Of a DNA stretch of 64,000 bases, positions 1-64,000 are shown piece after piece. The notes under the pieces were generated by a model. That model did no database searches. It had not been told where the DNA came from and saw nothing but the letters and a program-made list of their open reading frames with translations. Positions within the stretch are counted from its first letter, which is position 1, and each line of letters begins with the position of its first letter. Source of the stretch: Leucobacter weissii (GTDB lineage: Bacteria; Actinomycetota; Actinomycetes; Actinomycetales; Microbacteriaceae); contig NZ_JAGDYM010000013.1 in assembly GCF_017565745.1 (NCBI RefSeq), positions 62,001 to 126,000 of the forward strand, in the 5' to 3' direction. A program made the translations under genes and the position numbers.

Positions 1-1
1 C

Positions 2-244
2 ACCGTGCGGATCGCACTGCAAAGCATCTGGCTCGGCATCATCATCAGCGTCGGCCTCATGCTCATCGCCGCCTTCGGGTTCCTCCCAGCACTCCTCGGC
101 GCGTGGCTGCAAGAAGTCGTTGACCTGGTGGCCATCCTCGGCGCACTCCGTGCAGTCGGCCCACGATCTGAGCGAATCACACGATCATCACCAGTCGCAT
201 CGACGGAACAACTTCACTTCAGCACGACCCAAGACAGGAAATGA
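2..244 (+). CDS. Heavy-metal P-type ATPase, C-terminal fragment
   Basis: This is the 3' end of a gene that begins before the window, so only about 80 residues are visible. The segment runs through two hydrophobic helices and the stretch LLGAWLQEVVDLVAILGALR, which matches the last membrane helices of P1B-type ATPases (CadA/ZntA/CopA kind), where a similar QE(V/I)xD...LNALR end is typical. The last 28 residues are polar and not conserved. P1B ATPases export or import metal cations at ATP cost; the metal cannot be told because the CPC motif lies outside. The stop overlaps the next ATG (ATGA), so the two genes are probably co-translated. The GTG at 5 is only an internal codon. Confidence 0.75.
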   Translation, partial: TVRIALQSIWLGIIISVGLMLIAAFGFLPALLGAWLQEVVDLVAILGALRAVGPRSERITRSSPVASTEQLHFSTTQDRK

Positions 245-249
245 ACAAT

Positions 250-978
250 ATGGCATCCGACTCAAGCACCACGCCGCATCCCGGCGAAGCCCACCTGCAG
301 AACGTGGGCCAACGTTTGAACTGGCTACGTGCAGGGGTGCTCGGCGCAAACGACGGCATCGTCTCTACCGCGGGTGTCGTCGTCGGTGTCGCTGCCGCTA
401 CACCAAACAACGTACTGGCAATCGCGACGGCCGGTATCGCCGCCGTAGTTGCCGGGGCGTTCTCAATGGCTGGCGGAGAGTATGTTTCGGTGAGCACCCA
501 ACGCGACACAGAGAAAGCGCTCATCGCAAAAGAACGGTGGGAGCTCGAAACCATGCCCGAGGAGGAGCTTGAAGAACTCACCGAGCTCTATCGACAGCGG
601 GGCCTCTCAGATGACCTCGCACATCAGGTCGCGGTGCAGCTTACCGAGACGGACGCTCTCGCCGCTCACGCAGAGGTCGAACTCGGAATCGACCATGAAG
701 AGTTCACAAGCCCGTGGGCAGCCGCCGTGTCATCGTTCATTGCGTTCGCCGTTGGAGCGCTGATCCCACTCATCATGATCTTGCTCCCCGTCGGCGGACA
801 CCGAGTTTGGATCGCAGCCATCGCAGTTGTGATCGGCCTCTTCCTCACCGGTTGGATCAGCGCTGCGCTCGGTGGCGCGCCGCGCGGTCGCGCAATTCTC
901 CGGAACGTGGTCATGGGCTCAGCGACCATGATCGCCACATACGCCATTGGGGCACTCTTTGGCGTGGCCATCGGATAG
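250..978 (+). CDS. VIT1/CCC1 family iron/manganese transporter
   Basis: Membrane protein of about 242 residues of the VIT (vacuolar iron transporter) family. The N-terminal part has the family signature (LRAGVLGANDGIVSTAGVVV, TM1), followed by TM2 with SMAGGEYVSVSTQ, a charged cytoplasmic segment rich in Glu (likely metal binding) and three C-terminal helices. The family moves Fe2+ or Mn2+ across membranes. Two ATGs are possible: 241 overlaps the upstream stop and has no room for a ribosome site, whereas 250 sits nine bases after AGGAA (236-240), so I prefer 250. Codon use and GC are clearly lower than in the rest of the window. With the P-type ATPase it looks like imported metal-handling cargo. 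Confidence 0.85.
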   Translation: MASDSSTTPHPGEAHLQNVGQRLNWLRAGVLGANDGIVSTAGVVVGVAAATPNNVLAIATAGIAAVVAGAFSMAGGEYVSVSTQRDTEKALIAKERWELETMPEEELEELTELYRQRGLSDDLAHQVAVQLTETDALAAHAEVELGIDHEEFTSPWAAAVSSFIAFAVGALIPLIMILLPVGGHRVWIAAIAVVIGLFLTGWISAALGGAPRGRAILRNVVMGSATMIATYAIGALFGVAIG

Positions 979-1144
979 GCCGCTTCTCGTGATCCGGCCC
1001 GCTTTCATGTGCTAACTCATGTGCTACCGACGCTGCTAGGTTGTGAATCGCGGTGCAGTTATCCACAGGTGGGCCTCGCAGAAACCGCGGAATCATGCGG
1101 CAGAACGCCGATTCACGATTTCGTGTGCGAGGGGGAACGGATCA
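979..1144. other. Non-coding end of the putative island
   Basis: No gene is seen between the VIT stop and the tRNA-Leu remnant. The stretch holds the DnaA box and, at 1125-1135, GTGCGAGGGGG, an inverted partner of the tRNA-Leu acceptor/T-stem sequence at 1153-1166. An integrase arm site or recombined att half is possible. Confidence 0.35.
1059..1067 (+). other. Perfect DnaA box 9-mer
   Basis: TTATCCACA lies in the non-coding stretch between the VIT gene and the tRNA-Leu remnant. It equals the consensus DnaA box, but it stands alone here, so it is not an origin by itself. It might belong to the integrated element. Confidence 0.35.
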
Positions 1145-1165
1145 GTTCAAGTCCCCCCTCGCGCA
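1145..1165 (+). other. tRNA-Leu 3' end remnant, putative attachment site
   Basis: The 21 bases read as the end of a tRNA: G closing the T-loop, T-loop TTCAAGT, T-stem CCCCC, seven-base acceptor strand CTCGCGC and discriminator A. An acceptor 5' strand GCGCGAG is the usual start of an actinobacterial tRNA-Leu. The bases upstream do not continue the tRNA (no GGGG(G) T-stem partner next to the loop), so this is a duplicated 3' end, as left by tRNA-targeting integrases. The lower-GC metal genes lie on its left side. The full tRNA-Leu and the integrase should be left of the window. Confidence 0.6.
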
Positions 1166-1177
1166 CGCGAATGAAAT

Positions 1178-1216
1178 GGCCCCTGACCTGGGATTTTATA
1201 TCTCAGGTCAGGGGCC
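1178..1216 (+). terminator. Hairpin behind the tRNA-Leu remnant
   Basis: A perfect 13-base inverted repeat, GGCCCCTGACCTG (1178-1190) and CAGGTCAGGGGCC (1204-1216), with an AT-rich loop. Its position 12 bases after the tRNA end suggests the original tRNA-Leu terminator, now preserved at the island border. There is no clear T-run. Confidence 0.6.
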
Positions 1217-1260
1217 GTTCCGCGTTGGAGCCTGAAGAAGCGGCGACCGACTCCTACGCC

Positions 1261-1410
1261 GTGCTGTATCTCGGAGCCGATGACGATCTGGGGCAAGCGG
1301 GCGCGGACGACGAATACCGGATGACCGCCGACACCGATGCGAGGGCCCGTGCGATTCATGAGGGCGACCTCGCCTGCTTCGATGACGGGGCGCCCTCCCC
1401 TGCGGAGTAG
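1261..1410 (+). CDS. Possible small acidic ORF (doubtful)
   Basis: A reading frame from a GTG at 1261 would give 49 residues, rich in Asp, Glu and Ala, with no domain that I recognise. The frame is also open further upstream, but it then runs through the tRNA remnant and hairpin, so an earlier start is unlikely. A stem-loop follows the stop directly (1413-1437), which is the only support for a real gene. There is no good ribosome site. It could equally be a decayed gene fragment at the island border. Confidence 0.2.
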   Translation: MLYLGADDDLGQAGADDEYRMTADTDARARAIHEGDLACFDDGAPSPAE

Positions 1411-1412
1411 CG

Positions 1413-1437
1413 CCCGGCCGCCCCGGGAGCGGCCGGG
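1413..1437 (+). terminator. GC-rich stem-loop
   Basis: CCCGGCCGC (1413-1421) pairs perfectly with GCGGCCGGG (1429-1437) around a seven-base loop, followed by TTG. It sits three bases after the stop of the doubtful small ORF and about 130 bases before the aldo/keto reductase gene. Confidence 0.45.
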
Positions 1438-1569
1438 TTGTCGAATCGCGCACGGATCCGGTAACACTCGGTAGCGGACTGTACGGGGTGGCGGCTTCAG
1501 CGTAGCGTGAAGGTGCGGCCGCCGACCGGCTTGCCGCAACGATCGCGCCACGGCGCGGGAGGGAACGTC

Positions 1570-2586
1570 ATGGCGCACGTGTATCTGGGCAACAGCGGAC
1601 TCAAGGTCTCCGAGATCATCCTGGGCAATTGGCTCACGCACGGATCCTCCGTCGACGACGACACCGCCCATGCGACGGTCCGCGCTGCGCTCGACGTCGG
1701 CATCAGCACCTTCGACACCGCCGATGTCTACGCCAACACGCGTGCGGAATCCGTGCTGGGCGAGGCGCTGCGCGGGCAACGACGCGAATCGCTCGAGATC
1801 TTCAGCAAGGTCTACTGGCCGACCGGCCCGAAGGGGCCGAACGACGAGGGGCTCTCCAGGAAGCACATCCTCGAGTCGATCGACGGGACGCTGAGCCGGC
1901 TCGGCACCGATTACGTGGACCTCTACCAGGCGCATCGCTTCGACACCGAGACGCCGCTCGAGGAGACGATCACCGCGTTCGCGGACGTGGTGCGCTCGGG
2001 AAAGGCCCTCTACATCGGGGTCTCGGAGTGGAATGCGGACCAGATCCGCAGGGGAGTGGAACTCGCCCGCGAGGCGAAGATCCAGCTCATCTCGAATCAG
2101 CCCCAGTACTCCCTGCTGTGGCGTGTCATCGAGGGCGAGGTGATCCCCGCGTCCGAAGAGCTGGGGCTCTCGCAGATCGTGTGGTCGCCCCTGGCCCAGG
2201 GGGTGCTCACCGGCAAGTACCGTCCCGGCGAGCCGCTGCCCGAAGGCTCTCGAGCGGCGCTCGCTGAGCAGAGCGGGGAGCAGCGGAGCCGATTCCTCGA
2301 GACGGACGTTCTCGAAGCGGTCGCACGGGTGCTCCCGCTCGCGCAGGAGGCCGGGGTCACGCCGGCCCAGCTCGCGCTCGCCTGGGTGCTGCGCCATCCG
2401 AATGTCGCGTCGGCGATCATCGGGGCGTCGCGCCCCGAGCAGGTCGCGAGCAACACGGCCGTGCTTGAGCAGCGGATCGACGACGCGTTGCTGGATCGTG
2501 CCGAGGAGATCCTCGCCCCGGTCGCGGTGACGGACCCGGCGGAGACGGTGCGGAACGCGCCGCAGCAGCGCCCCGCGAACCCCTGA
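1570..2586 (+). CDS. Aldo/keto reductase (Kv-beta / YghZ-like)
   Basis: A 338-residue NADPH-dependent oxidoreductase of the AKR (beta/alpha)8 fold. The catalytic tetrad is visible: Asp49 and Tyr54 in FDTADVY, Lys80 in FSKVYW and His122 in LYQAHRFD. The C-terminal SAIIGASRPEQ is the usual NADP-binding part. The length and the sequence around the tetrad fit the AKR6-like group (potassium-channel beta subunit and YghZ relatives), which reduces aldehydes such as methylglyoxal; the substrate here is unknown. I chose the ATG at 1570 because GGGAGGGAA lies just before it; the frame is open upstream. A TAGCGT at 1503-1508 may be the -10 box. It stands alone. Confidence 0.9.
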   Translation: MAHVYLGNSGLKVSEIILGNWLTHGSSVDDDTAHATVRAALDVGISTFDTADVYANTRAESVLGEALRGQRRESLEIFSKVYWPTGPKGPNDEGLSRKHILESIDGTLSRLGTDYVDLYQAHRFDTETPLEETITAFADVVRSGKALYIGVSEWNADQIRRGVELAREAKIQLISNQPQYSLLWRVIEGEVIPASEELGLSQIVWSPLAQGVLTGKYRPGEPLPEGSRAALAEQSGEQRSRFLETDVLEAVARVLPLAQEAGVTPAQLALAWVLRHPNVASAIIGASRPEQVASNTAVLEQRIDDALLDRAEEILAPVAVTDPAETVRNAPQQRPANP

Positions 2587-2703
2587 ACCCTGGGGCGACC
2601 CGCATCGCCGGGGATCGCCCGCGCAGGATGAGAAGAGACCTCTGCCACGGCTCGCACTGGGATGCTTGCCGGGTCCGATGCTCTTCGAGAGAGGTAACGC
2701 GCA

Positions 2704-3093
2704 ATGTCATTCTGGGAATCGTTCTGGGCCGTCATCGGCTGGTTCTTCTGGGCCACCATCTTCATCGCCTACCTGATGGCGCTCTTCACGGTGCTCGCCG
2801 ACATCGTGCGCGACGAGAAGCTGAAAGGCTGGGCGAAGGCGATCTGGATCGTCTTCCTGATCTTCGTGCCCTTCCTGACCGCGCTCGTCTACCTCGTCGC
2901 TCGGGGCGACGGCATGAGCGAGCGGAACTCGCAGGCCGTCAGAGAGGGCAAGCGCGAGGCCGAGGACTACATCCGCTCGGTCGCGCAGACCGATCCCGCG
3001 ACGCAGATCGAGAAGGCGGCCCGGCTGCTCGAGAGCGGTGCGATCTCTCAGACCGAGTACGACCAGCTCAAGTCCCGCGCTCTGGCCGTCTGA
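2704..3093 (+). CDS. PLDc_N-like membrane protein with SHOCT domain
   Basis: A 129-residue protein with two membrane helices (about residues 10-33 and 43-66) joined by a short charged loop containing DEKLKGWAKAIW, the pattern of the phospholipase D N-terminal (PLDc_N) transmembrane domain. A polar linker leads to a C-terminal SHOCT motif (about residues 99-127: QIEKAARLLESGAISQTEYD), a short helical hairpin thought to mediate oligomerisation. No catalytic domain is present. GAGAGAGG precedes the ATG. It is the first gene of a cassette with a DUF6325-like gene and a second SHOCT gene, 27 and 31 bases apart. Function unknown. Confidence 0.8.
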   Translation: MSFWESFWAVIGWFFWATIFIAYLMALFTVLADIVRDEKLKGWAKAIWIVFLIFVPFLTALVYLVARGDGMSERNSQAVREGKREAEDYIRSVAQTDPATQIEKAARLLESGAISQTEYDQLKSRALAV

Positions 3094-3120
3094 GACGCGA
3101 AGAAGACGGAAGAAGCGGAA

Positions 3121-3564
3121 ATGAGCACCGAAATCCCTGAGCCGAGCGAGGTCTCGTTCGGGCCCGTCGAGTTGAACGTGATCCTGTTCGAGGGCAGCGG
3201 CCCCTCGCCGGCGGTGCTGCACGCCCTCGCCGCGCAGATCCGGGGCGGCACGGTCCGGCTGCTCGACTTCGTGGTCGTGGTGAAGTCGGCGAGCGGTGCG
3301 ATAGAGATCCGCGAGATCGATCCGGTCGAGTTCGGCCTCGCCGAGCTCCACCTCCATGCGCCGGGATTGTCCGCCGAGGAGGACATCGAGGCCCTCGCCG
3401 AGCGGGTGCCGAGCGGCGGCGCAGCGGCGATCGTCGCCTTCGAGCTCGTGTGGGCCAGAGAGCTTGCGGAGCGACTCGCCGCTGACGGCAGCGTAGTGGT
3501 CGCCACCGAGCGCATCCCGGCGCCCGCGGTCAATGCCGCGGTCGAGCTGGCGTTGGAGAGCTGA
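3121..3564 (+). CDS. DUF6325-like protein
   Basis: A 147-residue soluble acidic protein. It fits the actinobacterial DUF6325 family: an opening F(G)PVELxVxxF strand, a ferredoxin-like alternation of strands and helices, a middle part GGTVRLLDFVVVVK and a near-duplicate second half (IVAFELVWARELAERL). The two halves resemble each other, which suggests an internal duplication. Genes of this type often sit beside SHOCT proteins, as here on both sides. The ribosome site is GGAAGAAG. Function unknown; a role in envelope stress is only a guess. Confidence 0.7.
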   Translation: MSTEIPEPSEVSFGPVELNVILFEGSGPSPAVLHALAAQIRGGTVRLLDFVVVVKSASGAIEIREIDPVEFGLAELHLHAPGLSAEEDIEALAERVPSGGAAAIVAFELVWARELAERLAADGSVVVATERIPAPAVNAAVELALES

Positions 3565-3595
3565 GCAGATCGCTCGCCCGAGAGGAGTAGGGAAC

Positions 3596-3877
3596 ATGCG
3601 AAGAGTTGGACGGCCCGGACTGATCGGTCTCGCGGCTCGCACCGCGGTGGTGACGGGCACGGCGAACGCCATGCAGAATCGCGCGCTGCGCAGGCGACAG
3701 GACGCCCAGGCGCAGATGGCGCCGGAGGCCCCGTCGCCCCAGCCGGCGCCGGCGCCTCAGCCGAGCGGGAGCGCGCCGGATCTGACCGCGGAGCTCTCGA
3801 AGCTCGCGGAACTCCATTCGTCCGGTCTGCTGACGGCCGAGGAGTTCGCCGCGGCGAAGGCGCGCCTGCTGGGCTGA
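3596..3877 (+). CDS. Small SHOCT-domain protein
   Basis: A 93-residue protein with three parts: a basic, weakly hydrophobic N-terminus (about residues 5-25, possibly one membrane-associated helix), a low-complexity Pro/Ala/Gln linker (residues 42-60) and a C-terminal SHOCT motif (LAELHSSGLLTAEEFAAAKA). The ATG at 3596 is chosen because GAGAGGAGTAGGG lies before it. It is the third gene of the 2704-3877 cassette. The shared SHOCT motif in genes one and three suggests that the two products meet. Function unknown. Confidence 0.75.
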   Translation: MRRVGRPGLIGLAARTAVVTGTANAMQNRALRRRQDAQAQMAPEAPSPQPAPAPQPSGSAPDLTAELSKLAELHSSGLLTAEEFAAAKARLLG

Positions 3878-3904
3878 GCGGCGGGCGGTCCGGGAGCGCC
3901 CGGC

Positions 3905-6475
3905 TCAGGCGAACAGCCGAACCGCGTCCCGTCGGGTGGCGACGCCGAGCTTGCGGTAGATCGCGCGCTGGTGGGTCTTCACGGTGTTGATGGACACCCC
4001 GAGCGCCTCCGCGATCTCCTGCGTGGTCTTCGTGGTGCGCAGTTGGGCGAAGACCGTGCGCTCCCGCTCCGAGAGCGCGTCGAGAGGGCCCGAGGCGTGT
4101 CGCGGTGAGAGGCAGAGCGTGATGAACTCCTCGTACCGAGTGCCCCAGGCCAGGTGCTCGGTCAGGAGCTTCCGCATCTCGAGCCCGCCGCCGGAGAAGG
4201 GGCGCCTCAGGTCTTCGTCGGTCGCGAGTTCGACGGCCTGCTCGGCGAGGTCGTGAGCGCGCTGCTGCTGACCGTCCTGCGCGTGCGCCAGCGCCTCGGT
4301 GGCGAGCGAGGAGACCTGCACGTAGGAGATCGCGCGGTACCGTTCCAGCCTGCTCAGCAGTCTCGCGGCGAGGCGCGTCCTCCCGGCCCGCGTCGCGATG
4401 CCCGCCAGGATGACCGACACGAGCGGGAGGTCGTCCGCATCCTGATAGTGCGCGACGATCTTGAGTGCGCGATCGCGATGTCCGGCGGCTTCGTGCAGCG
4501 ACGCGAGCGAGGCGTGTCGGAACGCGGGCCAGGAGACGCCCTGGCGCTCCTCGCGGGGCATCGCCTGCAGTTCCCTCGCTGCGCGGTGGCACGTCTGCGC
4601 ATCGCGTGAGGCTCCCGCGGTGAACGCGAGCATCATCCGGGCGATGCCCGCGAAAGAGGCGTCGGAACTCCCTCCTCGGATCGCCCGGGTCAGTTCTGCT
4701 GCGGCCAGCTCCAGATCGTCGCGCCAGTAGGCGATGAAGCCGGCCGCCGTCGCTGCGGCGCCTCCCGCATAGGCGACCCAGGCCTCGTCGTCGGAGGCCT
4801 CCGAGCGGCGGTCCAGCACGTCGCGCGAGCGTCGCAGCTGCCCCGACCAGGCGAGGGCGAACGACAGATTGCTCTGCGCGCGTCCCGCGAGGATGACATC
4901 GCCGCCGGCCTCGGCCTCGACGGCGGCCGACGAGAGGAGCTGCACCGCGAGCCTGGGGGAGCGGCGATGCCGCAACTCGGCGAACCCGAGGAGGTAGAGG
5001 ATCGCGGCGCGAGTGTGCTGCGACATCTCGTCGCCGGATTCGAGCCGGGCCCTCAGCCGCGCCGTGGCGGCCGTCAGTTCGGCGCGATCGTCCAGCAGGA
5101 AGAGCGCGGCCTGCGCCCGAACCTCCTCGTAGGCCTCGTCGCGTCCCAGCGCTTCTGCCCGCGCCTCGGCCCGCCCCAGCAGCATGAGCGCGAGTTCCCG
5201 TGCGCCGACCACATCGTGGGCGCACGCGCGCACGAGCAGGATGCGCGGGTCGTCGTCGTGAGGCGCGGGGAGTTCCGCGCACCAGCGGTCCAGCGCTGCG
5301 GAGTCCGGCCCGACCACCATGCCGACCCAGCGCGAGAGCACCGTGCGCATGGCGGCCTCCAACTCGCCGGCTCTGAGCCAGTAGCTCGCGGCGGAGAGCG
5401 GGAGGCCATCCGCTTCCGCGAACGCGGCGGCGGCGGCGAAGGCCCGTTCTCGGCGGCCCGGATCGGTCAGATCGAGAATGCTCCGGCAGTGCCGCGCGAA
5501 CACCCCGTGCCAGCGGTACACCGCGCCCTTCGGCGAGTCGTAGCGGTCGATGAAGAGTCCGAGGCGCACGCAGCGCTCGAGCAGCTCCGCGGCGTCGTCC
5601 CGGCCGGAGACGGCCGCGGCCATCCCGACCGTCATCTCCTCGCAGACGGAGGTCAGCAGCGCGACGTCGGCCAGTTCCCTCGGCACCGCCGAGAGCAGAT
5701 AGTCGCGAACGTAATCCCGCATCAGCATCTCGTCGGGACTGCGCTTGGCGTCCGGGCTGATGCCCGCCAGCTGCATGAAGCGGATCGCGATCGGCCAGCC
5801 CTTCGTCTCGGCGAGGATGGCCTCCGGCGCCGGTCGGGGCGAGGCGCCGGCCGTAAGCCGCGCGATCTCCTCGAGGTCGAAGGCGAGGTCGTTCGCCCGG
5901 ATCACCTGGTGCGGGCGCGAGAGAATCAGCCGGCTCAGGGAGATCTCGACGTAATTGGTGCCGACGAGGATCAGCCTCAGAGGATCGCAGCCGACGTCGA
6001 TCAGCGCGCCGAGCAGCCCCTCGTTCAATCGGTCCTGGGCGCGGTGCGCATCGTCGACCACGAGATGCACCGGAGACTCCGCTTCGAGCAGGGCCTCGGC
6101 GACGAGGTCGAAGGCGGTCTCGGGCTCGAGCTCGCCCGGTTCGAGCTCGAGCAGGCCCCGGAGATCCTCCCCGCCATCCGAGCGGGCGAGCTCCTGCAAG
6201 GCTTGGAGCACCCCGATCCCGATCCTGGCGGGATCCGTGTCGAAAGGACCCAGGGTCAGCCAGGCCGCTCTGCCGAGGCGCTCGCCCGCCCACTCCGCGA
6301 CGGCCGAGGTCTTCCCGTAGCCGCTCGGCGCGGCGACGAGCAGCACCGGATCGGCGGAGAGCCGTTCGTCGATCAGCTCGAGCAGCCGAGGGCGTTCCAG
6401 GTGAGCCTGCTGGCGCCTCGGAGGACGGAATCTGCTCGGTCCGTCTGACGCGCGCTCGACGGTTCGGACGGCCAT
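3905..6475 (-). CDS. MalT-like LuxR-family ATP-dependent regulator (LAL)
   Basis: An 856-residue transcription regulator. A P-loop NTPase (STAND) domain lies near the N-terminus with Walker A APSGYGKTS (about residues 49-57) and Walker B VHLVVDDAH (about 135-143). A long helical repeat region follows, and a LuxR/GerE helix-turn-helix ends the protein (about residues 795-853, LSERERTVFAQLRTT...GVSINTVKTHQ). Such LAL/MalT regulators bind ATP and an inducer, oligomerise and activate nearby promoters. The divergent neighbour is the alkyl sulfatase gene, a plausible target. The start codon is preceded by TAGATT six bases away, so the mRNA is probably leaderless. The effector is unknown. Confidence 0.9.
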   Translation of the reverse strand: MAVRTVERASDGPSRFRPPRRQQAHLERPRLLELIDERLSADPVLLVAAPSGYGKTSAVAEWAGERLGRAAWLTLGPFDTDPARIGIGVLQALQELARSDGGEDLRGLLELEPGELEPETAFDLVAEALLEAESPVHLVVDDAHRAQDRLNEGLLGALIDVGCDPLRLILVGTNYVEISLSRLILSRPHQVIRANDLAFDLEEIARLTAGASPRPAPEAILAETKGWPIAIRFMQLAGISPDAKRSPDEMLMRDYVRDYLLSAVPRELADVALLTSVCEEMTVGMAAAVSGRDDAAELLERCVRLGLFIDRYDSPKGAVYRWHGVFARHCRSILDLTDPGRRERAFAAAAAFAEADGLPLSAASYWLRAGELEAAMRTVLSRWVGMVVGPDSAALDRWCAELPAPHDDDPRILLVRACAHDVVGARELALMLLGRAEARAEALGRDEAYEEVRAQAALFLLDDRAELTAATARLRARLESGDEMSQHTRAAILYLLGFAELRHRRSPRLAVQLLSSAAVEAEAGGDVILAGRAQSNLSFALAWSGQLRRSRDVLDRRSEASDDEAWVAYAGGAAATAAGFIAYWRDDLELAAAELTRAIRGGSSDASFAGIARMMLAFTAGASRDAQTCHRAARELQAMPREERQGVSWPAFRHASLASLHEAAGHRDRALKIVAHYQDADDLPLVSVILAGIATRAGRTRLAARLLSRLERYRAISYVQVSSLATEALAHAQDGQQQRAHDLAEQAVELATDEDLRRPFSGGGLEMRKLLTEHLAWGTRYEEFITLCLSPRHASGPLDALSERERTVFAQLRTTKTTQEIAEALGVSINTVKTHQRAIYRKLGVATRRDAVRLFA

Positions 6476-6481
6476 ACCAGT

Positions 6482-6487
6482 AATCTA
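6482..6487 (-). promoter_or_regulatory. -10 box of the LAL regulator gene
   Basis: TAGATT on the minus strand with six bases to the ATG at 6475, the spacing expected for a leaderless transcript. Confidence 0.55.
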
Positions 6488-6616
6488 GGGTGCTCGACCG
6501 GTCTCTGGGAACCCCATCACCCGCGGAGTGTGACTCCTCGTGACGGGAGCGGGGGGCCGTGGCGGATACTGGTCGTACGGCCGTGTCACGGCCGCAGACC
6601 TAGGAGGGTAGGGATC

Positions 6617-8500
6617 ATGCCACAGACCGAGCCGAGCGATTTCGTACGCGCAGCGCACGAGGAGGCCTATGCCGGGCTTCCGTTCGAGGACACTCGCGAT
6701 TTCGACGATGCCGCGCGCGGACTGATCGCCCGCCTCGAACCGGGAGTCGTGCTGAACGACGCCGGAGCGGTGGTGTGGGACAACGACTCCTACGACTTCC
6801 TCGCGCAGCAGGAGCAGGCGCCCGCCACGGTGCACCCGAGTCTCTGGCGGCAGTCGCGGCTGAACGCCATCCAGGGCCTGTTCGAGGTGGTGCCGGGCAT
6901 CTATCAGGTGCGCGGCCTCGATCTCTCGAACCTCACCATCGTCGAGGGCGACACCGGCGTGATCATCGTCGATGCGCTCACCTCCCGCGAGCCGGCCGCG
7001 GCGGCGCTGCGGCTGTATCGAGAGCACCGCGGCGACCGGCCGGTGAAGGCCGTCGTCTACACCCACTGCCACGTCGACCACTTCGGCGGGGTGCTCGGGG
7101 TGATCGACCAGGAGAGCGTCGACCGCGGGGAGGTGCGCGTGATCGCCCCCGAGGGCTTCACCGAGCACGCGATCGCGGAGAACGTCTACGCCGGGGCGGC
7201 GATGGCGCGGCGGGCCGGATACATGTACGGGGCGGCGCTGGACCGCGGCCCTGCGGGGCAGGTCGGCGCCGGTCTCGGCCAGGCGCCCTCGACCGGCACG
7301 GTCGGGCTCGTCGTGCCGACCGATTTCATCACCGCGACCGGTCAGACGATCACGGTCGACGGCGTCGAGATCGAGTTCCAACTGGCCCCAGGCACGGAGG
7401 CCCCGGCGGAGATGCACCTCTACTTCCCGCGCTATCGCGCCTTCTGCATCGCCGAGAACGCGACCCACACCCTGCACAACCTGCTCACCCTCCGCGGCGC
7501 GGTCGTGCGGGATCCGCACGGCTGGGCGGGCTACCTCACCGAGGCGGTCGACCTCTTCGCGGAGCGCAGCGACGTGATCTTCTCGCCGCACCACTGGCCC
7601 ACGTGGGGGAGCGACCGGATCCGCGAGTTCCTCTCCCTCCAGCGGGATCTGTACGCCTACCTCCACGACCAGGCGCTGCGTCTCATCAACCGGGGCTTCC
7701 AGGGAGCCGAGATCGCCGAGAGCCTCGAACTGCCGCCGGCGCTCGAGCGGGCCTGGCACGCCCGCGGCTACTACGGCTCGGTGAGTCACAATCTCAAAGC
7801 CATCTACCAGCGCTACATGGGCTGGTTCGACGGCAATCCGGCGCGACTGTGGCCGCACGAGCCCGGCGCTCAGGCACGGCGCTACGTCGAGGCCATCGGA
7901 GGGCTGGATCGGGTGCTCCAGATCGCGCGCGACGCCTACGACGCGGGCGACTACCGCTGGGCCGCCACCCTGCTCGATCACGCGGTGTTCACCGATGCCG
8001 ACCATGCCGGAGTCCGCGAGCTCTACGCCGCCACGCTGGATCAGCTCGCCTACACGGTGGAGAACGCCACCTGGCGCAACTTCTTCCTCTCCGGCGCGAC
8101 CGAACTGCGGGGTCGGAACTTCGGCACTCCGACCGAGACCACGCCGGTCGAGGTGCTCCGACAGCTCTCCCCGTCGCAGGTGTTCGACTCGATCGCGATC
8201 CGGGTCGACGGGCCGCGCGCGTGGGACGAGTCGCTGTCGCTCGACATCGTGTTCTCCGACCTCGACGAGACCTATCGACTGGTCCTCCGCAACGGGGTGC
8301 TGATCCACCGGCTCAGGATCGACGGAGACGGAGGCGCCGACGCCACCGTCACCGCGGCGACCAAACTGCGGCTGCTCGCGCTGCTCGCAGGGGACGAGAC
8401 CTCGGACGGCATCGAGATCGCTGGAGATGCCGGGGTGCTCGGCAGGCTCACGGCCGTGCTGGATGCGCCGGATCCCTCCTTCAACATCGTCCTGCCGTGA
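6617..8500 (+). CDS. Alkyl sulfatase, metallo-beta-lactamase fold (SdsA1/BDS1-like)
   Basis: A 627-residue enzyme. The N-terminal two thirds are a metallo-beta-lactamase domain with zinc motif THCHVDHFGG (residues 149-158; ligands His150, His152, Asp154, His155) and AENATHTLHN further on. A helical dimerisation region follows (about 390-480), and the C-terminal 120 residues look like an SCP2-type lipid-binding domain, the standard three-part plan of SdsA1. These enzymes hydrolyse primary alkyl sulfates such as dodecyl sulfate to alcohol and sulfate. I see no signal peptide, unlike secreted SdsA1, so a cytoplasmic site is likely. AGGAGGGTAGGG precedes the ATG. It is divergent from the LAL regulator. 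Confidence 0.88.
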   Translation: MPQTEPSDFVRAAHEEAYAGLPFEDTRDFDDAARGLIARLEPGVVLNDAGAVVWDNDSYDFLAQQEQAPATVHPSLWRQSRLNAIQGLFEVVPGIYQVRGLDLSNLTIVEGDTGVIIVDALTSREPAAAALRLYREHRGDRPVKAVVYTHCHVDHFGGVLGVIDQESVDRGEVRVIAPEGFTEHAIAENVYAGAAMARRAGYMYGAALDRGPAGQVGAGLGQAPSTGTVGLVVPTDFITATGQTITVDGVEIEFQLAPGTEAPAEMHLYFPRYRAFCIAENATHTLHNLLTLRGAVVRDPHGWAGYLTEAVDLFAERSDVIFSPHHWPTWGSDRIREFLSLQRDLYAYLHDQALRLINRGFQGAEIAESLELPPALERAWHARGYYGSVSHNLKAIYQRYMGWFDGNPARLWPHEPGAQARRYVEAIGGLDRVLQIARDAYDAGDYRWAATLLDHAVFTDADHAGVRELYAATLDQLAYTVENATWRNFFLSGATELRGRNFGTPTETTPVEVLRQLSPSQVFDSIAIRVDGPRAWDESLSLDIVFSDLDETYRLVLRNGVLIHRLRIDGDGGADATVTAATKLRLLALLAGDETSDGIEIAGDAGVLGRLTAVLDAPDPSFNIVLP

Positions 8501-8510
8501 GCTGAGAACG

Positions 8511-8550
8511 GCGGACGTGCCGGTCAGCGCAGCTCGATCGGCACGTCCGC
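8511..8550. terminator. Bidirectional terminator candidate
   Basis: Perfect 12-base inverted repeat GCGGACGTGCCG / CGGCACGTCCGC with a 16-base loop. It lies between two convergent genes and includes the last codons of the HerA-like gene. Confidence 0.5.
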
Positions 8551-9606
8551 TCCACCCTCCTCGGTCAATCGCGACCCCATCCGCACCAGTTGCGGCTCGC
8601 GCGCGAAGCCACCGGCGAACAGGGCCTGGCCCTGGGAGAAACCCGGAGAACGCCGGATGAGCTCGCCGGGGGCGTAGCCGAAGATCTGCGAGAGCTCCTC
8701 GAGGTCGCGGGGCGAGCTCATCTTCATGAGCGCGAGGTTGTCGCACTGCGAGATCGCGTTGGGGTGCAGCTTCGAGGGGCGCTGCGTCGAGAGCAGCAAC
8801 CAGATGCCGTACTTGCGGCCCTCCGCGGCGATCTGCACGATCCGGTCGGTCAGCAGCCGGGCCAGTGGAGTCGTGGCCTCGGGGGAGCAGAGATTGTGGG
8901 CCTCGTCGATCACCACGAGCCGACCGATCCGCTCGTGCCGCCCGGCCCAGAGGCGATCGAGCACCGCGAGCGCCGCGGCCTGCATCTGGGCGGTCGAGTC
9001 GAAGCCGCCGATGTCGACGACGGTCGCGTCCGCCCGTTCGCTCAGCACGTCGGTCACGTCCGGTCCGCCCCAGGCCCAGAGGTCCCACTCGGCGACGCCG
9101 AGATTCTCGATGCGGGTGGCGACCCGCTGGAACGCGGGTTCGGGGCGCTCGCGCAGCCAGGCGACGAGCGGCTGGTCGAGACCGGCGAGCAGGTCGGCCT
9201 CGACGCGCAGAACCGCGTTGAAGTCCTCCGCGTCGAGCACCGGATCCATCTGCAGGATCGCGGCCCGGGAACGCACGTCGAGGTCGACGAAGCGCACCCG
9301 CAGCGGATCGCCGTGGCCGGAGCCGGAGCGCAGCACCCGCACATCGCGCTCCGCGAGGCGCGCAGCCGATTCGGGCGCCGCGTCCTCCCGCACCCCTCCG
9401 AGATGGACGAAATCGGAGTTCGGGTCGAGGATCACGAGCGGCAACCGCGTGTGCAGGAGCACCTGCTCGAGCAGCACGCCGAGCGCGTAGGTCTTCCCCG
9501 AACCGCTCTGCCCGCACCAGAAGGTGTGACGGTTGAGGCGACTGGCCTGCAGCACGGCGGGCGCATCCGAGTCGAGGAGGGTTCCGATGGGCAGCTGTTC
9601 CGACAT
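8524..9606 (-). CDS. HerA-like ATPase (DUF87)
   Basis: A 360-residue AAA+-like P-loop protein of the HerA/FtsK superfamily. Walker A is CGQSGSGKTY (about 31-40), Walker B is LVVIDEAHN (about 238-246), and the sensor region LLLSTQRPSKLHPNAIS matches HerA-type DNA-translocating ATPases; QRP...Q and NLALMKM are conserved in this group. HerA works with the NurA nuclease in end resection, but no nurA is next to it, so the role is open (DNA repair, defence or conjugation-like export). I prefer the ATG at 9606: TAGCTT lies seven bases upstream, a leaderless arrangement. An in-frame GTG at 9615 is less likely. Confidence 0.8.
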   Translation of the reverse strand: MSEQLPIGTLLDSDAPAVLQASRLNRHTFWCGQSGSGKTYALGVLLEQVLLHTRLPLVILDPNSDFVHLGGVREDAAPESAARLAERDVRVLRSGSGHGDPLRVRFVDLDVRSRAAILQMDPVLDAEDFNAVLRVEADLLAGLDQPLVAWLRERPEPAFQRVATRIENLGVAEWDLWAWGGPDVTDVLSERADATVVDIGGFDSTAQMQAAALAVLDRLWAGRHERIGRLVVIDEAHNLCSPEATTPLARLLTDRIVQIAAEGRKYGIWLLLSTQRPSKLHPNAISQCDNLALMKMSSPRDLEELSQIFGYAPGELIRRSPGFSQGQALFAGGFAREPQLVRMGSRLTEEGGADVPIELR

Positions 9607-9613
9607 GCAGACC

Positions 9614-9619
9614 AAGCTA
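9614..9619 (-). promoter_or_regulatory. -10 box of the HerA-like gene
   Basis: TAGCTT on the minus strand, seven bases before the ATG at 9606, supports that start and a leaderless mRNA. Confidence 0.45.
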
Positions 9620-9746
9620 TCCGATCGCCCGAGGGGGCGGTGGGGACCGCTCGCCCCCTCGGGGTGAGCGGTCGTCGACTCGGCGGCGATCCGGGCCTAG
9701 GGTGGCCTCAGATCGGATCCGAACCGTGTCCGAGAGGAGGGCGCCG

Positions 9747-11423
9747 ATGACCGGGGTACTGGCTGGTTTCGAGCTCCGGAACCTGGGGAGCGAGCTGCTC
9801 GCGGGCATCACGCTCGTGACGATCGCTATCCCGCTGAACATCGGCTACGCCCAGATCGCCGGACTGCCGCCCACGGCCGGGCTGTACGCGCTCATCGTGC
9901 CCACCGTCGTCTACGCGCTGACGGTGTCGTCCCGTCAGGTCGTCGTGTCTCCGGATGCGGCTGCCGCGGCCCTCGTCGCCTCCTCGCTCGGCGGGCTGGC
10001 CGCAGCCGGCTCCGATGCGTACCTCACGATGGCGCTCGCGCAGGCGATCATCTGCGGTGCGGTCCTTCTGCTCATGGCGGTGTGCAGACTCGGCTTCCTC
10101 GCGAATTTCCTCTCCGAACCGATCCTGGTCGGCTTCGTCGGCGGACTCGCGCTCGACATCCTCGTCTCTCAGGCCGCGAAGATGCTCGGCATCCATCTGG
10201 AATCCGGTGAGGAGTTCGTCGGCAAGCTCATCGGACTGATCGGCGGGCTCGTCGAGGCGAACCCCTGGTCCGCCCTGATCTCCGCGCTGTCGCTCGGCGT
10301 CATCGTCCTCGGGCGGCGTCTCTCCCCGCTCGTGCCCTGGGCCCTGATCGTGCTGGTCGGCGCCACCGCCGCGGTCGCGGTCGCCGGTGCTGAGGAGGCC
10401 GGCGTCGCCGTGCTGGGGGAGGTGCCCGCCGGCCTGCCCGTGCTCACCCTGCCGACGCTCGGTCTGCACGAGTGGCTGCTACTGATCCCCTCCGCACTCG
10501 CGCTGACCGCGGTGATCTCGGTCGAGGGGCTGCTCGTATCCCGGTCCTACGCCGAGAGACGCGGCTATCCGGTGGACGCCGACCGGGATCTCGCCGCCTA
10601 CGGTCTCGCGAACGTCGCCGCGGGTCTGAGCGGAAGCTTCTCCGTCGGCTCCTCGACCTCGCGCACGGCGGCGATGGACCAGGCCGGATCCCGCACGCAG
10701 CTGCCCTCGCTGCTGCTCGCCGCGGTCACCCTGATCCTGCTCCTCTTCGGCACCGGACTTCTGGAGAGCATTCCCTCGCCCGCCATCGGCGCGATCGTCG
10801 CGGTGGCCGTCGCGCCGCTCCTGGGGCTGCGCAAGCTCCGTCGGCTGTGGCGGCTCGACCGCTTCGAGTTCGCGGTGGCCGCCGTCTGCTTCCTCGTCAC
10901 CGTGCTCGTGGGGTCGATTCCGGGGATCATCGTGGCCTTCGTGCTCGCACTGATCAACCTCGCGCGTCGCGCTGCCCACCCCGCGATCGACGTGCTCGCC
11001 GTGCCCGGGGAGGCCGGAGCCGCCCCGGTCTCCCCGGATGCGGACTCGGAGCGGCTGATCGCCGGCTCGGGCACGGTCTCCGCGCCCGGTGTGCTGGTGA
11101 TCCGACTGGCGGCGCCGCTCTTCTTCGCCAATGCGGAGGAGTTCATGCGGACGATCCGCCGCTCCGTCGACGCCGCAGCGGAGTCCGGGGAGCCCGTGCG
11201 CCATCTGGTGCTCGACCTCGAGGCGGTGACCGATGTCGACGTCACCGCCGCCGACGGATTCGCGCGGCTGCGGGAATGGCTCGACGCACGCCAGATCGAG
11301 ATCGGTTTCAGCCGGGTCAGAACCGGTGCGCTTCCTCGCCTCCGGCGGTTCGGCGTGATCGCCGAACCGGATCGGGTCTACGCGAGCAACAGGGAGGCGC
11401 TGCGCCATACGCGCGAGCGCTGA
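9747..11423 (+). CDS. SulP/SLC26 anion permease with STAS domain
   Basis: A 558-residue membrane transporter. The transporter core has about 12-14 helices, with the SulP signatures AGITLVTIAIPLNIGYAQIA near the start and SGSFSVGSSTSRTA in the middle. The C-terminal cytoplasmic part (about 445-550) is a STAS domain (LVLDLEAVTDVDVTAADGF). SulP proteins carry sulfate, bicarbonate or other small anions, usually with H+ or Na+. No carbonic anhydrase is adjacent, so the substrate is open. The ATG at 9747 follows GAGAGGAGG; the frame is open to 9702 but that start overlaps a TAGGGT -10 box (9698-9703). Confidence 0.9.
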   Translation: MTGVLAGFELRNLGSELLAGITLVTIAIPLNIGYAQIAGLPPTAGLYALIVPTVVYALTVSSRQVVVSPDAAAAALVASSLGGLAAAGSDAYLTMALAQAIICGAVLLLMAVCRLGFLANFLSEPILVGFVGGLALDILVSQAAKMLGIHLESGEEFVGKLIGLIGGLVEANPWSALISALSLGVIVLGRRLSPLVPWALIVLVGATAAVAVAGAEEAGVAVLGEVPAGLPVLTLPTLGLHEWLLLIPSALALTAVISVEGLLVSRSYAERRGYPVDADRDLAAYGLANVAAGLSGSFSVGSSTSRTAAMDQAGSRTQLPSLLLAAVTLILLLFGTGLLESIPSPAIGAIVAVAVAPLLGLRKLRRLWRLDRFEFAVAAVCFLVTVLVGSIPGIIVAFVLALINLARRAAHPAIDVLAVPGEAGAAPVSPDADSERLIAGSGTVSAPGVLVIRLAAPLFFANAEEFMRTIRRSVDAAAESGEPVRHLVLDLEAVTDVDVTAADGFARLREWLDARQIEIGFSRVRTGALPRLRRFGVIAEPDRVYASNREALRHTRER

Positions 11424-11463
11424 CGGGGGTCCTGGGCATCATGTCCCGCCCGCGCCCTCCGGC

Positions 11464-11500
11464 GGCGAGTGGCCCTGAGCATCCGAGGAGGCCGCTCACC
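11464..11500. terminator. Weak stem-loop between convergent genes
   Basis: GGCGAGTGGCC and GGCCGCTCACC can pair with one mismatch and one G-T pair. It overlaps the last codons of the minus-strand membrane protein gene. Confidence 0.3.
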
Positions 11501-12833
11501 GCTCCCGCGACGGCCGACGCAGCAGCTCGACCGCGAGCAGCACGAGCAGGACGACGAGCAGCGTGGTCACGACGCCGGCCGCCGTGGGCGGGCGGTTCAG
11601 GAAGAGGACGACCACCCCGACCCCGATCGTCGCGAGCACGATCGCGGACCGCCAGCGCTCGACCGCGCGTCCGAAGGAGTCCGTGCTCAGACCGCGTCGA
11701 TCCGCCGCCCCGCGCGCCGCGGAGAAACCGGTCTCCGCCGCGCCGCGGATCGCCCGCGCCGGGCGGGATCCGCCGGCCATCCAGCCGCCGAGGGCGAGGA
11801 AGATGCTGAGCACGACCATCGCCAGGATCGTCGACGACATGAGGAGCGTGAGCTGGTCGAAGACGAGATGCGCCGTCGCCGCGGGCATGATCGAGGGGCT
11901 GACCGCCCCCGCGAAGAACTGCTTGCCGATGCCCAGGCCGGCCGCGAGCAGCAGGAACGAGACGGTGAGGCCGGCTCCCGCCCAGGCGAGCGCGCGCGGA
12001 CGATCCCGCGCGAGGGCGACTCCCACGCCGAGCAGCGCGAGGACGATCCAGGGCAGCCAGTAGCCCGCCGCGACCGCGATCTGGTAGACCGTGCGCACGA
12101 GCACGAGCGAGTCCGCGGTGAGAATCGGGATCGCGCGATCGATCTCGGGGATGCTCTCGGCGAAGCCGAGGCCGCGCCCGGCGAGTACGTCCTTCACCTC
12201 GCGGATGACGCTGCTGAGCTGGAGCGAGAGCGTGCCGTCCTCCGAGAGCTGCAGCGCCGCGTTCGGATCCCCCTGGATCACGGCGACCGCACGCCCGTGG
12301 GTCTCGCGCAGAGCGCCCTCCCAGAGCTGCGCGAACTGCGGCGACGAGACGAGTTGCTCGACACCCGTCCTGATGAGCGATCGCATGCCCTCGGCCGCGG
12401 GGCCCTGCAGCAGCGGGACCGCGGCCTTCGCTCGCGGCGGGAGGTCGAGCTCCTCGATGCCGGCGAAGAGATCGGACACGAGGCCGTCGACGTCGACGTT
12501 CTCCTCGATGCCCTGCACCACCTGATCGGTCACGAGCGACTGGACGGCGGGCTGCTCGGCGAGCGGCGCGAAGGTCTGCACGAAGCGGTCCGTGTCGACG
12601 AGTTGCAGCCGCGCCCAGGTGCCGAGCGCGGCCACCGGGGCGAGCAGCACGCTCACGACCACGAGGACGACGGCGACCGCGGTGCGCGCCCGGCCGCCTG
12701 CCGGTGCGCGCCCGGTCTCCGGCCGCCGGGCCGCGGCCGCGAGTTCCCGGTTCCTGTCCTCGAGCTCGCGGCTCCGCTGCTCGAGTTCGAGGATGCGAGC
12801 TCGAAGCGCATGGACGTCGTCCGATGCCCCCAT
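11496..12833 (-). CDS. Membrane protein with N-terminal coiled coil, unknown
   Basis: A 445-residue protein. Residues 5-35 form a short coiled coil with heptads of Leu (LRARILELEQRSRELEDRNR). One membrane helix follows (about 50-72), then a mostly helical domain of about 150 residues, predicted outside the membrane, and at least five more helices in the C-terminal half (about 240-330 and 400-440). No catalytic motif is seen. The plan is like that of uncharacterised actinobacterial integral membrane proteins. GGAGGA is placed before the ATG. It is convergent with SulP, and the next gene on the same strand, the EamA exporter, lies 86 bases upstream. Function unknown. Confidence 0.75.
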   Translation of the reverse strand: MGASDDVHALRARILELEQRSRELEDRNRELAAAARRPETGRAPAGGRARTAVAVVLVVVSVLLAPVAALGTWARLQLVDTDRFVQTFAPLAEQPAVQSLVTDQVVQGIEENVDVDGLVSDLFAGIEELDLPPRAKAAVPLLQGPAAEGMRSLIRTGVEQLVSSPQFAQLWEGALRETHGRAVAVIQGDPNAALQLSEDGTLSLQLSSVIREVKDVLAGRGLGFAESIPEIDRAIPILTADSLVLVRTVYQIAVAAGYWLPWIVLALLGVGVALARDRPRALAWAGAGLTVSFLLLAAGLGIGKQFFAGAVSPSIMPAATAHLVFDQLTLLMSSTILAMVVLSIFLALGGWMAGGSRPARAIRGAAETGFSAARGAADRRGLSTDSFGRAVERWRSAIVLATIGVGVVVLFLNRPPTAAGVVTTLLVVLLVLLAVELLRRPSRER

Positions 12834-12919
12834 GATTCCTCCGTCCCCGGGCGGCCCCTCCGTCCCGGGGCCGCGTCACCGGCCACTTCAGCCTATCCGC
12901 GCACCTCGCGGGGCTGCTC

Positions 12920-13888
12920 TCACCCGTTGCGGGTGGTGCGCCGAGAGGATCCGACGCGCGGAGAGCTCCGGGAGCGCAGAAGCTCGCCGACCTTCACGGT
13001 GACCACGCCGGCGATGATGAGGGCCGCTCCGAGCCACTGGATCGCCGTCGGCACGACCGAGAGGAGCACGATCGTCCAGACGATCCCGAACATCGCCTCC
13101 GAATAGCCGGTGAAGCTGGCGACGGTCGCGCCGAGGCGCCGGGAGGCGGCCACGCCCAGCACGTAGGCGCAGACGGTCGACACCAGCACCATGCCCGCGA
13201 CGGCCGCCGCCGCGGGCACCTCCGCGTCGGCGATCGTGACGGGCGAGGACGAGATCCGGAACGGGAGCAGGCCGACGGCGCTCACGATCCCGAGCCCGAC
13301 TGCGGCCAGCGCGAGACCGAGACCGACGAAGGGCAGCGGGGCGATGCCGTGCTCCTGCGAGGCGCCCGTCGCGAAGTAGGCGGCGTTGCCGACCGCTGCG
13401 ACCAGCGCGAAGAGGATGCCCAGCGGATTCAGGGCGCCGCCCGCGAGCACGCCGGAGATCGCGACGAGGCCCAGAACCGCGAGTGCGGCCCCGAGCAGGG
13501 TGACGCCGGACGGCGCGAGCCTCGTCCGCGCCCAGGTCCAGAGCATCAGCAGCACCGGCCCCATGAACTCGATCAGCAGGGCGAGGCTGGGAGGGATGAA
13601 CTGGACGGCGACGAAGAACGAGAGCTGGCACGCCACGATCGCGAGCAGACCGAACAGGAGGATCGTGCGCCATGCCCGGAGCACCCGGGACCACTGACCT
13701 CGGAGCATCACGAGCGTGGGGATCAGCAGGGCGAGCGCCGCGAAGAGGATACGGGCCGTCGTGGCCGCGCCGGGCGACCACCCCGAGGAGATGAGCGCGC
13801 TCGCGAAGATCCCCGACAGCGCGAAGCACGCCGCGGAACCGATGGCCAGCACGAAACCGGCGAAAGAGAACCCGCGCGCCGCACGCAC
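12920..13888 (-). CDS. EamA/DMT family transporter (RhtA-like)
   Basis: A 322-residue membrane protein with ten helices built of two EamA repeats (about 10-145 and 155-300). The IEFMGPVLLMLW part at the end of the first repeat and the ATVASFTGYSEAMFG part in the second are typical of RhtA-like exporters of threonine, homoserine or related metabolites. I set the start at the GTG at 13888, since GGAGGTGA (13894-13901), a near-perfect anti-SD match, is then five bases upstream; a GTG at 13897 lies inside this ribosome site. The basic C-terminal tail is not conserved. Substrate unknown. Confidence 0.85.
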   Translation of the reverse strand: MRAARGFSFAGFVLAIGSAACFALSGIFASALISSGWSPGAATTARILFAALALLIPTLVMLRGQWSRVLRAWRTILLFGLLAIVACQLSFFVAVQFIPPSLALLIEFMGPVLLMLWTWARTRLAPSGVTLLGAALAVLGLVAISGVLAGGALNPLGILFALVAAVGNAAYFATGASQEHGIAPLPFVGLGLALAAVGLGIVSAVGLLPFRISSSPVTIADAEVPAAAAVAGMVLVSTVCAYVLGVAASRRLGATVASFTGYSEAMFGIVWTIVLLSVVPTAIQWLGAALIIAGVVTVKVGELLRSRSSPRVGSSRRTTRNG

Positions 13889-14007
13889 CGCCGTCACCTC
13901 CGAGATATCGTCGCCGACACCGTCCGGGCGGTGGCGCGCTGTCCACCCCCGATCCTATCCGGATCGTGGGTGGGGGAAACAAATCGTCACTCCCGGCCTG
14001 CTCTCGG

Positions 14008-14013
14008 TACGCT
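14008..14013 (+). promoter_or_regulatory. -10 box of the M20 peptidase gene
   Basis: TACGCT, seven bases before the ATG at 14021; leaderless transcript likely. Confidence 0.5.
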
Positions 14014-14020
14014 GGTAGTC

Positions 14021-15346
14021 ATGAGCGATGCACCGCACGGCGCCGCAGCCGAGGCCGCGCTTTCCGAGACGGCTCGGATCGCCCGTGATCTGATCCGCTT
14101 CGACACCTCGAACCGCGGGGGCGGCGATGCCAACCCCGAGGCCGAGGCCGCCGCCTACGTCTCCGACTACCTGCGCGCGCTCGGCCTCGAGCCGATCACG
14201 ATCGAGTCCGAGCCGGGGCGCGCGAGCGTGATCGCTCGGGTCGAGGGAGGCGAGCCCGAGCTTCCGGCCCTGGTGCTGCACGGGCACCTCGACGTCGTCC
14301 CGGCCGACCCGGCGAACTGGTCCGTGGATCCCTTCGCCGGCGTGGTCAAGGACGGCATGCTGTGGGGGCGCGGAGCCGTCGACATGAAGGACATGGACGC
14401 CATGATGCTGACCGCCGTCGCGGAGCTGCTGCGCGCCGGCGAGCGCCCCAGGCGGACGCTCATCCTCGCGTTCTTCGCCGATGAGGAGAACGGCGGGGTC
14501 TACGGCTCCCACCATCTCGTGCGGCATCACCCCGAGCTGTTCGCGGGCGCGGGCACGGCGATCAGCGAGGTGGGCGGGTACTCGGTGGAGCTGGGCGGCA
14601 CCCGTGCCTACCTGCTGCAGACCGGCGAGAAGGCCATGGACTGGATCCGGCTGCGCGCGCGCGGCACTGCGGCGCACGGCTCCCGCGTGTGGCACGACAA
14701 CGCGGTCACCCGGCTGGCGGAGGCCGTGGCCGCGCTGGGACGGCACGACTGGCCGCTCGCGCTCTGCGACACCACGAGAGAGCTGATCGACTCGATCGCC
14801 GGGATCCTGGGGGAGGATCCGCAGGAGGTCGGCGCGGAGCAACTGGTGCTGCGCGCGGGCAAGGGTGCCGGCTTCATCCAGGCGAGCCTGCGGAACACCT
14901 CGAACCCCACCGTGCTCGCCGCGGGCTACAAGCACAACGTCATCCCGGACACCGCCGAGGCGCTCGTGGACGTGCGATCGCTCCCCGCCGATCAGCCGGG
15001 CATCCTCGCCGAGGTGCAGCGGATCGTGGGCGAGGACATCGAGATCGACGTCCTGCACAGCGACATCGGCTTGGAGGTGCCGTTCGCGGGGGAGGCCGTC
15101 GACGCCATGATCGCGAGCCTGCGCGTCCATGATCCCGAGGCGCGGGTGCTGCCCTACCTGCTGTCGGGCGGGACCGACAACAAGGCGCTCTCGCGCCTGG
15201 GCATCACCGGCTACGGCTTCGTGCCGCTGCGCCTGCCGGCAGACCTCGATTTTCCGGGGATGTTCCACGGGGTCGATGAGCGCGTGCCGCTCGAGGCCCT
15301 CGATTTCGGGCATCGCGTGCTGGTGGACCTGCTGCGCAGCTATTGA
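14021..15346 (+). CDS. M20/M25/M40 family metallopeptidase
   Basis: A 441-residue zinc hydrolase. Metal-site motifs are LHGHLDVVPAD (first His and bridging region), GRGAVDMKDMDA (bridging Asp), ADEENGG (catalytic Glu and metal Glu) and GMFHGVDERV (last His). The middle part is the small dimerisation domain. This family (ArgE/DapE/carboxypeptidase kind) cuts N-acylated amino acids or dipeptides; the true substrate is unknown. The frame stays open far upstream in the complement of the EamA gene, but only the ATG at 14021 has promoter support. It is followed after 68 bases by uppP. Confidence 0.88.
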   Translation: MSDAPHGAAAEAALSETARIARDLIRFDTSNRGGGDANPEAEAAAYVSDYLRALGLEPITIESEPGRASVIARVEGGEPELPALVLHGHLDVVPADPANWSVDPFAGVVKDGMLWGRGAVDMKDMDAMMLTAVAELLRAGERPRRTLILAFFADEENGGVYGSHHLVRHHPELFAGAGTAISEVGGYSVELGGTRAYLLQTGEKAMDWIRLRARGTAAHGSRVWHDNAVTRLAEAVAALGRHDWPLALCDTTRELIDSIAGILGEDPQEVGAEQLVLRAGKGAGFIQASLRNTSNPTVLAAGYKHNVIPDTAEALVDVRSLPADQPGILAEVQRIVGEDIEIDVLHSDIGLEVPFAGEAVDAMIASLRVHDPEARVLPYLLSGGTDNKALSRLGITGYGFVPLRLPADLDFPGMFHGVDERVPLEALDFGHRVLVDLLRSY

Positions 15347-15350
15347 CGAG

Positions 15351-15356
15351 TAGGGT
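15351..15356 (+). promoter_or_regulatory. Possible -10 box of uppP-mshC
   Basis: TAGGGT just after the M20 gene stop and about 60 bases before uppP. It would give uppP-mshC its own promoter and a short leader. Confidence 0.35.
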
Positions 15357-15414
15357 GGACGCTGGCCCGCGTCGGGCCTGATTCGGTGCGCGGTCGAGCG
15401 CGGAAAGGTGAGGC

Positions 15415-16284
15415 ATGGGCTTCTTCGAGGCGATCCTGCTCGGCATCATTCAGGGACTCACCGAGTTCCTCCCCATCTCCTCCAGCGCCCACCTGCGCAT
15501 CGCGAGCGAGCTGCTCGGCATCGGCGATGCCGGGGCCTCGTTCACCGCCATCACCCAGCTGGGCACGGAGGCGGCGGTCGTCGTGTTCTTCTGGAAGGAC
15601 ATCGTCCGGATCATCGGGAGATGGTTCCGTTCGCTCGCCGGATCGGTGCCCCGGCGCGACCCCGATGCCCTCATGGGGTGGTGGATCATCCTCGGCACGG
15701 TGCCGATCGTGCTGCTCGGGCTGCTCTTCGAGGACGCCATCGACAGCACCCTGCGCTCGCTCTGGTTCGTCGCCTTCGCCCTGATCGTCTTCGGCATCTT
15801 GCTCGGAGCCGCGGACCGCTACGCCAAGCAGGAGCGAGAGCTGTCGCAGCTGAACTGGAAGCACGGCCTGCTCTTCGGACTGGCGCAATCCCTCGCCCTC
15901 ATCCCCGGCGTATCGCGCTCGGGGGGCACCATCACCGCCGGCCGCCTCATGGGCTACACGCGCGAGGCCGCGGCTCGCTACTCCTTCCTGCTCGCCATTC
16001 CCGCGGTGTTCGGATCGGGCGGCTACAAGCTGATCAAGTCGATCGGGGATCCGGTCGCGGCGCCACCGGGGCCGACCGCCGCGGCCACCGTCGTGGCGTT
16101 CGTCGTCGCTCTCGTGGTCATCGGCGTGTTCATGCGGTACATCTCCCGGGGCAGCTTCATGCCCTTCGTCGTGTACCGGGTACTGCTCGGTCTCGTGATC
16201 ATCGTGCTGCTCGCGACGGGAACGATAGACGCCGAGAGCGGCGCGACAGCGGCGACCGCCGCGAGCGGAGGAGTGACACCGTGA
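15415..16284 (+). CDS. uppP: Undecaprenyl-diphosphate phosphatase
   Basis: A 289-residue membrane enzyme (BacA/UppP) that recycles the lipid carrier undecaprenyl diphosphate to the monophosphate for peptidoglycan synthesis, and gives basal bacitracin tolerance. Both active-site motifs are present: [14 protein letters not shown] (residues 11-24) and [14 protein letters not shown] (about 164-177). Eight or so helices fit the family. The ribosome site is GGAAAGGTGAGG. The stop overlaps the mshC start (GTGA), so the two are translationally coupled. The same pair is neighbour in mycobacteria (uppP is Rv2136c, mshC is Rv2130c). Confidence 0.95.
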
Positions 16285-17534
16285 GAACCTGGACACCGCC
16301 CGTCCTGCCGGCCCTGACCGGAGCCGGGGACGCCCCGAGGCTCTTCAACACCGCGACGGAGAGGATCGAGCATCCTCCGATCGCCGAGGGGCGCGCCACG
16401 CTGTACGTGTGCGGGATCACTCCCTACGACGCGACCCATCTCGGCCACGCCGCGACCTATCTGGCGTTCGACGTTCTGCTCCGGGCCTGGCGCGACGCCG
16501 GGATCGAGACGCGCTACGCGCAGAACATCACCGACATCGACGACCCGCTGCTCGAACGCGCCGGGCAGACCGGCGTGGACTGGAGAGCACTCGCGGATGA
16601 GCAGATCGGCCTCTACCGCAGCGATATGCACCGGCTCGGCATGATTCCGCCGGACAGCTTCGTCGCGGTGACGGAGCGCATCGGGGAGATCTCCGAAGCG
16701 GTACGACGGCTCCTCGATCTCGGGCTCGCCTATTCCGTGCCCGCGGCGGAGTCGAAGGGCGACGACCTCTACTTCGACACCCTCGAAGCCGAACGTCTCA
16801 CCCAGTGGCGCCTAGGCGACGTCGCCCCCTACGACCGTGCGCTGATGGAGCTGCTCAGCGCCGAACGCGGCGGCGATCCCGAACGCCCGGGCAAGCGCTC
16901 CCCGCTCGATCCGCTGCTCTGGCGCGCCGCTCGCGCGGGCGAACCGGAGTGGGACTCCGCGGTCGGCCCCGGGAGGCCCGGCTGGCACATCGAGTGCTCG
17001 GTCATCGCCGCCGCCGAGCTCGGCAGCGCGTTCACGGTGCAGGGCGGGGGATCGGATCTCATCTTCCCTCACCACGAGTTCACGGCCGCCCACGCCACGG
17101 CCCTCTCCGGGATGCCGCTCGCGCACGCCTACTGCCATGTCGGACTCGTCGGCTACCAGGGGCACAAGATGTCGAAATCGCGGGGCAATCTGGTGCTCGT
17201 CTCCGAGCTGCTGGATCGCGGGGCCGACCCGTCCGCGCTGCGTCTCGCGCTGCTCGCGCACCACTACCGCTCGGAGTGGGAGTGGCTCGACTCGGACCTC
17301 GATACGGCCCGTCGCAGACTCGACGCCTGGCGGGCCGGACTGACCCGGGTCTCGGCGGATCCGGCGGACTCCGTCGCGGTGCTGCAGCAGTTGCGGCAGT
17401 CGCTCGCGAACGATCTCGACACCCCCGTCATGCTCGCCGCGCTCGACTCGGCCCTGGACCGCGGGGTGGACGATCCCGAGACGGTCGCCGCCGCCGTCCA
17501 AGCGCTGCTCGGCGTGAGCCTGACCGGCGACTGA
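16281..17534 (+). CDS. mshC: Cysteine:GlcN-Ins ligase, mycothiol synthesis
   Basis: A 417-residue ATP-dependent ligase that joins cysteine to 1-D-myo-inosityl-2-amino-2-deoxy-glucopyranoside, the third committed step of mycothiol. It is built like a class I cysteinyl-tRNA synthetase without the anticodon domain. Visible motifs: the first zinc Cys44 in [14 protein letters not shown] (53-56), GWHIECS with the second zinc Cys, [11 protein letters not shown], and KMSKS at 296-300. The length fits MshC (about 410) rather than CysS (about 465). Start GTG overlaps the uppP stop. It shows that the organism uses mycothiol. It is convergent with the PAC2 gene. Confidence 0.93.
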
Positions 17535-17550
17535 TCGGCTCCGGGGCCTC

Positions 17551-18462
17551 CTACGGCTTCTCGTCCGGGTCGATGTTCAGGAACTTCTCGAACTCGTGCG
17601 CGATGGCCTCGCCCGTCGCCTCGGGGGCCGAGGCGGTGTCGCGGGCCTCCTCGAGATGACGGATGTACTGCGCCATGTCCTCGTCGGAGGCCGCGATCCG
17701 GTCGATGTTCGACTCCCACTCGTTCGCCTCGCTGAGCAGGTCGCCCCGCGGGATCACCACGTCGAGCAGTTCCTCGAGCTTGTCGAGGATCGCGAGCGTC
17801 GCCTTGGGCGAAGGGGCGCTGTGCACGTAGTGGGGCACCTGCGCCCACAGCGCGAGCACGGGGATCTGCGCCTCCACGAGCGCCAGCTCGACCACCGTGT
17901 TGATGCCGACCGGGCCCTCGTAGTCGCTCCGCGTCGCGCCGGTCCGGGAACGCAGCTCCGGATCCTCGCTCGTGAGCGTCGTGATGATGGGACGGGAATG
18001 CGGCGCGTCGGAGAACAGCGACCCGATCAGGATCACCGTGTCGACCTCCCAGGAGTCGATCAGCTCCACGATCTCCTCGGTGAACGCCGCCCAGTCCCGC
18101 GCGGGCTCGACCCCGGCGAGCAGGAAGATCTCCGATACCTCGCTGCCGTCGAGGTAGTGCACGTTCTCGGGCTCGTCGCCGGTGCTCTCCCCGCCGTCGG
18201 CGCCCGGCCGCCGTACCGTGCCGTAGAGTCTGGTCTCGGGCCAGTCGATCACTCGCCGTCCCGAACGGTCGAAGGCGACCTTGGGCCGGTGGACCTGGAA
18301 GTCCACGAAGCCGTCGGCGCCGACGGCGTGCAGCGGCTCCGCGTCGATCAGCTCGCCGAGATGCTGCAGCGCCGTCGTGCTCGCGGCGCCGGCGTCGCTC
18401 CAGCCCTCGAAGGCGGCGAGCAGCACGCGCGGGTGGGCGATGGATTCGTCTTCTGCGTTCAT
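17551..18462 (-). CDS. PAC2 family protein
   Basis: A 303-residue acidic protein of the PAC2 (proteasome assembly chaperone 2-like) family, related to mycobacterial Rv2125. Core motifs include AAFEGWSDAGAAS near the start, a Rossmann-like VDTVILIGSLFSDAPH and VPHYVHSAPSPKAT. The C-terminal part is a long charged helix region (NEWESNIDRIAASDEDMAQYI), common in actinobacterial members. Biochemical role is unknown; no 20S proteasome genes are seen nearby. The ATG at 18462 follows GGGAAGG; the longer frame upstream has no ribosome site. Confidence 0.85.
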   Translation of the reverse strand: MNAEDESIAHPRVLLAAFEGWSDAGAASTTALQHLGELIDAEPLHAVGADGFVDFQVHRPKVAFDRSGRRVIDWPETRLYGTVRRPGADGGESTGDEPENVHYLDGSEVSEIFLLAGVEPARDWAAFTEEIVELIDSWEVDTVILIGSLFSDAPHSRPIITTLTSEDPELRSRTGATRSDYEGPVGINTVVELALVEAQIPVLALWAQVPHYVHSAPSPKATLAILDKLEELLDVVIPRGDLLSEANEWESNIDRIAASDEDMAQYIRHLEEARDTASAPEATGEAIAHEFEKFLNIDPDEKP

Positions 18463-18589
18463 GCGCCTTCCCGCCCGGTGCGCACTTCTCGGTCCAGCTC
18501 CGTGCTCATCCACCCAGGATAGCCCGGTCGGCGAGGAGGAAGCCGCGCGAGGCCGACGAGGGGTGGGGCGACGCCGGCGACGCGACCTC

Positions 18590-18595
18590 TAAACT
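18590..18595 (+). promoter_or_regulatory. -10 box of the HAD-trmI operon
   Basis: TAAACT, six bases before the GTG at 18602; leaderless transcript likely. Confidence 0.6.
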
Positions 18596-18601
18596 CTGAG
18601 G

Positions 18602-19285
18602 GTGACCACACCACCGCTCGCCGCCGTCCTGTGGGACATGGACGGCACACTGATCGATTCCGAACCGCTCTGGCTCGAGGCCGAGCTCGAGATGCTGCGG
18701 CGCTACGGCGTCGAGATGACGCCGGACACGCACCGGAGGCTGATCGGCTCCGGCCTCTGGGAGGCCGCGGAGCATTTCCGGGAGCTGGGCGTCCCGCTGA
18801 GCGCGGACGACATCGTCGCCGAATGGGTGCGCGGGGTGAGCGAGGGCGCCGCGCAGCAGGGCCTGAGCTGGCGCCCGGGCGCCCGCGAGCTGCTCGCGTC
18901 CCTCGCCGCGCACGGGATCACGAGCGTGCTCGTGACGATGTCCGTCCGTTCCTTCGCTGAGCAGGTGACGTCCGAACTGCCCGCGAACAGCTTCGCGGCG
19001 ATCGTCGCCGGAGACGAGGTGCGGCATCCGAAGCCCCACCCCGAGCCCTATCTGCTCGGCGCGCGCGCCGCGGGGGCGCCGATCGAGCGGTGCCTGGCGA
19101 TCGAGGATTCGCCCACGGGCCTGCGCGCGGCGGTCGCCTCGGGCGCCGTCGCGATCGGCGTGCCCAATCTGATCGGGCTCGAGGGCGAACGCGCGCACGG
19201 CATCTGGGATTCGCTGCTCGGCGTCGACGCGGCGGGCCTGCGGGATCGGTTCTCCGCGCTCCGCTCGATACACTTCTCCTCGTGA
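18602..19285 (+). CDS. HAD-superfamily hydrolase (beta-phosphoglucomutase-like)
   Basis: A 227-residue phosphatase-like protein, HAD subfamily IA with a helical cap. Motif I is LWDMDGTLIDSEP (nucleophile Asp and acid/base Asp), motif II is the Thr in VLVTMS, motif III is the Lys in RHPKPHPEPY and motif IV is AIEDSPTG. It likely acts on a sugar phosphate or a related small phosphate; the exact substrate is not deducible. It begins with a GTG six bases after TAAACT. The stop overlaps the trmI start (GTGA). The same gene pair is common in actinobacteria. Confidence 0.88.
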   Translation: MTTPPLAAVLWDMDGTLIDSEPLWLEAELEMLRRYGVEMTPDTHRRLIGSGLWEAAEHFRELGVPLSADDIVAEWVRGVSEGAAQQGLSWRPGARELLASLAAHGITSVLVTMSVRSFAEQVTSELPANSFAAIVAGDEVRHPKPHPEPYLLGARAAGAPIERCLAIEDSPTGLRAAVASGAVAIGVPNLIGLEGERAHGIWDSLLGVDAAGLRDRFSALRSIHFSS

Positions 19286-20328
19286 ACGACGAGACATCTG
19301 CGGCCCCCGGCCCGGCGAGGAGCGGCCCGTTCGTCATCGGCGACCGGGTCCAGCTGACCGGGCCGAAAGGCCGCCTGCACACCATCACCCTGGTCGCAGG
19401 AGGCGAGTTCCACAGCCACCGAGGGCTGCTGCGGCACGATGAACTGGTCGGCCTGCCGGACGGCTCGGTCGTCGCGAACAGCAGCGGCGAGCCCTACCTC
19501 GCCCTGCGCCCTCTGCTGAGCGACTTCGTCATGTCGATGCCGCGCGGAGCCGCCATCGTCTACCCCAAGGACGCCGCGCAGATCCTCTCGCTCGCCGACG
19601 TGTTCCCCGGAGCCCGCGTGGTCGAGGCCGGAGTGGGCTCAGGTGCCCTCTCGCTGCACCTGCTGCGGGCGGTCGGGCCGGAGGGGGAACTGCTGTCGTT
19701 CGAACGGCGAGAGGAGTTCGCACAGATCGCCCGGGCCAATGTCGCGGCCTTCCACGGGGCGGCGCCTCCGAACTGGTCCGTGACGGTCGGCGATCTGCAG
19801 GAGCAGCTGCCGGCACGCTGCGCGGCCGGATCCGTCGACCGCGTCGTGCTCGACATGCTCGCTCCCTGGGAGTGCGTGGCAGCGGCCGCAGCGGCGCTCA
19901 GGCCCGGAGGCGTCGTCCTCTGCTACGTCGCGACGGTGACCCAGCTGTCCCGTGTGGCCGAGGAGCTGCGACGCAGCGCCCAGTTCACGCATCCGCAGGC
20001 GAACGAGACGATGGTGCGCGGCTGGCACGTCGAGGGATTGGCGGTGCGACCGGACCACCGGATGGTCGCCCACACCGGGTTCCTGATCTCGGCTCGGAGG
20101 CTCGCGCCCGGCACCGTGCTGCCCGAGCGGAAGCGCCGGGCGTCGAAGAGCGACTACAGCGAAGCGGACGTGGCCGCCTGGACGCCCGACCTGGTGGGGG
20201 AGGCGGGCGCCGACTGGACGCCCGAGACCATCGGCCAGTGGTCGAAGAGCGAGAAGGCCCTGCGGAAGAAGGTGCGCGAGGCCCAGCGGTTCGCTGAGGA
20301 TCGCGGAGCTCCGGATCAGATAAGCTGA
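19282..20328 (+). CDS. trmI: tRNA (adenine-N1)-methyltransferase, TrmI
   Basis: A 348-residue SAM-dependent enzyme that forms m1A58 in the T-loop of tRNAs. The N-terminal beta domain has GPFVIGDRVQLTGPKG, and the Rossmann part carries YPKDAAQILSLAD and the SAM motif VEAGVGSGALSLHLLRAVG. The C-terminal 60 residues (KRRASKSDYSEADVAAWTPD...) are a charged actinobacterial tail. Start GTG overlaps the stop of the HAD gene. In mycobacteria (Rv2118c) the next genes are mpa, dop, pup, prcBA and pafA; here the next gene is the FKBP lipoprotein after only 30 bases. Confidence 0.92.
   Translation: MNDETSAAPGPARSGPFVIGDRVQLTGPKGRLHTITLVAGGEFHSHRGLLRHDELVGLPDGSVVANSSGEPYLALRPLLSDFVMSMPRGAAIVYPKDAAQILSLADVFPGARVVEAGVGSGALSLHLLRAVGPEGELLSFERREEFAQIARANVAAFHGAAPPNWSVTVGDLQEQLPARCAAGSVDRVVLDMLAPWECVAAAAAALRPGGVVLCYVATVTQLSRVAEELRRSAQFTHPQANETMVRGWHVEGLAVRPDHRMVAHTGFLISARRLAPGTVLPERKRRASKSDYSEADVAAWTPDLVGEAGADWTPETIGQWSKSEKALRKKVREAQRFAEDRGAPDQIS
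20321..20326 (+). promoter_or_regulatory. Possible -10 box of the FKBP gene
   Basis: TAAGCT overlapping the trmI stop, 32 bases before the FKBP ATG. Confidence 0.4.
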
Positions 20329-20358
20329 ACGGGTTGCCGAGTCTCCCGAGAGGTCTTC

Positions 20359-21279
20359 ATGCGTCGTCGAATCATCCCCGCCGCCGTGTCCGCGGCGCTG
20401 CTCGTGACCGGGCTGACCGCGTGCACCTCCGCGGAGTCCCCGGCTACCGTCTGCGAGAACCCGCTCCAGCCCGGCGTGCTGAGCAATGCGGTGACCGGTG
20501 AGCCGTCCGCGATCGGGGAGGGCGCCAACGACATCCTCAACGCCCAGCGCAGCCTGATCGTCGAGGCGCAGGAGCGATCCGATACGGCCGCTCCCGGCGG
20601 CATCGTCGTGGCCGACGTCACGCTCTTCGACGCGGTCACCGGCCAGGTTCTCGACGAGCGCGAGGGCGCCCCGCATCTCGCGCTTCCGGAAGACCTGATC
20701 GGCGAAGCCTCGGCGGCGCTGAGCAGCTCGGACAGCAACTCGATCGGCGCGGATTTCCTGATCGCCGCCGCGCTGCTGTGCACCGCTCCGGGCGACAGCG
20801 TGGCCGTGGCCATGACCCCGCAGCAGGCGCAGGCGTCCCAGCTCGGATCCGATGCCATCGCGGCCGTGATCGCGGTGCGGAGCGTGTTCCGCACGCAGGC
20901 GGAGGGCTCCGAACGCGCGCTGCCGAACGGCTTCCCGGCGATCGCTGTGAACGACGCCGGACGCCCGGGTGTCGTCCTCCCGCCGGCCTCCGGCCCGAGC
21001 GAGGCGCGCGTGGCACCGCGGGTGCTCGGGACCGGCGAGGAGATCACCGCCGAGAGCATGGCCATCGGCCAGGCCCTGACGGTGGACTGGAGCGGCGAGG
21101 TCGTGCAGAACACCTGGGAGAGCGGACTCGTCGCGTTCGGAACCGAGGCCGAGGCGAACCCCACGTTCCCGTTCCGTGAGCAACTGACGGGGTACCCGGT
21201 GGGATCCCAGGTCGTGATTCTCGACCCGGGCGAAGGCGAGCCCGTCGTCCATGTCGTGGATATCCTCGCGGCGAGCTGA
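20359..21279 (+). CDS. FKBP-type peptidyl-prolyl isomerase, lipoprotein
   Basis: A 306-residue exported lipoprotein. Residues 1-21 are a signal peptide with lipobox LTAC and the lipidated Cys22. The C-terminal third (about 235-305) is an FKBP domain fragment: GQALTVDWSGEVVQNTWESG and YPVGSQVVILDPG match the FKBP core, although the usual Tyr/Asp pocket residues are only partly kept. The N-terminal half is a divergent, possibly degenerate FKBP repeat. It probably assists folding outside the membrane. GAGAGG precedes the ATG. In related actinobacteria an FKBP gene also sits just before pafBC. Confidence 0.8.
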   Translation: MRRRIIPAAVSAALLVTGLTACTSAESPATVCENPLQPGVLSNAVTGEPSAIGEGANDILNAQRSLIVEAQERSDTAAPGGIVVADVTLFDAVTGQVLDEREGAPHLALPEDLIGEASAALSSSDSNSIGADFLIAAALLCTAPGDSVAVAMTPQQAQASQLGSDAIAAVIAVRSVFRTQAEGSERALPNGFPAIAVNDAGRPGVVLPPASGPSEARVAPRVLGTGEEITAESMAIGQALTVDWSGEVVQNTWESGLVAFGTEAEANPTFPFREQLTGYPVGSQVVILDPGEGEPVVHVVDILAAS

Positions 21280-21294
21280 GCCCGGGAGTCCGCG

Positions 21295-23412
21295 GTGGTG
21301 CCGGAGGACCCGCGGCGGCAGGGGAGCGGGACGCGGAGGATCCCCGGGGAGCAGCGGGTCTTCAGCCTGATCCTCGCGCTCGTCGCCAGCCCGGACGGAC
21401 TGAACAAGAGCCAGCTGCTCGGCACCGTCTACGGGTACTCGGACCGCTACTCCCGCGGCCGGGCCGATACGGCGCTCGAGCGGCAGTTCGAGCGGGACAA
21501 GGACCAGGTCAGGGAGCTCGGCATCCGCATCGAGACGGTCGACGATCCGGGCGATCCGGGGAACAACCGCCTGACCAGATACCGGATCTCCAAGGGGCTG
21601 CTGCAGGTGCCGCCGGAGATCTCCTTCAGCGCCCGCGAGCTGGCTCTGCTGCGTCTGGCGGCGCTGTCGTGGCGCGAGGGCAGTCTCACCTCGGAGTCCC
21701 GGAGGTCGGCGATGAAGCTCGAGGCGCTCGGCGCCGGCCTCGACCCTCAGCATCTCGGCATCGCCCCCCGCCTGGGTCTCTCCGAGGCGGTCGCGCCCGC
21801 GCTGCGCCGCGCGATCGAGCAGGAGTCCGTGGTGGTGTTCGAGTACCGCACCCCCCGTCACGAGACGGCGACCGAGCGGCGCGTCGCTCCGCTGCGTCTG
21901 CACCGCGCAGCCGGGCGCTGGCATCTGATCGCCTACGATCTGGAGCGCGAGGACGACCGGGTCTTCCTCCTCTCCAGGATCGGCGGCGATGTCCGGGTCC
22001 TCTCCCGAGGCTACGATCCGGTCCTGAAGGATCGTGCCGACCGGACCGTCGACGAACTGCTGCGCCTGCAGCGGGACCGTCGCGTCACCGTCCTCGTCCG
22101 GCCGGGAACGTCCGCCGCGGCCCGCTTCCGCGGCCGAGCCGAGGCGACCGGGGGATCGGCCGGCCCGGCGGAGCACTCCTCGCTCCCGGGGGCGGAGGGC
22201 CAGGAGCGGATCGAGTTCGGCACGCTCGACTACCCGTTGCTGGCCGAGGAGATCGCCGGCTTCGGAGATCAGCTCGCGGTCGAAGAGCCGGCCGAGCTGC
22301 GCGGGCTGGTGACGGGCCTGCTGCTGCGGGTGCGGGACGATCACGCCCAGGCCGCCGCAACGGGCGCGCCCGCGGTCGGACGCGATGCGGCGCAGAGCTC
22401 CGCGGGACGCGGACGATCCGCTCGCCGGGCACCCGCACTGCGCACGCAGGAGCGCGTGGTCCTGCTGCTCTCCCTGGTGCCCTACCTGGTGGAGCACGGC
22501 GAGGTGAAGGTCTCCAGGCTCGCCGAGGTCTTCGAGGTCGATTCCGCGCTGCTGCGGGAGTTGATCGCCTTTCTCGGGACCGCCGGCATCCCCGGGGAGA
22601 CCAGCACATACCAGGACGAGGATCTCTTCGACATCGACTGGGACGCCTTCGAGCGGGAGGACCTGGTGCGCCTCACCAGGATCATCGCCGTGGACGACGC
22701 CCCGCGCTTCTCAGCCGCTGAGCAGGCCGCACTGCTCGCGGGCCTGCACGCGCTGACCCCGCTGCTCCCGGAGAGCGAACTGGAGCACGCGGCGAGTGCC
22801 GCGGCGAAGCTGGCGGCCGCCGCGGACCCGGACGGCTCAGCTCCGACGCTCTCGGTGACCGCCGATGCGGCCGATCCGGTCGTCGCCGGTCTCGCCGCGT
22901 CCGTGGAGGAGCGGCGGCGGATCGGTTTCGTCTACCGCGATCTGCACGGCACGGCCACGCGGCGGGTCGTCGAGCCGATCGCGCTCTTCCAGGGCGACGC
23001 GGGCTGGTACCTCCGCGCCTACTGTCTCGATCGCGCCGCCGACCGCACTTTCCTGGTGGACGCCATGAGCGACATCCGCGTGCTCGCCGAGCGCGCGGAG
23101 CACCGGCCCGCCGAGGTGCCCGCTCTCTCCGACATCGTCCCGTCGGAACTGCCGATCCTCGCGCATGCGCGCGTGCGCGTCGGCGGCACCGGCTCCGACC
23201 CGATGCGCAGCATCTCGGCCTTCTCACCGCGCGCGGTCGGCCCCGTCGAGCACGGCGAGCTCCCGGTCGAGATCGGTCTCGCGCATCTGCACGCCGCCGT
23301 CAGGCTGGTGCAGTCGGCTCCTGGAGCGGTCGTGGTCACCGCCCCGGCGGAGGCGGTGAGCCGCGTCAGGGAATGGGCCGAGCGAGTGCTCACCCGCTAC
23401 GGAATAGAATGA
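21295..23412 (+). CDS. pafBC: PafB-PafC fusion, WYL-domain DNA-damage regulator
   Basis: A 705-residue fusion of two WYL proteins that are separate genes (pafB, pafC) in mycobacteria. The first half has a winged helix (residues 15-100) and a WYL domain with VVFEYRTPRHETATERRVAP and RWHLIAYDLEREDDRVF. A linker of about 60 residues (low complexity, Ala/Gly/Arg) leads to the second winged helix (about 385-470) and second WYL domain (GFVYRDLHGTATRRVVEP, WYLRAYCLDRAADRTF). PafBC is the activator of the RecA-independent DNA-damage response and is thought to sense single-stranded DNA through WYL. The start is a GTG at 21295, 15 bases after the FKBP stop. The fused form is usual in Micrococcales. Confidence 0.9.
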   Translation: MVPEDPRRQGSGTRRIPGEQRVFSLILALVASPDGLNKSQLLGTVYGYSDRYSRGRADTALERQFERDKDQVRELGIRIETVDDPGDPGNNRLTRYRISKGLLQVPPEISFSARELALLRLAALSWREGSLTSESRRSAMKLEALGAGLDPQHLGIAPRLGLSEAVAPALRRAIEQESVVVFEYRTPRHETATERRVAPLRLHRAAGRWHLIAYDLEREDDRVFLLSRIGGDVRVLSRGYDPVLKDRADRTVDELLRLQRDRRVTVLVRPGTSAAARFRGRAEATGGSAGPAEHSSLPGAEGQERIEFGTLDYPLLAEEIAGFGDQLAVEEPAELRGLVTGLLLRVRDDHAQAAATGAPAVGRDAAQSSAGRGRSARRAPALRTQERVVLLLSLVPYLVEHGEVKVSRLAEVFEVDSALLRELIAFLGTAGIPGETSTYQDEDLFDIDWDAFEREDLVRLTRIIAVDDAPRFSAAEQAALLAGLHALTPLLPESELEHAASAAAKLAAAADPDGSAPTLSVTADAADPVVAGLAASVEERRRIGFVYRDLHGTATRRVVEPIALFQGDAGWYLRAYCLDRAADRTFLVDAMSDIRVLAERAEHRPAEVPALSDIVPSELPILAHARVRVGGTGSDPMRSISAFSPRAVGPVEHGELPVEIGLAHLHAAVRLVQSAPGAVVVTAPAEAVSRVREWAERVLTRYGIE

Positions 23413-23416
23413 CGGG

Positions 23417-24247
23417 GTGGCAGCGGAGAAGCGGGGGCGGGTGAAGAACCCCGAGGGCAAGATGAGCCTCGGCGCTCACCTCGTCGAGTTGCGCAATCGC
23501 CTGATCATCTCGGGAATCGCGATCGCGATCGGCCTGGTCGCCGGCTGGTTCCTCTCCGAATGGGTCTGGAACATGCTGCGGCAGCCGATCCTCGATCTCG
23601 AGATCGACGGCCGCACGGCCCTGATCCAGTACACCGACGTGAGCAGCGGCTTCGATACGAGGGTTCAGATCTCCCTCTTCATCGCGGTGCTCCTCGCCAG
23701 CCCGGTCTGGCTCTATCAGATCTGGGCGTTCATCGTGCCCGGGCTCAAGCGAAAGGAGAAGTGGTACGCCGTCGGCTTCCTCGGCACCGCCGTGCCGCTG
23801 TTCCTCGCCGGCGTGTACGCGGGCTGGAGCGTGCTGCCGAACATCGTCCGGCTGATGTCGACGTTCCAGCCCGAGGAGGACGCCTTCCAGATCGAGGCGC
23901 GGACCTATCTCGACTTCACCGTCAAGCTGCTGCTCGCGATCGGGGTCGGCTTCGTCATGCCCGTGTTCCTCGTGCTGCTCAACTTCATCGGAGTGCTCCG
24001 CGGCCGGTCCATCCTGGCGAGCTGGCGCGTCGCCATCCTCTGCATCGTCCTCTTCGCGGCGATCACCACGCCCGCGGCCGATCTGATGAGCATGTTCCTG
24101 CTCGCCGCACCGATCGTCGTGCTCTACTTCCTGGCGGCGGGCATCACCATCCTGCACGACCGCCGCGTGGACAAGCGCGAGGCCGCGGCACTCGCCGAGT
24201 ACCTCGGCGACGATCAGCCCTCGGCGGCGAGCGGCGAGGTCCCGTGA
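23417..24247 (+). CDS. tatC: Twin-arginine translocase subunit TatC
   Basis: A 276-residue membrane protein with six helices. TatC is the receptor for twin-arginine signal peptides. Residues 18-28 (LGAHLVELRNR) hold the conserved Glu, and the FIVPGLKRKEK and FTVKLLLAIGVGFVMPVFLV parts are typical. The GTG start is only four bases after the pafBC stop, with weak ribosome site. The usual tatA gene between pafC and tatC is missing. The stop overlaps the next start (GTGA). Confidence 0.93.
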   Translation: MAAEKRGRVKNPEGKMSLGAHLVELRNRLIISGIAIAIGLVAGWFLSEWVWNMLRQPILDLEIDGRTALIQYTDVSSGFDTRVQISLFIAVLLASPVWLYQIWAFIVPGLKRKEKWYAVGFLGTAVPLFLAGVYAGWSVLPNIVRLMSTFQPEEDAFQIEARTYLDFTVKLLLAIGVGFVMPVFLVLLNFIGVLRGRSILASWRVAILCIVLFAAITTPAADLMSMFLLAAPIVVLYFLAAGITILHDRRVDKREAAALAEYLGDDQPSAASGEVP

Positions 24248-26532
24248 GCGAGGAGTTCCCGGCGCTCGACGAGTTCGCCTCCCGGCTCGGCTTCCCGCTC
24301 GACCCCTTCCAGCGCACGGCCTGCGAGCGCCTCGAACAGGGTCGGAGCGTGCTCGTCGCGGCGCCGACGGGTTCCGGCAAGACGACGGTTGCGGAGTTCG
24401 CGGTGCACCTCGCGCGCCGAGCGGCCGACCGCCGGATCTTCTACACGGCCCCGATCAAGGCGCTGTCGAATCAGAAGTTCCGGGAGCTGTGCGCGGAGTA
24501 CGGCGAGGAGCAGGTGGGGCTGCTGACCGGAGACGTCAACCTGCGCGGCGACGCGCCGATCGTGGTCATGACCACGGAGGTGCTGCGCAACATGATCTAC
24601 GCGGAGAGCGACGGCCTGGACGGCCTCGCCTTCGTCGTGCTCGACGAAGTGCACTACCTCGGCGACCGCTGGCGCGGCGCGGTCTGGGAGGAGATCATCC
24701 TGCACCTCCCAGCCGAGGTCCGTCTGGTGTCCCTCTCGGCGACGGTGTCGAACGCCGAGGAGTTCGGCGACTGGATGCACGCCGTCCGCGGCGACACGGA
24801 TGTGATCCTCAGCGAGCACCGGCCGGTCCCGCTCTATCAGCACGTGCTCACGGAGAGAGAGCTGCTGCCCCTCTACGTCGACGGTGCGGGCGAGCTCGCC
24901 GATCGGGGCCGGCTCAACCCGCAGCTCATCCGCATGGATGACGGAGGCACCGGGCATCGCGGCTCGGAGAGCCGATCGGCCGCGGACCACACGCGCGGCC
25001 ACCAGGAACGGTACGGACGCAGGGAGCGCTCGCGGGGGCGCGCCCCGCGCCGCCGCGGGCGGAGGATCTCCCGCTCGGATATCGCCCGCTCCCTCGACGA
25101 GACCGAGCTGCTGCCCGGCATCGTGTTCATCTTCAGCCGGAACGGCTGCGATCAGGCGGTGCTGCAGTGCCTCCACGCGGGCATACGCCTGACCTCGGGC
25201 GAGGAGCGCCGTGAGATACGCGCGGCGGTGCGCGCCACGCTCGACGCGCTGGAGGAGGACGAGCTCCGCGTGCTGGGGGTGAACGAGTGGGTCGCCGGGC
25301 TCGAGCGGGGGATCGCCGCCCACCACGCCGGGCTGCTGCCCCAGTTCAAATCGGTCGTGGAGCAGCTGTTCCAGCGACGTCTGGTGAAGCTCGTGTTCGC
25401 GACGGAGACGCTGGCGCTCGGCATCAACATGCCCGCCCGATCGGTGACCATCGAACGGCTCGACAAGTTCAACGGCGAGCAGCGGGTACCGCTGACGTCG
25501 GGGGAGTACACGCAGCTCACCGGTCGGGCGGGGCGCCGCGGCATCGACCACGAGGGCCATGCCGTCGTGGTCTGGAACGGGGGGATGGATCTCGAGGCGC
25601 TCGCTCATCTCGCCTCCGCGCGGTCCTTCCCCGTGCGCTCGAGCTTCCGGCCGACGCCGAACATGGCGGTCAATCTGCTACAGCGCATGCCGCTCGACCG
25701 CGCCCGCGACACCCTGGAGCTCTCCTTCGCCCAATATCAGGCGGACCGTGCCGTCGTCGACCAGGCTCGAGACCTCCGCGCCGAGCAGCGCTCCCTCGAG
25801 GGCTACGAGGCGGCGGCGCGTCGGGGCAGCGGCGCGGACAGGAAGCGCTGGGAGGATCGGGCTCGGAAGCTGCGCAGGCAGCTCGACCGCGGCCGTCGAC
25901 GGGTGGAGGCCCGGACCGGCACCATCGCGCGGACGTTCGAGCGAGTGGTCGACCTGCTCTCCGAGCTCGACTACCTGATTCCCGCCCGCGGACCCGAGAT
26001 CGAGGTGACCGCCTACGGCCGCCTGCTGCGGCGCATCTACGGGGAGCGGGACCTGCTCGTCGCCGAGTGCCTGAAGAGGAACGCGTGGCGCGGCATCGAT
26101 GCGGCCGGACTCGCCGCCCTGTGCTGCGCGCTGAGCTACGAACCGCGCCGCGATGACGAGGCGGAGGGTCGCTGGCCCGGCGGCGCCTTCCCGCAGGCCT
26201 TCGAACGGACGCTCGAGCTCTGGGACGAGCTGGGGGAGCTGAGCGAGCGGCACCGGCTCGCGTCTGCCGAGAGACCCCACGCCGGCCTCGCGAGCGCGAT
26301 GCACGGCTGGGCGCAGGGGTGGACCCTCGAGCGGACGCTCGAGCGGTCGGGCGTCGGCGCCGGCGACTTCGTGCGTTGGGCGAAGCAGACCATCGACCTG
26401 CTGGACCAGATCGCGCAGGCCTGCGAGCAGGCCGAGGTCGACGTCGATCGGCTGGGCCGTCTCGGGCTCCGGGCGCGGGAGGCGAGGCGGGCGGTGCGTC
26501 GCGGCATCGTCGAGACGGCGAGCAGTTCGTGA
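24244..26532 (+). CDS. DEAD/DEAH-box helicase, HelY/Mtr4-like
   Basis: A 762-residue SKI2-type RNA helicase. Motifs: Q-motif region FPLDPFQRTA, Walker A AAPTGSGKTT (39-48), DEVH (about 134-137), SLSATVSN, GVNEWVAGLERGIAAHHAG and QLTGRAGRRGID (motif VI). The stretch at about 235-280 is a basic, Arg-rich insert between the two RecA domains. The C-terminal part is a helical DSHCT-like region. It is shorter than mycobacterial HelY (about 900). The family probably takes part in RNA turnover or rRNA maturation. Start and stop are both in GTGA overlaps, so tatC, this gene and lnt form a coupled chain. Confidence 0.9.
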   Translation: MSEEFPALDEFASRLGFPLDPFQRTACERLEQGRSVLVAAPTGSGKTTVAEFAVHLARRAADRRIFYTAPIKALSNQKFRELCAEYGEEQVGLLTGDVNLRGDAPIVVMTTEVLRNMIYAESDGLDGLAFVVLDEVHYLGDRWRGAVWEEIILHLPAEVRLVSLSATVSNAEEFGDWMHAVRGDTDVILSEHRPVPLYQHVLTERELLPLYVDGAGELADRGRLNPQLIRMDDGGTGHRGSESRSAADHTRGHQERYGRRERSRGRAPRRRGRRISRSDIARSLDETELLPGIVFIFSRNGCDQAVLQCLHAGIRLTSGEERREIRAAVRATLDALEEDELRVLGVNEWVAGLERGIAAHHAGLLPQFKSVVEQLFQRRLVKLVFATETLALGINMPARSVTIERLDKFNGEQRVPLTSGEYTQLTGRAGRRGIDHEGHAVVVWNGGMDLEALAHLASARSFPVRSSFRPTPNMAVNLLQRMPLDRARDTLELSFAQYQADRAVVDQARDLRAEQRSLEGYEAAARRGSGADRKRWEDRARKLRRQLDRGRRRVEARTGTIARTFERVVDLLSELDYLIPARGPEIEVTAYGRLLRRIYGERDLLVAECLKRNAWRGIDAAGLAALCCALSYEPRRDDEAEGRWPGGAFPQAFERTLELWDELGELSERHRLASAERPHAGLASAMHGWAQGWTLERTLERSGVGAGDFVRWAKQTIDLLDQIAQACEQAEVDVDRLGRLGLRAREARRAVRRGIVETASSS

Positions 26533-28280
26533 GCGACCGGCCCGTGGCGCCCGAATCGCCGGGCTCCCGGCCGCGGCGCCTGCCGTGGTGGCTGGCGTTC
26601 CCGCTGGCGCTGCTGGGCGGGTCGGCGCTCGACGCGGCCACTCCCGCGGTGGCCTGGTGGCCGGCGGCTCTGATCGGCGCGGTCCTCGTGATGGTCGCGG
26701 TCTGGCACCAGCGCATCGGCGCCGCAGCGGCCGCGGGCGCGCTCGCTGGGGCGGGGTTCTGGCTGCCGCACATCTCGTGGCTGACGCTCTATCTCGGGCC
26801 GATTCCCTGGCTCGCGCTCAGCGGCGTGATGATCGCGTGGTTCGCGCTCTTCGGCGCGCTGGCCGCCGTCGCCACTCGCGGTCTGGCGTCGGGTGCTGAG
26901 TTGTGCAGGGTGCGGGGCGCGGGGACCCGGCGCAACTCAGCACCTCAGGCGGTTTCCCCCGAGCGAATACTCGGCGTGCTGCTGCCGCTCGCCCAGGCGG
27001 TGACGGTCGCCGGGCTCTGGGTGCTCCGCGAGCAGGTCCAAGGGGCCTGGCCCTACGGCGGATTCGCCTGGGGAAGGCTCGCGCACACCCAGGCCGAGGG
27101 CCCGCTGGCCGAACTGTCCTCCTGGCTGGGCTTCTCCGGGCTGAGCGGCGTGATCGCGCTCGCGTGCGCGTTGCCGGTCGCGGTCGGCTTCTCGCGTGCG
27201 GCACGAGACGGATCCCGCGGCGCGGCGCGGCGCGCGGCCCTCGCAGTCGGGGTCGTCGCGGTGTCGTTCGCCCTGCTGTCGCTCGTGCCCGCCGCCGAGC
27301 TCGAGCGCACTGGAGCGCTGCGGGTCGCCGCCGTCCAGGGGAACTCGGAGTCGGGGATCTTCGACGATCGGGAGAACGGCGACGTGATCGGCGATCACCT
27401 CCTCGCGACCGAACGGCTGCTCGATGGCCTCGAGGCGAGCGGCGATCGCGTGGACGTGATCGTCTGGCCCGAGAACAGCGCTGAGTTCGATCTGCCCGGT
27501 CAGCCGTATCGGCTTCAGGCCGTCGAGCGCCTCTCCGCCCGAGCCGGCGCACCGATCGTCGTCGGAACGATTCTGCGGAACGAGGACGGCAGCTACACGA
27601 ACAGCACGCTCGTCGTCAGCGCCGAGGTCACCGGCCTCGACGGCACCGGCGCCGACGGCCTGACCGATGCGCGTTACGACAAGCGGAGGCCCGTGCCGTT
27701 CGCCGAGTACATGCCGAACCGGCCGTTCTTCCGCGCCCTCGTGCCCGATCTGGTCGACCTCGTTCAACTCGAGTACACCGCGGGCGCGCGTTCCGCGGTG
27801 ATCGACATCGCTCCCGGCGCGTCCGGCGCCGCGCCCTCGACCGTGCGCGCCGGCATCGCCATCTGCTTCGACATCATCTTCGACGACCACGCGGTCGCGA
27901 TGATCGGCGATGGCGCTGAGGTGATCTTCGCGCAGACCAACAACGCCGACTTCGGCCGCACCGACGAGAGCGCGCAGCAGCTGCAGATCGCCCGCCTGCG
28001 CGCGGTGGAGACCGGGCGCGCGCTCGTCAACATCAGCACGGTCGGCACGAGCGCGGTCGTGCTGCCGGACGGCAGCGAGGCGGACCGGCTGCCGACGCAC
28101 ACGGCCGGGGCGATGATCGCGGAGGTACCGCTCGTGCGCGGCGAGACGCCCGCGCTGCGGCTCGGCTCCGGTATCGCTCTGGCCTGGGGTCTCGCGGCCG
28201 TCGTCGGCGTCGGCCTCGGCGCGGCGGGTGCTCTCCTCGCGCGGGGACGCCGCGGACCGGATCCGGCCGGAGCCCGCTGA
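26529..28280 (+). CDS. lnt: Apolipoprotein N-acyltransferase
   Basis: A 583-residue membrane enzyme that adds the third acyl chain to lipoproteins. N-terminal helices (about 20-240) are followed by a nitrilase-like domain outside the membrane and a last helix (about 545-570). The triad is Glu315 (VWPENSAE), Lys385 (YDKRRPVPFAEY) and Cys446 (AICFDII). It would act on lipoproteins such as the FKBP and CtaC products of this window. Oddity: residues 122-139 (SGAELCRVRGAGTRRNSA), between two membrane helices, are encoded by a palindromic repeat (26892-26944) also seen at 57934. The frame is intact. Confidence 0.9.
   Translation: MSDRPVAPESPGSRPRRLPWWLAFPLALLGGSALDAATPAVAWWPAALIGAVLVMVAVWHQRIGAAAAAGALAGAGFWLPHISWLTLYLGPIPWLALSGVMIAWFALFGALAAVATRGLASGAELCRVRGAGTRRNSAPQAVSPERILGVLLPLAQAVTVAGLWVLREQVQGAWPYGGFAWGRLAHTQAEGPLAELSSWLGFSGLSGVIALACALPVAVGFSRAARDGSRGAARRAALAVGVVAVSFALLSLVPAAELERTGALRVAAVQGNSESGIFDDRENGDVIGDHLLATERLLDGLEASGDRVDVIVWPENSAEFDLPGQPYRLQAVERLSARAGAPIVVGTILRNEDGSYTNSTLVVSAEVTGLDGTGADGLTDARYDKRRPVPFAEYMPNRPFFRALVPDLVDLVQLEYTAGARSAVIDIAPGASGAAPSTVRAGIAICFDIIFDDHAVAMIGDGAEVIFAQTNNADFGRTDESAQQLQIARLRAVETGRALVNISTVGTSAVVLPDGSEADRLPTHTAGAMIAEVPLVRGETPALRLGSGIALAWGLAAVVGVGLGAAGALLARGRRGPDPAGAR
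26892..26944. repeat. REP-like palindrome inside lnt
   Basis: GGTGCTGAGTTGTGC (26892-26906) pairs with GCGCAACTCAGCACC (26930-26944): 14 of 15 positions are Watson-Crick and one is a G-T pair. The left arm and loop start, GTGCTGAGTTGTGCAGGGTG, match the palindrome at 57938 onward with one difference. The copy stays in frame within lnt. The plausible explanation is insertion of a repeat family member into a loop-coding region. Confidence 0.65.
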
Positions 28281-28290
28281 TCCCGGGACG

Positions 28291-28313
28291 ACGGCCGCCG
28301 AGGGAGGCCGTCA
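28291..28313. terminator. Stem-loop between lnt and rbpA
   Basis: GACGGCC and GGCCGTC with a nine-base loop between two convergent genes; it includes the end of rbpA. Confidence 0.45.
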
Positions 28314-28673
28314 GCCCCGATCGCCGCCGCGGCGGGCTCGGAGCAGTTCCAGCCGGTCCTGCAGCAGCTGCTCGAGCTCCTCGCGGCTGCGCCGCTCGAG
28401 CAGCATGTCCCAGTGGGTGCGTTGCTGCTGCCCCTTCTCCTCGAACTCCGCTCTGGCGGCGCGGCCGGCCTCGTCGTCGAGGAAGCCCAGTTCTCCGCTG
28501 CGGGGATCGAACCATTCCGCCGGGGCCTCGGCCTCCCGATCGAACATCACCGAGAAGCGGGTGCCCTTCTCCGTGAGGTACTCCACCGCGCGCCGAGGCG
28601 CGAACTCGATGCCGGTCTCGCCCTGCAGGCTGGTGGAACCAATTCGCGCGCCGCGAAGTGTGCGCTCGGCCAT
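28311..28673 (-). CDS. rbpA: RNA polymerase-binding protein RbpA
   Basis: A 120-residue actinobacterial transcription factor. RbpA binds sigma-2 and the RNA polymerase beta' zipper and helps open promoter complexes. The ending THWDMLLERRSREELEQLLQ is the hallmark sigma-interaction and basic-linker part; MAERTLRGARIGS and the APRR segment fit the N-terminal tail. Unlike the zinc-binding Streptomyces type it has no cysteine, like many other actinobacterial RbpA. The ATG follows AAGGAGG at ideal spacing, and TAGGCT at about 28744-28749 (minus) may be the -10 box, giving a leader of about 60 bases. Confidence 0.93.
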   Translation of the reverse strand: MAERTLRGARIGSTSLQGETGIEFAPRRAVEYLTEKGTRFSVMFDREAEAPAEWFDPRSGELGFLDDEAGRAARAEFEEKGQQQRTHWDMLLERRSREELEQLLQDRLELLRARRGGDRG

Positions 28674-28743
28674 CGGTCCTCCTTGTCCGCGAAGCCGCAC
28701 GGGCGGGCCTCGCGATTCTCTCGCGGCTTTCGCCGTTCCGTGC

Positions 28744-28749
28744 AGCCTA
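28744..28749 (-). promoter_or_regulatory. Possible -10 box of rbpA
   Basis: TAGGCT on the minus strand, 70 bases upstream of the rbpA ATG. Confidence 0.45.
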
Positions 28750-28802
28750 GCGCGCCCGGCCCATCGGCGACAGGTCCGTTCCCGTATCGTCACCCGACGG
28801 AC

Positions 28803-28808
28803 TACGCT
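28803..28808 (+). promoter_or_regulatory. Possible -10 box of the SDR gene
   Basis: TACGCT, 39 bases before the GTG at 28848. Confidence 0.45.
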
Positions 28809-28847
28809 GGGAAGGATATCTTCCGAGCGATCCACTTAGGAGCCACA

Positions 28848-29609
28848 GTGACTCAGCCACTCGAATCAGGCCGACTCGAGGGCAAGCGCGCCCTCGTCAC
28901 CGGATCGTCGCGGGGGATCGGCGCGGATACGGTGCGCTATCTCGCGCGGGCCGGCGCCGACGTCGTGGTGAACTTCCGCAACAAGGCTCCGCGCGCGGAG
29001 AAGCTGGCAGCCGAGCTGCGCGAGTCGGGCGCTCGCGCGCTCGTGCAGGGCGCCGACCTGACCGATCCCGCCTCGCTCTCGGAGATGTTCGACGCGATCG
29101 CGCAGGAGTTCGGCGGGCTCGACCTCCTCGTCCTCAACGCCTCGGGCGGTATGGAGAGCGGGATGGGGGAGGACTACGCCCTCCGCCTGAACCGCGACGC
29201 GCAGCTGGCGGTGCTCGACGCCGCGCTGCCGCTGCTGGGAGAGGGATCCCGGGTGGTGTTCGTGACCAGCCACCAGGCCCACTTCATCCGCACGACCCCG
29301 ACCATGCCCGAGTACGAGCCGGTGGCGCTGTCCAAGCGCGCCGGGGAGGACGCGCTGCGCGCGCGCATCCCAGAGCTCGCCGATCGGGGGATCGAGTTCG
29401 TGGTGGTGTCGGGAGACATGATCGAGGGGACGGTGACGGCGACGATGCTGGAACGCGCCCGGCCCGGCGCCATCGAGGCGCGCCGAGAGTCGGCCGGGCG
29501 CCTCTACAACGTCTCGGAGTTCGCCTCCGAGGTCGCGCGGGCGGCGGTGGAGCCGGTCCCGGCCGACCACACTCGCCTCATCGGCGATACCTCCGGCTTC
29601 GTGGGCTGA
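28848..29609 (+). CDS. Short-chain dehydrogenase/reductase, atypical catalytic site
   Basis: A 253-residue SDR with nucleotide motif TGSSRGIGAD (residues 18-27) and LVLNASGG (the NNAG position). The active-site Ser region is VTSHQAHF. At the place of the YxxxK pair the sequence is YEPVALSKRAGE: the Lys is present but the residue four before it is Val, and the nearest Tyr is seven before, so the classical catalytic Tyr is displaced or missing. Actinobacterial paralogs with a similar YEPVAxSK segment exist as far as I recall. Reaction unknown. The GTG follows AGGAG (28838-28842). It is divergent from rbpA. Confidence 0.82.
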   Translation: MTQPLESGRLEGKRALVTGSSRGIGADTVRYLARAGADVVVNFRNKAPRAEKLAAELRESGARALVQGADLTDPASLSEMFDAIAQEFGGLDLLVLNASGGMESGMGEDYALRLNRDAQLAVLDAALPLLGEGSRVVFVTSHQAHFIRTTPTMPEYEPVALSKRAGEDALRARIPELADRGIEFVVVSGDMIEGTVTATMLERARPGAIEARRESAGRLYNVSEFASEVARAAVEPVPADHTRLIGDTSGFVG

Positions 29610-29630
29610 CGCTCGCGGCCTCGCCCCTGA

Positions 29631-29660
29631 CATCCGCCCGCAACGATCCCTCCGCGGATG
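29631..29660 (+). terminator. Stem-loop after the SDR gene
   Basis: CATCCGC and GCGGATG with a 16-base loop, 22 bases after the SDR stop; no T-run. Confidence 0.35.
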
Positions 29661-29860
29661 CGGGCCGGGCCGGGCCTCGGTCCGCGCCGGGCCGGAGCCT
29701 CCCGCGCAGCGGGTCTGGACGCGAGAGAGGCGGGCACGGCTGCGGCGACGGCCGGGCTGCAGCGCGCACCCGTCGACGGGGCAGTGTTACGGGAGTGTTT
29801 CGTGCGCTCCGCCTCTTCGGCGCAACAGGCCATCGGTCGCAGATTCTGCGGTAACGATGG

Positions 29861-29875
29861 CACTTGCGACAAGTG
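29861..29875. promoter_or_regulatory. Candidate operator of the gltB operon
   Basis: Perfect dyad CACTTG-CGA-CAAGTG, about 50 bases upstream of the likely -10 box; another ACTTGTG half site follows at 29885-29891. The pattern does not match the GlnR or AmtR boxes I know. Confidence 0.35.
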
Positions 29876-29923
29876 CTCGAAGAAAACTTGTGTTTTCATT
29901 CGTTCTGCCGAAGAAAGCGGTGC

Positions 29924-29929
29924 TACGCT
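29924..29929 (+). promoter_or_regulatory. Possible -10 box of the gltB operon
   Basis: TACGCT about 85 bases before the GTG at 30014, in the AT-richer part of the leader. TTCTGC at 29903-29908 could be a weak -35. Confidence 0.4.
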
Positions 29930-30013
29930 CGAATCTCCCTGTCAGGGCGTTTTGACGTGCCTCCGGCCCGGCATCGCCTCGGACACGGTCCGATATCCGT
30001 CGAGAGGACGCAT

Positions 30014-33000
30014 GTGACGCGAACGAACCCGAGCCCCCGGCCCGAACGCGCTGACGATGCCTTCGGGCTCTACGATCCTGGTGCGGAGCACAGCGCATGC
30101 GGGGTCGGGTTCATCACGCGCAAGGACGGGCGCCCGAGCCATGACGTGATCGTCAAGGGCGACGAGGCGCTGTGCTCGATTCCGCACCGCGGCGGCATGT
30201 CGTCGGAGGGCGTCGGCGACGGAGCCGGGGTCAGCCTGGACCTCTCCGTCGAGTTCTTCAGCGCGATCACCGGGCAGACCCTGCAGTCCGGGCTGTTCGG
30301 CGTCGGGAACTTCTTCCTGCCGACCGATCCGGCTTTCGAGCCGGAGGCCCGCGCGCTCATCGACCGGGCGATCGGGGAGCGCTTCGAGATCCTCCTCGTC
30401 CGCGAGGTGCCCGTCGACCATTCCGCCGCGAGGCCGGCCGCCGAGCGCTACCAGCTGCCGATCCTCCAGTGGGTGTTCCGATCGCCAGACGGCGAGGACC
30501 GCGCGGCCACCGACCGCGCCGCGAACGAGGCGCTGCTGGAGATCGAGCGCCGGGCCTTCAACGAGCCCGAGCTCGCGGGCCTCTATCCGCTCTCGCTGAG
30601 CGCGCGCACGCAGGTGCTCAAGGGCCGGCTCAATTCCGGCGAGGTGATCCCGTACTTCGTGGATCTCCGCGACGAGCGGCACTCCGTGCGCAGCCTCTAC
30701 TTCCACACCCGGTTCTCGACCAACACCGAGCCCCATCCGACGATGGCGCAGCCGTTCCGGATGCTGGCGCACAACGGCGAGCTCAACACCGACCGCAAGA
30801 ACCGGCTGAGCGACGACGCCCTCGCCCGCTCGAGGCATCGCAGCATCGTGCGGCCCGCGGGCCAGTCCGACAGCAGCCGGCTCGATCAGACGCTGCAGAG
30901 CCGCGTCTTCGACGACGGCCTGGACATCGTGGAGGCCGTCGTCTCGCTCATGCCGCCGGCGTGGGAGAACGACCGCTCGCTCTCGCAGCCGGTGCGCGAC
31001 ATGTTCGAGTTCTTCTCGCTCTACGAGGAGAAGAACGACGGCCCGGCCGCCGTGATCTTCTCCGACGGGGACGTCATCGGCGCGCGCCTCGACCGGCTCG
31101 GCCTGCGCCCCCTGCGGACCGTCGAGACGGAGGAGTACCTGGTGGTCTCCTCCGAGGCCGGCCAGATCGCCTTCGGCCCCGAGGAGATCGTGCACCGCGG
31201 CCGCATCGAGGCCGGGGGCATGCTCTACTTCGACCATCGCGAGGGTCGGAGCTACCGCACCGAGGACGCGCTGGAGAAGCTCGCCGCCCAGCGCGACTAC
31301 GGCGCGCTGCTGCGCGCGGCCATGGTGCGGATCGAGGAGCTCGACTCCGCCGTCTCGACGCGGGGTCCGAACACCCTCGGCTACGAGGGCGACCTGTCGC
31401 TCGGCGGCAGATACGTCTCGTACTCCCTGAACCAGGAGACCTTCCGGTTCATGATGGATCCGATGCTCGCGAACGGCGCGGAGCGGATCTCCGCGATGGG
31501 CTACGGCAACGCGATCAACGCGCTCTCCGACCACGAGGGCGGCATCTCGAAGTACTTCTCGCAGCGCTTCGCGCAGGTGACCAACCCGCCGCTCGACAGC
31601 ATCCGCGAGGCCGACGGCATGAGCATGCGGGTGGCGCTCGGCGCCAAGCCGGACGGGGGCGGAGCGGCCGACACGCAGATCGTGCTGGGCTCGCCCATTC
31701 TCGGCCATCTCGAGATGATCCGGCTGCGCGAGCAGCGGCTCGTGCCGCTCGAACGCTTCGACGCGCTCTACACGCCCGATTTCGCGGATCCGGAGAGGAA
31801 CGCCGCCGGGCTGCTGAGCGCGGTGCAGGAGCTCTGCGACGGCGTCGAGGCCTTCGCGCGCGACGGCGGCGGCATCGCGATCCTCACCGACCGGCAGATC
31901 TCCAGGGATCTCGCGCCCATCCCGCTCGTCATCGGCATCGCCGCGGTCAATCAGCGCCTGATCGAGACGGGGCTGCGGCTCCGGATCTCGGTGGTCATGG
32001 AGAGCGGCCAGATCTCGTCCTCGCACCACGTCGCTGTCGCGCTCGGCTTCGGCGCCTCGGCCGTGTACAGCATCAGCGCCCGTCTGCGCGCCGAGGAGCG
32101 CTATCCCAGCCCGGTCGGGCCGGCCGAGGACCTCACCGAGACGGACTCCGCGGTCGAGCGCTTCCGCAAGGCCGCCGAGAAGTCGCTCGCGAAGACGATG
32201 GGCCGGGTCGGCCTGTGCACCGTCGAGAGCTACATCGGGGGCGAGTTCTTCGAGCCGAACTACCTCGACACCAGGGATCCGGTGCTGGCGAAATGGTTCC
32301 CCCACCTGGACTCACCGGTCGGCGGCGTCGGTTTCGTGCGGATCGCCCAGGCCGCCACCGAGTGGCACCAGCGCGCCCGCTCCGTCGAGGACGACTCGCA
32401 GATCCCGCTGCTCGGACTGTTCAAGGAGCGCTCCGAGGGCGCCGGGCACTCCTACGGCACCGCCTCGGTGCGCGGATTCACCGCGCTCACCGAGGAACCG
32501 CCCGCTTTCGCGCCCAAGCCGCACGATCGCCACACCGCGCTCAGGCTGCTTACCGTGCATCAGCTGGAAGACGCCTTCGGCCTCGACGATCACGCCTACC
32601 GGGGCACGGGCTACGAGGAGCTGAGCGACAAGGCGATCGACCAGTTCCGGATCACCCAGGGCTACCGCGACTTCGTGGCGGCCACGAACCTCGAGCGCAC
32701 GCGGCGCCCCTCCGCGCTGCGCGACGTGCTGGCCCTGCCGGTCGACGTCACCGCGGCGCACACGCCGGAGGCCTTCGCCCGCGAGCTCGGCCGCTGCTCC
32801 GAGCTCGGCAACTCGAGCATCCTGGTCCGCGGCCTCGCCGTGGCGAAGACGGCGGACGCCGGCTACCGGCTCACCCTGACGAACGTGGTCGACAGCCTCG
32901 ATCAGCGCGTCGACGCGCTCCGGCAGTTCCTCGTCGAGGCTTACGGTCGGGAGCTGGTCGTCGAAGAGGTCGGCAGCGTCTCGCTCTCGGTGCGAGCCGA

Positions 33001-35566
33001 GGGCCGTGCGGCCGCCCTGCTCGAACTGCTCGGCGAGGCGCCGAACAGCATCGCGCTGTCGCAGGTCCAGCCGGCGCACGAGATCACGCGGACGCTCACC
33101 TCGGGAGCGATGAGCCACGGCGCGCTGGTCGCGAACGCGCACGAGGCGGTCGCCCACGGAGTGAACATGGTGGGCGGATTCTCGAACTGCGGCGAGGGCG
33201 GAGAGCACTACAGCCGCTACGGGACGATCCGAGGCTCGCGCATCAAGCAGTTCGCCTCGGCGCGCTTCGGCATCTGGGCCGGGTACCTCGCGGATCCGAT
33301 GCTCGAGGAGATCGAGATCAAGATGGGGCAGGGCGCGAAGCCGGGCGAGGGCGGGCAGCTGCCCGCGGCCAAGGTGACCGTCGACATCGCGGCCGCCCGC
33401 GGCGGCACGCCGGGCATCGAGCTGGTCTCGCCGCCGCCGCACCACGACACCTACTCCATCGAGGATCTGGCGCAGCTGATCCACGACTGCAAGGCGGCGC
33501 GGGTCCGGGTGATCGTCAAGCTCGTCTCGACGGAGGGGATCGGCACGATCGCCGTCGGCGTGGCGAAGGCCGGCGCCGACGTGATCAACGTCGCCGGGAA
33601 CACCGGCGGCACCGGCGCGGCGGCCGTGACCAGCCTCAAGTACGCCGGCCGCTCCGCGGAGATCGGCGTCGCCGAGGTGCACCAGGCGCTCGTCGCGAAC
33701 GGGCTGCGCGACAAGGTGGTCCTCCGCTGCTCGGGGGCCCACCAGACCGGCAGCGATGTGGTCACCTCGGCCCTGCTCGGCGCCGACAGCTTCGAGTTCG
33801 GCACCACCGCGCTGATGATGCTCAAGTGCGTCATGGCCAAGAACTGCAACATCAAGTGCCCGGCGGGCCTGACGACCAACTCGGAGGCCTTCGACGGGGA
33901 TCCCAGGGCCCTCGCGCAGTACCTCTTGAACATCGCCCACGAGATCCGCGAGATCCTCGCGCGACTGGGGCTGCGCTCGCTGCGCGAGGCGCGCGGGCGT
34001 TCGGATCTGCTGCAGCTGCTCGACCACCCCTCCGCCGTGGGGCGCCTCGACCTGCGCGCGATGCTCCGCGTGCTGCCCGAGCGCGTCGTGAACGATCCCG
34101 TCTACCTGGAGAAGGACTTCCGCACGGACGACGCCCTCATCGAGCGCGTGCGCGCAGCGCTCGTGGAGGGGAGGGAGGCGTCGCTCGCGGTCGACGGGGT
34201 CGAGCTCGGAAACAGCGACAAGTCGGTGGGCGCCCAGCTGTCGATCGACATCGAGCGGATGCTGAACTACGAGTTGATCGAGGACGCGGTCGCCGAGCTC
34301 CCCGCCGTGGTCGTCGACGATCGCGGGCGCAGACGGTTCGGCGACGGCGCGATCACCGTCAGCACCACCGGTTCCGCCGGGCAGTCCTTCGGCGCGTTCT
34401 GCAATGACGGCCTGATCCTGCAGCACACCGGCACCGCCAACGACGGCGTCGGGAAGGGGCAGTCCGGGGGCCGGATCGCGATCTGCTCGCCGGGGGGCGG
34501 CGCTCCGGGCCACGGCGGCAACGTGCTGATCGGCAACTTCGCCCTCTTCGGAGCCACCGGCGGACGCACCTTCGTCGCCGGAGATGCGGGCGACCGATTC
34601 GCGGTGCGCAACTCGGGCGCGACCGCGGTCGTGGAGGGCGTCGGCGACTTCGCCTGCGAGTACATGACCAACGGCGCGGTGCTCAACCTGGGCGGTTTCG
34701 GCACCGGCCTCGGCAACGGCATGAGCGGCGGGTTCGTCTACCAGTACGACCCGGAGGGCGCGCTCGAGGGCAGTTACAGCGCCGACTCGCTGCTCGTCCT
34801 GCCGCTCACCGACCCCGAGCACGGCGCCTACCACGAGCAGGCCATCCGGCTGATGCTCGAGTGGCACCTCGAGGCGACGGGGTCACCGCTCGCAGAACGT
34901 CTGCTCCGGGACTGGGAGCAGGAGCGCGCGCACTTCGTCTTCGGCATGCCGCGCGCGCTGCTGCTCTATCAGGACGCCGACGAGATCCTCGCCCAGAAGA
35001 CCCGCAAGGAGCTGCTGGACGAACTCGCCGAGTCGCTCGCGAAGGACAAGCTGCGCAGCTTCAAGCAGGACTACCGCGACCACCGGATGGTGCTCGGCGG
35101 GCGCGCACCGAGCTTCGGGGAGGGCAGCGTGGCCGACAAGTTCTCTCTCCTCTCGTCGTTCGCCGTGCTCGCCTTCGCCCAGCAGATCGCGCTGGAGCGG
35201 GTGCCCGGAGCCACCGAGCACTCCGATCCTCGCGTCCTCGACGCGGTGCGGAAGCTCATCCTCACCGAGGACTTCGCCGTGATGCAGAAGGTGCTCGGAT
35301 ATCTGCGGCGCACGCTGGACGACTTCGGCGATGCGGAGCTGGCGACGCTCATCGCCGTGAAGCGGCTCGACGACTACAAGCGCTCGCTCGCCATGCGGAA
35401 CGTCCGGGGCATGGACGCGCCCGGCACCTACGGCTGGATCCTCCATCAGGACGCCAAGAACGCCGATCGCACCCGGTCGGCGAGATTCGACGAGCTGCTG
35501 GCCACCGCCGCCCTCGACGACATCTCCGCGAGGGTGCTGCAGACCACCGAGCAGGGGGCGCGATGA
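30014..35566 (+). CDS. gltB: Long glutamate synthase-like protein, large subunit
   Basis: An 1850-residue homolog of GltB, which makes two glutamates from glutamine and 2-oxoglutarate. The usual GltB has about 1500 residues. Domains: class II amidotransferase with nucleophile Cys29 (HSACGVGF, after a removable propeptide) and HRGG; central domain about 420-750; FMN (beta/alpha)8 domain about 1010-1330 with QGAKPGEGGQLP and NVAGNTGGTG; GXGXG helix domain about 1490-1580. Differences: about 130 extra residues before the FMN domain, an extra helical C-terminus (about 1680-1850), and cluster cysteines 1272, 1278 and 1282, spaced C-x5-C-x3-C rather than C-x5-C-x4-C. No gltD follows; a diflavin reductase gene overlaps the stop. 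Start GTG 30014 follows GAGAGG; the frame is open upstream. Confidence 0.88.
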   Translation: MTRTNPSPRPERADDAFGLYDPGAEHSACGVGFITRKDGRPSHDVIVKGDEALCSIPHRGGMSSEGVGDGAGVSLDLSVEFFSAITGQTLQSGLFGVGNFFLPTDPAFEPEARALIDRAIGERFEILLVREVPVDHSAARPAAERYQLPILQWVFRSPDGEDRAATDRAANEALLEIERRAFNEPELAGLYPLSLSARTQVLKGRLNSGEVIPYFVDLRDERHSVRSLYFHTRFSTNTEPHPTMAQPFRMLAHNGELNTDRKNRLSDDALARSRHRSIVRPAGQSDSSRLDQTLQSRVFDDGLDIVEAVVSLMPPAWENDRSLSQPVRDMFEFFSLYEEKNDGPAAVIFSDGDVIGARLDRLGLRPLRTVETEEYLVVSSEAGQIAFGPEEIVHRGRIEAGGMLYFDHREGRSYRTEDALEKLAAQRDYGALLRAAMVRIEELDSAVSTRGPNTLGYEGDLSLGGRYVSYSLNQETFRFMMDPMLANGAERISAMGYGNAINALSDHEGGISKYFSQRFAQVTNPPLDSIREADGMSMRVALGAKPDGGGAADTQIVLGSPILGHLEMIRLREQRLVPLERFDALYTPDFADPERNAAGLLSAVQELCDGVEAFARDGGGIAILTDRQISRDLAPIPLVIGIAAVNQRLIETGLRLRISVVMESGQISSSHHVAVALGFGASAVYSISARLRAEERYPSPVGPAEDLTETDSAVERFRKAAEKSLAKTMGRVGLCTVESYIGGEFFEPNYLDTRDPVLAKWFPHLDSPVGGVGFVRIAQAATEWHQRARSVEDDSQIPLLGLFKERSEGAGHSYGTASVRGFTALTEEPPAFAPKPHDRHTALRLLTVHQLEDAFGLDDHAYRGTGYEELSDKAIDQFRITQGYRDFVAATNLERTRRPSALRDVLALPVDVTAAHTPEAFARELGRCSELGNSSILVRGLAVAKTADAGYRLTLTNVVDSLDQRVDALRQFLVEAYGRELVVEEVGSVSLSVRAEGRAAALLELLGEAPNSIALSQVQPAHEITRTLTSGAMSHGALVANAHEAVAHGVNMVGGFSNCGEGGEHYSRYGTIRGSRIKQFASARFGIWAGYLADPMLEEIEIKMGQGAKPGEGGQLPAAKVTVDIAAARGGTPGIELVSPPPHHDTYSIEDLAQLIHDCKAARVRVIVKLVSTEGIGTIAVGVAKAGADVINVAGNTGGTGAAAVTSLKYAGRSAEIGVAEVHQALVANGLRDKVVLRCSGAHQTGSDVVTSALLGADSFEFGTTALMMLKCVMAKNCNIKCPAGLTTNSEAFDGDPRALAQYLLNIAHEIREILARLGLRSLREARGRSDLLQLLDHPSAVGRLDLRAMLRVLPERVVNDPVYLEKDFRTDDALIERVRAALVEGREASLAVDGVELGNSDKSVGAQLSIDIERMLNYELIEDAVAELPAVVVDDRGRRRFGDGAITVSTTGSAGQSFGAFCNDGLILQHTGTANDGVGKGQSGGRIAICSPGGGAPGHGGNVLIGNFALFGATGGRTFVAGDAGDRFAVRNSGATAVVEGVGDFACEYMTNGAVLNLGGFGTGLGNGMSGGFVYQYDPEGALEGSYSADSLLVLPLTDPEHGAYHEQAIRLMLEWHLEATGSPLAERLLRDWEQERAHFVFGMPRALLLYQDADEILAQKTRKELLDELAESLAKDKLRSFKQDYRDHRMVLGGRAPSFGEGSVADKFSLLSSFAVLAFAQQIALERVPGATEHSDPRVLDAVRKLILTEDFAVMQKVLGYLRRTLDDFGDAELATLIAVKRLDDYKRSLAMRNVRGMDAPGTYGWILHQDAKNADRTRSARFDELLATAALDDISARVLQTTEQGAR

Positions 35567-37290
35567 ACGGGCTGTACATTCCGGCGGACGCGCCCTTCAC
35601 CCAGGAGCAGGAGGCCTGGCTCACCGGGTTCTTTCTCGGCATCGCGGCGAACAAGAGCGTCGATCAGTCGAGCAGCGCCCCGGCGCTGACCGTGCACGTG
35701 CTCTACGGCTCCCAGACGGGCAACGCGGAGGGCATCGCGAACGATCTCGCCGCCACGGCACGCACCCGCGGCATCCTGATGCCGGTGCGCGCGCTCGACG
35801 ACGTGCCCACCGAGGAGCTCGCCGAACTCTCGACCGTCATCGTGATCACCTCCACCTACGGCGAGGGGGAGATGCCCGACAACGCCGAGCTCTTCTGGAG
35901 CTCGCTCGAGTCGGCCGGTCACCCCCGCCTGGAGCAGCTGCGCTTCGCCGTGCTCTCGCTCGGCGACAGCGGCTACGACGATTTCTGCCAGGCCGGCCGG
36001 CTGATCGATCTCCGTCTCGAACAGCTGGGGGCCGCGCGCCTGCACCCGAGGGTGGACTGCGACGTCGACTTCGAGGAGCCTGCGGAGGGCTGGATCTCCG
36101 AGCTCGTGGCCCGGCTCGCGGCCGAGGCGCCCGAGGCTGACGCGCTGCCGGCCCCGACCGGCGCCGTGCCCGTCCAGAAACCGGCCACCTGGACGAGGAA
36201 GCGTCCCTACGAGTCCCGGCTGGTCGAGAATCGGGTGCTCTCCGGGACGGGCAGCACCAAGGAGATCCGTCACTTCGAGTTCGCGCTCGGGGACAGCGGG
36301 ATCGAGTACGCGGCGGGCGACGCCTTCGGCGTGGTGCCGGTCAACGACCCGGTGCTCGTCGACCGCCTCATCGCCGAGCTGGGCCTCCGCCCGGATCACG
36401 AGATCGAGGGGCTGCCGCTCGTGCACCATCTCGGGCGGAAGGCCGAGATCGTCACTCCCTCGCGGGAGCTGCTCGCGCTGGTCGCCGAGCTCTTCCCCGA
36501 CAGCGAGCCCGGCCGCCTCCTCGCGCGCGGCCAGCGCGAAGGCCTGGACGAGTGGCTGTGGGGCAAGGACACGCTCGACATCGTCCTGAGCACGGGCATG
36601 AAGCTGGGCGCCGAGGAGTTCGTCGCGCTGCTGCGTCCGCTGCAGCCGCGCGCATACTCCATCTCGTCGAGCCCGCTGCACAGCCCCGATCGGATCCACC
36701 TCACCGTCGCCTCCGTGCGCTACGGGGCGGACCGGCCGCACGGGGGCGTCTGCTCGACCTTCCTGGCGGATCGTCTGGGCGCGGACGAGCCCGTCGGCGT
36801 GTTCCTGCAGCCCAACGCCGCCTTCCGACTGCCCGAGGACGGCGACGTGCCGGTCATCATGGTCGGACCCGGCACGGGGGTCGCCCCCTTCCGCGGCTTC
36901 GTCCAGGAGCGCGCCGCCATGGGCGCGACGGGGAGGAACTGGCTGTTCTTCGGAGACCAGCACCGCTCGAGCGACTTCATCTACGAGGACGAGCTCGGCG
37001 CCTGGGCCGAATCCGGGGTGCTGACCAGGCTCGACCTCGCGTTCTCCCGCGACCAGCGCGAGAAGGTCTACGTGCAGACCCGGATGCAGGAGAGCGGGGC
37101 CGAGCTGTACGCCTGGCTCGAGGAGGGCGCGCACCTCTACGTGTGCGGCGACGCCTCGCGGATGGCGAAGGACGTGGACGCGGCGCTGCATCGGATCGTC
37201 GCCGAGCAGCGCGGGCGCGGCGACGACGATGCGGCCGAGTACGTGTCGTCGCTCAAGCGGGGGAAGCGCTACCTCCGCGACGTCTACTGA
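35563..37290 (+). CDS. CysJ-like NADPH diflavin reductase
   Basis: A 575-residue protein. After an N-terminal piece (IPADAPFTQEQEAWLTGFF) comes a flavodoxin-type FMN domain (GSQTGNAEG 49-57, STYGEGEMPDNA, LGDSGYDDFC), then an FAD/connecting domain (PRAYSISSSP, GGVCSTFL) and an NADPH domain (GPGTGVAPFRGF, FFGDQHRSSDF, VCGDASRMAKDV), ending in RYLRDVY like CysJ. This is the plan of sulfite reductase flavoprotein, which moves electrons NADPH-FAD-FMN-partner. No sulfite reductase haemoprotein gene is near. The ATG overlaps the gltB stop (ATGA), so the likely partner is the long GltB-like protein. That pairing is my inference. Confidence 0.88.
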   Translation: MNGLYIPADAPFTQEQEAWLTGFFLGIAANKSVDQSSSAPALTVHVLYGSQTGNAEGIANDLAATARTRGILMPVRALDDVPTEELAELSTVIVITSTYGEGEMPDNAELFWSSLESAGHPRLEQLRFAVLSLGDSGYDDFCQAGRLIDLRLEQLGAARLHPRVDCDVDFEEPAEGWISELVARLAAEAPEADALPAPTGAVPVQKPATWTRKRPYESRLVENRVLSGTGSTKEIRHFEFALGDSGIEYAAGDAFGVVPVNDPVLVDRLIAELGLRPDHEIEGLPLVHHLGRKAEIVTPSRELLALVAELFPDSEPGRLLARGQREGLDEWLWGKDTLDIVLSTGMKLGAEEFVALLRPLQPRAYSISSSPLHSPDRIHLTVASVRYGADRPHGGVCSTFLADRLGADEPVGVFLQPNAAFRLPEDGDVPVIMVGPGTGVAPFRGFVQERAAMGATGRNWLFFGDQHRSSDFIYEDELGAWAESGVLTRLDLAFSRDQREKVYVQTRMQESGAELYAWLEEGAHLYVCGDASRMAKDVDAALHRIVAEQRGRGDDDAAEYVSSLKRGKRYLRDVY

Positions 37291-37309
37291 GCCGGCGCCG
37301 GACATACCC

Positions 37310-37315
37310 TACCCT
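37310..37315 (+). promoter_or_regulatory. -10 box of the methyltransferase gene
   Basis: TACCCT with six bases to the GTG at 37322; leaderless transcript likely. Confidence 0.5.
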
Positions 37316-37321
37316 GTTCTG

Positions 37322-38926
37322 GTGGACGATGAACTGATCGATCGGCTGCGGGACGACCTCGAGTCGGCGGACTTCCGCGTTCCCGCGGTGCGGGGCCTCC
37401 TCGGCGCGGAGGCCGACGAGGCACGGCTGCGCGGGGTGTTCGCGCCGGCTCGGAGGGCGGTCGAGCGGGCGACGCGCGGGCGGTCGCCGCTCGCCGCGCT
37501 GGTCCGGCTCTTCCTGCTCGGGGATCAGCTGAGCCCCCGGGAGGTCGGCGCGGCGCTGCCCCGTCTCGGTCCGCGCGGCGCCGAGACGCTCGGTCTCGTC
37601 GGCGGCAGCCCGGGCGGCGCGCTCGAGGCGGCGCTGTCGCTGAACCCGGTGGAGATCTCCGATGCGCGGGAGGCCCGGGAACGGCACTGGTGGATCCTGA
37701 GCGATCTCGACGATCAGCTCCGGCGCGGTCCGGCCCGACCGGACCACGTCATGGGGGTCGGCGGCGCCACCCGTTCCCTCATCGCGCAGCTGCCGCCCGA
37801 CCACGCGGGTGCGGCACTCGATCTCGGAACGGGCTGCGGCATCGTCGCCCTGCACCTGTCGCTCCGGGGCCCCGTCGTCGCGACGGACCTCTCCGAGCGG
37901 GCGCTCGTCTTCGCGCGGGCGAACGCCCGTCTCAACCGCGCCGGCACCGGCGCCGGGATCGATTTCCGGAGCGGCGATCTCTTCGGGCCGGTGGCAGGCG
38001 AGCGCTTCGCACTGATCGCCTCGAATCCGCCGTTCGTGATCACCCCTCGGACCGGATCCGATGGTCGCCGATACGAGTACCGAGACGGCGGCATGGTGGG
38101 CGACCGGCTCGTCCAGGAGGTCGTCCGCCGGGGATACGAGCATCTCGCCGAGGGCGGCACGCTGCTCTGCCTGGCGAACTGGGAGTCCCACTGGGGCGAC
38201 GACGGGCTCGGACGCGTGGAGGGCTGGGTGGAGGCGCTCGGCGATCGCACCGCGGCGTGGGTCATCGAGCGGGAGCGCCTCTCGCCCGAGCGCTACGCGG
38301 AGACCTGGGCGCGCGACGGAGGCGCCCGCCCGGGCGCCGAGGATTTCGAGCGGCTGATGCGCAGCTGGCTCGACGACTTCGCGTCGCGGCGGGTCGTCGC
38401 CGTGGGGCTCGGCTCGATCAGGATCCGCCGCCTCGCGCGCACGGACTCCACGGGCTCAGAGCGGTATCCGGAACGTGCCGGGGGAGCACCGGTGCGTCTC
38501 GAACGCGCCGGGGGAGCGCTGTCGGGCCGAGCCGGCGGGCCGCTCTCGGCGATCTTCGACGCGGCGATCGAGGTGTCCGCGATGAGCGACGCGGAGATGC
38601 TCGAGCGCCGCTGGCTGCTGAGCGACGGCGTCGGCGAACTGCGGGAGCACGTCCCCGGGCAGGAGCAGCCGAGCAGGATCACGTTCTCCGCGGAGGTCGG
38701 CCTCGCACGCCGGCTCGAGGCCGACACGCTCCTGGCCGCCGCCCTCGGCGCCTGCGACGGCGAGCTGAGCATGAGGGAGATCTCCGGGGCGCTCGCAGAG
38801 ATACTCGGGATCGACGAGGACGACCTGCGGCGGGCGCTCCTGGCCGACTTCCGCGATGCGGTCTGGCTGGGCCTGCTGACGCCAGCGCCACCCTCCGGCA
38901 CGCACGACACTAGACTGGAGCCCTGA
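37322..38926 (+). CDS. SAM-dependent methyltransferase (HemK/PrmC-like core)
   Basis: A 534-residue protein. The first 130 residues are a helical domain of the DUF7059 kind. The Rossmann methyltransferase core has SAM motif DLGTGCGIVALHLS (from residue 167) and catalytic-type NPPF at 235-238, as in N5-glutamine and N6-adenine methyltransferases. A C-terminal part of about 150 residues has no name that I know; it includes two imperfect repeats ERAGGAPVRLERAGGALS. A target among nucleic acids or release factors is possible. The GTG follows TACCCT by six bases. The stop overlaps the hisD ATG (TGATG). Confidence 0.82.
   Translation: MDDELIDRLRDDLESADFRVPAVRGLLGAEADEARLRGVFAPARRAVERATRGRSPLAALVRLFLLGDQLSPREVGAALPRLGPRGAETLGLVGGSPGGALEAALSLNPVEISDAREARERHWWILSDLDDQLRRGPARPDHVMGVGGATRSLIAQLPPDHAGAALDLGTGCGIVALHLSLRGPVVATDLSERALVFARANARLNRAGTGAGIDFRSGDLFGPVAGERFALIASNPPFVITPRTGSDGRRYEYRDGGMVGDRLVQEVVRRGYEHLAEGGTLLCLANWESHWGDDGLGRVEGWVEALGDRTAAWVIERERLSPERYAETWARDGGARPGAEDFERLMRSWLDDFASRRVVAVGLGSIRIRRLARTDSTGSERYPERAGGAPVRLERAGGALSGRAGGPLSAIFDAAIEVSAMSDAEMLERRWLLSDGVGELREHVPGQEQPSRITFSAEVGLARRLEADTLLAAALGACDGELSMREISGALAEILGIDEDDLRRALLADFRDAVWLGLLTPAPPSGTHDTRLEP
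38911..38916 (+). promoter_or_regulatory. Possible -10 box of hisD
   Basis: TAGACT nine bases before the hisD ATG, inside the end of the methyltransferase gene; GGAG (38917-38920) follows it. Confidence 0.4.
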
Positions 38927-40248
38927 TGCTGCGCACGATCGATCTTCGGGGCCTGACCCCCTCCCGCACCGAGCTGTCGCGCCTCGTGCCCCGGGCCGCC
39001 GTGGACATCGCCGCGGCGCTCGACCGGGTGAGGCCGCTGGTCGACGACGTCCGCCTGCGCGGCGAGGCGGCGCTCAGGGAGCAGGCCGCTCGATTCGACG
39101 GCGTCGAAGGACACGGACTCCGCGTGTCCGCTGATCGGATCCGCGCCAGTCTCGGCACCTGCCCCCCGGAGGTGCGGGCCGCCCTCGAGACGCTCATCTC
39201 GCGCCTGCGCACGGCCTCGGCGGCGCAGGTTCCGGAGCAGCGCGTCACGCGCTTCGCGGGCGGTGCTGCGATCACGCAGCGCTGGCAGCCGGTCGCCAGG
39301 GTCGGCCTCTACGCGCCCGGAGGCAAGGCCGCGTATCCATCGTCGGTGGTGATGAACGCGGTCGCCGCGCAGGCCGCCGGAGTGCCCGGGCTCGCCCTCG
39401 CCTCGCCCGCGCAGCGCGAGAACGGCGGCGCGCCCCACGAGGCGGTGCTGTGGGCCGCCGCCCTGTGCGGAGTCGACGAGGTCTACGCGGTGGGGGGCGC
39501 CGGAGCCGTCGCCGCATTCGCGCACGGGGTCCCCGGGATCGGCCTGGAGCCGGTGGACGTCGTCACCGGTCCCGGCAACGTCTTCGTCGCGGCGGCGAAG
39601 CGCGCGGTCGCCGGGATCGTCGGCATCGACGCCGAAGCCGGCACCACCGAGATCCTCGTCATCGCAGATGAGACCGCGGAGCCCGCGTTCGTCGCGGCAG
39701 ATCTCATCAGCCAGGCCGAGCACGACGAGTCGGCCGCCTCCGTGCTGGTCACCGATTCCTCACGCTTCGCCGAGCGCGTGCGCGAGGAGATCGCCGCGCG
39801 CGCCGCGATCACCCGTCATTCCGAGCGGGTGCACGAGGCGCTCGGCGGCCCGCAGTCCGCCGTGATCCTCGTCGACGACCTCGCCGCGGCGGCCCGGGTG
39901 AGCAACGCCTACGCTCCCGAGCATCTCGAGATCCAGACCCGCGAGGACGCCGCGGTGCTCGAGCTGATCGACAGCGCCGGCGCCATCTTCGTCGGCGGCT
40001 TCACGCCGGTGAGCCTCGGAGACTATCTGGCGGGTTCCAACCACGTCCTGCCGACCGGAGGGACGGCGCGCTTCTCATCGGGGCTCGGCGCGCACACCTT
40101 CCTCCGTCCGCAGCAGATCGTCTCCTACGAGCGCGACTCGCTCTCCGAACTCGCCGCGCCGCTCCGCAGCCTCGCCGAGGCCGAGGGGCTGCCCGCCCAC
40201 GGCGAGGCCGTGACGATCCGCTTCGAACGCGCGGGGGAGGGGGACTAG
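38926..40248 (+). CDS. hisD: Histidinol dehydrogenase
   Basis: A 440-residue zinc enzyme that oxidises L-histidinol to histidine in two NAD+ steps, the last of histidine synthesis. Typical segments: [60 protein letters not shown] and [10 protein letters not shown] (zinc-binding Gln and His), and [10 protein letters not shown]. The length fits the family (about 435). Other his genes are not next to it; the following gene is nrdR after two bases. Confidence 0.94.
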
Positions 40249-40250
40249 CC

Positions 40251-40745
40251 GTGCACTGCCCGTTCTGCAGGCATCCCGACAGCCGCGTCATCGACTCGCG
40301 CACGAGCGATGACGGGCTCTCGATCCGCCGCCGCCGCCAGTGCCCCGAGTGCGGGCGCCGCTTCTCGACCACCGAGACGGCGAGCCTGACCGTGGTGAAG
40401 CGCTCGGGCGTGGTGGAGCCGTTCAGCCGCGAGAAGGTCGTCAGCGGGGTGCGCAAGGCCTGTCAGGGGCGTCCCGTCACGGAGGCCGATCTGGCACTCC
40501 TGGCCCAGCACGTCGAGGATGCGGTGCGCGCGACCGGACAGGCCCAGCTGGAGGCCAACGACATCGGCCTCGCGGTGCTGCCGCATCTGCGCGAGCTCGA
40601 TGAGATCGCCTACCTGCGTTTCGCCAGCGTCTACCAGGCCTTCGAGTCGCTCGACGACTTCGATGGGGCGATCGCGGAACTGCGCGCGGACGCGGGCAAG
40701 GCGGGAGACGAGCGGATCGCCTCCGCCGAGGGGACGGGAGACTGA
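40251..40745 (+). CDS. nrdR: Ribonucleotide reductase repressor NrdR
   Basis: A 164-residue repressor of ribonucleotide reductase genes. A zinc ribbon with Cys3, Cys6, Cys31 and Cys34 is followed by an ATP-cone (about 48-138: [20 protein letters not shown]) that senses ATP/dATP. The start is a GTG with a G-rich ribosome site. NrdR would bind paired NrdR boxes before nrd genes elsewhere. The gene lies two bases after hisD and two bases before pyrD, so the three are one operon. Confidence 0.95.
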
Positions 40746-40747
40746 CC

Positions 40748-41800
40748 GTGCGCTGGTATCCGCTGCTCTTCGACACCCTGCTCCGGCATCTCGATCCGGA
40801 GCAGGCCCACCACCTGGCGTTCGGCATCATCGGCGGGGCGCCGCTGGCCGGCGCACCGCTGCGCGACTTCTGCGCGCCGTCGACGCGCCTCCGCGTTCGG
40901 GCGCTCGGGCTCGACTTCCCCAGTCCCTTCGGGCTGGCGGCCGGCTTCGACAAGAACGCCACCGGGATCCTCGGCCTCGGCGCGCTCGGCTTCGGCCATG
41001 TCGAGGTCGGCACGCTGACGAGACATCCGCAGCCGGGCAATCCGCGGCCGCGCCTCGTCCGCCTGATCGAGGACCGCGCGCTGATCAACCGGATGGGCTT
41101 CAACAACGGCGGTTCTGCCGCCGCGGTGCCGCGGATCGAGCGCGCCAGACTGGCCCGGCACCGGCCGGTGATCGGGGTGAACGTCGGGAAGAGCCGCGTG
41201 ACCGAGGTCGCCGACGCGACGGCGGACTACGTGTGGAGCGTGCAGCGGCTGCGGGCCGTCGCGGACTACCTCGCGATCAACGTCAGCTCTCCCAACACTC
41301 CCGGCCTCCGCGGTCTGCAGGAGCTCTCCTCGCTCCGTCCGCTGCTCACGGCGGTCAAGGACGCCGCGTCGGGAACCCCGCTGCTGGTCAAGATCGCTCC
41401 GGACATGGATGACGAGCAGCTGGACGGCATCGTGGAACTCGTCGGAGAACTCGGCTTGGACGGCCTCATCGCGACCAACACCACTATCGGCCGAGAGGGC
41501 CTGCGGACGGGTGCCGCGAGGATCGAGGCGGCGGGAGCCGGCGGACTCTCGGGAGCACCGCTCTCCCGACGTTCGCTCGAGGTGCTGCGCAGGATCCGCT
41601 CGAGCGCGCCGGAGGAGCTGTGCGTGATCTCCGTCGGAGGGGTGGAGACGGCCGCCGACGTGCTCGAACGCCTCGAGGCCGGGGCCACGCTGGTGCAGGG
41701 CTACAGCGCATTCATCTACGAGGGCCCGCTCTGGGCTCGCGAGATCAACCGCGGGTTGCTGGCCGCGGGCTATTCAGGGAACTGCAGGCGCTTCACCTGA
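40748..41800 (+). CDS. pyrD: Dihydroorotate dehydrogenase (quinone), class 2
   Basis: A 350-residue flavoenzyme that oxidises dihydroorotate to orotate with menaquinone, step four of pyrimidine synthesis. The N-terminal helices (residues 1-40) for membrane docking mark class 2. Motifs: GLAAGFDKNA, HVEVGTLTRHPQPGNPRPR, NRMGFNNGG, NVSSPNTPGLR (with catalytic Ser) and LVKIAPDMD. The start is GTG. The last 31 bases overlap the end of the convergent DUF3043 gene. Confidence 0.94.
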   Translation: MRWYPLLFDTLLRHLDPEQAHHLAFGIIGGAPLAGAPLRDFCAPSTRLRVRALGLDFPSPFGLAAGFDKNATGILGLGALGFGHVEVGTLTRHPQPGNPRPRLVRLIEDRALINRMGFNNGGSAAAVPRIERARLARHRPVIGVNVGKSRVTEVADATADYVWSVQRLRAVADYLAINVSSPNTPGLRGLQELSSLRPLLTAVKDAASGTPLLVKIAPDMDDEQLDGIVELVGELGLDGLIATNTTIGREGLRTGAARIEAAGAGGLSGAPLSRRSLEVLRRIRSSAPEELCVISVGGVETAADVLERLEAGATLVQGYSAFIYEGPLWAREINRGLLAAGYSGNCRRFT

Positions 41801-42342
41801 GGCTTCGGCACGCGCAGCATGCGGAACTGGAAGGCGCGCATCGCCGCGTACCAGCGCGACCCGGACTGCACCTTGTCGGCGCCGAACTTGTCGGAGAGCT
41901 TCTTCCTGAGGCGCAGACCGAGGAAGATGGCGTCGATGATCGAGATCCCGAGATACAGCCAGATGGCGAGCATGCTGGCGATCTGCCACTGGGCGGGGAG
42001 GAAAGTCATGAGGAGCACGACGAGCATCACCGGGATGAGGAACTCGCCGACGCTGAACCTGGCGTCCACGTAATCGCGGATGTAGCGGCGCTGGGGGCCC
42101 TTGTCGCGGGCGGTCAGGTAGCGCTCATCGCCCTGCATCATGCCGACGCGGGCCCGCTCCCTGGTCTCGGCCATCTTGACCCGCTGCGCCTTCTTCGCCG
42201 ATCTGTCGAGGTTGCCCCCCACGAGGGGCTGCGCCTTCGCCGCCTGCGCCTCCTTGCGGGAGGGCGTCGGGCGGCCCTTCCCCACGGGTCCGTTGCTCGG
42301 CTCGTCCTGCTCGGCCGGTTCGGCGGCGCGATCCTTCGCCAC
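41770..42342 (-). CDS. DUF3043 family membrane protein
   Basis: A 190-residue protein with a charged N-terminal half (many Lys/Arg, GKGRPTPSRKEAQAAKA, a DUF3043 hallmark) and two membrane helices (about 100-120 and 122-142), then a basic tail. The family is found in actinobacteria and has no known function. Its 3' end overlaps pyrD by 31 bases on the other strand. It is divergent from the erpA-like gene. Confidence 0.88.
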   Translation of the reverse strand: MAKDRAAEPAEQDEPSNGPVGKGRPTPSRKEAQAAKAQPLVGGNLDRSAKKAQRVKMAETRERARVGMMQGDERYLTARDKGPQRRYIRDYVDARFSVGEFLIPVMLVVLLMTFLPAQWQIASMLAIWLYLGISIIDAIFLGLRLRKKLSDKFGADKVQSGSRWYAAMRAFQFRMLRVPKPQVKRLQFPE

Positions 42343-42438
42343 ACTGTTCCTCTCGTCGTTCGCCCGCGGCTTCGCGGGCCGGTGAAGTCGGTTTCCAGTA
42401 GCCTACCGGCCCGGCCCGCCCTCTTCAGACTCTCGGCG

Positions 42439-42444
42439 TAGAAT
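42439..42444 (+). promoter_or_regulatory. Possible -10 box of the erpA-like gene
   Basis: TAGAAT about 30 bases before the ATG at 42475. Confidence 0.5.
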
Positions 42445-42474
42445 CATGGGAGGAGTCGACAGCGAGGAGTTGCC

Positions 42475-42828
42475 ATGAGCACCACCATGACCGAAACACC
42501 CGCGCACCAGGTGGGATTGACCGATGGAGCTCGGGACAAGGTCCACCAGCTTCTCACGCAGGAGGGCCGCGACGACCTCCGGCTGAGGATCGCCGTGCAG
42601 CCCGGAGGCTGCTCGGGGCTCATCTATCAGCTGTTCTTCGACGAGCGGCTGCTCGAGAACGACGCGGTCGTGGAGTTCGGGGGAGTGGAGGTGATCGTGG
42701 ACCAGATGAGCATCCCCTACCTCAACGGGGCGACCATCGACTTCTCGGACACCATCGAGAAGCAGGGCTTCACGATCGACAATCCCAACGCCCAGGGCAG
42801 CTGCGCCTGCGGCGACAGTTTCAGCTGA
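42475..42828 (+). CDS. erpA: HesB/ErpA-type iron-sulfur insertion protein
   Basis: A 117-residue A-type carrier of the HesB/IscA/ErpA family. The three cluster-binding cysteines are Cys46 (QPGGCSG), Cys110 and Cys112 (GSCACGDSF). It would deliver Fe-S clusters to apoproteins. The position just before the cytochrome oxidase and Rieske genes is conserved in actinobacteria (mycobacterial Rv2204c). GAGGAG precedes the ATG. The gene symbol rests on family and position only. Confidence 0.88.
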   Translation: MSTTMTETPAHQVGLTDGARDKVHQLLTQEGRDDLRLRIAVQPGGCSGLIYQLFFDERLLENDAVVEFGGVEVIVDQMSIPYLNGATIDFSDTIEKQGFTIDNPNAQGSCACGDSFS

Positions 42829-42895
42829 CCCGGCGCGTTTCCGCAGGATTCTGCGCGACTTCGGGCGTGTGTTCAGTAAACCTCCAGCTTCGCGC

Positions 42896-42901
42896 TAAGC
42901 T
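42896..42901 (+). promoter_or_regulatory. -10 box of ctaC
   Basis: TAAGCT with six bases to an in-frame GTG at 42908 and 63 bases to the GTG at 42965. It fits either a leaderless start or a short leader. Confidence 0.5.
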
Positions 42902-42964
42902 AACTGTGTGACGTCATCCGGGCCCGCCGAGCGGGTCGGGAAGCAAGATCTCGAAAGGTGTGCG

Positions 42965-43819
42965 GTGCGTTCCACTCGTCGAATGAAATGGGTCGCGGTC
43001 TCGGCCGCGTTGACGGCAACGCTGATCCTGGCGGGTTGCTCGGCAGAGCAGCAGCGGGGCTTCCTGCCCGAGGGATCGACCGACGCGACCAACCACACGC
43101 CCGGCATCACCAGCCTCTGGGTGAACTCCTGGATCGTCCTGCTGGCCGTGGGCCTGCTCGTCTGGGGCCTCATCATCTGGGCGGCCATCGCCTACCGCCG
43201 GCGCAAGGGCCAGACCGGCCTCCCGGTGCAGCTGCGCTACAACATGCCGATCGAGACCTTCTTCACCGTCGTGCCGGTCATCCTGGTCATCGGCTTCTTC
43301 GCCTTCACCGCGCAGGAGCAGTCGAAGATCGAGGCCCGCTACGACGAGCCGGACAACGTGGTCGAGGTCTGGGGCAAGCGCTGGGCCTGGGACTTCAACT
43401 ACGTCAGCGATGACCGCTACTTCCAGAGCGTGCAGGTGCAGATCGACGGCGAGGGCAACCCCATCGAGAGCACCATGCCGGTCCTCTACCTCCCCGTCGG
43501 CAAGACCACCGAGGTCCGCCTCGAGAGCCGCGATGTGATCCACTCGTTCTGGATCGTCGAGTTCCTCCAGAAGAAGGACATGATCCCGGGGCAGACCAAC
43601 TACATGTCGTTCACGCCCGAGCGCACCGGATCCTTCATGGGGAAGTGCGCCGAGCTCTGCGGCGAGTACCACTCGGGCATGCTCTTCGAGGTCGAAGTGC
43701 TCGAGCAGGCGGAGTACGACGCGAAGATGGCGGAGCTCGAGCAGGGCCAGGTCGGGCCGGAGTACAACCCGCTCCAGGATCAGTATTTCGGCGACGAAGC
43801 CAAGGCCGAGAACGAGTAA
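42965..43819 (+). CDS. ctaC: Cytochrome c oxidase subunit II
   Basis: A 284-residue lipoprotein subunit of the aa3 oxidase. A signal peptide ends in LILAGC with lipidated Cys25, two membrane helices follow (about 48-75 and 95-115), then the CuA cupredoxin domain with CAELCGEYH (Cys228, Cys232, His236) and HSFWI. CuA takes electrons from the QcrC cytochrome. I prefer the GTG at 42965 because GAAAGG lies six bases before it and the signal peptide is then of normal length; the GTG at 42908 sits six bases after TAAGCT and may give a leaderless longer form. Confidence 0.92.
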   Translation: MRSTRRMKWVAVSAALTATLILAGCSAEQQRGFLPEGSTDATNHTPGITSLWVNSWIVLLAVGLLVWGLIIWAAIAYRRRKGQTGLPVQLRYNMPIETFFTVVPVILVIGFFAFTAQEQSKIEARYDEPDNVVEVWGKRWAWDFNYVSDDRYFQSVQVQIDGEGNPIESTMPVLYLPVGKTTEVRLESRDVIHSFWIVEFLQKKDMIPGQTNYMSFTPERTGSFMGKCAELCGEYHSGMLFEVEVLEQAEYDAKMAELEQGQVGPEYNPLQDQYFGDEAKAENE

Positions 43820-43837
43820 CCGAGGAAAGAAGCGAAA

Positions 43838-45487
43838 ATGAAGAAGGGCAATGTGATCGTCTCGTGGATCACCTCCACGGACCACAAGGTCATCGGGTAC
43901 ATGTACCTGATCAGCTCGTTCGTCTGGTTCCTCATCGGCGGTCTGATGGCGCTCATCATCCGGGCGCAGCTGTTCGCCCCCGGGCTCGAGGTGGTCGCCA
44001 CCCGCGAGCAGTACAACCAGCTGTTCACCATGCACGGCACCATCATGCTGCTGATGTTCGCCACGCCGCTCTTCGCCGGCTTCGCGAATGTGCTCATGCC
44101 GCTGCAGATCGGCGCCCCCGACGTCGCGTTCCCGCGTCTGAACGCCTTCGCCTTCTGGCTCTACACCTTCGGATCGCTCATCGCGGTCGGCGGCTTCCTC
44201 ACGCCGCAGGGAGCGGCCTCCTTCGGATGGTTCGCCTACGCGCCCTTGAGCGACATCCAGTTCTCGCCGGGCGTCGGCGGCAACCTGTGGATCCTCGGCC
44301 TCGGCATCGGCGGCTTCGGCACGATCATGGGCGGCGTGAACTTCATCACCACCATCATCACGATGCGCGCGCCCGGCATGACCATGTGGCGCATGTCGGT
44401 GTTCACCTGGAACACGCTCGTCACGTCCGTCCTCGTCATCCTCGTGTTCCCGGTGCTCGCCGCGGCCTTCTTCGCCTTGGCCGCCGACCGCATCTTCGGT
44501 GCCCACATCTTCAACGGCGAGGGCGGAGCCATACTCTGGCAGCACCTCTTCTGGTTCTTCGGGCACCCGGAGGTGTACATCATCGCGCTGCCGTTCTTCG
44601 GCATCGTCTCCGAAGTGTTCCCGGTGTTCAGCAGGAAGCCCATCTTCGGATACAAGACGCTGATCTACGCGACGATCGCGATCGCCGCCCTCTCGATGAC
44701 GGTGTGGGCGCACCACATGTACGTGACCGGGTCGGTGCTGCTGCCGTTCTTCGCCCTGATGACCATGCTGATCGCGGTGCCCACCGGCGTGAAGATCTTC
44801 AACTGGCTGGGAACCATGTGGCGGGGATCGATCACCTTCGAGACCCCGATGCTCTGGGCGCTCGGCTTCCTCGTGTCCTTCGTGTTCGGCGGCCTGACGG
44901 GTGTCATCCTCGCGTCTCCGGCGCTCGACTTCCACCTGAGCGACACCTACTTCGTGGTCGCGCACTTCCACTACGTGATCTTCGGCACCGTGGTGTTCGC
45001 GATGTTCTCGGGCTTCTACTTCTGGTGGCCCAAGTGGACGGGCAGGATGCTCGACGAGCGCCTCGGGAAGATCCACTTCTGGGTGCTGTTCATCGGCTTC
45101 CACATGACCTTCCTCGTGCAGCACTGGATGGGCGTGATGGCCATGCCGCGCCGCTACTACACCTACCTCCCGAGCGACGGCGTGACCTGGATGAACCAGC
45201 TCTCGACTGTCGGCGCCATGATCCTCGGCGTCTCGATGATCCCCTTCCTGCTCAACGTGTATCTGACGGCGCGTCGCGCTCCGAAGGTGACCGTGAACGA
45301 TCCCTGGGGATTCGGCCGCTCGCTCGAGTGGGCCACCTCCTGCCCGCCGCCCCGGCACAACTTCACCTCCATCCCGCGCATCCGCTCGGAGTCCCCCGCC
45401 TTCGACCTCAACCACCCCGAGGTCAGCGGTGTCGAGCAGCCCGTTCCCGCACCGAGCCCCGAGGCCGAGCTCGGCCAGCGGGCGTAG
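43838..45487 (+). CDS. ctaD: Cytochrome c oxidase subunit I
   Basis: A 549-residue subunit with 12 membrane helices, carrying haem a and the haem a3-CuB centre where O2 is reduced. Visible: FTMHGTIM (haem a His), [10 protein letters not shown] (CuB His and the crosslinked Tyr), WAHHMYV (two CuB His) and HFHYVIFGT (haem a3 and haem a His). The C-terminal 40 residues are a polar cytoplasmic tail. AGGAAAGAAG is the ribosome site. It is 18 bases from ctaC. Confidence 0.96.
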
Positions 45488-45508
45488 CGAGCGAAAGGTA
45501 CTGAAAAC

Positions 45509-45931
45509 ATGAAGTCCAGCATCGTCATCTTCGGCTTGCTCACCGCCTACTTCCTGCTGATCGGAACGATCTACACCCTCTGGAACCTCGGCCTGCACGG
45601 CCGGATCGAGTGGGCCGGGTCGACCGCGATCCTGCTCTCCGCGGGACTCACCGGCTTCATCGCCTCCTACCTCGTGCTCGTGCATCGCAAGCAGGGCGGA
45701 GAGCTGGTCGAGGACACGCTGGACAGCGACATCGACGACGGGGATCCCGAGATCGGCGAGTTCAGCCCCTGGAGCTGGTGGCCCCTCGTGCTGGCCTTCG
45801 GCGCCTCGCTGGTCGTTCTCGGCCTCTGCATCGGCAACGGGTTCTGGCTCACCTTCCTGGCGTTGCCGCTCGTCCCCGTCGCGGTCGTCGGGTGGATCTA
45901 CGAGTACTACCGCGGCCACTTCGCCCGCTGA
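45509..45931 (+). CDS. ctaF: Cytochrome c oxidase subunit IV, actinobacterial type
   Basis: A 140-residue protein with four membrane helices. It is the actinobacterial CtaF family, an extra subunit of the oxidase in the bcc-aa3 supercomplex. The stretch DDGDPEIGEFSPWSWWPLVL, with acidic residues before the third helix, is the best conserved part. It follows ctaD after 21 bases with GAAAGG before the ATG. Confidence 0.93.
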   Translation: MKSSIVIFGLLTAYFLLIGTIYTLWNLGLHGRIEWAGSTAILLSAGLTGFIASYLVLVHRKQGGELVEDTLDSDIDDGDPEIGEFSPWSWWPLVLAFGASLVVLGLCIGNGFWLTFLALPLVPVAVVGWIYEYYRGHFAR

Positions 45932-45948
45932 GCAGGATCCCAGCACTC

Positions 45949-46392
45949 GTGAGCGTGACGATTCGCCGAGGCCAGCCCGAGGATGCGGGAGCCCTGTTCA
46001 GCCTCGCGCGCCAGTATCAGACCGGGCGCGAGGTGATCGGGCGCGACGAGTTCTCGATCGCCCTCGACAATGTGCTGCGGCACCGCGACCAGGAGACCAA
46101 CGTGCTCTTCGTCGCCGAGGTCGACGGGCGCGTGCTCGGCTACTCCCTGCTCACGGTGTCCCGCCTGCTCCACGCACCCGGCCTGACCGCGCACCTCCAG
46201 GAGATCGTGGTCGACGAGACGGCTCGCGGCGACGGCATCGGCGATCGCCTGATGCAGGCCAACGAGCACTACTGCATGGGGCGCGGCGTACGACAGCTCT
46301 CGGCTTCGACGGCGCGCATCGGTTCCTTCTACAACCACCGTGGCTTCGAGGCGGTCGGCGAGCACTACCGGAAGCTTCTCGACCTCCGCTGA
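45949..46392 (+). CDS. GNAT-family N-acetyltransferase
   Basis: A 147-residue acetyl-CoA-dependent acyltransferase. The acetyl-CoA site is LQEIVVDETARGDGIGDRLM (V/I-x-x-x-x-R/Q-x-x-G-x-G/A), and FYNHRGFEAVGEHYRK is the typical C-terminal part. Substrate unknown. GTG at 45949 is 17 bases after ctaF, so it may be read through from the oxidase operon. A GTG at 45955 is an alternative start. Confidence 0.82.
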   Translation: MSVTIRRGQPEDAGALFSLARQYQTGREVIGRDEFSIALDNVLRHRDQETNVLFVAEVDGRVLGYSLLTVSRLLHAPGLTAHLQEIVVDETARGDGIGDRLMQANEHYCMGRGVRQLSASTARIGSFYNHRGFEAVGEHYRKLLDLR

Positions 46393-46404
46393 CGGGCATG
46401 CACC

Positions 46405-46851
46405 ATGTCAGCCGAAGGAACCGCTCCGGCCTCGCCACCCCGCCGATCCCGGCGACGTCCCGGCGAGAACCGGGAGCGCCTCATCGAAGCCGGGATCGCC
46501 GAGTTCGCGCGACTCGGCTATCGCGGCGCCTCCACCGTCGTCATCGCCGAGCGCGCTGAGGTCCCCCAACCGCACGTCTACGCGAGCTTCCGCACCAAAC
46601 GCGAGCTCTTCCTCGCATGTGTGGACCGCATCGCCCGCGAGTCGCTCGACGCGGCCGCATCGGATGAGACGCGTGCGCTCGTCTCGGCTTTTCTCCTGCA
46701 GTCCGTCGCCTCACGGCACGATGCGGAGGTGGGGGAGGAGGTCTTCGACCGGCTGCTGAGCCCCCTTCTGGATGGGCTGGGTCCGGCAGAGCTCTCGGAC
46801 CGGATCGGACGGGCCGCGATCGCGCGCATGGGCTTTCGCCCATCGGGCTGA
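46405..46851 (+). CDS. Short TetR-family regulator
   Basis: A 148-residue protein. Residues 17-75 form a TetR helix-turn-helix (RLIEAGIAEFARLGYRGAST, VPQPHVYASFRTKRELFLA). The C-terminal ligand domain is only about 70 residues, while typical TetR proteins have about 190-210 in total, so it may be a shortened or divergent member. It follows the GNAT gene after 12 bases; the two may be a pair. Weak ribosome site. Target unknown. Confidence 0.75.
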   Translation: MSAEGTAPASPPRRSRRRPGENRERLIEAGIAEFARLGYRGASTVVIAERAEVPQPHVYASFRTKRELFLACVDRIARESLDAAASDETRALVSAFLLQSVASRHDAEVGEEVFDRLLSPLLDGLGPAELSDRIGRAAIARMGFRPSG

Positions 46852-46936
46852 GTCCCGCGGCCCGGCAGGACGCATATTCTCGGAACGGTCTCGGCACGAT
46901 CATCCGTCTAGCCCGAACGGTGTCTTTCCGCCGAAA

Positions 46937-46980
46937 CGACTGCGCTCCCGCCCCGGAAGACCCGGGCGGGAGCGCAGTCG
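46937..46980. terminator. Strong terminator between TetR and qcrB
   Basis: A perfect 17-base stem, CGACTGCGCTCCCGCCC (46937-46953) and GGGCGGGAGCGCAGTCG (46964-46980), with a ten-base loop. Read on the minus strand it is followed by TTTC, so it mainly ends the ctaE-qcrCAB transcript. Confidence 0.75.
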
Positions 46981-46996
46981 AAGGGAATCGTCGGGG

Positions 46997-48610
46997 TCAG
47001 TGCCCCTCGTGGGCGGAGCGTTCGATCTCTCCCTGCGTCGGCGGCACGATGCGGTCCTGGAAGAACCACCGGCTGATGCCGGCCCGCACTCGCTTGCCGA
47101 ACGAGATCCTGCCCTCGTCGTTCGGCCGGAGCATGAGCGGCTCGTAGTCGTGGTAGCTGACCAGCTCCCAGCGCTCGTAGTCGGTCACCGGCTTGTGCAC
47201 CTCGACGAACTCGCCGCCGGGGAGCCGGACGATGCGCCCGGACTCGTAGCCGTGCAGGGCGATCGAGCGGTCCTTCTTCTGAAGCCCCAGGCAGATCCGC
47301 TTGGTCACGATGAAGGCGATGATCGGACCGAGGATCAGCAGCGCCTGGAGCGCGTGGATGACGCCCTCCATGGCGAGCTGGAAGTGCGTGGCCATCAGGT
47401 CGGAGGAGGCTCCAGCCCACATGACCGCGTAGAAGGTGACGCCGGCGGCGCCGATCGCGGTGCGGGTCGGGGCGTTGCGCGGACGGTCGAGGATGTGGTG
47501 CTCGCGCTTGTCTCCGGTCACCCAGGCCTCGATGAAGGGGTAGACCGCCACCGTGACGATGAAGCCTCCCATGATGATGATGGGGACGAGCATGTTCCAG
47601 GACCACGTGTAGCCGAACCACTCGGTCTCCCATCCCGGCGGGATGAGTCGGAGCATGCCGTCAGCGAATCCGATGTACCAGTCGGGCTGGGTGCCGGCGG
47701 AGACGGGGGAGGGGTCGTAGGGACCGTAGTTCCAGATCGGGTTGATGCCCACGAATGAGGCGATCAGGACGATCACGCCGAAGACGATGAAGAAGAAGCC
47801 GCCCGCCTTCGCCGCGTAGACCGGCAGCACCGGATAGCCGACCACGTTCTGCTGGGTCTTGCCCGGCCCGGGGTACTGCGTGTGCTTGTGGATCACCACG
47901 AAGGCGAGGTGCAGGGCGACGAAGAGGATGACGAGCGCCGGCAGCACCATGATGTGCAGCATGTAGAGCCGGCCGACGATGTCGACACCGGGGAACTCTC
48001 CTCCGAAGAAGAAGAAGGAGAGATAGGTGCCGATCACGGGGAAGGCCTTGATCAGTCCGTCGATGATGCGGAGGCCGTTGCCGGAGAGCACGTCGTCGGG
48101 GAGGGAGTAGCCGGTGAAGCCCTCCGCCATCGCGAGGATGAAGAGCACGAAGCCGATGACCCAGTTCAGCTCGCGGGGCTTGCGGAAGGCCCCCGTGAAG
48201 AAGACGCGCAGCATGTGCAGGCCGATGGCCGCGACGAACAGCAGCGCGGCCCAGTGGTGCACGTGGCGCATCAGGAGTCCGCCGCGCACGGAGAAGGAGA
48301 TGTCGAGCGTCGACGCCATCGCGCCGGACATCTCGATGCCCTTCATCGGCACGTAGGGTCCCGTATAGGTCGTCTCGATCATCGTGGCCTGGAAGAACAG
48401 CGTGAGGAAGGTGCCGGACAGCAGGATCACGATGAAGCTGTAGAGCGCGACCTCGCCGAGGAGGAACGACCAGTGGTCGGGGAAGACCTTGCGTCCGAAT
48501 TCCTTGACTGCGACGCCGATCTTGGTGCGTTCGTCGAGGTAGTTCGCGGCGGCCGAGGTGAATCGGCTCGAGCCGCTCTTGGACTCGGAGTTCGTGGTGG
48601 TGGTGCTCAC
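46997..48610 (-). CDS. qcrB: Cytochrome bc1 subunit QcrB
   Basis: A 537-residue cytochrome b of the menaquinol:cytochrome c reductase. Eight or nine helices; the haem-binding His pairs are in LLMRHVHHWAALLFVAAIGLH and LHIMVLPALVILFVALHLAF; the QoN motif is GYSLPDDV and the Qp site PIWNYGPYDP. The C-terminal 120 residues are a hydrophilic tail typical of actinobacteria. The GTG start overlaps the qcrA stop (GTGA). This subunit is the target of Q203-type inhibitors in mycobacteria. Confidence 0.95.
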   Translation of the reverse strand: MSTTTTNSESKSGSSRFTSAAANYLDERTKIGVAVKEFGRKVFPDHWSFLLGEVALYSFIVILLSGTFLTLFFQATMIETTYTGPYVPMKGIEMSGAMASTLDISFSVRGGLLMRHVHHWAALLFVAAIGLHMLRVFFTGAFRKPRELNWVIGFVLFILAMAEGFTGYSLPDDVLSGNGLRIIDGLIKAFPVIGTYLSFFFFGGEFPGVDIVGRLYMLHIMVLPALVILFVALHLAFVVIHKHTQYPGPGKTQQNVVGYPVLPVYAAKAGGFFFIVFGVIVLIASFVGINPIWNYGPYDPSPVSAGTQPDWYIGFADGMLRLIPPGWETEWFGYTWSWNMLVPIIIMGGFIVTVAVYPFIEAWVTGDKREHHILDRPRNAPTRTAIGAAGVTFYAVMWAGASSDLMATHFQLAMEGVIHALQALLILGPIIAFIVTKRICLGLQKKDRSIALHGYESGRIVRLPGGEFVEVHKPVTDYERWELVSYHDYEPLMLRPNDEGRISFGKRVRAGISRWFFQDRIVPPTQGEIERSAHEGH

Positions 48611-49686
48611 TTGAGGCGCTCCCAGAAGCTCGGGCCGACAGGTTCGGTGAAGTCGCTTTGAGCGATCAGGTATCCCTCGTCGTCCACGGTGATGGGGAGC
48701 TGGGGGAGCGGGCGCTTGGCCGGCCCGAAGATGACCTTCGCCTGATCGGTGACGTCGAACTGCGACTGATGGCAGGGGCAGAGCAGGTGGTGGGTGTGCT
48801 GCTCGTAGAGGGCGACGGGGCACCCGACGTGGGTGCAGACCTTGGAGTAGGCCACGATGCCGTCGTAGGACCAGTCCTTGCGGCCCTCGGGCTCCTTGAG
48901 CTCGCTGGGATCGAGGCGCATGAGCAGGACGATGGCCTTGGCCTTCTCGTCGAGCACGTGAGTCGCCTGATCGAGATTCTCGGGCACGACGTGGAAGACC
49001 GAGCCGATGGTCACGTCGGCCGCGCGGATGGCGCCGCCGACGCCGTGACCGCCCGTGTCGCGGGCGAGCCTGATGCCGGTGTCCCACATCGTGTGCTTCA
49101 GGAGGGTGACGGGGTCCTGATCCTGGGGAGCCAGGCCGCGGAGGAGGGTGATCCCGGGAAGGGGGAAGGCGATGAGCGCGCCGATCAGGCTGTTGCGGAC
49201 CAGCGTGCGGCGGGTGAAGCCGGACTCCTTGTCCGCCACTTCGAACACCTCGACCGCGGCCTCCCGCGTCGGCGTATCGCTGGGAACCGGGTGCCGCTCG
49301 TCGATCGACTCGTGATCCGCCATGAGGGCCTTGCCCCAGTGGACCGCGCCGATGCCGATCGCCAGCAGCGCGAGGGTCATCCCCACGCCGACGAACATGG
49401 TGTGGAGACGGATGGCCATGAGGTCGCCGGTCTCGATCGGGAAGAACATGTAGGCGAGGACCGCGCCGAGGCTGCCCACGATCGAGAGGTAGAAGAGCGT
49501 GTACACGACGCGCTCGGCGCTCTTGCTCTTCTTCTCATCGAGATCGGTGACGCGCTCGCGGTGCGGCGGAAGACCCGGGTTCTGCACGGCGTCGGACGAG
49601 ATCACCGCTGTTCCGGCGGGTGCCTCGTCGCCGGCGTGGCCCTGGGTCGCGAGAGCGCCCGCGCTCTCCTTCGCTTCCTCTGCCAT
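48607..49686 (-). CDS. qcrA: Cytochrome bc1 Rieske iron-sulfur subunit QcrA
   Basis: A 359-residue subunit with three N-terminal membrane helices (actinobacterial type, about 65-85, 100-120 and 175-195) and a C-terminal Rieske [2Fe-2S] domain with CTHVGC and CPCHQS. It moves electrons from menaquinol to the QcrC haems. The ATG at 49686 is preceded by AAGGAG; the longer open frame upstream has no support. The 50-base gap to qcrC holds no terminator. Confidence 0.95.
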   Translation of the reverse strand: MAEEAKESAGALATQGHAGDEAPAGTAVISSDAVQNPGLPPHRERVTDLDEKKSKSAERVVYTLFYLSIVGSLGAVLAYMFFPIETGDLMAIRLHTMFVGVGMTLALLAIGIGAVHWGKALMADHESIDERHPVPSDTPTREAAVEVFEVADKESGFTRRTLVRNSLIGALIAFPLPGITLLRGLAPQDQDPVTLLKHTMWDTGIRLARDTGGHGVGGAIRAADVTIGSVFHVVPENLDQATHVLDEKAKAIVLLMRLDPSELKEPEGRKDWSYDGIVAYSKVCTHVGCPVALYEQHTHHLLCPCHQSQFDVTDQAKVIFGPAKRPLPQLPITVDDEGYLIAQSDFTEPVGPSFWERLK

Positions 49687-49736
49687 TTTGCTCCTTGATT
49701 CCAGAATGTGCGTGTACGTCTGCGTGCCGATGCCGA

Positions 49737-50558
49737 CTAGTTCGACTTGGCGGTCACCCAGACCGTGAGTCCGACGATGAACCCGAGACCGATCAGCCAG
49801 ATGAAGAGGCCCTCGGCCACGGGCCCGATCGAGCCGAGCGTCAGCCCGCCGACGGCGGGCTGCTCCTCGATGAACTTGAGGTAGCTGATGATGTCCGCCT
49901 TCTCCTGGGGGGAGATGTTCGCGTCGCTGAACACCGGCATGTTCTGAGGTCCGGTAACCATCGCCTCGTAGACGTGGGACGCCCCCACGCCGATGAGGCC
50001 CGGGGCGAACTTGCCCTCGGTCAGCGCGCCGCCGGCGGCTGCGACGTTGTGGCACATCGCGCAGTTGATGCGGAAGAGCGTCGCTCCGTTGGCGACGTCG
50101 CCGTCGCCCTGCAGGTACTGGGCCTCGGGAAGCGCCGGCCCGGGGGCGAGCGAGGCGATGTAGGCCGCGATCTGCAGCGTCTGCTCCTCGGTGAACTGCG
50201 CCGGGCGGACGAGGCCCTGCGGCCCCTGGAACGCCAGGGGCATGCGTCCGGTGCCCACCTGGAAGTGCACGGACGCGGCTCCCGAACCGATCAGGGAGGG
50301 CCCGGAGTACTTGCCGCTCTCGCCCTCGGGCACGCCCTCGGCATCGATGCCGTGGCAGGTGGCGCAGTTGGCGCCGAAGAGCTTCTCTCCCGCCTCGATG
50401 GTCGCGGGGGACTCCATGTCGACCTCTGCGGTCGCGGAGGTCTGCGTGAAGCCGGCGTAGGCGCCTCCGGTGACGAGGAGCCCCACGGCGACCAGGGCGA
50501 CCGTTGCGAGAGGGTGGCGACGACCGGACCGGCGGATATTCTTCTTGGCGCGAGCCAT
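49737..50558 (-). CDS. qcrC: Dihaem cytochrome c subunit QcrC
   Basis: A 273-residue subunit with an N-terminal membrane anchor (about 15-35), two cytochrome c domains (haem sites CATCH and CAMCH) and a C-terminal helix. It passes electrons straight to CuA of CtaC without a free cytochrome c. The ATG at 50558 follows GAGGAG; an in-frame ATG at 50591 would overlap ctaE and leave the ribosome site inside the gene, so it is less likely. Confidence 0.95.
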   Translation of the reverse strand: MARAKKNIRRSGRRHPLATVALVAVGLLVTGGAYAGFTQTSATAEVDMESPATIEAGEKLFGANCATCHGIDAEGVPEGESGKYSGPSLIGSGAASVHFQVGTGRMPLAFQGPQGLVRPAQFTEEQTLQIAAYIASLAPGPALPEAQYLQGDGDVANGATLFRINCAMCHNVAAAGGALTEGKFAPGLIGVGASHVYEAMVTGPQNMPVFSDANISPQEKADIISYLKFIEEQPAVGGLTLGSIGPVAEGLFIWLIGLGFIVGLTVWVTAKSN

Positions 50559-50577
50559 GTTGTCGGTACTCCTCAGG

Positions 50578-51207
50578 CTATTTGACGACATAGATGACGA
50601 TGAACAGGGCGATCCACACGATGTCGACGAAGTGCCAGTAGTAGGACACGACGACCGCCGAGGTCTCTTCCTTGCGGGTGAAGTTCTTCACCGCGTAGAT
50701 CCTGCCGATCACCAGCAGGAAGGCGACCAGGCCGAGCGACACGTGGATGCCGTGGAAACCCGTGGTCAGGTAGAACGCGGATCCGTAGGGATCCGATCCG
50801 AGCGTGATCCCCTCCGAGACGAACGTCGCATACTCCCAGGCCTGGCCGGCGACGAAGACCGCGCCCATGAAGAACGTCAGGTAGAACCACTCGACGGCGC
50901 CCCACTTGCTGGGGCTGCCTCCGGTCGCCCGGGGCTGCATCCGCTCGGCGGCGAAGACGCCCGCCTGGCAGGTGAAGGAGGAGGCGACGAGGATCAGGGT
51001 GTTGATCAGCGCGAAGGTGAAGTTGTGCTTCTCCGTCTGCTCGACCCAGAGCTCCGGGTTCATGGCGCGCAGGGTGAAGTAGATGGCGAACAGGCCCGCG
51101 AAGAACATCACCTCGCTGCCCAGCCAGACGATGGTGCCGACCGCGACGAGGTTCGGGCGTTTCACCGTGGGCGCAGCGGACTTCGTATTCATGGTGGTTG
51201 TCGTCAC
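50578..51207 (-). CDS. ctaE: Cytochrome c oxidase subunit III
   Basis: A 209-residue subunit with five helices. Typical parts are [30 protein letters not shown] and [11 protein letters not shown] at the C-terminus. It is the first gene of ctaE-qcrC-qcrA-qcrB, the standard actinobacterial order. I keep the GTG at 51207, six bases after TAACAT (leaderless); an ATG at 51192 is possible but is further from GAGAGG. Confidence 0.94.
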
Positions 51208-51213
51208 CCTCTC

Positions 51214-51219
51214 ATGTTA
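51214..51219 (-). promoter_or_regulatory. -10 box of the ctaE-qcrCAB operon
   Basis: TAACAT on the minus strand, six bases before the GTG at 51207. Confidence 0.5.
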
Positions 51220-51364
51220 GCTGAAAGTTTGGTGTGCGTATTTCACTCGCCGCGGCGCGCCGGGGGTTCCCGAACGTTCCCGATCCAGCCTACCGCTTCC
51301 AGGAGTCCCGGAAGTCCGCGGCTCTCCGCAGCGCCGGTGCCGCGACCGATCCTGCACGACCTCA

Positions 51365-51370
51365 TAAACT
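51365..51370 (+). promoter_or_regulatory. -10 box of trpD
   Basis: TAAACT, six bases before the trpD ATG; leaderless transcript likely. Confidence 0.6.
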
Positions 51371-51376
51371 GGCCGC

Positions 51377-52444
51377 ATGACCCACGAGCACCACTGGCCC
51401 GCCATCCTCGAATCCCTCCTGGAGCGCGACGATCTGAGCGTCTCCCAGGCCGATTGGGCCATGCAGCAGTTCATGACCGGCGCGGCGACGCCCGCCCAGC
51501 TCGGAGCGTTCCTCGTGGCGCTCCAGGCGAAGGGCGTGACCGTCGACGAGATCGTCGGCTTCCGCGACGCGATCCTCGCCGCGGCCCTGGAGGTGAACCT
51601 GCCCGCGCTCTCCCTCGACATCGTCGGAACGGGGGGCGACCGCCACGGCACCGTCAACGTCTCCACGATGGCGGCCATCGTGTGCGCTGCCGCGGGCGCT
51701 CCCGTCGTCAAGCACGGCAACCGCGCCGCGAGCAGCAAATCGGGCTCCTCCGACGTGCTGACCGCGCTCGGCATCGACCTCGCCCTCGACGGCGAGCAGC
51801 TCGCCCGCGCCTTCGACCAGGCGGGGATCGCCTTCGTGAACGCCGCGCGGTTCCTGCCGGGCTTCCGGCACGTCGCTCCGGTGCGGAAGGAGCTGGGCAT
51901 CCAGACGGTGTTCAACTACCTGGGCCCGCTGTGCAACCCGGTCAGACCCGAGGCCACCGCGGCCGGCGTGGCCGATGCGTCGCGAGCACCCCTGTTCGCC
52001 GACCTCTTCCGCGTCCGCGGCGCGAACGCGCTGGTGTTCCGCGGCGACGACGGTCTCGACGAGCTCACCACGACCGGGCACTCGCGGATCTGGGAGGTCA
52101 GCCGCGGAGCGCTGACCGAGCACGATCTGGATCCCCGGGATCTCGGCATCGCCAGGGCGAGCATCGAGGATCTGCTGGGGGACACGCCCGAGCACAACGC
52201 CCGGATCGCGCGCCGGGTCCTGGGCGGGGAGACCGGCCCGGTGCGCGACATCGTCCTGCTCAACGCGGCGGCGGGACTCGTGGCCTTCGACCTGGTCGGA
52301 CGGCCGGAGAGCTTCGAGGAGCCGATCCTGGAGCGCCTCGAGCGGAAGCTGCGCATCGCGGCCGAGGCCATCGATTCCGGTGCCGCGACGGAGCGGCTCG
52401 CTCGCTGGTCCGAGGCGACCGCGGCGGCCGCGGGCGCGGACTGA
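51377..52444 (+). CDS. trpD: Anthranilate phosphoribosyltransferase
   Basis: A 355-residue enzyme that joins anthranilate and PRPP, step two of tryptophan synthesis. The PRPP loop GTGGDRHGTVNVST and KHGNRAASSKSGSSD are intact; DDGLDELTTTG is the second metal site. Length fits the family (about 340). Other trp genes are not near; divergent trpD and ctaE is a conserved actinobacterial arrangement (Rv2192c and Rv2193). Confidence 0.94.
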   Translation: MTHEHHWPAILESLLERDDLSVSQADWAMQQFMTGAATPAQLGAFLVALQAKGVTVDEIVGFRDAILAAALEVNLPALSLDIVGTGGDRHGTVNVSTMAAIVCAAAGAPVVKHGNRAASSKSGSSDVLTALGIDLALDGEQLARAFDQAGIAFVNAARFLPGFRHVAPVRKELGIQTVFNYLGPLCNPVRPEATAAGVADASRAPLFADLFRVRGANALVFRGDDGLDELTTTGHSRIWEVSRGALTEHDLDPRDLGIARASIEDLLGDTPEHNARIARRVLGGETGPVRDIVLLNAAAGLVAFDLVGRPESFEEPILERLERKLRIAAEAIDSGAATERLARWSEATAAAAGAD

Positions 52445-52468
52445 AGGACCCGGTTCCCGGGCCGGCCG

Positions 52469-53311
52469 TCACGGGCGCGTCTTGCGGTTGTACTCGCTCA
52501 GGAACGGCATCGGATCCACGGCCTCTCCGTCGACGGTGAGGACGAAGTGGAGATGCGCGCCGAAGGCGATGCCCGTCGCGCCCACCGTGCCGACCGTGTC
52601 GCCGACCGACACGAGGTCGCCCTCCGCGAGGTCGTTCGAGTCCGTCTGCATGTGGCAGTACCGGCTGGTGATCTCCAGCTCGTCGATCTCGTGGGAGAGC
52701 AGCACGCCGTAGCCGCATCCGTCGGTCGTCTCGCCGGTCTCGATGACTTCGCCGTCCGCGATCGCCTGGACGATCGTGCCCGCGGGGGCGGCGAAGTCCT
52801 GGGCGTCGTGGAACCCGGCGACCGGGTACGATCGCGGTCCGAAGCCGTCCGTGAGCGGCTGGGCTCCGGCGAACGGGAACTGCACGGCGGCGTCCGTGCG
52901 GTTGACGAAGGTCTGGCGGGCCCCGGTCGCCTCGGCGGAGACCGCGCCCAGCGCCTCGAGCGCCGCGCCGGCGGGGATCGGGGAGCCCGTGCTCGACAGG
53001 CGCTGCACCGAAGCGGCGCTCCAGTCGTCCTCGCCCGCGGCGCCGGTGCCGGGGAGCGCGATGGTCAGCACCAGGCCGCTCGCGCAGAGGATCGCCGATG
53101 CGGACGCGATCACCCGACGCGCCGGGGGAGTGCGCGATTCCGGCGCCGGACGCGGCAGGCTCCGCACTGCCCTCGGCGGCGGTGGCGGGACGGTGCTCGG
53201 AAGCACTGAGAACCGAGGATCCGCCCGCTCGCCCGAGGTCCGATCCTCTGCCTCGCGCAGGCTCCGCCGGGACGGATACACGCGCTCGCGCGAAGCATCA
53301 CCTTGGAGCAT
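52469..53311 (-). CDS. M23 (LytM-type) peptidase
   Basis: A 280-residue exported protein. A basic, Pro-rich cytoplasmic N-terminus (about 1-65) leads to one membrane helix or signal (about 67-90), a spacer, and a LytM domain (about 145-270) with FHDAQDFAAPAGT (zinc His and Asp) and GAHLHF (the HxH pair). It may cut peptidoglycan crosslinks or regulate such enzymes. GAGAGGG precedes the ATG. A dyad TAACG-AATA-CGTTA lies about 70 bases upstream. The BCCT gene lies upstream on the same strand. Confidence 0.85.
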   Translation of the reverse strand: MLQGDASRERVYPSRRSLREAEDRTSGERADPRFSVLPSTVPPPPPRAVRSLPRPAPESRTPPARRVIASASAILCASGLVLTIALPGTGAAGEDDWSAASVQRLSSTGSPIPAGAALEALGAVSAEATGARQTFVNRTDAAVQFPFAGAQPLTDGFGPRSYPVAGFHDAQDFAAPAGTIVQAIADGEVIETGETTDGCGYGVLLSHEIDELEITSRYCHMQTDSNDLAEGDLVSVGDTVGTVGATGIAFGAHLHFVLTVDGEAVDPMPFLSEYNRKTRP

Positions 53312-53380
53312 TCGGGCCCTCTCGACGGACGGTGGTCGGGCCGATCCCCGCGGAGGATCCCGGGGCGGCCGGAGGAAGAA

Positions 53381-53394
53381 TAACGAATACGTTA
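53381..53394. promoter_or_regulatory. Dyad upstream of the M23 gene
   Basis: TAACG-AATA-CGTTA in an AT-richer patch. The GTTAC-like core resembles MtrA sites; MtrA controls M23-type genes in corynebacteria. No test was possible. Confidence 0.3.
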
Positions 53395-53446
53395 CAGCCT
53401 CGCCGTCCGCGGGACAACCCGTGCGCGCACGGGGAGCCTCCGCGGG

Positions 53447-55360
53447 TCATTCGGGCTCCCGTTCGCCGACGGTCAGCGACGCGTCGCCGGACGCGGCGCG
53501 ATCGGGGCGTTCGGGCCCCCTCGCCTGGATCCGCCCCGGCTCGAGGGTGCGGCGCACGTCCGAGGGGGAGACCTGCTCGATGGGCCCGGTCGTCGCCTCG
53601 ACGTACCACTCGGTGAGATTCGGATCCTCGCTGTCGAAACCGGCCCCCGCGCCCTCGTCGGAGGGGACCTCGCTCGTGCCGAAGACGAAGTCGTCGCCGT
53701 ACTCGTCGATGCCACGGCGCACGCCCTGCGCGATGGCCGCGCGCGCGTACTTCCGACGGATCGTATAGGGGTCGGTGCGCAGGTCGCGCGACCAGGCGAT
53801 CATGATCCCGATGACCACGAATGCGAACGGGAGCGCCGAGACCACCATGATGGACTGCAGCCCCGAGAGCGTGTCCCTGCCGCCCGCGAGCAGCAGCGAC
53901 ACCGCGATGAGGCTGAGGAGCAGACCCCACATGATGGTGACCCATTTTGAGGGCTCCGGCCGGCCGCCCTGCGACATGGAGGCCATCACGATGGATGCCG
54001 AATCGGCCGCCGTGACGAAGAAGACCACGACCGCGATCATGGCGATGATCGAGGTGATGAACCCGAAGGGCAGGCGCTGCAGGACCTGGAAGAGCACCTC
54101 CTCGCCCGAGCCGCCGGACTGCAGTTCCGCGCCGCTCATCGTCATGTAGATCGCCGTGCCGCCGTAGATCACGAACCAGCCGACGACGATCGCGGTGGGG
54201 ACGAGCACCACGGCGGTGACGAACTCGCGCAGTGTGCGGCCGCGAGAGATCTTCGCGATGAACATGCCGACGAACGGCGTCCACGACACCCACCAGGCCC
54301 AGTAGTACGTCGTCCAGGTGGCCAGGAACTCGGAGGCGCTCTCGCCCTGATTGGGGTTGCGGGCGAGCATCGCGGGGAGCTGCTGGAAGAACTCGATCAC
54401 CGAGGCGGGGAGGTAGTTGAGGAGGAACACGGTCGGGCCGACCACGAGGACGAACAGCGCGAGGCCGCCGGTGAGGAACATGTTGAGGTTGGAGAGCCGC
54501 CTGATGCCGCGCTTCACCCCGGACACCGCCGAAGCGATGAACGCCGAGGTGAGCAGGGCGATCGCCCCGATCAGGAAGGCGTTGCCCATCGGCCCGAGCC
54601 CGGTGACCAGCCGGAATCCGCTCTCGATCTGCAGCGCACCGATCCCGAGGGAGACCGCGGTGCCGAACAGGGTGACGACGATGGCGAAGATGTCGATGAT
54701 CCTGCCGAGCACCCGGTTGCTGCCGCCCGGGAAGACCGGTTCGAACAGGGCGGAGATGAGCGGGGCGCGGCCGCGCCGATACGCGCTGTAGGCGATCGCG
54801 CCGCCGACCAGTGCGTAGAAGGCCCAGGCGATGGGGCCCCAGTGCAGCAGCGTCTGCGCGAACGCGGGCAGAGCGGCCTCGGCCGACCCGGGCTCCGCCG
54901 AGACGCCCGGCGCGGGGGAGAGGAAATAGGTGAGCGGCTCGAGCGGCCCGTAGAAGAGCAGGCCGATGCCCAGTCCGGCGGCGAAGAGCATCGATATCCA
55001 GGACGGGGTCGAGAACTCGGGCTCCTCGTCATCGGCGCCGAGACGGATGCCGCCGGTGCGGCCGTAGCCCACCACGAACATGAAGACGGCGACCGCCACC
55101 GCGAGCGAGCCGAACAGCCAGCCGAAGTTGGTGCTGACCCAGGCCAGCGACGCGGATCCGACCGCGGAGAGATGGTCGGGCGCGAGGAACGCCCACAGGA
55201 TCACGCCGATGGTCAGCGCGGCCGCCGTCCCCAGGACCAGCCAGTTGGTCGGGAAGCTGACGCCGGTCCGCTCGACGCCGATGCCGGGGATCAGGCCGGG
55301 GTGCGGGGGAGGGGCGGGAATCCGTTTGGCGAGGTCTCGTGGATGGGTTCTGTGTGGCAT
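53447..55360 (-). CDS. BCCT family transporter (betaine/choline/carnitine)
   Basis: A 637-residue transporter with 12 helices and a C-terminal hydrophilic tail of about 100 residues. Signatures: WWVSWTPFVGMFIAKISRGR (helix 8 region, with the substrate-binding Trp residues) and GLGIGLLFYGPLEPLTYF. The family imports glycine betaine or related solutes with Na+, and the tail of BetP is an osmosensor. CCAGGAG lies ten bases before the ATG. The frame upstream is open but has no ribosome site. Confidence 0.9.
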   Translation of the reverse strand: MPHRTHPRDLAKRIPAPPPHPGLIPGIGVERTGVSFPTNWLVLGTAAALTIGVILWAFLAPDHLSAVGSASLAWVSTNFGWLFGSLAVAVAVFMFVVGYGRTGGIRLGADDEEPEFSTPSWISMLFAAGLGIGLLFYGPLEPLTYFLSPAPGVSAEPGSAEAALPAFAQTLLHWGPIAWAFYALVGGAIAYSAYRRGRAPLISALFEPVFPGGSNRVLGRIIDIFAIVVTLFGTAVSLGIGALQIESGFRLVTGLGPMGNAFLIGAIALLTSAFIASAVSGVKRGIRRLSNLNMFLTGGLALFVLVVGPTVFLLNYLPASVIEFFQQLPAMLARNPNQGESASEFLATWTTYYWAWWVSWTPFVGMFIAKISRGRTLREFVTAVVLVPTAIVVGWFVIYGGTAIYMTMSGAELQSGGSGEEVLFQVLQRLPFGFITSIIAMIAVVVFFVTAADSASIVMASMSQGGRPEPSKWVTIMWGLLLSLIAVSLLLAGGRDTLSGLQSIMVVSALPFAFVVIGIMIAWSRDLRTDPYTIRRKYARAAIAQGVRRGIDEYGDDFVFGTSEVPSDEGAGAGFDSEDPNLTEWYVEATTGPIEQVSPSDVRRTLEPGRIQARGPERPDRAASGDASLTVGEREPE

Positions 55361-55447
55361 TGCCGAATCACTCCTGGAGATTGCGCACGACGTCGGTCGC
55401 ACCCGAACTACCGTAGCAACACCCTTCCCGGCGGCTTCGCGGAGTGC

Positions 55448-55453
55448 TATCTT
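55448..55453 (+). promoter_or_regulatory. Possible -10 box of the ECF sigma gene
   Basis: TATCTT, 44 bases before the ATG at 55498, in an AT-richer segment. Confidence 0.35.
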
Positions 55454-55497
55454 TCTCGTGGATGTGACCGCTTCGGCGGCTTCGGACATTACTGAGC

Positions 55498-56067
55498 ATG
55501 ATCGACGATTCCGACGAGCAGGTGTGGGAGCGCGCACGCAGGCATCATCCTCCCGCCTTCGGCCTGATCTGGGACCGGCACCATGCCCGGGTGTTCCGGC
55601 ACCTCGTCGCCGCCGGGCAGACGGCGCACGAGGCGGAAGATCTCACCGCGACCGTCTTCCTGGAGCTCTGGCGCCGGCGGTCCGCGGTGCGCTTCGTCGA
55701 CGGATCCGTGCTGCCGTGGCTGATCGTGACCGCACGTAACGTCGCCCGCAACTCCGCCCGCGCTCGACGCAGGTATCGCCGCTTTCTCGCCGCGCTTCCC
55801 GCGCCCGAACCGTCTCCGGATCCCGCGGAACGCATCGCGGAGGCCGATGACCCGAGAATCGCCGGGCTCAGGCGGGAGCTGTCCGGGTTGCGGCCTGCGG
55901 AGAGCGAACTGCTCGCGCTGACGGCGCTCGAGGGCTTCACCGTCCGCGAGGCGGCGGCGGCGCTGGGGATCTCCACCTCCGCGGCGAAGATGCGCCTGTC
56001 GCGTCTGCGGTCCCGCCTCGCTATCGCGATCGATCCCGAGACCGTCCCCGAAGGGAGACCGAGATGA
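55498..56067 (+). CDS. ECF-type RNA polymerase sigma factor
   Basis: A 189-residue sigma-70 family protein with region 2 (about 18-85: AFGLIWDRHHARVFRHL, AEDLTATVFLELWRRRSAVR) and region 4 (about 125-180: LRPAESELLALTALEGFTVREAAAALGI), but no regions 1 and 3. The next gene overlaps (ATGA) and encodes a membrane protein, the common layout for a sigma factor and its regulator. No clear ribosome site. The regulon is unknown. Confidence 0.87.
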   Translation: MIDDSDEQVWERARRHHPPAFGLIWDRHHARVFRHLVAAGQTAHEAEDLTATVFLELWRRRSAVRFVDGSVLPWLIVTARNVARNSARARRRYRRFLAALPAPEPSPDPAERIAEADDPRIAGLRRELSGLRPAESELLALTALEGFTVREAAAALGISTSAAKMRLSRLRSRLAIAIDPETVPEGRPR

Positions 56068-56930
56068 ACGTCTACCATCCCGAGCGTGCCGCTGCGGTGA
56101 GAGCGCAGCTGATCTCGCATGCGTCCGCGCGGCGGAGGTTTCCGAACGTCCTCCTCGCGATCCTCCTGGTCGTCTCAGGAGCGCTGGGTGGCGCCGGCGT
56201 GGCGGTCGGCGCGTACGCCGTGAGCGGCGGGATCTCTCCCGAGCTCGCCGCGGAACCCTCTACGGATCCCGATCGCGTCGACGGGCTCGACGCACCCGGG
56301 GGCGTCATCCCGGGCACGCCGATCATCTCCCTGCTGGGCGAGCCCCAGAGCCACACCTTCGATGATGAGGATCTCGAGATCGATCTGCTGCCAGACGCTC
56401 CGCACGGTGCGACGCACGCCCGCGTCACGCTCCAGGGCACCGCGGCCGGGACGGTGGCGTTCGGCGTGGACCCCGGAGGCGACAACCCCTCGGCGAGATG
56501 GGACGCGACGGACATCGGGAATCCGCGCTCTTCCGCCTGGGAAGACATCCTGCTCGACCGGGACCGGCGGATCCTCTACCTTTCCGCCGCTGGGGCAGCG
56601 GGAGTGGCGACGATCCAGTTCGTGAGCCACGTGCCGACCGAGCTCGGGGTGAACGCCAGCGGCGAGACCTACGGGGTCGGCGACTTCGCCGAGGGCGAGC
56701 CCGATCTGGTCGCGGTCACCGGCGTCGGGCCTGACGGGGGAGCGGTGCTCGGCTACGCCCGCGCCACGGATCTGGAGGCGTTCAGCCCCGATCATCCGGG
56801 CCTTCCCTCCGATCCCGACCAGGCGACCGCGTGGCAGGCGGAGCGGGACGCGAAGTATCCGAACGGATGGGAGGTGCCCGTCTACGAGTCGGATGGCACC
56901 ACCGAGATCGGATCCTTCCGCGTCGGATGA
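56064..56930 (+). CDS. Membrane-anchored partner of the ECF sigma factor (candidate)
   Basis: A 288-residue protein: about 27 residues inside, one membrane helix (about 28-50), then a large extracellular part rich in Asp, Gly and Pro. Secondary structure seems mainly strands, without a domain I recognise. The cytoplasmic piece is too short for a zinc-type anti-sigma domain, and there is no His-x3-Cys-x2-Cys motif. It is coupled to the sigma gene (ATGA overlap). It may bind or sense something outside and act on the sigma factor; this rests on position only. Confidence 0.6.
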   Translation: MNVYHPERAAAVRAQLISHASARRRFPNVLLAILLVVSGALGGAGVAVGAYAVSGGISPELAAEPSTDPDRVDGLDAPGGVIPGTPIISLLGEPQSHTFDDEDLEIDLLPDAPHGATHARVTLQGTAAGTVAFGVDPGGDNPSARWDATDIGNPRSSAWEDILLDRDRRILYLSAAGAAGVATIQFVSHVPTELGVNASGETYGVGDFAEGEPDLVAVTGVGPDGGAVLGYARATDLEAFSPDHPGLPSDPDQATAWQAERDAKYPNGWEVPVYESDGTTEIGSFRVG

Positions 56931-56982
56931 CCTCGCATCCGGCGCGTCGTCGGCGGAGGCGTGCGGTCACAGCCCCCGGCGC

Positions 56983-56988
56983 TAGTCT
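56983..56988 (+). promoter_or_regulatory. -10 box of the arginase-like operon
   Basis: TAGTCT, seven bases before a GTG (56996) that opens a 21-codon reading frame. Confidence 0.45.
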
Positions 56989-56995
56989 GGACATC

Positions 56996-57061
56996 GTGCC
57001 GCTCCGAGGTGGACCCGCTCGCGCAACGGCTCCTCCGACACGCCGAAAGGATCGACAGTGA
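56996..57061 (+). CDS. Possible 21-residue leader peptide, Arg-rich
   Basis: A GTG lies seven bases after TAGTCT and opens a frame of 21 codons (MPLRGGPARA and ten or so more), with five Arg and one Lys. Its TGA overlaps the start of the arginase-like gene as GTGA (57058-57061). Leaderless translation of this short frame would bring ribosomes to the next start and could sense arginine supply. It is too short to be sure, and Arg is common in this GC-rich genome. Confidence 0.4.
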   Translation: MPLRGGPARATAPPTRRKDRQ

Positions 57062-57906
57062 CGCACGCAGTGATCGTCTCGCAGGGAAGAGTCGCGGATC
57101 GCACCGCCGGAGCGCTGACCGGCGCACGCCTCACGGGGGAGGCGCTCGGAACGTACCTGGGCGTCCGCCCCGTCGTGATCGGGAACCCGAGCGCGCCACA
57201 GGAGGACCGGTGGGAGGAGAGTCTCCCCGCCGCGAAGCCGGTGCTGGACGGTCTCCGGAAGGCGCTGAGGGCGGCGCTCGACGCGGGGGAGACCCCCGTG
57301 CTCGCCACGAACACCTGCGCGGCCAGCCTCGCGACCCTGCCGGAGGTGGCGAGCCGCGAACCCGAGGCCGTGGTGCTGTGGATCGACGCGCACGGCGACT
57401 TCAACACGCCCGAGACGACGGAGTCCGGGTATCTCGGAGGCATGGTGCTCGCGGCTGCGTGCGGACGGTGGGAGAGCGGACACGGCGCCGGACTCGACCC
57501 GAAACGCGTGGCCCTGGTGGGGGCGAGGGACATCGACCCGCAGGAACGACGTCTGCTCGACGACGCCGGCGTGCGCATCCTCGGCCCCTCTGAGAGCACT
57601 CCGCAGAACGTGACCGAGTTCGTCGACGGCCGACCGGTCTGGATCCACGTGGACTGGGACGTGCTGGAGCCCGGGTACGTTCCCGCGGCGTATCGGGTAC
57701 CCGAGGGGCTGTTCCCGCATCAGGTGGCCGAGCTGTTCGCCGCGATTCCTCGCGAGCTGATCCGCGGCGTCGAGTTCGCCGAGTTCGAGGCCGTCGAACT
57801 CGACGACGTCGGCCTCAACGGTGCCGGCCTCGACGGCGGCGTACCTCAGCATCTCAGCGTCGAGCTGATCCTCGAGACCTTCCAGCACCTCGTCGCCCCG
57901 AGGTAG
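57058..57906 (+). CDS. Arginase/agmatinase-family protein, divergent
   Basis: A 282-residue protein with the ureohydrolase fold. Metal motifs present: WIDAHGDFN (Asp-Ala-His-x-Asp) and HVDWDVLEPG (the SxDxDxxDP site, here with His, and Glu in place of the last Asp). The first motif GGDHS reads ATNTCAAS, with Cys instead of the metal-binding His. The enzyme may therefore have lost one ligand or use another metal. It could hydrolyse a guanidino or formimino compound; I would not call it arginase. AAAGGA lies before the GTG. Confidence 0.75.
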   Translation: MTHAVIVSQGRVADRTAGALTGARLTGEALGTYLGVRPVVIGNPSAPQEDRWEESLPAAKPVLDGLRKALRAALDAGETPVLATNTCAASLATLPEVASREPEAVVLWIDAHGDFNTPETTESGYLGGMVLAAACGRWESGHGAGLDPKRVALVGARDIDPQERRLLDDAGVRILGPSESTPQNVTEFVDGRPVWIHVDWDVLEPGYVPAAYRVPEGLFPHQVAELFAAIPRELIRGVEFAEFEAVELDDVGLNGAGLDGGVPQHLSVELILETFQHLVAPR

Positions 57907-57933
57907 ACGGGGAGCGGGGCGGCCGATCCCGGC

Positions 57934-57992
57934 CCGAGTGCTGAGTCGTGCAGGGTGCGCAGTGTCGCAACCGTGCACGACTCAGCACTCGG
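57934..57992. repeat. REP-like palindrome, intergenic copy
   Basis: A perfect 19-base stem, CCGAGTGCTGAGTCGTGCA (57934-57952) and TGCACGACTCAGCACTCGG (57974-57992), with a 21-base loop. The left arm shares GTGCTGAGT(T/C)GTGCAGGGTG with the lnt copy. It could also end the arginase-like transcript. Confidence 0.65.
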
Positions 57993-58195
57993 CGGCGTCG
58001 CCGACGATAACTGACATAATATAGATTATCCACGCACCGCGGTGGAGCCGCGGCGCGGATGGTCTCCGCCGGATGCCCACGGGCGGCGGCCTGGATAACC
58101 GACGGGCATGGAGCGAGCGACGAAGAGTCGGGCGCACGGCGGGAGATCTCAGGAACAGCGACGGGATCGCCGCGCCGAGAACCGACTCGGAACCG
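57993..58195. other. Gene-free stretch with AT-rich tract
   Basis: No gene is supported. At 58005-58030 there is an AT-rich tract with the dyad ATAAT-ATAG-ATTAT (58016-58029), and TTATCCACG at 58026-58034, a DnaA-box-like 9-mer with one difference. The rest is ordinary GC-rich sequence. Confidence 0.35.
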
Positions 58196-58999
58196 CTACC
58201 TGGCCAGGGCCGAGAAGACCGTCGCGGTGAGCGCCGCGGTGCCGACCAGGGCGACCTCTCCGGCGGCGAGCAGCAGCGAGTCCGAGCCCAGGTTCGCGGC
58301 GACCAGGCTCAGCACCAGACCACCGAGCACCAGGACGACTCCGGTGACGCCCAGCGCGGCACCGATCACGCGATTCGCCGCCATGGTCCCGGATCCCGGG
58401 TCGCGCGAGCCGCCCCGCCCGCGCGGGCGCAGCGCGGCGGCCAGCGAGAACGCGAGCAGCGCGAGCGCGAGCGCGCCGATGACGTCGCTCGGCCGGTGCC
58501 AGCCGTAGTGCAGAAGCTGCCAGGCGACGACCCCCATCAGCGTCGCGGCGCCGATGGCCGTGACCCCTTTCAACCTCGCGGGAACCGCCCAGATGAGCGC
58601 ACCGCCGAGCGCGGCGAACACGGCCATATGTCCACTCGGGAATGTGTTCACGGCATCGAACTCGAAGAGGTCCGGGCGCACCAGCACCCGCTGCTTGAGC
58701 AGCTGGGACGCGACGATCGTCGCCACCGACACGCAGAGTATCGTGAAGGCCCGGGCGAATCCCCGAGCCGCCCAGGCGAGCGCGCCCAGCGCGACCAGTG
58801 CGATCAGCACCGCGGGGATCGACACCAGTCCGAGCGGCGCGGGAGGATCGTAGGTGAACTCCGCGGCGTCCAGCACGCTCGCCTCGGCCCGCTGGCCCAG
58901 GACGCTGCCGACGCCCAGAGCGTAGGATCCCCAGCCCGCCGCCAGCGCCAGCAGGGCGCACAGAACCGCCCGCCCTCGTCCGCTGCTGCGCTCGCTCAT
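58196..58999 (-). CDS. PAP2-family membrane phosphatase
   Basis: A 267-residue membrane protein with about seven helices. The acid phosphatase motifs are KQRVLVRP (K-x6-RP), NTFPSGHM (PSGH) and YGWHRPSDVIG (the H-x3-D part; the S-R pair before it is altered to LLH). It probably removes phosphate from a lipid phosphate such as PAP or undecaprenyl diphosphate on the outer face. GGGGGATCGGGAT lies near the ATG, and TAGGCT at about 59049-59054 (minus) may be the -10 box. Confidence 0.85.
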   Translation of the reverse strand: MSERSSGRGRAVLCALLALAAGWGSYALGVGSVLGQRAEASVLDAAEFTYDPPAPLGLVSIPAVLIALVALGALAWAARGFARAFTILCVSVATIVASQLLKQRVLVRPDLFEFDAVNTFPSGHMAVFAALGGALIWAVPARLKGVTAIGAATLMGVVAWQLLHYGWHRPSDVIGALALALLAFSLAAALRPRGRGGSRDPGSGTMAANRVIGAALGVTGVVLVLGGLVLSLVAANLGSDSLLLAAGEVALVGTAALTATVFSALAR

Positions 59000-59069
59000 A
59001 TCCCGATCCCCCGCATGCCGCGGTCTCGCCTCGTAGTCGTCCTGTCGAGCCTAGACCCGGCGGCTTTCA

Positions 59070-59903
59070 TCACCCTGAACGCCCGGACCCCGCCCGATCG
59101 CCGGCGCGCACCGCCCACAGCGCGACCGCCGCGGCGGTCGCCACGTTGAGCGAATCCACTCCGTGATCCATCGGAATCCTGACGCGCCGCGTCGAGGACG
59201 CGAGCGCGCGTCGAGAGAGCCCGGCGCCCTCGGTGCCGAAGAGCAGCGCCAGTCGTTCGGGAAGCGAACCGACGAAGTCGGCGAGGTCCTCGCTCTCCTC
59301 CCCCAGCGCGAACGCCGCGAGCTCGTATCCCGCCTCCCGGATCAGCGGCCCGGCCGACGGCCAGTCCGGCAGCCTCGCCCAGGGGATCTGCAGCACCGCC
59401 CCCATGCTGACCCGGACCGCCCGCCGGTAGAGCGGGTCGGCGCACGCCGGGCTCAGCAGTACGGCGTCGGCGCCCAGCGCGGCGCACGACCGGAAGATCG
59501 CTCCGACGTTCGTATGGTCGGCGAGGTCCTCGAGCACCACCACACGACGCGAGGAGCGCAGCAGTCCGAGCGGATCGCGCTCCGCGGGACGATGCATCGA
59601 GGCGATCGCCCCGCGGTGCAGATGGAAACCCGTCAGGGCCGAGAGCTGCTCGGCCTCCCCCACGTACACCGGCACCTCGGGATGCGCCTCGAGCAGCCCA
59701 CCGATCTTGGGCAGCCAGTCCTCGAGCAGCAGGACCGAACGCGGCAGATGCCCGGATCCCAGTGCTCGCTCGATCACCTTCGGCGACTCCGCCAGATAGA
59801 GTCCCTCCGCCGGCTCGCGCACGCGTCTGAGCTCGACATCCGTGAGCTGCGTGTAATCGGCGAGCGCGGGGTGCTGGAGATCGTCGATGCGGACGATCCT
59901 CAT
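59070..59903 (-). CDS. TrmH/SpoU-family RNA methyltransferase
   Basis: A 277-residue SPOUT methyltransferase. The knot motifs are VVLEDLADHTNVGAIFRS (motif 1), LALLFGTEGAGLS (motif 2) and VRIPMDHGVDSLNVATAAAVAL (motif 3), with the N-terminal substrate-binding part (RRVREPAEGLYLAESPKVI). It should make a 2'-O-methyl group in tRNA or rRNA; the base is unknown. The ATG overlaps the stop of the upstream hydrolase gene by four bases. Confidence 0.9.
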   Translation of the reverse strand: MRIVRIDDLQHPALADYTQLTDVELRRVREPAEGLYLAESPKVIERALGSGHLPRSVLLLEDWLPKIGGLLEAHPEVPVYVGEAEQLSALTGFHLHRGAIASMHRPAERDPLGLLRSSRRVVVLEDLADHTNVGAIFRSCAALGADAVLLSPACADPLYRRAVRVSMGAVLQIPWARLPDWPSAGPLIREAGYELAAFALGEESEDLADFVGSLPERLALLFGTEGAGLSRRALASSTRRVRIPMDHGVDSLNVATAAAVALWAVRAGDRAGSGRSG

Positions 59904-60778
59904 CCGGCGCCCCCGGAACCCGCGCGCAGGAAGACCGTGATCTCGTCGGCGGCGTCCTCAGCGGCCTCGTAGTGGATGAGATGCCCCACACCGGGCGCGA
60001 TGCGCAGGCGGGAACCGGGGACTCGGTGCTGCAGATCGAGCTGAGCCGTCAGCGGCGTGATGTCGTCGCGGTCGCCCGCGATCAGCAGCGTCTCCGCGGG
60101 GAGGGAGGCGGCGTACTCCCCCACCGTGTGCGACACCGAGGCGCGGAACGCCTCGAGCAGCGTCGTCGTATCGGCGAAGGAACTGAAGTACCGGCCGTGC
60201 TGGTCGTGGATCCAGGCTCGGAGCTCCCGATCCCCCGTCTTGGCCATCACCGCGCTCATCGCGCGGACGATCAGCGGATGCCCGAGAAGTCCCCTCGCCG
60301 CGCGCTCCGGCAGTGCCTCTGCCGCCCGGTAGTAGAGGGTGGCGAGGGCGGTCAACAGTGCCTGCGGACCTTCGAGCGCCGGAGAGGAGATGGGATTGAC
60401 GAGGATCACCGAGTCGGGATCCAAGCCGCCCGCGAGCGCATTCGCCACGACGAGGGATCCGAAGCTGTGCCCCAGGACGCCCGTGGATCCGGGCGCCGCG
60501 CGCGCCGCGAAGAGACGCAGCCACTCCCCGTAGAGCTCGAGATCATGCGGCCTTCCCGGAACCGCGGGGGTCGCGCCGAACCCGGGCAGGTCGGGGACGA
60601 GAACCTTGAGCCCGGGTCGGCGCGCGGCGATCGCCGACGCCAGCTTCTCCAGTCCGTGATGATCGCCGCGGAAACCGTGCACGAGGACGAGGACGGAACC
60701 GTCCGGATCGCCGTACTGCCACGTTCGGGTGCCGATGCCGAGCGTCTCGATCACGAGGTCCGGGGGCGCTGCGGTCAT
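59900..60778 (-). CDS. Alpha/beta hydrolase
   Basis: A 292-residue alpha/beta-hydrolase-fold enzyme. Oxyanion motif VLVHGFRGDHHG, nucleophile elbow GHSFG (Ser), acid Asp in IAGDRDDITP and His in GVGHLIHYE. Substrate unknown. The start ATG has TAGAAT (60785-60790, minus) six bases upstream, so the two-gene operon with the TrmH gene is probably leaderless. Confidence 0.87.
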   Translation of the reverse strand: MTAAPPDLVIETLGIGTRTWQYGDPDGSVLVLVHGFRGDHHGLEKLASAIAARRPGLKVLVPDLPGFGATPAVPGRPHDLELYGEWLRLFAARAAPGSTGVLGHSFGSLVVANALAGGLDPDSVILVNPISSPALEGPQALLTALATLYYRAAEALPERAARGLLGHPLIVRAMSAVMAKTGDRELRAWIHDQHGRYFSSFADTTTLLEAFRASVSHTVGEYAASLPAETLLIAGDRDDITPLTAQLDLQHRVPGSRLRIAPGVGHLIHYEAAEDAADEITVFLRAGSGGAG

Positions 60779-60784
60779 GCCCCG

Positions 60785-60790
60785 ATTCTA
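60785..60790 (-). promoter_or_regulatory. -10 box of the hydrolase-TrmH operon
   Basis: TAGAAT on the minus strand, six bases before the ATG at 60778. Confidence 0.6.
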
Positions 60791-60840
60791 CCGGCGGCCG
60801 ACTGCGCGGCGGCTCAGCCGTCGCTCCCGGTGCGGCGCAG

Positions 60841-60846
60841 TAGGCT
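60841..60846 (+). promoter_or_regulatory. -10 box of the exonuclease gene
   Basis: TAGGCT, 22 bases before the GTG at 60869, allowing a short leader with GAAAGGAG. Confidence 0.45.
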
Positions 60847-60868
60847 GGAGCCGACGAAAGGAGCCCAC

Positions 60869-61567
60869 GTGACCCCAGCACTCCCCCTATGGGCCGAGCA
60901 CCTGGCGGTCTTCGACACGGAGACCACCGGCGTGGACACCTCCCAGGCCCGTATCGTGAGTTCGACCATCGCGCTCCTCGGCAGCAACGGCGAGGTGCTC
61001 GAGCGCTACGATTGGCTCCTCGACCCGGGCGTGGAGATCCCGTCGTCGGCTTCCGCGGTGCACGGCATCACGACGGAGGTGGCCCGCGCGAGCGGGGTCG
61101 AGGCGCCGGTCGGCATCGCTCAGATCCTCGCCGGCGTGGGCGACATGCTGGAACGGGGGTTCCCCGTCGTCATCTACAACGCCCCCTACGATCTCACACT
61201 TCTTCACGCGGAGACGGTGAGGCACGGGCTGAACTGGCCCGGCGCGCTCTCCCCGATCGTCGATCCGCTCATCATCGACAAGCAGCTCGACCGGTACCGC
61301 AAGGGCAAGCGCACGCTCACCGCGGTCGCCGCCCACTACGGGATCGGGCTGGAGGCGGCCCACGACGCCGGAGAGGACGCTATCGCCGCGGGCCGGGTGG
61401 CGCAGGCGATCGCGCGTCGCTACGGTCAGCAGCTCCCCTCGGATCCCTCTGAGCTCCATGCCGCGCAGATCGGCTGGGCCGCGGCCCAGGCGGAGAACTT
61501 CCAGGAGTACATGCGCCGGGTTCGCGATCCCGGCTTCGTCGCTGACGGCGCCTGGCCGCATCGGTGA
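60869..61567 (+). CDS. DnaQ-like 3'-5' exonuclease
   Basis: A 232-residue DEDD exonuclease. ExoI is VFDTETTG (Asp, Glu), ExoII is IYNAPYDLTLL (Asp) and ExoIII is AHDAGEDAIAAG (His, Asp), so it is of the DEDDh type like the DNA polymerase III epsilon subunit, but stands alone without a polymerase gene. It could proofread or take part in repair or RNA turnover. GAAAGGAG precedes the GTG. Confidence 0.88.
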   Translation: MTPALPLWAEHLAVFDTETTGVDTSQARIVSSTIALLGSNGEVLERYDWLLDPGVEIPSSASAVHGITTEVARASGVEAPVGIAQILAGVGDMLERGFPVVIYNAPYDLTLLHAETVRHGLNWPGALSPIVDPLIIDKQLDRYRKGKRTLTAVAAHYGIGLEAAHDAGEDAIAAGRVAQAIARRYGQQLPSDPSELHAAQIGWAAAQAENFQEYMRRVRDPGFVADGAWPHR

Positions 61568-61644
61568 CGCCTGCGACGGCTCCGCTCGGGCACGCCCTCC
61601 GGGCAGGCCACGGATCCGGGCGAACCGCACCGGAGAACGCGAAA

Positions 61645-61671
61645 CGGCGGGCGGCCCGAAGGCCCCCGCCG
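61645..61671. terminator. Stem-loop between the exonuclease and rpmE2
   Basis: CGGCGGGCGGCC and GGCCCCCGCCG pair with a small bulge around CGAA. It lies between two convergent genes. Confidence 0.45.
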
Positions 61672-61693
61672 CTTCACCGAACGTTCCAGAGGT

Positions 61694-61942
61694 TCAGGCG
61701 CCGAAGCCCTTGAAGCGCTGGTTGAACTTCTCCACGCGACCGGCGGAGTCGAGGATGCGCTGCTTGCCCGTGTAGAACGGATGCGAGGCGCTCGAGATCT
61801 CGACGTCGATCACCGGGTAGGTCTCGCCGTCGAGCTCGATCGTCTTCTCGCTGGTGAGCGTCGAGCGGGTCAGGAAGGTGGTTCCCGAGGCCAGGTCGCG
61901 GAACACGATGGCCCGGTACTCGGGGTGAACGTCGGTCTTCAT
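61694..61942 (-). CDS. rpmE2: 50S ribosomal protein L31 type B (no zinc ligands)
   Basis: An 82-residue L31 protein: [20 protein letters not shown] and [13 protein letters not shown] are typical of type B. It has no cysteine, so it is the zinc-free paralog that can replace zinc-binding L31 when zinc is scarce. The ATG at 61942 is chosen because it gives the family N-terminus and has GAAGGA before it. TAGACT at 62012-62017 (minus) may be the promoter. I found no convincing Zur box. Confidence 0.94.
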
Positions 61943-62017
61943 GGTGGATCCTTCAGAAATCGTGGGGTCTCGCGACGCGCACGCGATCACGCGCCGCCGC
62001 ACCGAAGGAATAGTCTA

Positions 62018-62836
62018 TCAGATCGCTCCGGCGCTGTCTGCCCCGTCGGCGGCGCCCCGGGCGACTGCGGCGTAGCGTCCGCGGCTGCGGCTCAGCTCGA
62101 ACGGCAGGCCGAAGGTCGCCTCCAGGTTCTCAGCGGTCAGCGTGGACTCGAGCTCTCCGGCGGCCTGGATCTCGCCCTCGCGGATGAGGAGCGCGTGGGT
62201 GAAGCCGGGAGGGATCTCCTCGACGTGGTGCGTCACCATGATCATGGCCGGAGAGCTGGACGACTCCGCGTAGCCCGAGAGCAGCCGCAGCAGCCGTTCC
62301 CGCGCCCCGAGGTCCAGGCTGGCGCTCGGCTCGTCGAGGAGCAGCAGCTCGGGGTCGGTCATCACCGCGCGGGCGATCGTCGCCCGCTTGCGCTCGCCGT
62401 CGCTGAGCGTGCCGAAGCGGTGCTCGGCGAACCCTCCGAGCTCCCACTCGTCGAGGATGCGATCCGCCTGCCGCAGGTCGATGCGATCGTACTCCTCGTT
62501 CCATCTGCCCTCGACCGAGTAGGCCGCCGTGAGCACGACGTCCCTCACGGTCTCCCCCGCGGGGATCCGCCGAGCGGTCGCGGACGAGGCCATGCCGATG
62601 CGGTTGCGCAGCTCGAAGACGTCGACCCGGCCGAGGGTGCGCCCGAGCACGGTCACCGTGCCCGACGTCGGGAACTCGCCCGCCGAGGCCAGCCGGAGCA
62701 GAGTCGTCTTGCCCGCGCCGTTGGGGCCGAGGATCACCCAGCGCTGATCCTCCTCGACCGTCCAGTCGATGCCGTTCAGGATCGGTCGGCCGTCGCGCAC
62801 GTAGGAGACGTCGGAGAGGCTCAGCACATCGCTCAT
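62018..62836 (-). CDS. ABC transporter ATP-binding protein, stand-alone
   Basis: A 272-residue ATPase. Walker A LGPNGAGKTTLL, signature LSDGERKRATIARA, Walker B LLLLDEPSASLD and H-loop MVTHH are complete. The sequence resembles the iron-complex/ModF branch (TLSDGERKR, EEIPPGFTHALLI), which often has no own permease; none is adjacent. The ATG is preceded by TAGGCT seven bases upstream (leaderless). The open frame upstream is not supported. Confidence 0.88.
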   Translation of the reverse strand: MSDVLSLSDVSYVRDGRPILNGIDWTVEEDQRWVILGPNGAGKTTLLRLASAGEFPTSGTVTVLGRTLGRVDVFELRNRIGMASSATARRIPAGETVRDVVLTAAYSVEGRWNEEYDRIDLRQADRILDEWELGGFAEHRFGTLSDGERKRATIARAVMTDPELLLLDEPSASLDLGARERLLRLLSGYAESSSSPAMIMVTHHVEEIPPGFTHALLIREGEIQAAGELESTLTAENLEATFGLPFELSRSRGRYAAVARGAADGADSAGAI

Positions 62837-62843
62837 GCGCCCA

Positions 62844-62849
62844 AGCCTA
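62844..62849 (-). promoter_or_regulatory. -10 box of the ABC ATPase gene
   Basis: TAGGCT on the minus strand, seven bases before the ATG at 62836. Confidence 0.55.
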
Positions 62850-62897
62850 CTGAACGGATCCGCCGACGGAGGCACGTATCGCGAGGTGTCGGCCCCG

Positions 62898-62903
62898 TAG
62901 ACT
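62898..62903 (+). promoter_or_regulatory. -10 box of serB
   Basis: TAGACT, six bases before the ATG at 62910. Confidence 0.6.
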
Positions 62904-62909
62904 TGGCGC

Positions 62910-63563
62910 ATGAGCCGTTCCCCCGCCGTGCGCCCGCTCGTCGTCCTCGACTGCGACTCGACGACGATCCAGGATGAGGTGATCGAGCTGCTGGCCGACG
63001 CGGCCGGCACCCGGGAGCTCGTCGCCGAGGTGACCGAGCGGGCGATGCGCGGCGAGCTCGACTTCGCCGACAGCCTGCGCGAGCGGGTCGCGACGCTCGC
63101 CGGAACCCCGGAATCGGTGTTCGAAGAGGCATATCGGCGGGTGCGCCTCTCCCCCGGCATCCGGGAGCTGATCTCGGCCGTGCGGGGCCTGCACGGCCGC
63201 GTGGGCGTCGTCTCCGGCGGATTCCACGAGGTGCTGGATCCGATCGCGCGCGATCTGGGGCTCGACTTCTGGCGTGCGAACCGTCTGGAGGTCGACGCGG
63301 GCGTGCTCACGGGACGGGTGCGCGGCCCCATCGTCGATGCCGAGGCGAAGGCCGAGGCACTGCGCGAGTGGGCCGACGAATCCGGTGTTCTGTTGAGTGC
63401 GACGGTCGCGATCGGCGACGGGGCGAACGATCTGACCATGATGTCGATCGCCGGGCTGAGCGTCGGATACAACGCGAAGCCGATCGTGCGGGAGCGCGCC
63501 GACGTGTCGATCGAAGACGATCTGGCGCGGGCGATCCCCCTGCTCGACCGGCTTCCGGCCTGA
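62910..63563 (+). CDS. serB: Phosphoserine phosphatase, HAD-IB
   Basis: A 217-residue phosphatase that makes L-serine from phosphoserine. HAD motif I LDCDSTTIQDEVIELLA (DxDST with the conserved Glu-Leu-x-A), motif II VVSGGFHEVLDPI, motif III Lys in DAEAKAEAL and motif IV GDGANDLTMM are all present. It has no N-terminal ACT domain, so it is the short form. It is divergent from the ABC ATPase gene. Confidence 0.92.
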   Translation: MSRSPAVRPLVVLDCDSTTIQDEVIELLADAAGTRELVAEVTERAMRGELDFADSLRERVATLAGTPESVFEEAYRRVRLSPGIRELISAVRGLHGRVGVVSGGFHEVLDPIARDLGLDFWRANRLEVDAGVLTGRVRGPIVDAEAKAEALREWADESGVLLSATVAIGDGANDLTMMSIAGLSVGYNAKPIVRERADVSIEDDLARAIPLLDRLPA

Positions 63564-63588
63564 GCGGACCCTCCCGGTCGCGGGAGCC

Positions 63589-64000
63589 TCAGAAGTCGTT
63601 GAGCTTCTCGGTGTCCTCGGGGATCGCGCCGTCGGCGAGCAGCGACTCGCCGAGCCGCTTCAGCGCGGTCAGCGCGACGTTCTGCGTCATCGGCCCGTAG
63701 GAGATGCGCGCGACGCCGAGTGCCTCGTACTCGGCCGCCGTGAGGGCGCCGGGCAGGCCGATCACGCTCAGCTTGCCGGCGCCGAGTCCGTCGACGAGCG
63801 TCCTGGTGTCTTCCGCGTCGAGCACGCCCGGGACGAACACGCTCTGCGCACCCGCCTCGAGATAGGCCCGGCCCCGCTCGATCGCGTCGGCGAGGCTCTC
63901 CGCACGCGGACGATCCCCCGCCTTCACGATGGCGTCGGTGCGGGCGTTGAGCACGAAGCGCACCCCCTCGCGCTCACCGGCCTCGATGGCGGCTCGCACG
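63589..64000 (-). CDS. Isocitrate lyase/PEP mutase family protein, C-terminal part
   Basis: The gene runs out of the window at its 5' end, leaving about 137 residues. FVLNARTDAI, LEAGAQSVFVPG, LPGALTAAEYEALGVARISYG and VALTALKRLGE are typical of the second half of ICL/PEP-mutase family enzymes (oxaloacetate decarboxylase- or phosphonopyruvate-related). The metal-binding half is outside, so the reaction cannot be told. It is convergent with serB. Confidence 0.8.
   Translation of the reverse strand, partial: VRAAIEAGEREGVRFVLNARTDAIVKAGDRPRAESLADAIERGRAYLEAGAQSVFVPGVLDAEDTRTLVDGLGAGKLSVIGLPGALTAAEYEALGVARISYGPMTQNVALTALKRLGESLLADGAIPEDTEKLNDF

What the first reader, a model, noticed from the sequence alone, without database searches (positions are those of the whole stretch)
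30014..37290. Glutamate synthase-like protein coupled to a CysJ-type diflavin reductase instead of GltD
Seen: a GltB homolog of 1850 residues shares an ATGA overlap with a complete FMN/FAD/NADPH diflavin reductase, and no gltD or sulfite reductase haemoprotein gene is near. Known: bacterial GOGAT takes electrons from GltD (NADPH) or ferredoxin; CysJ feeds sulfite reductase. Inference: here the diflavin reductase gives NADPH electrons, perhaps from its FMN domain, to the iron-sulfur cluster or FMN of the GltB-like subunit. I do not know of such a described complex.
Basis: partly seen in the sequence, partly recalled or inferred. Interest (0 to 1): 0.82.

Follow-up and report, generated by a model that had tools for sequence, protein, structure and literature searches.

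The report
Iron-saving glutamate synthase with diflavin partner
The gene of a long glutamate-synthase-type enzyme overlaps the gene of a two-flavin NADPH reductase that likely replaces the enzyme's usual iron-sulfur partner protein; in many related bacteria the pair sits behind predicted iron-response sites, so it is probably an iron-saving version of a central nitrogen enzyme.

Summary
Confirmed: a 1850-aa GltB-type protein (30014-35566) overlaps by ATGA a complete FMN/FAD/NADPH diflavin reductase (35563-37290). The organism's 98%-complete genome shows no other full-length GltB, no GltD and no sulfite/nitrite reductase haemoprotein. Long GltBs form a clade of their own with an insert, a C-terminal extension and a shortened Cys motif (C-x5-C-x3-C). 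In 83 of 83 loci read, from Actinomycetota and Pseudomonadota, a diflavin reductase follows directly. Best reading: an NADPH-glutamate synthase in which a diflavin reductase takes the place of GltD. New, and not in the finding: in many actinobacterial relatives the pair lies behind a DtxR/IdeR-type iron box, often with a HemS-like gene; three loci also have siderophore-uptake genes beside it. That suggests an iron-sparing isozyme that avoids the two [4Fe-4S] clusters of GltD. The window itself has no iron box and no HemS-like neighbour; there the pair is the only GOGAT candidate. Activity, complex, electron route and regulation are inferred. A glutamate dehydrogenase is also present, so the loss of GltBD does not by itself prove GOGAT function.

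The parts
30014..35566 (+). long GltB-type gene, 1850 aa, GTG start
30098..31303 (+). glutaminase (GATase_2) domain, residues 29-430, with the nucleophile motif CGVGF at residue 29
31418..32254 (+). Glu_syn_central domain, residues 469-747
32456..33013 (+). insert between central and synthase domains, about residues 815-1000, not in canonical GltB
   Evidence: median 219 aa in the region 800-1012 against 64 aa
33014..33973 (+). FMN/Fe-S synthase domain (Glu_synthase), residues 1001-1320
33827..33859 (+). Fe-S Cys motif C1272-x5-C1278-x3-C1282 (canonical GltB: x5, x4)
34304..34801 (+). GXGXG domain, residues 1431-1596
34949..35563 (+). C-terminal extension, about residues 1646-1850; predicted all-helical, no Pfam family and no PDB fold match at E <= 0.001
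35563..35566 (+). ATGA stop/start overlap of the two genes
35563..37290 (+). diflavin reductase gene, 575 aa
35698..36081 (+). flavodoxin (FMN) domain, residues 46-173
36196..36762 (+). FAD-binding domain, two matched stretches
36859..37176 (+). NADPH-binding domain, residues 433-538
29514..30073 (+). upstream region tested for an iron box: none (best 9 mismatches), unlike many relatives
   Evidence: no site with up to 3 mismatches in the window, no exact core site in the own genome

Best explanation
The two overlapping genes likely form one NADPH-dependent glutamate synthase in which the diflavin reductase would pass electrons from NADPH through its FAD and FMN to the Fe-S cluster and FMN of the long GltB, doing the job of the missing GltD. 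The glutaminase domain would release ammonia from glutamine and the FMN site would reduce the imine formed with 2-oxoglutarate, as in known glutamate synthases. The insert and the C-terminal extension, found in the reductase-paired GltBs and not in the canonical ones compared, would be the docking surface. In most relatives, which also keep canonical gltBD, the pair is probably an isozyme switched on by iron starvation: it would need one Fe-S cluster (3 Fe) where GltBD needs three (11 Fe). In the window's genome it is the only GOGAT candidate and no iron control is visible. Shown: gene structure, domains, motifs, constant pairing, absences in the genome, iron boxes and iron-gene neighbours in relatives. 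Inferred: complex, electron route, activity, iron regulation and iron saving.
For: Complete domains and motifs. Only full-length GltB in the genome; GltD over cut-off in 44 of 46 genomes, missing in the own one and in Streptomyces sp. GQFP, and these two also show no canonical GltB. No NIR_SIR protein in the own genome and in 13 others of the 46. Reductase directly downstream in 74 of 74 named loci and in 9 of 9 further ones; 4-base overlap in 43 of 74, gap -38 to +68 in 72 of 74. From the reductase side, the four best hits besides the own one in 394 class genomes all lie beside a long GltB. No reductase or extension near 11 of 11 canonical gltB loci. One clade, 100/100. Cys spacing x5,x3 in 70 of 70 aligned and 237 of 237 listed proteins against x5,x4 in 10 of 10 canonical ones. 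Iron box <= 5 mismatches in 28 of 70 upstream regions, against 10 of 1400 shuffles and 0 of 198 windows elsewhere; exact core 48 times in 13 of 16 genomes, reversed control 0 in 16 of 16. HemS-like gene downstream in 32 of 74. Siderophore-uptake genes beside the pair in L041, L042 and Ketogulonicigenium.
Against: No biochemistry. The window has no iron box and no HemS-like neighbour. All Curtobacterium loci measured lack a box (7 or more mismatches) and none shows the HemS-like gene; two annotated rhizobial plasmids show no iron genes near the pair. A glutamate dehydrogenase is present in the own genome, so glutamate can be made without GOGAT. The shortened Cys spacing could mean a changed cluster, and the AlphaFold2 model is below pLDDT 50 at that segment (model residues 490-510). 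A HemS-like neighbour allows a haem-linked role for the reductase. Two other diflavin reductases exist in the genome. The box consensus was recalled, the shuffles keep single bases only, and the loci are related to each other.
Confidence: 0.66

Rival explanations
1. The long GltB is a GOGAT fed by free ferredoxin or flavodoxin, and the diflavin reductase is a co-transcribed iron-starvation reductase with another acceptor, such as haem held by the HemS-like protein or a ferric siderophore.
For: HemS-like gene directly downstream in 32 of 74 loci and siderophore genes in three.
Against: 42 of 74 loci and the window have no such gene beside the pair, yet the pair is constant; the insert and extension go with the reductase, and 11 of 11 canonical gltB loci lack both.
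Confidence: 0.17
2. The long GltB is not a glutamate synthase but a GOGAT-like enzyme with another substrate, used in iron or siderophore metabolism.
For: Deep branch away from canonical GltB; altered Cys spacing; score just under NCBI's GltB cut-off, 1020 against 1047 bits; iron-gene neighbours.
Confidence: 0.13
3. The reductase is a CysJ for a sulfite reductase encoded elsewhere and lies beside gltB by chance.
For: NCBIfam cut-off passed for 'sulfite reductase subunit alpha', 460 against 432 bits; best PDB relative is a sulfite reductase flavoprotein.
Against: No NIR_SIR protein in the own genome and in 13 others of the 46; constant pairing.
Confidence: 0.02

Closest known systems
NADPH-GOGAT GltBD (PDB 2vdc, 6s6s, 7mfm)
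   Same: four-domain GltB core, NADPH as the likely source
   Different: no GltD; diflavin partner; insert, C-terminal extension, Cys spacing x5,x3
Ferredoxin-dependent GOGAT (PDB 1ofd, 1llw)
   Same: same core; an electron carrier in place of GltD
   Different: carrier here would be a flavodoxin domain joined to its own NADPH reductase and encoded with gltB
CysJ of NADPH-sulfite reductase (PDB 6efv)
   Same: FMN/FAD/NADPH diflavin protein with a CysJ-like N-terminus
   Different: partner is a GltB, not CysI; TIGR01931 cut-off not reached (596 against 668 bits)
NasN-type nitrate reductase (PMC7816997, passages seen)
   Same: among the nearest relatives of the reductase by sequence, 44-48% identical; there a diflavin module feeds a nitrogen-assimilation enzyme that holds an Fe-S domain
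   Different: fused to a molybdopterin enzyme; here a separate gene beside gltB
Iron-sparing control of GOGAT (FsrA, PMC7430163; IsrR, predicted target, PMC9410917; Caulobacter, PMC3751524; passages seen)
   Same: GOGAT treated as an iron-costly enzyme under iron shortage

Membership tests
Glutamate synthase large subunit (GltB superfamily) | GATase_2, Glu_syn_central, Glu_synthase and GXGXG domains with N-terminal Cys nucleophile | tested here: met
Glutamate synthase large subunit (GltB superfamily) | three-Cys Fe-S motif | tested here: met
   three Cys kept, spacing x5,x3 instead of x5,x4
Glutamate synthase large subunit (GltB superfamily) | glutamate formation from glutamine and 2-oxoglutarate | not testable with these tools
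   needs enzyme assay
NADPH-GOGAT GltBD | GltD small subunit encoded with gltB or elsewhere | tested here: not met
   none in the own genome over the cut-off
NADPH-GOGAT GltBD | NCBI equivalog PRK11750 cut-off | tested here: not met
   1020.1 against 1047 bits
NADPH-sulfite reductase flavoprotein CysJ | CysI haemoprotein partner in the genome | tested here: not met
   no NIR_SIR match
NADPH-sulfite reductase flavoprotein CysJ | diflavin domain order FMN-FAD-NADPH | tested here: met
DtxR/IdeR iron regulon | iron box upstream, in relatives | tested here: met
   28 of 70 regions at <= 5 mismatches
DtxR/IdeR iron regulon | iron box upstream, in the window | tested here: not met
   best 9 mismatches
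DtxR/IdeR iron regulon | regulator binding and derepression without iron | not testable with these tools
   needs expression data

The most novel reading that the evidence does not exclude
A third class of glutamate synthase, diflavin-dependent and spread over two phyla, evolved as the low-iron isozyme of nitrogen assimilation: it swaps the 8-iron GltD for an iron-free flavoprotein, is switched by iron regulators together with haem and siderophore uptake, and in the window's organism has displaced GltBD altogether.
Probability: 0.55. Interest if true: 0.88.

Novelty: new variant of a known kind. Interest (0 to 1): 0.82.

Why it matters
GOGAT is a main entry of nitrogen into metabolism and, to my knowledge, is known with two kinds of electron source, GltD and ferredoxin. 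A diflavin-fed class would re-annotate many proteins now named 'sulfite reductase subunit alpha' beside 'glutamate synthase-related protein'. It would tie nitrogen assimilation to iron supply by exchange of isozymes, much as flavodoxin replaces ferredoxin, and it offers a simple two-protein enzyme that can be tested directly.

Tried and rejected
Fold of the C-terminal extension: no PDB match at E <= 0.001 (best E 0.99). The VIA-align job on the larger model spans mainly its residues 35-577 and does not test the extension.

Other shared neighbours: the clusters (17 loci plus the window) came mostly from mevalonate-type genes near the pair in six loci and from antisense frames; set aside. The window's own neighbours (short-chain dehydrogenase upstream, DUF7059 methyltransferase downstream) do not bear on the function. 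A CysJ role in sulfite reduction was rejected.

Rows dropped and weak points. Of the phylum sample (5 of 396 genomes matched), G320 is a contig-end fragment and G174 a weak match without extension or reductase; neither is counted. L129 was misread as an antisense frame and is left out of the canonical Cys count; it stays in the medians of that call. L042, L094 and L112 have broken frames; they count as paired by tblastn pieces, and their gene-called gaps are not reliable. rest on 46 genomes: 43 of the 74 named loci plus G000, G344, G354. The 16 genomes were mostly chosen because one search showed a box, so '11 of 48 sites at the long gltB' (my own matching of coordinates) is no unbiased rate. 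The ten proteins were picked by eye from 18 neighbours printed, around 11 sites in four genomes. The HemS profile missed two Streptomyces genomes that hold the gene by tblastn, so its absence elsewhere in the own genome is inconclusive. One search's output was cut, so neighbours of some loci were not seen. Of 236 listed long proteins over 1700 aa, 228 show CGVG near the N-terminus and 8 begin downstream of it. Protein searches list only the best 120 of 454 and of 501. Five of the nine plasmid records with the long GltB were opened.

Literature: no description found (open-licence library only; listings, capped at 8 to 20 rows, and passages of single papers seen; no paper read whole). A 2022 review of diflavin reductases has 0 mentions of glutamate synthase or GOGAT.

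Full report

What is missing. In the 3.37-Mb assembly (98% complete) this is the only full-length GltB. GltD is over the cut-off in 44 of 46 genomes; the two without are the window's own and Streptomyces sp. GQFP (L048), and these two also show no canonical GltB. No sulfite/nitrite reductase haemoprotein is found in the own genome or in 13 others of the 46. Glutamine synthetase-type genes and a glutamate dehydrogenase are present. Of 36 same-genus genomes, 35 have a match to P0001; where the synthase domain is matched it is 44-48% identical, and no match there reaches the extension. So the window's gene has probably displaced, or outlived, the usual one.

A family of its own. Long GltBs have an insert (median 219 against 64 aa in that region), a C-terminal extension (206 against 37 aa) and Cys spacing x5,x3 where canonical ones have x5,x4 (70 of 70 against 10 of 10; 237 of 237 listed database proteins over 1600 aa). 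In a tree of the synthase domain, 25 long sequences and 15 canonical actinobacterial ones lie on two sides of one branch, support 100/100. Names in two protein searches include Streptomyces, Curtobacterium, Microbacterium, Herbiconiux and Kineococcus and Mycolicibacterium, Mycobacteroides, Nocardia, Rhodococcus, Rhizobium, Shinella, Agrobacterium and Methylobacillus. In an even draw of 396 genomes of the phylum it is rare: the own genome and two others clearly, two more weakly.

The pairing. All 74 named loci found through the extension have the reductase directly downstream. The overlap is 4 bases in 43 of 74, and the called gap lies between -38 and +68 bases in 72 of 74; the other two have broken frames. 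Nine of nine further loci agree: four more actinobacterial genomes, four alphaproteobacterial plasmids and one Tsukamurella plasmid. The distances of GltB and reductase between 67 loci run in parallel (r = 0.98, kinship not corrected). From the reductase side, among 394 class genomes the four best hits besides the own one lie beside a long GltB; the next ones opened do not, and are stand-alone reductases or a NasN-type nitrate reductase fusion. None of 11 canonical gltB loci has the reductase or the extension nearby.

The iron link. A DtxR/IdeR-type box lies within about 500 bases upstream of the long gltB in 28 of 70 regions at up to 5 mismatches, against 10 of 1400 single-base shuffles (none at 4 or fewer) and 0 of 198 windows elsewhere in the loci. 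Upstream of 11 canonical gltB genes (one of uncertain frame) the best is 7 mismatches. Three of four further long gltB genes tested in Mycobacteriales (L169, L170, Tsukamurella) have a box with 3 mismatches and the fourth (L176) 4. The exact core occurs 48 times in 13 of 16 genomes, and its reversed control in none. Of ten proteins picked beside other sites, seven are iron or haem uptake or haem-degradation families (Peripla_BP_2, HtaA, FecCD, haem oxygenase) and one is aconitase. A HemS-like gene follows the reductase in 32 of 74 loci (Pfam). It and a box of up to 6 mismatches go together: 27 of 28 loci with it against 10 of 41 without (kinship not corrected). In L041 an esterase, two FecCD permeases and an ABC ATPase follow, in L042 FecCD pieces, and on a Ketogulonicigenium vulgare plasmid a TonB-dependent siderophore receptor and an Fhu-type transporter. 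Against this, two rhizobial plasmids show no iron genes nearby, and all four alphaproteobacterial loci lack a DtxR-type box (7 to 9 mismatches), as would be expected if they use other iron regulators.

How it most likely works. NADPH to FAD to FMN in the reductase, then the three-Cys Fe-S cluster and FMN of GltB, then reduction of the 2-oxoglutarate-ammonia imine (inference from the known chemistry of GltBD, ferredoxin GOGAT and CysIJ, recalled). GltD carries two [4Fe-4S] clusters (recalled), so the swap would save 8 of 11 iron atoms. Turning GOGAT down under iron shortage is described for B. subtilis (PMC7430163) and Caulobacter (PMC3751524) and predicted in S. aureus (PMC9410917). Here an isozyme would take over instead. 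The precedent in the same reductase lineage is NasN, where a diflavin module feeds an assimilatory nitrate reductase (PMC7816997, passages; fusion seen in L177).

Limits. The window itself has no iron box and no HemS-like neighbour, and the Curtobacterium loci lack both; the iron story is about other relatives. Activity, complex and regulation are untested.

Noticed in passing
G000:C25:140925-142529 (L123): A second diflavin reductase, 41% identical to P0002, lies between two glutamine-synthetase-type frames of the own genome.
   Followed up: partly
G000:C20:114846-116477 (L124): A third diflavin reductase, 46% identical to P0002, near transporter-like frames; partner unknown.
   Followed up: partly
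L109 (Gordonia jacobaea), long GltB: This member lacks roughly the second half of the insert, so that part may be dispensable.
   Followed up: no
G455, G458, G459, G460, G461 (Streptomyces): A second GltD over the cut-off with no full-length GltB match near it in the lists: orphan gltD genes.
   Followed up: no
L042, L066, L079, L085, L088, L098: Mevalonate-type genes (my reading of the sequences, no family search) lie within about 10 kb of the pair, on either side.
   Followed up: no
phages collection, H41-H57: 17 'phage' records match canonical GltB; probably bacterial DNA within those records.
   Followed up: no
L042, L094, L112: Copies of the reductase, and in L112 of the GltB, have broken reading frames: sequencing error or decay.
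   Followed up: no
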